From the NCBI GenBank assembly GCA_018241475.1, contig JAFEDV010000449.1, positions 1-33,170 of the forward strand: a DNA stretch of 33,170 nt, written 5' to 3'. Below the pieces are notes generated by a model. It was not told the origin of the DNA and searched no databases. It saw only the letters and a list, made by a program, of their open reading frames with translations. This stretch comes from Pseudomonadota bacterium (GTDB lineage: Bacteria; Pseudomonadota; Alphaproteobacteria; Caulobacterales; Aquidulcibacteraceae). A program made the position numbers and the translations under genes. Below, one piece after another: positions 1 through 33,170 of this stretch (positions are counted from its first letter, which is position 1; each line of letters starts with the position of its first letter).

Positions 1-2
1 TC

Positions 3-1205
3 GCCCGCGTTGCGCGCATTGTCGCCTCGGAGGTGAAACCAGGATGCGGTCTGGCGGTGGTCGTTTCCGCCATGGCGGGAGAAACCGACAGGCTGGTCGG
101 CCTTGCGCGCGCCGCCGGCGGGCAAGCCGGCAATGGCGGCGTGACCGGCGCCGGCTTCGATGACGAGTACGATGTCGTCGTTTCCGCCGGCGAGCAGGTG
201 ACGACCGGATTGCTCGCGCTCGCGTTGCGACGGTTGGGTCTCAAGGCGCGCTCCTGGCAGAACTGGCAAATCCCGTTCCGTACCGACGACGCGCACGCGA
301 AGGCGCGCGTCGCCGATTTCGACACCGCCGAGCTCGGGCGATCGATAGACGCTGGCGTCATCGCGATCGTGCCCGGGTTTCAGGGCGTCACCATCGGCAA
401 CCGCATCACGACGCTCGGTCGCGGCGGTTCCGACACCTCCGCCGTCGCACTCGCCGCTGCGCTCAAGGCTGGACGTTGCGACATCTACACGGACGTCGAC
501 GGGGTCTACACCACCGATCCGCGTGTCGTCAGCCGCGCGCGGCGTCTCGACAGGATCTCGTACGAGGAAATGCTGGAGATGGCTTCGCTCGGCGCCAAGG
601 TGTTGCAGACGCGCTCAGTGGAACTTGCTTTCGCGCAGCGGGTGCCGGTGCGTGTGTTGTCAAGCTTTGTCGAACCGGGTGCGCCGAACCCTGGCACCAT
701 CGTCTGCGCGGAGGATGAGATCGTGGAAAAGCACATCGTGTCCGGCATCGCCTATTCGCGCGACGAGGCCAAGATCACGCTCCTGGGCGTCGCCAACTCC
801 ATCAGCGCTGAGGCGGACATCTTCGGCCGCCTCGCTGAAGCGGGCGTCAATGTCGACATGATCGTGCAGACCGAGGCGCGCCACGAGGGCAGGCGCAATA
901 TTGTCTTCACCTGCCCGGATCGCGATGCTCGGCTTGCCGCCGAAACCATCGAGGCGCAGCGCGCCAGAATCGGAGTCGATGAAATCCATGTCCGCCGCGA
1001 TGTGGCCAAAGTCTCCGTCATAGGCATCGGCATGAAGAGTCACGTCGGCGCGGCGGCCGCCATGTTCAGCGCCCTTGCCCAAAAGAGCATCAACATCGAA
1101 GCGATCGCCGCTTCCGAGATCAAAATTTCGGTTTTGATCGATGCGGCGTACACCGAACTTGCCGTGCGGGCGCTCCATACCGCCTATGGGCTCGACGCAG
1201 CGTAA
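3..1205 (+). CDS. lysC: Aspartate kinase (5' end missing)
   Basis: Aspartate kinase phosphorylates L-aspartate in the first step of the lysine, threonine and methionine pathway and of diaminopimelate synthesis. The frame is open to the left edge and reads ARVARIVASEV before VVVSAMAGETDRL, so the GTG at 33 is internal and the true start, with the KFGGTS-type motif, lies roughly 20 codons upstream of the window. Visible family features are GRGGSDTSAVALAAAL and DIYTDVDGVYTTDPR in the kinase domain, then two C-terminal ACT domains (from about nucleotide 750 to the end) containing VNVDMIVQ and KSINIEAIAASEIKISVL. These ACT domains usually bind lysine and/or threonine as feedback inhibitors. ptsP follows 26 nt downstream, a neighbour pair common in alphaproteobacteria. 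Identification is secure; which amino acid inhibits it cannot be read here. Confidence 0.96.
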   Translation, partial: ARVARIVASEVKPGCGLAVVVSAMAGETDRLVGLARAAGGQAGNGGVTGAGFDDEYDVVVSAGEQVTTGLLALALRRLGLKARSWQNWQIPFRTDDAHAKARVADFDTAELGRSIDAGVIAIVPGFQGVTIGNRITTLGRGGSDTSAVALAAALKAGRCDIYTDVDGVYTTDPRVVSRARRLDRISYEEMLEMASLGAKVLQTRSVELAFAQRVPVRVLSSFVEPGAPNPGTIVCAEDEIVEKHIVSGIAYSRDEAKITLLGVANSISAEADIFGRLAEAGVNVDMIVQTEARHEGRRNIVFTCPDRDARLAAETIEAQRARIGVDEIHVRRDVAKVSVIGIGMKSHVGAAAAMFSALAQKSINIEAIAASEIKISVLIDAAYTELAVRALHTAYGLDAA

Positions 1206-1231
1206 GCAGAACGGAGGTTCGAGCGGACCCA

Positions 1232-3496
1232 ATGGTCGGGGCTGCAGACAGTAGCGGTTCGCGGATTCTGCTGCGTAAGTTGCGGGATTTGATGAACGTG
1301 GGCGGGTCGGCGCAGGAGCGCCTGGACAAGCTCGTCTCCATGGTCGCTGCGACCATGGTCGCCGACGTATGCTCCATCTACCTAACGCGCGGCGCGTTCC
1401 ACGAACTTTTCGCCACCGAGGGTCTGAAGCCCGAAGCCGTGCATCGCACGCGCCTCAGAATGAACGAGGGCCTGGTAGGGCTGGTCGCCGAGAGCACCAC
1501 CCATCTCAATCTGGCGGATGCTCCGCACCATGAGCGCTTCTCGTATCGCCCAGAGACTGGCGAAGATCCCTACAGCTCCTTCCTCGGCGTGCCGATCGTG
1601 CGCTCGGAACGCACCTTCGGCGTGCTCGTCGTGCAGAACCGCGTGCAGCGCCTTTACACCGACGATGAAGTCGAGGCGCTGCAGACCGTCGCCATGGTGC
1701 TGGCCGAGATGGTCGCTTCGGGCGCCTTCGGAGACCTGTCGGGCCTCGCCGAAGTGGAGGCGCGGGCAAGCAAGCCGGAATTGCTGATTGGCCGCGCCTT
1801 CTCCGACGGCGTTGTCATTGGGACAGCCGTGTTGCATGAGCCGCACGCGCCGCTCGGCCGGGTCATCGCCGACGATCCCATCAAGGAGGAACTGCGGCTC
1901 GATGCAGCGCTCGCGCAGGTGCGCGGCGCGCTGAAGGAAATGCTGGACGGCGACCCCGGCCGTATATCCGGCGTCTCGCGCGACGTGCTCGAGACGTTCC
2001 TGATGCTGGCAAGCGATCCGAGTTGGGAGGGGAAGCTGAAGCAGGGCGTGCGCGCGGGCCTGTCGGCCGACGCGGCCGTCGAGCGCTCACGCGGCGAACA
2101 CCGCGCCAAGTTCAACGCCTCACGCGATCCCTATCTTCGTGAGCGCCTGCACGACCTTGAAGACTTGGACAACCGCCTGCTGCGGGCGCTGGCCGGCGTC
2201 GACAGCACGCGCCCAGTCGCGCTGCCGCGCGACGCCGTCTTGGTCGCACGCGAACTCGGACCGGCGGAGTTGCTGGATTATGGCGCAGACCGCTTGAAGG
2301 GCGTCGTGCTCGAGGAGGGCGGCGCCACCGCGCACGCCGCCATCGTCGCCCGCGCGCTGGGCGTGCCGATGGTCGGCGATGTGCATGGCCTGCTGTCGCG
2401 CGTCGAAGGCGGCGATGCGCTGGTGCTCGACGGCGAGCGCGGCGAGGTGCGCTTGCGTCCCGAACCGCAAGTGCTCTCCGCATACAAGCAACGCATCGCG
2501 CTTCGTTCCGAACGCGCCGCGGCGTTCGCGCGCCTGCGAAACAAGCCAGCGATCACCAAGGACGGCGAACGCGTCTCGCTGCTGCTCAATGCCGGCCTCG
2601 CGCTCGATGTCCACCATCTGGAGGAGGCGGGCGCCGAGGGCATCGGGCTCTTCCGCACCGAGTTTCAATTCATGGTCTCCGAGACGCTGCCCCGTCTCAA
2701 TGCGCAGACCGCCCTCTACCGCGACGTGCTCGAAGCCGCCCATGATCGGCCCGTCACCTTCCGCACCCTCGATCTCGGCGGCGACAAGATGCTGCCGTAC
2801 ATGGCCGCCGAGCGCGAAGAGAACCCGGCGCTCGGCTGGCGCGCCGTCCGCATCGGCCTCGATCGGCCGGCGCTACTGCGCTATCAGCTGCGCGCCCTCA
2901 TCAGCGCCGCCGCCGGCCGATCGCTGCGCGTCATGTTTCCGCTGGTCACCACCGTGGCCGAGTTCGACGCCGCTCGCGCGCTCGTTGATCGTGAGCTGCA
3001 TTGGAGCGCCGAACACGGCCGCAAGCCGCCCTCGCGCATCGAAGTGGGCGTCATGGTCGAGGCGCCGGCGCTCGCCTGGTGCATTCCCGACTTGTGCGGA
3101 AAGGCCGACTTCCTCTCGATCGGCACCAACGACCTCATGCAGTACTTTTTCGCCGCTGACCGCAGCAATGCGCGCGTCGCCGACCGCTACGACATCTTGA
3201 GCGCCCCGGCGCTCCGCTTTCTCAGGCGCATCCGCGACGATGCGGCCGACGCCAACATCCAGGTTTCGATCTGCGGCGAGGCGGCGGGGCGGCCGCTGGA
3301 GGCGATCGCCTTCGTGGCGCTCGGCTTCCGCCGGCTTTCGATGCCGGCTTCGGGAATTGGCCCCGTCAAGCGGGCTATCCTCTCGCTGGACGCGGCCGCC
3401 GCGGCCGAAGCGCTGGAGCAGATGCTGCGTGCAGACGGCGCCTCGGTGCGCAGCGAACTCACAGAATTCGCCAGCGAAATGAATTTGCCGCTGTGA
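1232..3496 (+). CDS. ptsP: Phosphoenolpyruvate-protein phosphotransferase, nitrogen PTS (EI-Ntr)
   Basis: This is enzyme I of the nitrogen PTS: it takes phosphate from PEP and passes it to NPr and then EIIA-Ntr, a regulatory rather than sugar-transporting chain. The 754-aa length fits EI-Ntr, which has an N-terminal GAF domain (about residues 28-160) that sugar-type EI lacks. Next come the PEP-utiliser N domain (about 180-300), the swivelling phosphohistidine domain with GGATAHAAIVAR (active His368), and the TIM-barrel PEP-binding domain with GLFRTEFQFM, SIGTNDLMQYFFAADR and ICGEAAGRP (proton-donor Cys681). In many bacteria the GAF domain senses glutamine and 2-oxoglutarate; that is family knowledge. 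A GGAGG lies 14 nt before the ATG, a long spacing. Its partners ptsO and ptsN are not in this window. Confidence 0.95.
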   Translation: MVGAADSSGSRILLRKLRDLMNVGGSAQERLDKLVSMVAATMVADVCSIYLTRGAFHELFATEGLKPEAVHRTRLRMNEGLVGLVAESTTHLNLADAPHHERFSYRPETGEDPYSSFLGVPIVRSERTFGVLVVQNRVQRLYTDDEVEALQTVAMVLAEMVASGAFGDLSGLAEVEARASKPELLIGRAFSDGVVIGTAVLHEPHAPLGRVIADDPIKEELRLDAALAQVRGALKEMLDGDPGRISGVSRDVLETFLMLASDPSWEGKLKQGVRAGLSADAAVERSRGEHRAKFNASRDPYLRERLHDLEDLDNRLLRALAGVDSTRPVALPRDAVLVARELGPAELLDYGADRLKGVVLEEGGATAHAAIVARALGVPMVGDVHGLLSRVEGGDALVLDGERGEVRLRPEPQVLSAYKQRIALRSERAAAFARLRNKPAITKDGERVSLLLNAGLALDVHHLEEAGAEGIGLFRTEFQFMVSETLPRLNAQTALYRDVLEAAHDRPVTFRTLDLGGDKMLPYMAAEREENPALGWRAVRIGLDRPALLRYQLRALISAAAGRSLRVMFPLVTTVAEFDAARALVDRELHWSAEHGRKPPSRIEVGVMVEAPALAWCIPDLCGKADFLSIGTNDLMQYFFAADRSNARVADRYDILSAPALRFLRRIRDDAADANIQVSICGEAAGRPLEAIAFVALGFRRLSMPASGIGPVKRAILSLDAAAAAEALEQMLRADGASVRSELTEFASEMNLPL

Positions 3497-3607
3497 TCGT
3501 GCGCGCGCGCTCGTTGAGACGCGCTCGATTCGAGATTAAGCTTATTTGGTGGCTCAAAATTTGCCTTTTGCGGGCTAGGGTCAGCCAAGGAGCGATCTCC
3601 GGTAAGA

Positions 3608-4447
3608 ATGCTGGAATCCGTACCCACTGATCCGGGGGCGCCGGAAAGCGCCGCTCAGCGTGCTCAGCGCCAGCCCCGCGCGCTTGTCGCTGCGCCCGAA
3701 CTGGATCCGACGTGGCGCGCCGGCCGCAAGCTCACGGAAGCGCGCCAGCAGCTCGGCCTCAGCATCGCAGAAGTTGCAGACCGCATCCGAGTTCGACGCG
3801 AATACCTTGAAGCGCTCGAGGAAATGAACATCAAGGTGCTGCCGGGCAAAGCGTATGCGCTCGCGTTCCTGCGCTCCTATGCCCGCACGCTCGGTCTGGA
3901 TGAAAAGGCCATCGTCGACCAGTTCCAAGAAGAGTCCGCGCTGACCCGCGAGGACGCCACCAAGCCGATCCGCAGCCCGAAATCGCGTCCACACCCCGAG
4001 CGCCCATGGCTGGTCGCCGCCGTGGTCCTGCTCGTGGCGGGCGGTCTCGTCGGCTGGCGCGCGTTTCAGCACGAGGAGGAGCGCCCAGCGCGCGTGGAGC
4101 AGCAGGTCGCCGCGGTCGCGCCCCAGCCGCCTGCGCAAGCTGCCTCGGATACGGTCGCCGCACCCAGCCGAGTCGTCGAAGTCCGGGCGCTGAGCGCCGG
4201 CTGGCTTGAAGCCCGCGGCCCGGATGGAACCGTGTTCCTGTCACGCACCCTGAGCGCAGGCGACGTTTACCGTCCCGATCCGAGCCCCGGCTGGACGCTG
4301 CACGCCCGCGATGGCGGGGCGTTCGAGGTGTTCATCAACGGCCAGTCGGCCGGTCTCCTTGGCATCCCCGGCTCGCCGGTGCTTGGCCGCAAGATCGACG
4401 ACATCCAGCCGGCCGTTCAGGCCCAGAGCGCCGCGCCCCGCAGCTGA
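3608..4447 (+). CDS. rodZ: RodZ-like helix-turn-helix / single-pass membrane protein with DUF4115 domain
   Basis: The 279-aa protein has the layout of RodZ, which ties MreB filaments to the inner membrane in rod-shape control. A cytoplasmic HTH_25 domain spans about residues 39-105 ([20 protein letters not shown], then YLEALEE and [11 protein letters not shown]). A basic linker follows (about 118-132), then one membrane helix (about 133-151, [17 protein letters not shown]), a proline/alanine/glutamine-rich periplasmic linker, and a C-terminal DUF4115-type beta domain with [18 protein letters not shown] and [17 protein letters not shown]. The position just upstream of ispG is a common alphaproteobacterial arrangement. 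The HTH of RodZ proteins contacts MreB rather than mainly DNA. A role as a membrane-bound regulator cannot be excluded, so the symbol is by architecture. The 111-nt gap upstream holds an AT-richer stretch that may carry a promoter. Confidence 0.78.
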
Positions 4448-4514
4448 GGCGCGCCCTGGGGCTGTTAGCGTTGCGCCCCCCGCGCTATCTCCGGACTTGA
4501 AAGGCAGACCTCTT

Positions 4515-5645
4515 ATGGACGGCGCAGCCGGCGATCTTCACCACATCCGTCCCTGGCGGCGGATCGAGCGGCGCAAGTCGCGCAAGATTCGCGTCGGCGG
4601 CGTCGAGGTCGGCGGCGACGCGCCGATTACCATACAGTCCATGACCAATACGCCGACGCCGGACGCGAAGGCGACCATCGATCAAATCCGCAGCCTCGAG
4701 CAAGCGGGCGCCGACATAATCCGCGTTTCCTGCCCTGACGAAGATTCAACGGCTGCACTCGGCGAGATCGTGCGCGCCGCCAAGACGCCGATCGTCGCCG
4801 ACATCCACTTCCACTACAAGCGCGCCATTGAAGCGGCGATCGCCGGAGCGGCCTGTTTGCGCATCAATCCGGGCAACATCGGCAACGCACAGCGCGTGAA
4901 AGAAGTGGTGCAAGCCGCAAAGGATCACGGCTGCGCCATGCGCATCGGAGTCAACGCGGGCTCCCTCGAGCAGCATCTTCTGGAGAAGTACGGCGAACCC
5001 TGCCCGCAGGCCATGGTGGAGAGCGCCCTCTATCACGCTGCGCTGCTCGAAGAGCACGACTTCCGCGAATACAAGATCAGCGTGAAGGCGTCCGACGTCT
5101 TTCTCACCGCGGCCGCTTATCATGCGCTCGCGGAAGCCACCGACGCGCCGCTGCATCTCGGCGTGACCGAAGCGGGCGCCCTGCGGATGGGCACGATCAA
5201 GTCGTCGGTGGCCATGGGCTCGCTGTTGTGGGCCGGCATCGGCGACACCATCCGCGTCTCGCTCGCCGCCGATCCGGTCGAGGAGATCAAGGTCGGCAAC
5301 GATCTCCTGAAGTCGATGGGTTTGCGGCATCGCGGCGTGACCATCATCGCCTGCCCTTCCTGCGCCCGGCAGGGCTATGACGTGATCAGCACGGTGGACG
5401 CGCTCGAAAAGCGGCTCGCACACATCCCTGAACCGATCACGCTTTCCATCATCGGCTGCGTCGTGAACGGACCCGGCGAAGCGCTGATGACCGATTTGGG
5501 TTTCACCGGCGGCGGCAAGGGCGCCGGCATGATGTATGTAGGCGGCCGAGCCGATCATAAGGTCGACAACGCCGACATGATCGACCATATCGTGGACCTG
5601 GTCGAAGCACGCGCACGCGCGCTGCGGTCCAACCAAGAGGGCTAA
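4515..5645 (+). CDS. ispG: 4-hydroxy-3-methylbut-2-en-1-yl diphosphate synthase
   Basis: IspG (GcpE) converts 2-C-methyl-D-erythritol 2,4-cyclodiphosphate to HMBPP in the MEP isoprenoid pathway, using a 4Fe-4S cluster. The start is the ATG at 4515, giving 376 aa, the usual size of the short bacterial form. The frame is open further upstream but that stretch overlaps the rodZ-like gene and is arginine/serine/proline-rich noise. The TIM barrel begins with [19 protein letters not shown] and QSMTNT. The cluster ligands are Cys280 and Cys283 ([13 protein letters not shown]) and Cys315 ([12 protein letters not shown]), with the conserved Glu322 in NGPGE. Its need for an Fe-S cluster links it to the assembly operon at 10068-17174. 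The next gene starts 4 nt after its stop, with an AGAGG sequence inside the 3' end of ispG. Confidence 0.97.
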
Positions 5646-5649
5646 AGCG

Positions 5650-6066
5650 ATGCTGCAGCGGCACCTGCAGGACACTTATGAGTACCTGTTCGATCGCGCT
5701 CACGACGCCTTGAAGCAGGGCGGTTCGTTTGCGCCGTTCGGCGCCGGCATCCGCAAGACCGGAGAGCAGATTCACGCCAACGTCGATCTGCCGATCGAAA
5801 CCTCGGCGCCGCCGGACCACATTTCCGGACTGATCACGTTCTTCCGGATGGACGACAAGGAGAATGGCCTGATGGCCGCCGGCCTCGTGTTCGACGGCCG
5901 CGCCCGCTCCGACAACGCGCAGGCCATGTGTTTCCATATCGAAGCGGCCAACGGCGATGCGGTGGAAGTGATCGTGCCATATGCGCGCCGAAGCGCCAGT
6001 GAGATCGCTTTCGACGACCCGCAGATTTCACCGGTGCAGCCGGAAATTTTCACCGAGACGATGTAA
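5650..6066 (+). CDS. Uncharacterised 138-aa protein between ispG and prfA
   Basis: I do not recognise this family. The protein is soluble-looking, with no signal peptide or membrane helix. An amphipathic N-terminal segment (about residues 1-25, [18 protein letters not shown]) is followed by mixed strand-like sequence (about 55-115, including [21 protein letters not shown] and [19 protein letters not shown]). It ends with an acidic, proline-containing tail. It is very likely expressed: the start is 4 nt after the ispG stop, has an AGAGG 9 nt upstream, and prfA begins 11 nt after its stop, so it sits inside a tightly packed operon. The C-terminal half has an alternating pattern expected of a small beta-rich sensor or binding domain, but nothing in the sequence gives a substrate or reaction. 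Confidence 0.8.
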
Positions 6067-6077
6067 GCAGCCTTCCC

Positions 6078-7163
6078 ATGTCTGATCTTGCGCGTCTGGA
6101 GCGACGCCTGCGTCAGGCGGTCGAACGTTACGAGCGTGTGGAAGCACGTCTCGCCTCGGCCACCGATGGCGCCGAAATCGTCAGGCTCGGCCAGGAACAC
6201 GCCGAACTGAAGCCGCTGGTCGACGCGATTTCCGCGCTCAACACGCAGCGCGCCGAAGTCGCCAGCCTGGAAGCCATGGTCAAGGATTCGGGCGCGGACC
6301 GCGAAATGGCCGCGCTGGCGCAAGACGAACTCGACGCCGCGCACGAACGGCTCCCGGCGCTCGAACGCGCCACCATGCTGCTGCTCGCGCCGAAGGACAG
6401 GGACGAGAACGCCTCGGCGATCCTCGAAATCCGCGCCGGCACGGGCGGCGAGGAGGCCGCGCTGTTCGCGGGCGATCTTCTGCGCATGTACCAGCGCTAC
6501 GCAGCGCGGCGCGGATGGCGCTTCGAGCTCGAAGACGTCTCCGAGACCGGCATCGGCGGTGTCAAGGAAGCGGTCGCCAGCGTCACCGGCAATGGCGTCT
6601 TCGGGCGCCTGAGGTTCGAGAGCGGCGTACATCGCGTGCAGCGCGTGCCGGAAACCGAGGCGGGGGGCCGTATCCACACCTCCGCCGCCACGGTGGCGGT
6701 GTTGCCGCAGCCAAGCGAAGTTGACGTCCAGATCGACGACAAGGACCTGCGGATCGACACCATGCGCGCCTCCGGCGCCGGCGGTCAGCACGTCAACAAG
6801 ACCGACTCTGCTGTGCGCATCACGCACATCCCATCGGGAATCGTCGTCATCAGTCAGCTCAAGTCGCAGCACCAGAACCGCGCGCAGGCGATGATGATGT
6901 TGCGCACCAAGCTCTACGACGCCGAGCGCGAACGCCAGGCTTCGGCGCGCGCCGCCGAGCGCAAGGGCCAGATCGGCTCCGGCGACCGCAGCGAACGCAT
7001 TCGCACCTACAACTTTCCGCAGGGCCGCGTGACCGATCACCGCATCAATCTGACGGTTTACAATCTCCCCGAGGTCGTCGACGGCGCGCTCGACCCCATC
7101 CTCGATGCGCTGGCGGCCGAAGATCAGGCGCGCAGGCTTGCTGCGCTGGAGGAGGAGGCGTGA
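6078..7163 (+). CDS. prfA: Peptide chain release factor 1
   Basis: RF1 recognises UAA and UAG in the ribosomal A site and triggers peptide release. The 361-aa length is typical. The codon-reading tripeptide is PET at residues 191-193 ([20 protein letters not shown]), the RF1 pattern P-x-T rather than the SPF of RF2. The catalytic GGQ loop is at residues 235-237 ([19 protein letters not shown]). The C-terminal [17 protein letters not shown] is also characteristic of RF1. The N-terminal third is the expected coiled-coil-forming helical domain. Its methyltransferase gene prmC lies next downstream, separated by a palindromic repeat. The two usually sit side by side in proteobacteria, and PrmC methylates the GGQ glutamine, here Gln237. 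Confidence 0.98.
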
Positions 7164-7165
7164 AA

Positions 7166-7302
7166 CCCCTCACCGCGAGGGGAGAGGCAAGGGGGTGGGT
7201 TGAACCTCCGACCTTTCACGACCTGTCCAATATTGCGCGCCGCCTATCTTCGGGCGTGGCCCACCACACCCCTCGATCCCCTCTCCTCAAGGAGAGGGGA
7301 AG
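7166..7302 (+). repeat. Palindromic intergenic repeat between prfA and prmC
   Basis: The gap is bounded by imperfect inverted arms. The left arm (about 7166-7199) contains CTCACCGCGAGGGGAGAGG. The right arm (about 7260-7307) is its approximate reverse complement. Inside the right arm is a perfect hairpin: CCCCTCTCC at 7278-7286, loop TCAA, GGAGAGGGG at 7291-7299. The 3' arm of that hairpin is also the purine-rich Shine-Dalgarno sequence of prmC, whose GTG starts at 7303. A related element lies at 15062-15216. This resembles the dispersed REP-like palindromes common in GC-rich alphaproteobacterial genomes. The central part (about 7200-7259) shows nothing recognisable. Confidence 0.72.
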
Positions 7303-8154
7303 GTGAGCGAAACGCTTGTCTCTGTTTGGCAGGCCGCGCGCGATCGGCTGATCGCAGCCGGCGTGGATTCGCCCGTGCTGGATGCGCGTCTCTTGCTGGA
7401 AGCGGGAGCGGGCGTGGCGCGTCTCGACATCGTCACCGATCCGCGCCGCCTTCTCAGCGCCGAGCAAGCCGCCGCGGTGCACGCGCTCGTCGATCGCCGC
7501 GTCGCGCGCGAGCCGGTCAGCCACATCGTCGGCAAGAAGGCGTTCTGGACCCTCGATCTCAATGTCTCGCGCGCCGTGCTCACGCCCCGTCCGGAAACCG
7601 AGTTCCTCGTGGAAGAGGCGCTGAAGGCGTTGGCGCCGACATCGCCTGCGCGCATCCTGGATCTTGGCGTCGGATCGGGCGCGGTGCTGCTCGCGGTGCT
7701 GGCGGAGCGCGATCTTGCATCCGGAATTGGACTCGATATCAGCGCCGACGCGCTCGACGTCGCCCGCGGCAATGCCGAAACTCTGAACCTCGGCAACCGC
7801 GCCGAGTTTCGGCTCGGCGATTGGAGCACGCTGTTTGCCGAGCAATTCGACCTGGTGGTGTCCAATCCGCCCTACGTCCCAAGCGCCGACATCGACAATC
7901 TCGCGCCGGAAGTCTCCAAGCATGAGCCGCGCATCGCTCTCGATGGCGGGCCGGACGGACTTGACGCCTATCGCGCCATCGTGGCGCGGCTTCACGATTG
8001 GGTGAAACCCCGCGGCTCCTTCGCCTTTGAAGTGGGCAAAGGCCAAGCCGCGATTGTTGAGGCTTTGGTTACCGCCGCGGGATATGAAGTCCTGGCCGCC
8101 AGCGTCGACTTTGCGGGCGTACCTCGCGTGGTGGTTGGCCGCCGCGCCGATTGA
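7303..8154 (+). CDS. prmC: Release factor glutamine N5-methyltransferase
   Basis: PrmC (HemK) uses S-adenosylmethionine to methylate the GGQ glutamine of RF1 and RF2, which raises termination efficiency. At 283 aa it has the normal two-part build: an N-terminal helical domain (about residues 1-85) that holds the release factor, and a Rossmann methyltransferase domain with ILDLGVGSGAVLLAVL (motif I) and the diagnostic NPPY at residues 188-191 (VVSNPPYVPSADI). The GTG at 7303 is chosen because the product begins MSETLVSVWQAARDRL, which fits the family N-terminus, and because GGAGAGGGG ends 3 nt upstream. Start codon and ribosome site both lie at the end of a palindromic repeat, so the hairpin could mask the site in the mRNA. 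Confidence 0.96.
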   Translation: MSETLVSVWQAARDRLIAAGVDSPVLDARLLLEAGAGVARLDIVTDPRRLLSAEQAAAVHALVDRRVAREPVSHIVGKKAFWTLDLNVSRAVLTPRPETEFLVEEALKALAPTSPARILDLGVGSGAVLLAVLAERDLASGIGLDISADALDVARGNAETLNLGNRAEFRLGDWSTLFAEQFDLVVSNPPYVPSADIDNLAPEVSKHEPRIALDGGPDGLDAYRAIVARLHDWVKPRGSFAFEVGKGQAAIVEALVTAAGYEVLAASVDFAGVPRVVVGRRAD

Positions 8155-8170
8155 AAGACCACATGAAAAA

Positions 8171-8194
8171 CCCCTTGGATTGAGCTCCGAGGGG
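8171..8194 (+). terminator. Possible terminator hairpin after prmC
   Basis: CCCCTTGG at 8171-8178 pairs with CCGAGGGG at 8187-8194 through one G-U wobble and an 8-nt loop. It lies 17 nt after the prmC stop. No U-run follows, so intrinsic termination is uncertain; it may simply stabilise the 3' end. Confidence 0.4.
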
Positions 8195-8433
8195 CACTAT
8201 TCTCAGGACTGGAATCGAGAGCCATTCGTGGTCCGCGGGGTGGACCGGCCGAGGTTCCGGACGGCGAACGTGAGACGCCGCAGCTCCTCAGCAAGAGGTC
8301 AAAACATCGACGGGGCGATAGGCGCCCGCCGCAGGCCCGAAGGCGAAATATCGGGTCACAGCACAATGCCAGACGGGTCAGCACGGCGTCCCGCGCGCCG
8401 CGTCCTGCGTCTGATAGCTCGCACGGATCGTGA
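8195..8433 (+). other. Non-coding gap between prmC and DUF4167 gene
   Basis: About 240 nt with no convincing gene on either strand. One small hairpin is visible (GGTCC near 8230 pairing with GGACC near 8242). The stretch is long enough to hold a promoter plus a structured 5' leader for the DUF4167 gene, but I recognise no RNA family or clear promoter in it. Confidence 0.4.
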
Positions 8434-9159
8434 ATGCACAACGGGTATAGCAACATGAAGCGCCAACGCGGCCGCGGTCGCAGACCAGGGGGCGGTGGCG
8501 GCGGTCAGCACCACCAGGGCGGCGGCCATCCGAACCGGACGATGGAGAGTTCAGGCCCCGAGGTGAAGGTTCGTGGTCCCGCCTCGCACATCTATGAGCG
8601 CTACCTGCAGCTTTCGCGCGACGCCGCCAGCGCTGGCGATCGTGTCCTGAGCGAAAACTACGCGCAACACGCCGATCACTATTTCCGCCTGGTGCGATCG
8701 ATGCAGCCGGCGATGCCGCCGCCGCAACCACAGAACTTCAACGAGGGCGCCGAATTCGAAAGCGAAGAGAGCGCGCCGGAAACCGCAGAACTCAATGGCG
8801 AAGCCGCGGCGGGCGGTGACGAAGGCGGCGAACAGCCGGACGTCGATTTCCCGTCGGGCGAGCAGCAACAGCACTTCAATCGTGAGCGTGGCGAAGGCGA
8901 TTTCCGCGGCCGCCGTCGCGGCCGGCGCAACCGCTATCGCGGCGATGGCGATCGCGGCGAACGCGGCGAAGGCGAGGTGCGCAGCGAAGGCGGTGAAAGC
9001 CGTGAAGATGACGGCGATCGCGGCGAACAGCGCGCCGAACGCCAAGATCGGGGCGAACGCCAAGAACGCCGCGAGCGCCAACCGCGCGAACGCGACGAGC
9101 AGTCGGGTCCGGAGGGTTTCTCCAACGGGCCGAAGCCAGCGTTCCTGCGCGATAACTAG
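8434..9159 (+). CDS. DUF4167 domain protein with a disordered RG/RE-rich tail
   Basis: The N-terminus (KRQRGRGRRPGGGGGG, then KVRGPASHIYERYLQLSRDA and YAQHADHYFRLVRSMQP) is the alphaproteobacterial DUF4167 pattern, about residues 8-90 here. The rest (about 100-241) is low complexity: first acidic (GAEFESEESAPETAEL), then alternating arginine, glycine, glutamate and aspartate (many GDRGERGEG and RQERRERQ runs), as in disordered RNA-binding proteins. No experimental function is known to me for the family; RNA or ribosome binding is an inference from composition. The start could be the ATG at 8434 or the ATG at 8455. Neither has a good Shine-Dalgarno, and 8455 would give MKRQRGRG, the common family N-terminus. 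The gene often lies near prmC in this class. Confidence 0.85.
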   Translation: MHNGYSNMKRQRGRGRRPGGGGGGQHHQGGGHPNRTMESSGPEVKVRGPASHIYERYLQLSRDAASAGDRVLSENYAQHADHYFRLVRSMQPAMPPPQPQNFNEGAEFESEESAPETAELNGEAAAGGDEGGEQPDVDFPSGEQQQHFNRERGEGDFRGRRRGRRNRYRGDGDRGERGEGEVRSEGGESREDDGDRGEQRAERQDRGERQERRERQPRERDEQSGPEGFSNGPKPAFLRDN

Positions 9160-9201
9160 CCATTTTTGGACCGCCGGCGCTCTGGACGTCGGCAGTTGCT
9201 C

Positions 9202-9888
9202 TTAGCGCTTAGACGTAGGTGGACGCGGCGGTTCAGCCAGACGTCGCTCCAAGTATGCGCGCGCGTGTTTCTCGACTTCGGCCAAATGATCCTCGCCCGG
9301 GTCGCGGCCGCGGAAGAAGTGATCGGCGCCTTCCACCTGCGCTGAATCGACCTTGATGTTCTTCTGGGTGCGGATGCGCGCGATCACGCGCTCCATGTCC
9401 GACGGCGTCGTGACGCTGTCGCGCGTGCCGTAGATGATCACGCCCGACGCCGGGCAGGGTGCAAGAAACGACAGATCGTAGTGGTTCGCCGGCGGCGCAA
9501 CGGCGATGAATCCGTCGATCTCCGGCCTGCGCATCAGCAGCTGCAACCCGATCCAGGCGCCGAAGGAATAGCCGCCGACCCAGCACTGTTCGGCGCTCGG
9601 GTTCATGCTCTGCAGATAGTCGAGCGCGCTGGCGGCGTCCGAGAGTTCCCCCATGCCGTTGTCGAACACGCCTTGGCTGCGCCCAATGCCGCGAAAGTTG
9701 AAGCGCAGCACGCCGAAGCCCTTGTCGGCGAAGAGTTTGTAGAGTTGCACCGTCACCCGGTCCTGCATGGAGCCGCCCGCACGCGGATGCCCGTGCAGGA
9801 TAAGCGCGATCGGGCCGCCTTCCTTGGCGGGCTCCTGGTACCGGCCTTCCACGCGCCCAGCCGCGCCTGGAAAAATCACTTCAGGCAT
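9202..9888 (-). CDS. Alpha/beta hydrolase (COG2945-like)
   Basis: The 228-aa protein is a compact alpha/beta hydrolase. It shows the oxyanion motif LILHGHPRAGGSM, the nucleophile elbow GYSFGA with Ser108, an acid at Asp157 (IIYGTRDSVTTP) and the catalytic His190 (VEGADHFF). The central RFNFRGIGRSQG is typical of the COG2945 group of cytosolic hydrolases, whose natural substrates are mostly unknown. No signal peptide is visible. It is divergent from iscR; the 179-nt gap between them holds the IscR-like site. It converges on the DUF4167 gene with only 42 nt between the stops. Esterase activity is likely from the intact triad; the substrate cannot be inferred. Confidence 0.85.
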   Translation of the reverse strand: MPEVIFPGAAGRVEGRYQEPAKEGGPIALILHGHPRAGGSMQDRVTVQLYKLFADKGFGVLRFNFRGIGRSQGVFDNGMGELSDAASALDYLQSMNPSAEQCWVGGYSFGAWIGLQLLMRRPEIDGFIAVAPPANHYDLSFLAPCPASGVIIYGTRDSVTTPSDMERVIARIRTQKNIKVDSAQVEGADHFFRGRDPGEDHLAEVEKHARAYLERRLAEPPRPPTSKR

Positions 9889-9943
9889 TCAATCCGACCC
9901 CAGACTTGCAGTGAGGGCGCGTCGATTTGCGCACGCCCAATTC

Positions 9944-9964
9944 TTGACCAAAACACTCAGGTAT
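9944..9964 (+). promoter_or_regulatory. Putative type-1 IscR operator upstream of iscR
   Basis: The 21-nt stretch begins TTGACC, has an A-rich centre (AAAACA) and ends CTCAGGTAT. This fits the enterobacterial type-1 IscR pattern as I remember it: YYGAC, a short A/T-rich spacer, then an STCRRSTAT half. It lies about 100 nt before the iscR start. TTGACC could also act as a -35 element, and TATCCT at 9962-9967 as a -10 element of an overlapping promoter. Autorepression by 2Fe-2S IscR would follow from the family. The match was made by eye against a remembered consensus, not with a weight matrix. Confidence 0.6.
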
Positions 9965-10067
9965 CCTAGCTCTGCGGCAGGGGTTTCCTGGGCTGCGCCG
10001 GCCTCCGAAGGGGCGGGCTTCTAGCAGGGAATTTGGGGACGGGCGAGGCCGCGGGAAGGGACCAGGC

Positions 10068-10514
10068 ATGCGTTTGACGTCGAAGGGCCGCTACGCGGTC
10101 ATGGCAATGGCCGATTTGGCGCTTCATGGCGGCGCCGAACGGGCCGTGCCGCTACAGGATGTGGCCCGCCGGCAGGAGATTTCGCTCTCTTATCTCGAAC
10201 AGCTTTTTGCACGCATGCGCCGGGCCGGTCTGGTTTCGGGCGTGCGCGGACCCGGCGGCGGTTACCGGCTGTCGCGCGATGCGGGCAGCGTCACCGTCGC
10301 TGAGATCATCGCTGCTGTGAATGAGCCCATCAAAGCCACGCGCTGCGAGGAAGGCTCGACCAAGAGCTGCATCGGTAAGAGCGGCCGCTGCATCGCCCAC
10401 GGCCTTTGGCAGGAGATGGGCGACCGCATTCAGAGTTTCCTCACCTCCGTCTCGCTCGCCGACGTGCTGGCGCAGCGCTTCGACGGGTCGAGCGCGCGGG
10501 TTGCCGCGGAATAG
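10068..10514 (+). CDS. iscR: Rrf2-family Fe-S cluster regulator IscR
   Basis: IscR is a winged-helix Rrf2 regulator that binds a 2Fe-2S cluster and represses Fe-S assembly genes when clusters are plentiful. The 148-aa protein starts MRLTSKGRYAVMAMADLAL, the classic Rrf2 N-terminus, with recognition-helix and wing region LSYLEQLFARMRRAGLV and GVRGPGGGYRLSR. Candidate cluster ligands are Cys93, Cys101 and Cys108, with His111 placed three residues after the last Cys as in E. coli IscR (Cys104/His107). The Cys spacings (7 and 6 intervening residues) are longer than the 5 and 5 of E. coli. It is the first gene of the suf operon, and an IscR-like operator lies upstream, so negative autoregulation is likely. 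The desulfurase gene starts 2 nt after its stop. Confidence 0.92.
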   Translation: MRLTSKGRYAVMAMADLALHGGAERAVPLQDVARRQEISLSYLEQLFARMRRAGLVSGVRGPGGGYRLSRDAGSVTVAEIIAAVNEPIKATRCEEGSTKSCIGKSGRCIAHGLWQEMGDRIQSFLTSVSLADVLAQRFDGSSARVAAE

Positions 10515-10516
10515 GA

Positions 10517-11643
10517 ATGATGGCCAAGCCGCTCGTCTATTGCGACTACAACGCCGGCGCGCCGATTCGCGCGGAAGCGTCGGTTGCGATGACGCGCGCG
10601 CTCGCCGCGGGCGGCAATCCGTCGTCAGTCCATGCCGCCGGCCGCCGCGCGCGTGCGCTGATCGAAGACGCGCGGGACAAAATTTCGGCGGCGGTCGGTG
10701 CGGACGCCGAGAATGCGGTCTTCACCTCCGGGGCCACGGAAGCATTGCACTTGGCGCTGGCGAGCGCCGGCGCCGCCTCGCTCATTGTCTCCGCTGTCGA
10801 GCACGATGCGGTGTTCGAGCACGCGACGAAGGCGCTCAAGACCAATCGCATCGCGCCGGTTGATGGCGACGGCGTCATTGATCTCATTGCGCTCACGGCG
10901 CTTCTGAGTGAAGCGCCGAAGCCGGCGCTTGTCGCGGCTCAGCTTGCCAACAACGAAACCGGCGTGATCCAGCCCATCGCCAGAATCGCCGCGCATTGCC
11001 GCGAGCATGGCGCTTTGCTGCTGGTCGATGCGGCGCAAGCGTTCGGCCGCGTGGACGTGCACATCGCCGATCTCGACGCCAGCTATCTCGTTCTCTCCAG
11101 CCACAAGATCGGAGGTCCGCCCGGCGCCGGCGCGCTCCTACTCGCGCCCGGCGCCCCGTTCACGGTCGGCCGTTTCGGCGGCGGTCAAGAACGCGGGCGC
11201 CGCCCGGGCACCGAGAACATGGGCGCCGTTGTCGGCTTCGGTGCGGCCGTCGAGTGGATGATGCGCGATATGATCCAAGAGATCGCGCGCATGCGCACGC
11301 TGCGCGACCGTTTCGAGGCCGGCTTGCCGCGCGACGCGGTGGTCTTCGGTAAGAACACGGCCCGCCTGCCAAATACCTCCAACTTCGCGCTGCCCGGCAT
11401 GGCTGCGGAAACCGCCGTCATAGCCATGGATCTTGAAGGCGTGGCGGTTTCTTCCGGCGCCGCCTGCTCGTCCGGTAAAGTGCGCTCCAGTCGCGTTCTG
11501 GCGGCGATGGGCGTCGCGCCTGAACTGGCGAAGGGCGCACTGCGCGCCAGCTTCGGCTACGCCTCGCAAGCAGGCGACGTCGAGGCCGCACTCTCCGCAC
11601 TCAACAAGATAGCGCAACGCCGCGCTCTTGCGGGGGCCGCGTA

Positions 11644-11644
<1 letters not shown>
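10517..11644 (+). CDS. Cysteine desulfurase, IscS/NifS type (group I)
   Basis: This PLP enzyme takes sulfur from L-cysteine and carries it as a persulfide for Fe-S cluster or thiolation chemistry. I place the start at the ATG at 10517 (a second ATG follows at 10520), with AGGA just upstream; the longer open frame overlaps iscR and is rejected. The product is 375 aa. It shows [11 protein letters not shown] at the N-terminus, the PLP lysine Lys197 in [15 protein letters not shown], and the catalytic Cys317 in [14 protein letters not shown], the extended active-site loop of group I enzymes. The same operon also encodes a group II SufS, so two desulfurase classes are co-transcribed. In some alphaproteobacteria this gene is called iscS in the iscR-suf cluster. 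Its stop overlaps the sufB start (TAATG). Confidence 0.93.
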
Positions 11645-13112
<1,468 letters not shown>

Positions 13113-13116
<4 letters not shown>

Positions 13117-13430
13117 TCGAGCAAGACTATTGGTTCGCACGTTCGCGCCGTCCCGGTTCCAACCGCATGGCGCCGATCAACGCCAAGGGCTGGTTCGTCG
13201 TTTTGTTCTTTGTGGCGTGCATGATGATCGGCGCTGGCTTGTTTGGCGTCTTGATGTTCGACGGCAAAATCATGGCCGCGGTGGTGAGCTATGCGCTGTT
13301 TGCGCTCATCGGCGCTGGAACGTTCATTTGGCTCGCTCAAGCCAAGGGCGATCGCACGCGCACCGTCGACGATTATCGCGCGGCAGCGAAGCCGGAAGAC
13401 CTCCACGACCAACTTGGGGGCCGGCGGTGA
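13113..13430 (+). CDS. Small two-helix membrane protein inside the suf operon
   Basis: I do not recognise this 105-aa protein. It has a polar, arginine-rich N-terminal tail (about residues 1-26), two hydrophobic helices (about 27-48, [20 protein letters not shown], and about 53-75, [20 protein letters not shown]), and a charged C-terminal tail of about 30 residues that ends in [20 protein letters not shown]. The short loop between helices predicts a hairpin with both tails on the same side, probably cytoplasmic because of their positive charge. Its start overlaps the sufB stop (ATGA) and its stop overlaps the sufC start (GTGA), so it is translated together with the scaffold and ATPase. That position suggests a membrane-linked accessory to Fe-S assembly, but this is inference from context only. 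Confidence 0.85.
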
Positions 13431-14173
13431 TCGAACTGAACAATATCCATGTGCGCGTCGGAGATGCGGAGATTATTAAGGGCGTGACGCTGCATGTGCC
13501 TGCGGGCCAAGTGCATGCGCTGATGGGGCCCAACGGCTCCGGCAAGTCGACGCTGGCTTATGCGTTGAGCGGGCGCGACGGCTATGAGGTCACACAAGGC
13601 CAAGCGAAGCTCGATGGCGCCGATATCCTGGCGTTGACGCCGGAGGAGCGCGCCGCGAAAGGGCTGTTTCTTTCATTCCAATATCCGGTCGAAATACCGG
13701 GGTTGTCGGCGATCGCCTTCTTGAAGGCGGCGCTCAATTCGCAACGCGCCGCCCGCGGCGAAGCGGCGATGCCGGCGCCGGAGCTGCTGAAGCTGTTGCG
13801 CGCCAAAGCGGACGCGCTGCGGATTGATCAGGAGATGCTGAAGCGGCCGCTGAATGTCGGCTTTTCGGGTGGCGAGAAGAAGCGCTTCGAGGCGCTGCAA
13901 ATGGCGGTGCTTGAGCCGCGTTTCGCCATCTTGGATGAAACCGATTCTGGGCTCGACATCGATGCGCTGCGCATTGTCGCCGACAATGTGAATGCGCTGC
14001 GCGGGCCGGAACGCTCGATGCTGGTGATCACCCATTATCAGCGCTTGCTCGACTATATCAAACCCGACCGCGTGCATGTGCTGGCGCGCGGCCGCATTGC
14101 AACGTCCGGCGGCCCCGAGCTCGCGCTCGAGCTCGAGCGCGAGGGCTACGACAAATATCTGAGGGCGGCGTGA
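13427..14173 (+). CDS. sufC: Fe-S assembly ATPase SufC
   Basis: SufC is a soluble ABC-type ATPase that drives conformational change in the SufBC2D scaffold. The start is the GTG at 13427 (248 aa), where the product begins with the family pattern [19 protein letters not shown]. The frame is open upstream but that part is a shadow of the membrane-protein gene. Walker A is GPNGSGKST (residues 34-42), the Q-loop is in LFLSFQYPVEIPG, the ABC signature is SGGEKKR (147-153), Walker B is FAILDE (166-171) with TDSGLDIDAL after it, and the switch His is in VITHYQRLLDYI. The start overlaps the upstream stop by 4 nt, and its TGA overlaps the sufD start in the same way. Confidence 0.97.
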   Translation: MIELNNIHVRVGDAEIIKGVTLHVPAGQVHALMGPNGSGKSTLAYALSGRDGYEVTQGQAKLDGADILALTPEERAAKGLFLSFQYPVEIPGLSAIAFLKAALNSQRAARGEAAMPAPELLKLLRAKADALRIDQEMLKRPLNVGFSGGEKKRFEALQMAVLEPRFAILDETDSGLDIDALRIVADNVNALRGPERSMLVITHYQRLLDYIKPDRVHVLARGRIATSGGPELALELEREGYDKYLRAA

Positions 14174-15045
14174 TCGCGGCCGAACTCCCCAATCGCCGCA
14201 TTGAGGCGTGGAAATACAGCGACCTCCGCGCGGCTGTCGGCGACGTACGCCCGGCCATGGCGGGCGAGGGCGATGTCATCGAACGTCTCGCCGAGGGCGC
14301 TGGGCGTCGTGAAAGTCGCGTCATCGCAGCGGGCAAGAGCGATCTCTTCGTCGACTACATCGAAGGCGATGGCCTCCTGCCCTCGGCGGAAACGATCGCA
14401 GTCGGCCCAGGCAGCACGTATCACCGCATCGTCGTCCAAACCGGCGCCGGCCTTCCGCTGAGCTTTTGCCGCGCGCAGCTCGGCGCCGGCGCGACATTCC
14501 GCCAGTTTGTGCTCGCCGAAGGCGCCAAGCTGGCGCGCATTGAAACCCACGTCGCAATCGAAGGCGAGGGTGCAGAGGTCGAGCTGAACGGGCTCTATAT
14601 GTGTGGCGAGGGCCGTCACGCCGATCTCACCAGCGTCATCGCGCACAAGGTGGGCGGTGGCGCGACGCGGCAGCTGATCAAAGGTGTTTCGCGCAGAGGC
14701 GGGCGCGGCGTGTTCCAGGGCAAAATCGTGGTTGAACACGGTGCGCAAAAGACGGACGCGCGCCAATATCATCACGGCATGCTGCTCGAGGATGGCGCTG
14801 AGATTTTTGCGAAGCCCGAGTTGATGATCCACGCCGACGATGTGCAGTGCGCGCACGGCAATACTGCGGGCGGGCTGGACGAGACCGCGCTCTTCTACAT
14901 GCGCTCGCGCGGCGTCCCGGAGCGCCAAGCGCGTGCGCTGCTGATCGAAGCTTTCCTGGGCGAGACGGTTCCCGACTGGGCACCGCCGGACGTGCGCGCG
15001 GAGATCGAGGGGCGTATCCGCGCGTGGCTGGGAGGCGCATCATGA
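14170..15045 (+). CDS. sufD: Fe-S assembly scaffold subunit SufD (short form)
   Basis: SufD pairs with SufB and SufC; it is needed for iron acquisition and cluster assembly. The GTG at 14170 overlaps the sufC stop and gives 291 aa. Family marks are RRIEAWKYSDLRAAVG near the N-terminus, the right-handed beta-helix core (GKIVVEHGAQKTDARQYHHG), and ADDVQCAHGNTAGGLDETAL with Cys227 and His229; this motif carries the functionally important His360 of E. coli SufD. The C-terminus LFYMRSRGVPERQARALLIE is also typical. The protein is much shorter than E. coli SufD (423 aa) and begins only 9 residues before the EAWK motif, so most of the N-terminal helical domain is absent. Upstream in-frame sequence is open but does not look like SufD. 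Confidence 0.95.
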   Translation: MIAAELPNRRIEAWKYSDLRAAVGDVRPAMAGEGDVIERLAEGAGRRESRVIAAGKSDLFVDYIEGDGLLPSAETIAVGPGSTYHRIVVQTGAGLPLSFCRAQLGAGATFRQFVLAEGAKLARIETHVAIEGEGAEVELNGLYMCGEGRHADLTSVIAHKVGGGATRQLIKGVSRRGGRGVFQGKIVVEHGAQKTDARQYHHGMLLEDGAEIFAKPELMIHADDVQCAHGNTAGGLDETALFYMRSRGVPERQARALLIEAFLGETVPDWAPPDVRAEIEGRIRAWLGGAS

Positions 15046-15061
15046 GTGAGCGCCGTACCAG

Positions 15062-15216
15062 CCCCTTGTGGGAGAGGGGATCGCAGAGCACCGCTTTTGA
15101 CATCGCTCAGAGGCGGGTGCGGGGTATCAGCGCCAATGATCGGGCGCCTGCGCGCGTACCTTTCATCCGTCCGCTCGCTGTCGCGAGCGGACACCTTCTC
15201 CCACAAGGGGAGAAGG
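15062..15216 (+). repeat. Palindromic repeat between sufD and sufS
   Basis: The outer arms are a perfect 14-nt inverted repeat: CCCCTTGTGGGAGA at 15062-15075 and its reverse complement at 15197-15210. A separate perfect 10-bp hairpin lies inside (GTCCGCTCGC 15169-15178, loop TGTC, GCGAGCGGAC 15183-15192). The right end forms a third hairpin, CCTTCTCC 15194-15201 with GGAGAAGG 15209-15216, and its 3' arm is the Shine-Dalgarno sequence of sufS (ATG at 15221). The whole insert stays open in one frame: a 60-codon reading frame from 15042 to 15224 overlaps the sufD stop and the sufS start with ATGA at both ends. Its peptide (SPLWERG ... HLLPQGEKVE) looks like translated repeat, not a gene. Confidence 0.8.
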
Positions 15217-15220
15217 TCGA

Positions 15221-16450
15221 ATGAACGCGCCCATCAAGCGTCCATTCGATGTCGCCGCCGTCCGCGCGCAATTCCCGATCCTGGGGCGGACGGTGAACGA
15301 TCGGCCGCTGATCTATCTCGATAATGCGGCGAGCGCGCAAAAGCCGGAAGTGGTGATCGAAGCGATGTCGGGCGCCATGCGCGGCCGATACGCCAATGTG
15401 CATCGCGGTCTGCACACGCTCGCCAACGAGACGACGGAAGCTTATGAGGCGGCGCGCACGTCGCTAGCGCGTTTCCTCAATGCGCCCTCGCGCGAGAGCA
15501 TCATCTTCACCAAGTCCGGCACGCAGGCGATCAACATTGTCGCCGCTGGCCTGGATATCAGACCGGGCGACGAGATCGTGCTCTCGGTGATGGAGCACCA
15601 TTCCAACATCGTGCCGTGGCATTTCCTGCGCGAACGCAAGGGCGCAGTGCTGAAGTGGCTCGATATCGACGATGACGGCGACATCGATCTCCTGGCGCTG
15701 GACGCGTTGATCGGCCCGCGCACCAGGATGGTGGCGCTCACGCACATGTCGAATGTGCTGGCCGCGCGCACGCCGGCCGCGGACGTCGTCCGGATCGCGC
15801 ATGCCAAAGGGGCGCCGGTTCTGCTCGATGGCTGTCAGGCCGCCGTGCACGGCCGCGTCGACCTCACCGCGCTCGATGTCGATTTCTACGCCTGCACCGG
15901 GCACAAGCTCTACGGGCCCACCGGCATTGGCGTGCTTTACGGCAAGCCGGAGCGGCTCGCCATCCTGCCGCCATTCGAAGGCGGCGGCGAGATGATCGAC
16001 ATCGTCGAGCGTGAGCGCGTGACCTACAACGAACCGCCGCATCGCTTCGAAGCTGGCACGCCGCCGATCCTTGAAGCCATTGGCCTCGGCGCGGCGGTCG
16101 ACTGGCTGGCGGCCATGGATCGCTCAGCCATCGAAGCGCACGAAAACATGCTGCGCGATCGCACCATGGACGCGCTGCGGTCTCTCAATTGGGTGAAGCT
16201 CTACGGGCAGGCGCCGGACAAGGGCGCCATTGTCGCGTTCTCGGTCGATGGCGCGCATCCCCACGACGTGGCCCAAATTCTCGACCGCCAGGGCGTTGCG
16301 GTGCGCGCCGGTCACCATTGCGCGCAACCGCTGATGCAGCGGCTCGGCGTTACCGCCACCGCGCGCGCCAGCTTCGCGTGCTACAATACCGCCGATGAGG
16401 CGGATCAGTTCATCGAGGCCTTGCACAAGGCCCGCAAGCTGCTGAGCTAG
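15221..16450 (+). CDS. sufS: Cysteine desulfurase SufS (group II)
   Basis: SufS releases sulfur from cysteine for the SufBCD scaffold, normally passing the persulfide to SufE or SufU. The 409-aa protein begins DVAAVRAQFPILGRTVNDRP and then LIYLDNAASAQKP, the SufS/CsdA pattern. The PLP lysine is Lys229 in FYACTGHKLYGPTGIGVLYG, and the catalytic Cys367 is in VRAGHHCAQPLMQRLG, the short rigid loop of group II enzymes. This distinguishes it from the group I enzyme at 10517. Neither sufE nor sufU is in the operon, so the sulfur acceptor must be encoded elsewhere or be different. The ATG has GGAGAAGG 4 nt upstream, supplied by the palindromic repeat. Confidence 0.97.
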   Translation: MNAPIKRPFDVAAVRAQFPILGRTVNDRPLIYLDNAASAQKPEVVIEAMSGAMRGRYANVHRGLHTLANETTEAYEAARTSLARFLNAPSRESIIFTKSGTQAINIVAAGLDIRPGDEIVLSVMEHHSNIVPWHFLRERKGAVLKWLDIDDDGDIDLLALDALIGPRTRMVALTHMSNVLAARTPAADVVRIAHAKGAPVLLDGCQAAVHGRVDLTALDVDFYACTGHKLYGPTGIGVLYGKPERLAILPPFEGGGEMIDIVERERVTYNEPPHRFEAGTPPILEAIGLGAAVDWLAAMDRSAIEAHENMLRDRTMDALRSLNWVKLYGQAPDKGAIVAFSVDGAHPHDVAQILDRQGVAVRAGHHCAQPLMQRLGVTATARASFACYNTADEADQFIEALHKARKLLS

Positions 16451-16455
16451 GGACC

Positions 16456-16809
16456 ATGGACGGCGTGACTTCCCCTCCGCAATCGGCGCTCTCGCAAGCC
16501 GAACTGGATCGCATCACCGACGATCTGGTGGCGCAGTTCAAAACCGTGTTCGACCCGGAAATACCGGTTGATATTTACGAGCTTGGCCTCATCTACAAAG
16601 TCGACATCAGTGACGAAGGCCATGTTGACATCGATATGACGCTGACGGCGCCAGGCTGCCCGGTGGCAGGCGAGATGCCGACCTGGGTTGAAACAGCGGC
16701 GCGGCGCGTGAAGGGCGTCACCTCGGTGCACGTGAACTTGGTGTTCGATCCGCCCTGGACGCCGGCGCGCATGAGCGACGAGGCCAAACTCGAACTGAAC
16801 ATGTTGTGA
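16456..16809 (+). CDS. sufT: SufT / MIP18-family (DUF59) Fe-S maturation protein
   Basis: SufT proteins are DUF59/MIP18 members that assist Fe-S protein maturation, mainly under high cluster demand. The 117-aa protein contains KTVFDPEIPVDIYELGLIYK (the DPE-x-P-V-D-I-x-x-L-G-L-I-Y signature, about residues 29-48) and MTLTAPGCPVAGEMP with the conserved Cys68, then a C-terminal VNLVFDPPWTPARMSDEAK, which matches family members such as PaaD and YitW. The location between sufS and the A-type carrier is standard in alphaproteobacterial suf operons, which argues against a phenylacetate role. It starts 5 nt after the sufS stop; its stop overlaps the next start (GTGA). Confidence 0.92.
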   Translation: MDGVTSPPQSALSQAELDRITDDLVAQFKTVFDPEIPVDIYELGLIYKVDISDEGHVDIDMTLTAPGCPVAGEMPTWVETAARRVKGVTSVHVNLVFDPPWTPARMSDEAKLELNML

Positions 16810-17174
16810 CCATGACCAGACGCTCGAGACCGAAAATCGTGACCCTGACCGACGCCGCAGCAGCACGCGTGAAGCAGATCATGGCGGAATCGGCGAAGCC
16901 CTATCTGCGGGTGGGCGTCAACAATGGCGGCTGCGCGGGTATGGAATACACGCTCGCTTATGCCGATGCGCCGGAGCAGTTCGACGAACTGGTCGAGGAC
17001 CACGACGTGAAAATCCTGATCAAGGCGGACGCGGTGATGTTCCTGCTGGGCTCGGTGATCGATCACGAGACCAACCGTCTGTCCTCCAAGTTCGTTTTCC
17101 GCAACCCGAACCAGACCGACGCCTGCGGCTGCGGCGAGAGCGTCACCATCGTACCGGCAAAACTCGAGGCGTAA
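16806..17174 (+). CDS. sufA: A-type Fe-S carrier (SufA/IscA family)
   Basis: A-type carriers receive Fe-S clusters from the scaffold and hand them to target enzymes. The 122-aa protein has the three conserved cysteines: Cys43 in VNNGGCAGMEYTL, and Cys107 and Cys109 in DACGCGESVTI. The first is followed by AGMEY rather than the more common SGL.Y pattern, as seen in alphaproteobacterial members. The start is either the GTG at 16806, which overlaps the sufT stop, or the ATG at 16812 two codons later. SufA and IscA cannot be separated by sequence with certainty; the symbol is given by operon position. It is the last clear assembly gene in the cluster. Confidence 0.92.
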   Translation: MTMTRRSRPKIVTLTDAAAARVKQIMAESAKPYLRVGVNNGGCAGMEYTLAYADAPEQFDELVEDHDVKILIKADAVMFLLGSVIDHETNRLSSKFVFRNPNQTDACGCGESVTIVPAKLEA

Positions 17175-17179
17175 AGGCG

Positions 17180-17569
17180 ATGGCCGACGACAGCTTCCAC
17201 GCTTTCGTGAAGGAGCTGTTTGCAGGCATGGGGCCAGTACAGATCAAGCGCATGTTCGGCGGCGCCGGCGTCTACGCAGATGGGCTGATGTTCGGATTGC
17301 TTGCCGAAGGCGCCGTCCACATCAAGGCCAACGACGAGGCGATGAAGGCCGCGTTGCGCGCGGAGGGCTCCGGTCCGTTCGTATGGATTCCGCAGAACGG
17401 CCCGCGCAAGGGCGAGCAGGTCGATCTCGGCTATTGGCGTTTGCCGGAAGCAGCACTCGACGATCCGGACGAAGCCGTAAAGTGGGGTCGCAAGGCGCTG
17501 GCGCTCGCGAAGGCGAAAGCGGCGGCGAAAAAGCCGAAGGCGCCACGCGCGAAGAGAGCAAAGCGATAG
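17180..17569 (+). CDS. TfoX N-terminal-domain protein with Lys/Ala-rich tail
   Basis: The first 100 residues match the TfoX N-terminal domain (FVKELFAGMGPVQIKRMFGG, then GVYADGLMFGLLAEGAVHIK and YWRLPEAALDDPDEAVKW). The domain is named from the competence regulator Sxy/TfoX, but stand-alone copies like this one are widespread and mostly uncharacterised; the C-terminal TfoX domain is absent. The last 28 residues are almost entirely lysine, alanine, proline and arginine (KAKAAAKKPKAPRAKRAKR), which suggests nucleic-acid binding. It starts 5 nt after the carrier gene stop and is probably co-transcribed with the suf operon. A competence function should not be assumed. Confidence 0.85.
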   Translation: MADDSFHAFVKELFAGMGPVQIKRMFGGAGVYADGLMFGLLAEGAVHIKANDEAMKAALRAEGSGPFVWIPQNGPRKGEQVDLGYWRLPEAALDDPDEAVKWGRKALALAKAKAAAKKPKAPRAKRAKR

Positions 17570-17573
17570 ACAC

Positions 17574-17691
17574 CAGAGTCATTCCGGGCGAGCGGAGCGA
17601 GACCCGGAACCCAGTGATCGCAGAGCACAGGATGTTGCCCCTGGGTTCCGGCTCTACGGCGCGTGCCGCGCCTCCGGCCGGAATGACTCTG
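17574..17691. repeat. 118-nt imperfect palindrome between convergent genes
   Basis: Perfect 14-nt outer arms CAGAGTCATTCCGG (17574-17587) and CCGGAATGACTCTG (17678-17691) enclose a second, near-perfect 15-nt pair, AGACCCGGAACCCAG (17600-17614) with CTGGGTTCCGGCTCT (17641-17655). The sequence type (GTCATTCCGGG ... GAGACCCGGAACCC) is the dispersed intergenic palindrome familiar from many alphaproteobacterial genomes. It fills the whole space between the tfoX-like stop and the crotonase stop, so it may serve as a bidirectional terminator or mRNA-end stabiliser. It is not related in sequence to the repeats at 7166 and 15062. Confidence 0.82.
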
Positions 17692-17692
17692 T

Positions 17693-18475
17693 TCAACTTC
17701 CTTTGAACTCCGCCTTCCGCTTTTGCAGGAACGCCGTGACGCCCTCGCGGAAATCCTCGGTGTGGCCGGCGGCGCGCTGCGCCTCGCGCTCGGCTTTCAA
17801 TTGCTCAGCCCACACCGCATCCTGCGAGGCCCAGCCGAGCTTGCGGATGAGGCCGAGGGTTTTGGTGGGGCCTTCGGCCAGTTCGTGCGCCAGCGCTCTG
17901 GCGGTCGCCATCAATTCCGCGTCCGGCACGCAGCGATTGATCAAGCCCCAGTCCAACGCCTTCGCCGCCGGCAGCCTTTCGCCAAGCAGCATCATCTCCA
18001 TGGCGCGGGCGCGGGTGACCATGCGCGGCAAGTGATAGGTGGCGCTGCCGTCCGGCACCAAACCGATGCGGCGGAAGGCTTGCAGGAAGTAGGCGCTCTC
18101 GCCGGCGACGATCAAATCGGCCAGCAGCGCGAATGAACAGCCGATGCCGGCCGCCACCCCGTTCACTGCACTGATCCAGGGGATCGGCAGATCGCGCAGT
18201 TGCGTCACCAGCGGATTGAAATGGCTCTCGAGGCGCCCGCCGACGTCGATGCGTCCTTGCTCGTCCACATTGGTGCGGGGCGCATTGAGATTGGCGCCGG
18301 AGGAAAAGGCGCGGCCTTCGCCGGTTAGCAGGGCGCTGCGCGCCTCGGCGCCGGCGCGCGCAAAGGCGTTTGTCAGCTCCTCCGACATTTCGACGTCGAT
18401 CGCGTTCAGCGTCGCTGGATCCGACATCGTGATGATGGCGACATTGCCGTCGCGCTCAATCTTCACCTTCGCCAT
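17693..18475 (-). CDS. Enoyl-CoA hydratase/isomerase family protein, PaaG-like
   Basis: A 260-aa crotonase-fold protein acting on acyl-CoA thioesters. The oxyanion-hole segments are FSSGANLNAP (about residues 57-66) and NGVAAGIGCSFALLAD (about 105-120). The two catalytic glutamates of true enoyl-CoA hydratases are absent: the first aligns to Ser/Phe in GCSFAL and the second to Phe134 in QAFRRIG. Instead Asp142 is present in IGLVPDGSATYHLPR, the residue used by PaaG-type isomerases. So it is more likely an isomerase or another crotonase activity than a hydratase. No phenylacetate-pathway neighbours are present, so the substrate is unknown. It converges on the tfoX-like gene across a palindrome. 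Confidence 0.88.
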   Translation of the reverse strand: MAKVKIERDGNVAIITMSDPATLNAIDVEMSEELTNAFARAGAEARSALLTGEGRAFSSGANLNAPRTNVDEQGRIDVGGRLESHFNPLVTQLRDLPIPWISAVNGVAAGIGCSFALLADLIVAGESAYFLQAFRRIGLVPDGSATYHLPRMVTRARAMEMMLLGERLPAAKALDWGLINRCVPDAELMATARALAHELAEGPTKTLGLIRKLGWASQDAVWAEQLKAEREAQRAAGHTEDFREGVTAFLQKRKAEFKGS

Positions 18476-18554
18476 GCGCTATCTCCGCCTTGCGGCGGAC
18501 GTTAGCAGAATGCGCGCGCTGTTGGATGGGATTTGCGCATTGACGCTACGCTAG

Positions 18555-19637
18555 CTAGGCGACGTAAAGCACCGGCGTGGCGTCGGTGGTCACCTGATTG
18601 CGGCCGTTGCGTTTGGAGGCATAGAGGCAGGCGTCGGCGCGTTCGACGAGGCCTTGCGTCGTGTCGCCCGGCTGTAGGCGCGAAATGCCGACCGAGACCG
18701 TGACCTGGCCCAGGTCTTCGTTGGTTGAGCGCCGCCGCAGGCGCTTGGCCTGGATGGCGGCGCGCATCGTTTCCGCCATTTGCGCCGCCGCTCGCGCCGT
18801 CACGCGCGGCATGATTATCGCGAACTCTTCGCCTCCGTAACGCGAGACCAGATAGTCGGGCCGCGCATGCGCCTGCAGGGCGCTCGCAATGAAGCGCAGG
18901 ATTTGGTCGCCCGTGTGGTGGCCCCAGGTGTCGTTGAAACGCTTGAAGTGGTCGATGTCGCAGAGCACCAGGCACAGGTCGCTGCGTTGGGCGCGCGCTT
19001 CGTCGATGCGCATTTTCAAGGTCTCGTCGAACATGCGGCGGTTGGCGAGACCGGTGAGACTGTCGGTAAGCGATTCCATCCTCACGTTTTCGAGACTTGT
19101 GCGCAGCGTCTCTACTTCACGGCTGGATCGCCGTAGTTGTTCGTTCAGGGTCTGGTTGTGGTTGGCCATGTCCAGCGTGGCGGCGGCAAGGCTGGAGACG
19201 ATTTGACGAATTTGCTCGGGGCCCAGTCCGCGATTGAGGTCGGTGGCCGCGGTTTCAAGCTTCTTGCCGTAGGCGTCGTTCTTTTCCTCTGCTTGGCGCA
19301 GAAAGCCGAGCACTTCGTTCAGGTCCTTGGCAATCCGCTCACCCGCCAGCAGGATCTGTGCGGAAGCGCCCAGACCGCTGAAGAATCTTTCGTGGAGTTC
19401 GGCGTTGAATTCGGGGGTGAACCCTTCACCCGAGCCGATACGGGCGTCGATCGCTTCCCGCAATGCCTGGTGGCGCCCCAATCGATAGGCGAGCCACACT
19501 TCATAATTGGCGCTCGAAGGCGGGACGCCATGGAGGCGCATCAAATCGAGCGTCTCCTGCCCCACGGCTGATCCGCCCGGTCCTTGCAGCAGTGAGTCTT
19601 GCTCAATCACGCGCTCGCCCAGCCCCAGAATCTGCAA
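18555..19637 (-). CDS. GGDEF-domain diguanylate cyclase
   Basis: The 360-aa protein makes cyclic di-GMP, the second messenger that controls motility, adhesion and cell-cycle events. The C-terminal GGDEF domain (about residues 185-345) begins DSLTGLANRRMFDETL, has CDIDHFKRFNDTWGHHTGDQ and the active-site GGEEF at 268-272, so it should be catalytic. The product-inhibition site (R-x-x-D ending six residues before the first G) reads R-P-D-Y here: Arg259 is kept, but the Asp is one place early and Tyr262 occupies its position. The N-terminal half (1-180) is soluble and helical, with a likely coiled coil at about 160-190, and no recognised sensor domain. No signal peptide or membrane helix is visible. 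This layout resembles Caulobacter DgcB, but the identity is not proven. Confidence 0.92.
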   Translation of the reverse strand: MQILGLGERVIEQDSLLQGPGGSAVGQETLDLMRLHGVPPSSANYEVWLAYRLGRHQALREAIDARIGSGEGFTPEFNAELHERFFSGLGASAQILLAGERIAKDLNEVLGFLRQAEEKNDAYGKKLETAATDLNRGLGPEQIRQIVSSLAAATLDMANHNQTLNEQLRRSSREVETLRTSLENVRMESLTDSLTGLANRRMFDETLKMRIDEARAQRSDLCLVLCDIDHFKRFNDTWGHHTGDQILRFIASALQAHARPDYLVSRYGGEEFAIIMPRVTARAAAQMAETMRAAIQAKRLRRRSTNEDLGQVTVSVGISRLQPGDTTQGLVERADACLYASKRNGRNQVTTDATPVLYVA

Positions 19638-19770
19638 TCACATGGACGCTAGCGGCGGGGAGATGGACGAGTGGTAAACAGCCCTTCATGCCGCAGGGAA
19701 AAAGAATAATTGCCCTTACGCCGCGTCGGGGCGGTACTATCGTTTCGAGTCCGGTCCGGGAGCGCCCGCC

Positions 19771-21222
19771 ATGAACATGCCAGTCAATCCCTCTATCGAA
19801 GAAACCAAAGCCCGGATGCGCATCATCCTGGATGTGCAGAAGCGGGCGCAGACGCAAAAGGGCCCGCCAAGCGCGGCGGTGCGCAAGGAGCGCCTGACGC
19901 GGGCGATCGACATGGTGCTCACCCATAAGGATGAGTTGATCGCGGCCATCACCCAGGATTTCGGCGCGCGGTCGCCGGACTTGACGCTGTTTGCGGACAT
20001 CTCGGCTGCGGTAAGCCCGCTCAAGGGCGCACGTGCGGAGCTGGACCGCTGGATGAAGCCACAGAAACGCAAGGTGACGCCAGCGGCGCTCGGTCTTCTG
20101 GGGGCGAAGGCCGAGGTTCGCTATCAGCCCAAGGGCGTGGTGGGGGTGATCTCGCCGTGGAATTTTCCGCTGTCGCTGGCGATGGATGCGATTGCGGGGG
20201 CCTTCGCGGCGGGCAATCGCGTGATGCTGAAGCCTTCCGAATTCACGCCGTCGACTTCGGCGCTGATGGCGCAGATCATCGATCTCTATTTCGACGACGA
20301 CGAACTTGCCGTGATCCTTGGCGGCCCTGAAGTGGGCGCGGCGTTTGCGGGCCTGCCTTTCGACCACCTCATCTTCACCGGGGCAACTTCGGTCGGCCGT
20401 CACGTCATGCGCGCAGCCGCCGACAATCTGACGCCGGTGACGCTCGAACTGGGCGGCAAGTCGCCGGTCGTCATCGGCCGCAGCGCCGATCTGGCCAAGA
20501 CCGCGGCCCGCGTGATGAACGGCAAGACCATGAATGCGGGCCAGGTATGCTTGGCGCCGGACTATGTGCTGGCGCCCAAGGAGAACCTCGACGGCTTCGT
20601 CAAGGAGGTGCAATCGGCGACCAAGCGCATGTTCCCGACCATCAAGGACAATCGCGACTACACCTCGATGATCAACCAGCGTCATTACGATCGGGTGCGC
20701 GGCCTGATCGACGATGCGCGCACCAAGGGTGCGCAGGTGGTCGAGATCAATCCAGCCGGCGAAGATTTCAGCCAGCAGGAGCATCGCAAGATTCCGCCGA
20801 CGCTCATTTTGAACGCCACCAACGACATGAACGTTATGCAGGAGGAGATCTTCGGCCCGGTCATGCCGGTGATGACCTACACGTCGTTCGAAGACAGCAT
20901 CGCCGACGTGAACTCCCGTCCGCGGCCGCTGGCGCTCTATTACTTTGGAGAGGACGAGCACGAGGCCGAGGCGCTGCTCAACCGCACGCATTCCGGCGGC
21001 GTCACCATCAATGACGCGATCTTCCATTTCGCCATGGACGACCTGCCATTCGGGGGCGTCGGCCCCTCCGGCATGGGCGCCTATCACGGCCATCGCGGCT
21101 TCCTCGAATTTAGCCACGAGAAAGCGATTTATCGGCAGACGGCGAGCGAAATGATCGCGCTGCTGCGGCCGCCATACACCGACAGGTTCCGCAAACAGAT
21201 CAACGGTCAGCTGAAGCGCTGA
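19771..21222 (+). CDS. Coniferyl-aldehyde-dehydrogenase-like ALDH
   Basis: A 483-aa aldehyde dehydrogenase of the class 3-like group that bacteria often annotate as coniferyl aldehyde dehydrogenase (CalB). It oxidises aldehydes to acids with NAD(P). Seen: VVGVISPWNFPLSLAMDAI and LKPSEFTPSTS (cofactor-binding region), FTGATSVGRHVM, the general base Glu226 in LELGGKSPVVIG, the catalytic Cys260 in NAGQVCLAPDYVL, and EEIFGPVMPVMTY. There is no membrane anchor, unlike fatty-aldehyde dehydrogenases of the same class. True specificity for coniferyl aldehyde is uncertain because the family acts on many aldehydes. It is divergent from the diguanylate cyclase; the 133-nt gap has TTGCCC near 19710 and TACTAT near 19735, a weak candidate promoter with a 19-nt spacer. 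Confidence 0.9.
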   Translation: MNMPVNPSIEETKARMRIILDVQKRAQTQKGPPSAAVRKERLTRAIDMVLTHKDELIAAITQDFGARSPDLTLFADISAAVSPLKGARAELDRWMKPQKRKVTPAALGLLGAKAEVRYQPKGVVGVISPWNFPLSLAMDAIAGAFAAGNRVMLKPSEFTPSTSALMAQIIDLYFDDDELAVILGGPEVGAAFAGLPFDHLIFTGATSVGRHVMRAAADNLTPVTLELGGKSPVVIGRSADLAKTAARVMNGKTMNAGQVCLAPDYVLAPKENLDGFVKEVQSATKRMFPTIKDNRDYTSMINQRHYDRVRGLIDDARTKGAQVVEINPAGEDFSQQEHRKIPPTLILNATNDMNVMQEEIFGPVMPVMTYTSFEDSIADVNSRPRPLALYYFGEDEHEAEALLNRTHSGGVTINDAIFHFAMDDLPFGGVGPSGMGAYHGHRGFLEFSHEKAIYRQTASEMIALLRPPYTDRFRKQINGQLKR

Positions 21223-21270
21223 TTGCGCGGGATCAAGCCGGGGCCCGCAGTGCGCTCCGATGATGCCGGC

Positions 21271-21762
21271 ATGAACACCGAAACTGATCGCCCGGGCGGT
21301 GCGGTGCGGAGGGCGCAGCCGCTGCTGATGGCTGCGGCAGTGTATTTCTGCATGGTGTTCTTCGTCGGCGCGCTATTGGGGCCGTTGCGGGTGCTCTGGC
21401 TCGAGCCGTTCGCCGGACCCACCCTCGCGGTGCTCGTCGAGGCGCCGCTGCTGATCCTGGCCATGTCGTTCGCCGCCTCCTGGGCGCCCGCGTGGGCGCG
21501 GTTCGAGGGCGGCTCGTTGTCCTTCCTGGCCATGGGAATCCTGGCGCTGGTGCTGCAACAGGTCGCCGACCTCGCGGTCGGCTTTGGGCTGCGCGGCATG
21601 ACCTTCGATTCCCAGATTCGATATTTCGCCACGCCGCCCGGCTGGATCTACGCTCTTTGCCTCGTTGTCTTCGCCCTGATGCCGATGCTTGCCCATTGGC
21701 GGCGCAGGGCGCGGGCGCGCCGCGCCCAGCCGGAACCGCCTCGAGGCGGAACGGCGCCTTGA
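21271..21762 (+). CDS. Uncharacterised four-helix membrane protein
   Basis: I do not recognise a named family. The ATG at 21271 gives 163 aa and is preferred over the TTG at 21223, which would begin directly after the ALDH stop and add a non-hydrophobic leader. Four hydrophobic segments are visible: about residues 19-42 (LLMAAAVYFCMVFFVGALLG), 49-72, 80-106 and 122-142 (IYALCLVVFALMPML). A strongly basic, arginine-rich C-terminus follows (HWRRRARARRA), expected to be cytoplasmic. The gene lies between the ALDH and TPR-sulfotransferase genes with short gaps and may share their transcript. Nothing indicates a substrate. Confidence 0.72.
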   Translation: MNTETDRPGGAVRRAQPLLMAAAVYFCMVFFVGALLGPLRVLWLEPFAGPTLAVLVEAPLLILAMSFAASWAPAWARFEGGSLSFLAMGILALVLQQVADLAVGFGLRGMTFDSQIRYFATPPGWIYALCLVVFALMPMLAHWRRRARARRAQPEPPRGGTAP

Positions 21763-21780
21763 CGCCCGCCGGGCCGTGCT

Positions 21781-23781
21781 ATGGCGTGTGCGGTGATGGC
21801 CGATCCAACCACCAACCAACTCGAAGTCGCCCTCGCGCACGCCGAACGTCTGCTGGCGCGCGATCCCGCGCTCGCCATCGAACAGGCGGATGCGATCCTG
21901 GAAGCGGCGCCGCGGCATCCGAAAGCGGAACTGATCAAGGCGCGGGCGCTGCAATGGCAGGGCAAGCCCGAGGGCGCCGCCGCCATCCAGCGCTTGGCGC
22001 GCGAACAGCCGCGCTGGGCGGAAGCGCAATTCGAGCTGGGGCGGCTCCGCGCCGCCTCCGGCGACTTTGACCGCGCCATCGCTGCGTATCGCGATGCGCT
22101 CGATCTTCGCGACGACTTTCCCATCGCGTGGGGCGCGCTGGGCGATGCGCTCTATGCGACCGGCGCCTTGATTGAAGCCGACGACGCCTACGCCAACCAG
22201 ATTCGCACATCCACCAGCGAGCCGCGCCTGATGGCGGCGGCGCAGGCGCTTTGCGCCAACAAGCTCGCGCCCGCGGAGGCGCTGCTGCGCGAGCATCTGA
22301 AGGCGCAGCCGACAGATGTCGCGGCGATCCGGATGTTGGCCGAAGTCGGCGCGCGGCTCGGGCGCTATCGCGATTCCGAAAATCTGCTGACGCGCGCGAT
22401 CGAACTGGCGCCAAGCTTTGCGGCGGCGCGGCACAATCTGGCGCTGGTGCTGTTGCGGCAAGGCAAGATACTGGACTCGCTGCGCCAGATCGAAACGCTG
22501 CGCGACGCCGACCCCGACAATGCCCAATACCGCAATCTGCAGGCGGCGGCGTTGGCGCGGCTCGGAGACTTCGACAGCGCGCTGGCGCTCTATGCACAGG
22601 TGGTTCGTGAGCAGCCGCGCGAACCGCGCTTGTGGTTGAGTTACGGGCATGCGCTGAAAACGGCGGGCCGCACGGATGAGGCGATCAAGGCCTATCGCGA
22701 GGCGGCGAAACTCAATTCGGATTTCGGCGACGCCTATTGGAGCCTGGCCAACTTGAAGACCTTCCGCTTCGCGCCGGCAGAGATCGCGTCAATGCGCGCG
22801 GCGCTCACGCGTGAGCTGCGCGAGGACGATCGCTTCCACCTCCATTACGCTCTGGGCAAGGCGCTGGAGGACGCGGGCGACTACGAGCAGTCCTTCGCGC
22901 ACTACGCCGAAGGCGCCCGGCGCAGGCGCGCTTGCATAGACTACGATCCGGATGACACCAGCGATCAGGTGCGGCGTATCGAGGCGCTGTTCACGGCGGA
23001 CTTCCTGGCGGCGCGTCGTGGCATGGGCGCGCCGGCGCGCGACCCCATTTTCGTGATCGGGCTGCCACGCTCAGGTTCGACGCTGATCGAACAGATCCTG
23101 GCAAGCCATTCGATGATCGAGGGCACGACCGAATTGCCCGAGATCGGAACAATCGCGCGCGAGCTGGGCGAACGCAAGCTGCGCAGCCAGCCGAATAAGT
23201 ATCCCGAAGCGCTGGCCGAGCTTGACGCCGACCGGCTGCGGGCGCTGGGCGAACGCTATATCGAGCGGACGCGCGTTCAGCGCCGCACGCCGAAGCCGAT
23301 GTTCATCGACAAGATGCCGAACAATTGGCTGCACGCAGGGCTGATCATGCTGACGCTGCCCAACGCCAAGATCATCGATGCGCGGCGCGACCCGATGGCG
23401 ACCTGCTTTTCGGCGTTCAAGCAGCACTTCGCCCGAGGCCAGGCGTTCACCTACGACCTGGGCGAGCTCGGCCGCTACTACCGCGATTACGTGGGGTTGA
23501 TGGCGCACTTCGACGCGGTCGCGCCGGGCAGGATATACCGGGTTCAGTACGAGCGGCTCGTTGCGGATACGGAAGCGGAAGTCCGTCGCGTGCTGGAATA
23601 TTGCGGTGCACCATTCGAGCCGACTTGCCTCGAATTTTACGCGACGGAACGGGCGGTCCGGACGGCGTCTTCCGAGCAGGTGCGGCGGCCGATCTACCGC
23701 GAGGCGCTTGAGCAGTGGCGTCACTACGAGCCCTGGCTCGGGCCGTTGCGGGAAGCGCTGGGACCCGCCGTCACGGAATGA
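21781..23781 (+). CDS. TPR-repeat sulfotransferase family protein
   Basis: The 666-aa protein joins an N-terminal array of tetratricopeptide repeats (about residues 5-400, for example LARDPALAIEQADAILEAAP and ALKTAGRTDEAIKAYREAAK) to a C-terminal sulfotransferase domain. The 5'-phosphosulfate-binding loop is FVIGLPRSGSTLIEQ (PRSGST at 429-434) and the 3'-phosphate-binding region is IIDARRDPMATCFSAFKQ (from about 531), both resembling protein-tyrosine and heparan-type sulfotransferases that use PAPS. No signal peptide is seen, so it is probably cytoplasmic. This fusion is common in Caulobacterales and sphingomonads, but the acceptor is not known to me. A second ATG at 21796 is an equally plausible start. 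A TonB-dependent receptor gene follows 95 nt downstream. Confidence 0.9.
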   Translation: MACAVMADPTTNQLEVALAHAERLLARDPALAIEQADAILEAAPRHPKAELIKARALQWQGKPEGAAAIQRLAREQPRWAEAQFELGRLRAASGDFDRAIAAYRDALDLRDDFPIAWGALGDALYATGALIEADDAYANQIRTSTSEPRLMAAAQALCANKLAPAEALLREHLKAQPTDVAAIRMLAEVGARLGRYRDSENLLTRAIELAPSFAAARHNLALVLLRQGKILDSLRQIETLRDADPDNAQYRNLQAAALARLGDFDSALALYAQVVREQPREPRLWLSYGHALKTAGRTDEAIKAYREAAKLNSDFGDAYWSLANLKTFRFAPAEIASMRAALTRELREDDRFHLHYALGKALEDAGDYEQSFAHYAEGARRRRACIDYDPDDTSDQVRRIEALFTADFLAARRGMGAPARDPIFVIGLPRSGSTLIEQILASHSMIEGTTELPEIGTIARELGERKLRSQPNKYPEALAELDADRLRALGERYIERTRVQRRTPKPMFIDKMPNNWLHAGLIMLTLPNAKIIDARRDPMATCFSAFKQHFARGQAFTYDLGELGRYYRDYVGLMAHFDAVAPGRIYRVQYERLVADTEAEVRRVLEYCGAPFEPTCLEFYATERAVRTASSEQVRRPIYREALEQWRHYEPWLGPLREALGPAVTE

Positions 23782-23876
23782 TCCTTGTCAGTCGCGCACT
23801 GCGGTAATGGCGCAACAGTCAGCCGACCGAACCTCGTGTTAGTTCTAGGACAGAATCTGGACACGGGGGTGTTCCC

Positions 23877-26351
23877 ATGAGCGATCGCAAGGCGAAGTCG
23901 AAGGTCTCGGCCGGGACCTGGACGCCGCTGCTTCTGGCCACGACGATGCTGACCGGCGTGGCGGCGCCGGCCCTGGCGCAGAACAATACCAATAACGCCA
24001 ACGCCAACGCCTCATCGTCCAGCAACGACGAGATCATCGTCACGGCGACGAAGCGCTCGGAAAACATCCAGAACGTGCCGATGAGCATCCAGGCGATCGG
24101 TACGGAGCGGCTCGAGCAGCTGAACGTTCAAAGCTTCAACGACTATGCACAATTCCTGCCGAGCCTGACCTACCAATCGCTCGGCCCGGGTTTTGCCCGC
24201 ACCTTCATGCGCGGCGTCAACAGCGGCGACAACGGCAACCATTCGGGGCCGCTGCCGAGCGTCGGCGTCTATCTCGACGAACAGCCGATCACCACTATCA
24301 CTGGCGCGCTCGATCTGCATGTCTACGACATTGCCCGGGTTGAATCGCTGGCTGGCCCACAGGGCACGCTCTACGGCGCAAGCTCGCTCGCCGGCACTGT
24401 GCGCATCATCACCAACCGGCCCGATCCCAGCAGCTATTCCGCGGCTTTGAGCGTGGAAGGCAACGCGGTCGACAATGGCGGCGCCGGCGGCGTCGTCGAA
24501 GGCTACATGAACATTCCGCTCGCTCCCAATGCGGCCATCCGGCTGGTCGGCTGGAAGGAGCATGACGGCGGCTATGTCGACAACGTGCATCGCACTATGA
24601 CGTATCCGACATGCGCGGCTGGTTTTGTGGGGGCTGTCTTCGTCGGCAATGACGGCACCTGCACAGTCGACAACGCCGGCCGCGTCGAGAACAACTACAA
24701 CACGACCGACACTTATGGCGCGCGCATGGCGCTGCGCGTCGATCTCAACGATAACTGGACGATTACGCCGCAATTGATGGCGCAAGATCAGCGGACGGCC
24801 GGGGTATTCGCGTACGACCCGCGGATCGGCGATTTGCAGGTCGCGCATTTCCTTCCGGAGAGCAATCACGACAACTGGTATCAGGCGTCACTGACGATCA
24901 ATGGCCGCATCGCCAATCTGGACCTTACCTACGCAGGCGCATTCATGCGCCGCGCCGTCACTTCGCAATCGGACTACACCGACTATTCGTACTTCTATGA
25001 CTCTGTGGCGGGCTATTACATCTACAACGACAATGGCACGCTCCTTCATAATCCTTCCCAAGGCATCTTAGGGCGCGATCGCTACACAAAGGAGAGCCAT
25101 GAGCTTCGCATCGCGTCTCCGGAGCAAGATCGCTTCCGCTTCATAGCGGGCCTGTTTTATCAGCGGCAGATTCACAATATCGAGCAGCGCTACGTCATCG
25201 ACGGCATGTTCGACAATTGGGAAGTGCATGGTTGGCCCGATACGATCTGGCTGACCGAGCAGCAGCGGATCGATCGCGACTGGGCGGCCTACGGGCAGGC
25301 CTCGTTTGACATCACACCGCAACTTACGGCAACCGGCGGCATTCGTTTCTTCAAGTCGCACAACACCCTGTTCGGGTTCTTCGGCTACGGATCGGGCTTC
25401 AGCGGTCAAACCGGCGAAGCGGCGTGCTTTGGCGGGTCGATCAACACGTCGCCGCCGTTCCCGAACTTCTTGAACTATCATTTCCACGGCGCGCCGTGCG
25501 TCGACCTCGATCGCGGCATCGAGGAAAGCGGCAACACCTGGAGCACCAATCTCACCTATCACCTCAACCCGGACATGATGGTGTACGGCACCATATCGAC
25601 CGGCTTCCGTCCCGGGGGCGTGAACCGGCGCATCTTCCAGCAGGCGCTGTTCAATTCGGACACTTTGACGAACTACGAGTTGGGCCTCAAATCATCGTGG
25701 GATCAAAACCGCTTGCGGTTGAACCTCGCGGTCTTCGAGGAGGATTGGCACAACTTCCAATTCTCGTTCCTCGGGGCCAACGGCCTCACCGAGGTTCGCA
25801 ATGCCGGGGATGCGCGCATTCGCGGCGTCGAGGGCGACCTCACTTGGCGGCCCTTTGAAGGCTTCACGCTTTCGGCGGCGGCGAGCTATCTCTGGCAACT
25901 CGAACTCTTGCAGAATTACTGCGCGCTGTTGCCGGACGGCAGCCAGACAACCACCTGTTCCGGGGCCGATTTGCTGGCGCCTGCAGGTTCGCGTCTGCCC
26001 GTTACGCCGCATTTGAAGGCCGATCTCACGGCGCGGCAGGAATTCCAGCTTATGAATTGGGATTCCTATTGGCAGATCGCCATGGTGCATCAAGGCAGCG
26101 CACCGCAGGATATGCGAACGGTCGAGAGCGCCATCATCGGCGAGCTACCCGCTTATACGTCGTTCGATCTCTCGGCCGGCATTCAGTTTCCGCTATTCGA
26201 TGTCGACTTCTTCATCCGTAATGTCACCGACGAACGTGGTGAACTCTATCGTTATACGGAATGCCAAGTCGCGAATTGCGGGACGCAACACTTCTACATC
26301 GTGCCGATCCAGCCGCGGACGTTCGCAGTGAGGCTGAGCCGGCAGTTCTAA
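23877..26351 (+). CDS. TonB-dependent outer-membrane receptor
   Basis: An 824-aa outer-membrane active transporter. It has a Sec signal peptide (residues 1-34, hydrophobic core TPLLLATTMLTGVAA, cleavage after PALA). An asparagine/serine-rich linker follows, then a TonB-box-like DEIIVTATKR at 51-60. The plug domain (about 60-180) contains NVPMSIQAIG, FMRGVNSGD, GVYLDEQP and QGTLYGASSLAGTVRIIT. The barrel fills the rest and ends in aromatic RTFAVRLSRQF, the C-terminal Phe expected for BAM insertion. The plug resembles the large sphingomonad/Caulobacter group often annotated as FyuA- or pesticin-receptor-like, whose ligands (siderophores, plant compounds, glycans) are mostly unknown. No siderophore, TonB/ExbB or FecR genes are nearby, so the ligand cannot be inferred. 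Confidence 0.96.
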   Translation: MSDRKAKSKVSAGTWTPLLLATTMLTGVAAPALAQNNTNNANANASSSSNDEIIVTATKRSENIQNVPMSIQAIGTERLEQLNVQSFNDYAQFLPSLTYQSLGPGFARTFMRGVNSGDNGNHSGPLPSVGVYLDEQPITTITGALDLHVYDIARVESLAGPQGTLYGASSLAGTVRIITNRPDPSSYSAALSVEGNAVDNGGAGGVVEGYMNIPLAPNAAIRLVGWKEHDGGYVDNVHRTMTYPTCAAGFVGAVFVGNDGTCTVDNAGRVENNYNTTDTYGARMALRVDLNDNWTITPQLMAQDQRTAGVFAYDPRIGDLQVAHFLPESNHDNWYQASLTINGRIANLDLTYAGAFMRRAVTSQSDYTDYSYFYDSVAGYYIYNDNGTLLHNPSQGILGRDRYTKESHELRIASPEQDRFRFIAGLFYQRQIHNIEQRYVIDGMFDNWEVHGWPDTIWLTEQQRIDRDWAAYGQASFDITPQLTATGGIRFFKSHNTLFGFFGYGSGFSGQTGEAACFGGSINTSPPFPNFLNYHFHGAPCVDLDRGIEESGNTWSTNLTYHLNPDMMVYGTISTGFRPGGVNRRIFQQALFNSDTLTNYELGLKSSWDQNRLRLNLAVFEEDWHNFQFSFLGANGLTEVRNAGDARIRGVEGDLTWRPFEGFTLSAAASYLWQLELLQNYCALLPDGSQTTTCSGADLLAPAGSRLPVTPHLKADLTARQEFQLMNWDSYWQIAMVHQGSAPQDMRTVESAIIGELPAYTSFDLSAGIQFPLFDVDFFIRNVTDERGELYRYTECQVANCGTQHFYIVPIQPRTFAVRLSRQF

Positions 26352-26358
26352 CAGGAGC

Positions 26359-26380
26359 GGGGGCGGCCTCGCCCGCCCCC
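26359..26380 (+). terminator. Terminator-like hairpin after the TonB receptor gene
   Basis: GGGGGCGG at 26359-26366 pairs perfectly with CCGCCCCC at 26373-26380, loop CCTCGC, beginning 8 nt after the receptor stop and followed by TGTCTGT. The stem is very strong but the following tract is only moderately U-rich. Confidence 0.7.
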
Positions 26381-26415
26381 TGTCTGTGCGGGGCAACTTG
26401 CCTGCGTCGGCAAAC

Positions 26416-26434
26416 CGCGGGCGCGACGCCCGCG
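26416..26434 (+). other. GC-rich hairpin in the dapF leader
   Basis: CGCGGGCG (26416-26423), CGA, CGCCCGCG (26427-26434) forms a perfect 8-bp stem about 85 nt before the dapF start. It may be a second part of the terminator region or a leader structure for dapF. It is not a recognised riboswitch. Confidence 0.4.
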
Positions 26435-26519
26435 CTGGGTGGAGGCCCTGGCCGGGTTGGCGTGCGCCGATCCCTGGGAAGCGTGGCGCAAGCAGTCGGG
26501 CCAGCCTACATTCGCTGCG

Positions 26520-27335
26520 ATGCGCTATTTCAAGATGAACGGCTGCGGCAATGATTTCGTCATCCTTGACGCGCGCGCGCGGGGTGCGCTGCCCCTGTCG
26601 GCAGAGCAAGCGCGCGCGATCGCCGACCGCAAGAGCGGGGTCGGCTGCGACCAGGTCATTGCGCTCGAACGGTCGATGCGCGGCGACGCCTACATGCGCA
26701 TCTGGAATGCCGACGGCGGCGAAAGCGATGCGTGCGGCAACGCCGCGCGCTGCGTGGCCTGGCTGCTGATGGAGGAAGGCGGCGCCGTCTCGCGGCGCAT
26801 CGAAACGCCGGCAGGTCTGCTCTATGCGGAGCGCGCGAGCGATCGGGTCATCACGGTTGACATGGGTTCGCCGCTGCTGCGCTGGGAAGAGATCCCGCTG
26901 GCGCGCGCCATGCCTACAGACCGCATGGACTATGACGTCAATGGCCTGCCGGCGCCGGGCGCGGTGAACATGGGCAATCCGCACGTTGTGTTCTTCGTCA
27001 ACGACGTGCGGGCCGTACCGATCGACACGCTTGGGCCGCGCATCGAGCACGATCCGCTTTTTCCTGAGCGGGTGAACGTGGGCTTCGCCGAGGTGCGTTC
27101 GCCGCAACAGATCAGACTGAGAGTCTGGGAACGAGGCGCGGGACTGACCAAGGCATGCGGCACCGGCGCGTGTGCGGCGGTGGTGGCCGCGCATCGGCAA
27201 GGCCGGACCGGGCGCAAGGTCGAGGTTCTGGTCGACGGCGGATCACTTCAGATTGAGTGGCGCGAGGGCGACGATAGGGTTTTGATGACCGGGCCGGTCG
27301 AACTCGAGGGCACGGGGGATTTGGCGGCGGCATGA
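26520..27335 (+). CDS. dapF: Diaminopimelate epimerase
   Basis: DapF interconverts LL- and meso-diaminopimelate without a cofactor, supplying lysine and the peptidoglycan cross-linking residue. The start is the ATG at 26520, giving MRYFKMNGCGNDFVILDAR, the usual N-terminus, and 271 aa; the frame is open 27 codons upstream but that part is not family-like. The two catalytic cysteines are Cys72 (ESDACGNAARC) and Cys213 (TKACGTGACAAVVAA), with MGNPHVVFF and GFAEV as further family segments. lysC in the same pathway lies 25 kb away at the window start; I see no sign that the two are co-regulated. The dapF stop overlaps the next start (ATGA). Confidence 0.97.
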   Translation: MRYFKMNGCGNDFVILDARARGALPLSAEQARAIADRKSGVGCDQVIALERSMRGDAYMRIWNADGGESDACGNAARCVAWLLMEEGGAVSRRIETPAGLLYAERASDRVITVDMGSPLLRWEEIPLARAMPTDRMDYDVNGLPAPGAVNMGNPHVVFFVNDVRAVPIDTLGPRIEHDPLFPERVNVGFAEVRSPQQIRLRVWERGAGLTKACGTGACAAVVAAHRQGRTGRKVEVLVDGGSLQIEWREGDDRVLMTGPVELEGTGDLAAA

Positions 27336-27745
27336 GAGCAAACGCGCTGATCGGAGCCCTGATGCTGGCGGCGTGCGCGACGGGAACGTCGCTGACGCCA
27401 CCACAGCGGCTTGCCGGCTGCTGGATCAACCGCGATGCGGGCGCCGCGCGCATGCGCTGGAGCGAGGGGGCCGGCGGCGGACTTGTCGGCGTCAAGACGC
27501 TATTCGGGATTGCCGGCGTCAACACGACGGAGCGCTATGCGCTTGCGGCTACGGACGGCGGCTGGCGGCTGTGCCGTGTCGATGCGGGCAGCCGTTGCTG
27601 GAACGTCGCGCTGGGCGAAGGCGGTTCGCTGACGGGCGGGCGCGCCTTCATCGACGGCGGCAGCGACTACATGCGCATCGCGGTGATCGGCGACGGACCG
27701 GAGCGCGTGATCTTCCAAGGCCGGCGCGAAGCGTGCCGGAATTGA
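27332..27745 (+). CDS. Small putative lipoprotein, unknown function
   Basis: The 137-aa product begins MRANALIGALMLAACATGTS, a short lipoprotein signal with lipobox L-A-A-C and the lipidated cysteine at residue 15. The mature part has four more cysteines (CWINRD, LCRVDAG, RCWNVAL and the near-terminal EACRN), which could form disulfides in the periplasm, and a strand-rich, glycine-rich composition. I recognise no family. Its ATG overlaps the dapF stop by 4 nt, so translation is coupled to dapF. Lipobox residue +2 is alanine, which in enteric bacteria would favour outer-membrane sorting. Confidence 0.78.
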   Translation: MRANALIGALMLAACATGTSLTPPQRLAGCWINRDAGAARMRWSEGAGGGLVGVKTLFGIAGVNTTERYALAATDGGWRLCRVDAGSRCWNVALGEGGSLTGGRAFIDGGSDYMRIAVIGDGPERVIFQGRREACRN

Positions 27746-27795
27746 TCTTACCGCCTTGAATCGGCATGCTTGCGCGGCGCGCCAAGGGAGATGCG
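27739..27795 (+). promoter_or_regulatory. Shared leader of the tandem membrane-protein genes, copy 1
   Basis: This leader and the one at 28801-28856 share GAATTGATCTT at the 5' end, CGGCATGCTTGC in the middle and a purine-rich ribosome site (AAGGGAG here, AGAGGGG there), with nearly equal distance to the start codon (57 and 56 nt). Copy 1 overlaps the lipoprotein gene's stop codon. The conserved blocks may be promoter or operator parts, or residue of a recent duplication. Confidence 0.5.
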
Positions 27796-28773
27796 GTGAC
27801 CCAACCGCTGAACGCGACGTTCTTCACGCTCAAGCATCGCGATCGCGCGGTGTTGCTGCCGGCGACTATTGTGCTTGTCGCCGTCGCCGCGCTCATTGGT
27901 GCGGCGTTTGCGGCGATCAACTGGAACGCCCTTAGCCAGCTGCCGCAATGGTTCACCATGAGCGTCGCGGACACGAAGGACCCTGAGCACGCCCTGAGAT
28001 TGGTCGGCGGCGTGTTCGGGCTGATAGGCAGTGCGTTTCTGCTGATGATCCCGCTCTATTTGGCATTCGCCGCTTATGAGGCGGCGTGCCTGCGCTGGAT
28101 GATCAGAGGCGAAGCGCCCGGACTGTTCGGCTGGCGTCTCGATCACGACATGTGGCGCGTTTATGGAATCTATTGGTGCTGGTTCGCTGTGCATATGGCG
28201 GTGGGCATGGCGATGAGCATGCTGATCGTGCCGATCATGTTTGCAACCATGCCGGGTTTCTTCACGAGCAGCAGCCCGCCCGACATGATGACCATGATGC
28301 GTTGGCAGTTGAGCGTGCAGCTGTCGCTGTCATTTCTGCAATATGTGCCGTTGATTTTCATGGGCGTGCGGTTCGGCCCTGCGGCGGCGACGTCGATCGC
28401 GCGGCAACGGTTCTCGTTCTTCGAGGCTTGGACGGTGACGCGCGGACGCTTCTGGGAACTGCTTGGATCGTTCGCGCTGTTGTGGCTGATCGCCGGCGTG
28501 CTCATTGCGCTGATTCTCGCGCTCACAGCCGGGCCGCTTCTCATGCACATGTGGCCGCTCGTCGCCGATATGTGGCGGAAGCCATCTGAAGCCAGTATGC
28601 ACGCTTACTTCAACACGATCTTCTCGCCGCAATACCTGCTGCTGTATGGGTTGGGTTATCTCGGGTATTTCGTCGTTCTGCTCGGGCTTGCGCTGATGAG
28701 CTTCGGGGTCAATGCGCGCGCGGCGCTGGCAGCGCTCGAGGAGGGCGAGATCGCCGTCTCTCCCGCCTCGTAA
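27796..28773 (+). CDS. Six-helix membrane protein, paralogue 1
   Basis: I do not recognise a named family. The GTG at 27796 is preferred over the ATG at 27766 because the product then begins MTQPLNATFFTLKHRDR, aligning with the next gene (MAEPLRATFFTFRKREK), and AAGGGAG sits just upstream. The 325-aa product has about six hydrophobic helices (near residues 18-44, 62-95, 122-150, 175-195, 222-248 and 280-305). Two motifs are shared with the neighbour: EAACLRWMIRGE after helix 2, and DMWRVYGIYWCWF leading into helix 3. A third shared block is EAWTVTRGRFWELLGS. Conserved charged and tryptophan residues at the membrane border suggest a transport, enzyme or assembly role, but no activity can be assigned. 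Confidence 0.85.
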   Translation: MTQPLNATFFTLKHRDRAVLLPATIVLVAVAALIGAAFAAINWNALSQLPQWFTMSVADTKDPEHALRLVGGVFGLIGSAFLLMIPLYLAFAAYEAACLRWMIRGEAPGLFGWRLDHDMWRVYGIYWCWFAVHMAVGMAMSMLIVPIMFATMPGFFTSSSPPDMMTMMRWQLSVQLSLSFLQYVPLIFMGVRFGPAAATSIARQRFSFFEAWTVTRGRFWELLGSFALLWLIAGVLIALILALTAGPLLMHMWPLVADMWRKPSEASMHAYFNTIFSPQYLLLYGLGYLGYFVVLLGLALMSFGVNARAALAALEEGEIAVSPAS

Positions 28774-28800
28774 GGTTGCTGGCGGAGGCCCGCCGCGTCC

Positions 28801-28856
28801 AGAATTGATCTTGTCACATTGGGGCGGCATGCTTGCCCCACGCCAGAGGGGATGAC
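28801..28856 (+). promoter_or_regulatory. Shared leader of the tandem membrane-protein genes, copy 2
   Basis: Second copy of the leader described at 27739-27795: GAATTGATCTT near 28802, CGGCATGCTTGC near 28825, AGAGGGG just before the ATG. Here it lies in a true intergenic space, 27 nt after the stop of paralogue 1, so each gene may have its own start signal. Confidence 0.5.
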
Positions 28857-29864
28857 ATGGCCGAGCCGCTCAGAGCCACCTTCTTTACGTTTCGAAAGCG
28901 CGAAAAAGGCGCGCTTCTAGGGGCGAGCATTTCCTTTGGCGTGATGCTCGTCTTGCTCTTGCTCGCATTCGGCGCGGCCGTCTGGGCTGTGATGGGGCAA
29001 GATTATTTCAGCTGGGTTCGGCAAATGGCGGAGATGAACGCCAAGACGACGCCGGGGCAGCTGCCACCAAACTTTGGGCGCATCTTTCTCATCTTTCCGA
29101 TCGAGATGGTGTGGTTGTTCTTTCTGTTCGTCGCGCTCGCCGCGTTCGAGTCGGCCTGCCTGCGCTGGATGATCCGCGGAGAGAGAAGCGGTCCGTTCAA
29201 TCTGCACTTCGGCGCCGATATGTGGCGCGTCTACGGCACATACTGGATGTGGTTTCTCTATATCCTCGGCACGTACATTGTCTTCGTAATTGTGCTCATC
29301 GCCACTGGCGCTATCGGCGCCATCATTGGCGGGCGCGACAATCCAGCGGTGGCGGGGCTGGCTGTGCTTGCGGTGTGCGTCGTCTGGGTGCTGGGCTGGC
29401 TTTACCTCACGGTGCGTCTGGCGCCAGCGGCGGCGACGTCGGTAGGGGTCCGAGAATTCGCGCCGCTGAAAGCGTGGACAGTGTCACGCGGGCGATACTG
29501 GGCGCTGTTCGGCTCATACCTGCTGGTGACGATCCTCTACCTGGTCGCCATCGTCGTCGTTTGGATCGCGTTTTTTGGCCCTATGTACGTGAATGCGTTC
29601 AGCCACATCGACTGGAGTTCGATGGGAAGCGACCCGCAAGGCTTCTCGCGACGGTACAGCGACGCCAATCTCGAACTCATGCGGCAGATGTTCGGTAGTC
29701 CTCTCGCGATCGGGCTCTATGTCGGGGGCCAATTGGCCAACCAGGTGGTCGTGATCCTGTTTTCTCTCGTCCTCTACGGCATCAATGCGCGCGCGGTGAT
29801 TGTTGCGGCCGAAGAAGGCAAGGTGCAGGTCCCAGGCGTCGGCGTGGCGGAGCAGTTTTCGTGA
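28857..29864 (+). CDS. Six-helix membrane protein, paralogue 2
   Basis: This 335-aa protein is a tandem paralogue of the preceding gene. The ATG at 28857 follows AGAGGGG and aligns with the paralogue start; an ATG eight codons upstream falls within the shared leader and is rejected. Shared blocks are ESACLRWMIRGE, DMWRVYGTYWMWF, KAWTVSRGRYWALFGS, LAPAAATSV and, near the C-terminus, YGINARAVIVAAEEG (FGVNARAALAALEEG in the paralogue). Hydrophobic segments again number about six. Its stop is 31 nt from the convergent uvrA stop. The family is not known to me; two divergent copies may have different partners or conditions of use. Confidence 0.85.
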   Translation: MAEPLRATFFTFRKREKGALLGASISFGVMLVLLLLAFGAAVWAVMGQDYFSWVRQMAEMNAKTTPGQLPPNFGRIFLIFPIEMVWLFFLFVALAAFESACLRWMIRGERSGPFNLHFGADMWRVYGTYWMWFLYILGTYIVFVIVLIATGAIGAIIGGRDNPAVAGLAVLAVCVVWVLGWLYLTVRLAPAAATSVGVREFAPLKAWTVSRGRYWALFGSYLLVTILYLVAIVVVWIAFFGPMYVNAFSHIDWSSMGSDPQGFSRRYSDANLELMRQMFGSPLAIGLYVGGQLANQVVVILFSLVLYGINARAVIVAAEEGKVQVPGVGVAEQFS

Positions 29865-29888
29865 TGCGGCGCGCTGGAAGCGCCATCA
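29862..29888. terminator. Weak hairpin between convergent paralogue 2 and uvrA
   Basis: TGAT plus GGCGC (29862-29872, with a 2-nt bulge) can pair with GCGCCATCA (29880-29888) around the loop GCTGGAA. It occupies the short gap between the two stops. No U-run is present on either strand, so a terminator role is tentative. Confidence 0.3.
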
Positions 29889-29895
29889 GCTTGAC

Positions 29896-32879
<2,984 letters not shown>

Positions 32880-32883
<4 letters not shown>

Positions 32884-33170
32884 GCCGCGAGACCGTACGC
32901 GATGCAGGTCATGGAAATTCCAGCCGAGACGTGACGGTTGAAGAGTTCGGGCTGTTCGCCGTCGCGTTGGAAGCCGAGGCCGTAGATCACCGGGGTGAAG
33001 TGATCCCAATCCGGCGCGGCCTCGGCTGCTGCGGGATGCTGCTTGTAGTTCACGACGGCGGCATGATCGGATCTCAGCACGGCGTCGTCGATGTAGGCCT
33101 CGAAGGCTCTTGCAACCGTCTGACCGGATTGGTCGCCGGTGAAGAAAGCGCGCAGATTGTGGACGATGTT
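32880..33170 (-). CDS. DODA-type extradiol dioxygenase (LigB superfamily), C-terminal part
   Basis: The minus-strand frame is open to the right edge of the window, so only the last 96 residues are present. [10 protein letters not shown] near the edge and [19 protein letters not shown] match the C-terminal part of the 4,5-DOPA-extradiol dioxygenase/YgiD family, which are ring-opening dioxygenases acting on catechols. The protein ends [15 protein letters not shown], as these proteins end in a strand with an SMR/SM-like motif. The N-terminal metal ligands lie outside the window, so activity cannot be judged. The GTG at 33080 is internal, not the start. The TGA overlaps the uvrA ATG, so the two genes are likely co-transcribed. 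Confidence 0.83.

Follow-up and report, generated by a model that had tools for sequence, protein, structure and literature searches.

Genes between dapF and uvrA

Two genes encoding related membrane proteins, here called A and B, lie next to each other in the right part of the window, i.e. the whole stretch of 33,170 nucleotides analysed here. Gene A (27796..28773, plus strand) starts with GTG and encodes 325 aa, and gene B (28857..29864, plus strand) starts with ATG and encodes 335 aa; both are assigned as six-helix membrane proteins by homology and by their predicted models. The conserved left neighbour is dapF (26520..27335, plus strand), which matches NCBIfam TIGR00652 with 268.7 bits (cut-off 114.65) and is syntenic in relatives. 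It is followed by a small lipoprotein-like gene (27332..27745, plus strand), an open reading frame that is also syntenic in relatives and matches no Pfam or NCBIfam family over cut-off. The right neighbour, uvrA (29896..33009, minus strand; NCBIfam TIGR00630, 1438 bits), is convergent, and its adjacency is conserved.

The start codons, GTG 27796 and ATG 28857, are set by the homology of the N-termini, M(A/S)E.LNATFF, and the same homology rules out ATG 27766 for A and TTG 28833 for B. The ribosome-binding sites can be read directly as AAGGGAG (27784..27790, plus strand) before A and AGAGGGG (28845..28851, plus strand) before B, and a G-rich stretch is also kept at this position in the leader alignment of relatives. 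Both open reading frames are real, as an earlier note on this DNA had held, and the motifs it listed (ACLRWMIRGE, DMWRVYG.YW.WF, AWTV(T/S)RGR(F/Y)W and NARA) are found in both proteins, which share 35% identity across residues 2-326 of B. A single-sequence query of the draft genome to which the window belongs (2.83 Mb, 79.7% complete) gave A and B as its only members of the family.

Similar leaders precede A and B

The blocks at 27739-27773, before A, and 28802-28836, before B, are identical at 28 of 35 positions, while 100 Markov-shuffled pairs of the two upstream regions gave at best 24 in a 35-mer. A predicted -35 element, TTGATC, is found by leader comparison at 27742..27747 for A and 28805..28810 for B, and a predicted -10 element, CATGCT, follows at 27765..27770 and 28828..28833 after a 17-bp spacer (27748-27764 and 28811-28827), all on the plus strand. 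By the usual distance of 6 bp from the -10 element, as given in PMC8407463, we infer that transcription would start near 27777 for A and near 28840 for B.

The shared leader described earlier stands as far as this likeness goes, and two of its details have to be amended. TTGATC lies 54 nt from the start codon for A and 52 nt for B, two similar but unequal distances, and the second block in its literal form, CGGCATGCTTGC, is not kept even in the nearest relative, where only the core CATNNT is. The genome-wide motif search that had been proposed gave two exact matches of the two-block pattern in the genome of the window, one before A and one before B.

Distribution of the family

We found the family in 27 of 30 genomes of the genus, with no match in G012, G014 and G028. 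The layout of the locus in the genus is dapF, the lipoprotein gene, a variable gene, the family genes and uvrA. dapF and uvrA flank the cluster in nearly all of the 27 genomes; in this check some contigs stop short, and the stretch examined for G006 showed no dapF. The locus has one copy in 14 genomes, two in 10, three in 2 and four in 1, so the idea that the homologues always occur in pairs has to be dropped.

A broad profile detects the family in 181 of 200 genomes sampled from the order Caulobacterales, with up to 7 copies per genome, and in other families of the order its genes are often, not always, near uvrA. The 23 named records bearing the family are metagenome-assembled genomes, filed as Hyphomonadaceae, Caulobacteraceae, Caulobacterales, Alphaproteobacteria or Proteobacteria. 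A search of a plasmid collection gave no match. Our protein alignments cover 51 of 59 relative proteins (A1) and 30 of 33 (A3 and A4).

The leader is conserved before first genes in the genus

The leader was counted in the 27 genomes carrying the family at the dapF-uvrA locus, using the rule TTGAnn-N16..18-CATNNT at most 90 nt before the start and omitting G003b. Of the 27 first family genes 24 have it, as do both spaced second genes (gene B of the window and that of G013), and it is absent before all 14 packed internal copies (gaps -1 to 24 nt). The first genes that miss the rule are those of G005, which has GATGCT for CATGCT, G021 and G025. The chance level of the rule is 0.34% per 90 nt in Markov shuffles, and in these loci it lies upstream of 44 of 4614 ATGs, true leaders included. 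This pattern supports constraint on the short leader, which acts like a functional site, as the earlier note had suspected.

TTGA is invariant in an unanchored alignment of 27 leaders (alignment A5 holds 27 of 29, those of G011 and G021 being omitted); the spacer is weakly conserved and the -10 columns are conserved. We also counted columns over 28 leaders, omitting G003b and G011 (a near copy of G001) and anchoring on TTGA, which is therefore fixed by design in this count. The -10 element has its A in 25 leaders, its T in 25 and its final T in 27, its first base is C in 24, and the base preceding TTGA is A in 27.

The exact site TTGATC-N17-CATGCT has 27 matches in the 30 genomes, of which 12 are at the dapF-uvrA locus. 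The other matches, counted in a test for a genus-wide regulon, are scattered. The looser pattern TTGAY-N18-CATNNT has 17, 17, 20 and 21 matches in four genomes, versus 5, 8, 4 and 6 for the reversed pattern; this enrichment may reflect codon use only, and we claim no regulon from it. Three genomes of neighbouring genera, G098, G030 and G076, have no such leader site, the start chosen in G098 being doubtful. In G117, from a sister genus, one of two family genes (locus L135) has TTGCCC-N17-CATGCT some 30-60 nt ahead of it, possibly a degenerate form of the same leader.

Different genes precede the leader

The leader is retained while the gene before it differs among the genomes of the genus. In most genomes this gene appears by eye to be glyoxalase-like, and the one tested matches PF13468 (4.8e-19). 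It is a pseudouridine synthase in G006 (PF00849, 1.9e-31), a gene without assigned family in G017, and in G008, G009 and G013 its product carries the motif HELAHY or HELSHY, with SprT/M78 matches in G008 that stay below threshold. The lipoprotein gene precedes the leader in G002, G015, G021 and G025, before A of G013 and in the window, where leader B is preceded by gene A itself. In many genomes TTGATC contains the stop codon of the upstream gene; in the window the TGA of the lipoprotein-like gene (27743-27745) falls within the -35 element of leader A.

Unrelated upstream genes in L086 (G008), L068 (G006) and L084 (G001), which are protease-like, a pseudouridine synthase and glyoxalase-like, respectively, share a near-identical tail, S(P/L)(N/K)RD-stop. 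The tail is common to them because their last codons and stop belong to the conserved stretch that runs up to and into TTGATC. In L078 (G018) and L070 (G023), about 60-100 nt ahead of the first family gene, the stop of the glyoxalase-like gene has a leader-like remnant, and a second, intact copy of the stretch comes after it. The arrangement looks like a new leader placed behind an old one.

A and B fall into separate clades

In a tree of 45 rows, from which fragments below 200 aa and rows of other families except G030 were omitted and in which G013 A was cut at 325 residues, A forms a clade with 10 other genes (support 99/98), and B forms a clade of four with genes of G013, G004 and G009 (support 97/94). 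A and B are hence not each other's closest relatives, and we rejected them as recent duplicates. The A clade has five first genes (G002, G019, G020, G013 and the window) and six internal genes without the leader (G008, G018, G022, G023, G024 and G027; gaps -1 to 20 nt), while the B-clade genes of G004 and G009 are first genes carrying the leader. The separate clades and the six leaderless relatives of A do not support the tandem duplication of a gene together with its leader that the earlier note had proposed; on this tree, A and B are old, separately inherited relatives.

The gene order in the nearest relative, G013, assembled from two contigs, is lipoprotein gene, leader, A, protease-like gene, leader, B, third copy and uvrA. 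This order is likely an intermediate, the protease-like gene between A and B having been lost in the window. The simplest account of these two draft genomes would be that A came with its promoter to lie upstream of an older unit of promoter and B, and that the window then lost the gene between them. Within L063 (G013, minus strand, near 918-997), the normal C-terminus of A is missing, and the gene continues into the beginning of the protease-like gene, itself without its usual N-terminus; this is a probable deletion junction.

The leader as a probable promoter

We consider, with a probability of about three in four, that the leader common to both genes is a sigma-70-type promoter, its elements 17 bp apart and its 5' UTR short, which drives the family genes between dapF and uvrA. 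Genus-wide, it would most likely be an ordinary promoter before the first gene of the cluster. RNA polymerase would start downstream of TTGATC-17 bp-CATGCT, giving a 5' UTR of 17-19 nt with a strong ribosome-binding site, and the promoter would drive an operon of one to four related inner-membrane protein genes. The window would hold two transcription units, A and B each having its own promoter, since the B-type promoter is preceded by an A-type gene that also has one.

According to PMC8407463, sigma-70 spacing is most often 17 bp across species with TSS data, and TTG in the -35 element is conserved in most of them. Our leader resembles a housekeeping sigma-70 promoter of alphaproteobacteria in its TTG-led -35 element (the triad is present in both leaders of the window), its 17-bp spacer, and the A2 and T6 of its -10 element. 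It differs in that the -10 element begins with CAT instead of TAT, i.e. the T that is usual, not strict, at the first -10 position of sigma-70 promoters is absent, and the C in its place weakens the housekeeping assignment. It also differs from typical alphaproteobacterial promoters in that nearly all copies retain T at -7, which, according to the same paper, more than 60% of promoters in the alphaproteobacteria analysed lack. A scan with the standard consensus (TTGACA/TATAAT) over 26500-30100 found no promoter.

The promoter could instead belong to an alternative sigma factor, e.g. of the heat-shock type, since its first -10 base is C and its CAT core is like a heat-shock -10. The heat-shock promoter consensus has a CAT-like -10 core together with a C directly before the TTGA of the -35 element, a position where 27 of our 28 leaders have A. 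Moreover, the groES upstream regions of the genus, compared by eye in three of eight fetched loci read in the gene direction, show TTGAC with a CTA-type -10 and not CATNNT, and we regard an alternative sigma factor as unlikely. Sequence alone cannot separate a promoter from a factor-binding site, and the blocks might be contacts of a specific activator or repressor, instead of or atop a promoter and with the upstream stretch TGTCGCCAAnCCGnGATTGATC included. A stretch like it is seen by eye upstream of TTGATC in many relatives and stays similar in G006, G008, G009, G017, G018 and G023 despite different genes or non-coding sequence there, and the exact 12-base site is as rare as given above (27 matches in 30 genomes, 12 at the locus). 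However, the leaders of the window and of G013 are without this stretch, which may be a retained 3' end of the glyoxalase-like gene, and the spacing and the invariant bases suit RNA polymerase better; a regulator site is quite unlikely.

That the second leader is a passive residue of a recent tandem duplication of gene and leader is suggested by the two blocks, which are identical between the two leaders of the window. This is highly improbable for proteins only 35% identical and in different supported clades, with the B-clade genes of G004 and G009 already first genes with the leader and the leader persisting genus-wide. A leader lost in relatives that keep the gene pair had been named as the mark of such a residue: most second genes are indeed without it, but the leader of the first gene is kept, and so the leader is not mere duplication residue. 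An RNA element (attenuator, riboswitch or terminator) could account for a weak hairpin ending just before TTGATC in leader A, but the predicted 5' UTR is too short for one. We found 0 conserved pairs over 27 leaders and no Rfam match for the leader, and its folding energies are within those of shuffles (z-scores -0.65 and -0.28), which makes such an element extremely improbable. Overall, the best reading would be ordinary regulation, by a promoter, of an unnamed, order-wide membrane-protein family, and a suspected regulatory curiosity becomes a testable predicted promoter.

Predicted fold of the family

The predicted models of A (pLDDT 91.4, pTM 0.86) and B (pLDDT 90.2, pTM 0.85) both show six long helices in three hairpins, in agreement with the six helices of the earlier note. 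Structural comparison gave CysZ (Z 12.7), PNS1 (12.3) and CTL1 (10.8) for A, with the next at 6.2, and PNS1 (13.1), CysZ (12.9) and CTL1 (11.9) for B, with the next family at 6.5; among all-helical models, chance alone may yield Z values as high as about 13 or 14. Foldseek found no match with E <0.001 for the models, and the A3 profile had 0 sequence matches at E up to 1 among solved chains, including CysZ and CTL1/PNS1. The structural likeness of CysZ and PNS1 is already published, as PMC13160678 states, which makes their joint appearance here more credible. On balance, A and B probably have a six-helix, three-hairpin fold like that of CysZ and the CTL/PNS1 family.

The predicted likeness to the sulfate permease CysZ (PDB 3tx3, 6d9z, 6d79) covers 204-229 aligned residues with Z 10.6-12.9; the values against 3tx3 and 6d9z, 12.3-12.9, are well above the next unrelated rows and within the chance range for helical models. 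Unlike CysZ, whose solved chains have 213-240 aa, A and B have 325-335 aa, show no detectable sequence similarity to it and are not beside a recognised sulfur gene. The predicted fold is also like that of CTL/SLC44 proteins (CTL1 and yeast PNS1; Z 10.8-13.1, within the chance range for helical models), which, unlike A and B, are eukaryotic and have no sequence match to them.

In PMC13160678, the transport role of CTL is disputed, and CysZ and CTL are without an agreed common function. Going by the fold alone, one might guess that A and B carry a small solute or a lipid through the inner membrane, but this is doubtful. The predicted fold ties the unnamed family both to CysZ and to the choline-transporter-like proteins, whose role is disputed, and an easily knocked-out bacterial relative could help settle the role of the CysZ/CTL fold. 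We speculate, at somewhat below even odds, that the Caulobacterales-wide family, which has repeatedly undergone tandem expansion beside uvrA, represents a bacterial branch of the CysZ/CTL fold whose members share a transport or lipid-handling role, and that in one genus the promoter and the first gene form a unit keeping its 5' edge while unrelated upstream genes, ending inside the -35 element, are swapped.

Profile comparison did not show an internal three-fold repeat in the protein (best probability 50%), and we found no account of the family among the papers listed on DUF898/YjgN, BPSS1780, CysZ and uvrA-linked paralogs. A matches neither DUF898 (PF05987) nor the BPSS1780 family (NF041043), and B reaches 15.4 bits against DUF898, below the Pfam gathering cut-off of 28. 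Among 53 family members, weak profile matches were found to DUF898 in seven (best 1.1e-4) and to BPSS1780 in three (best 6e-4).
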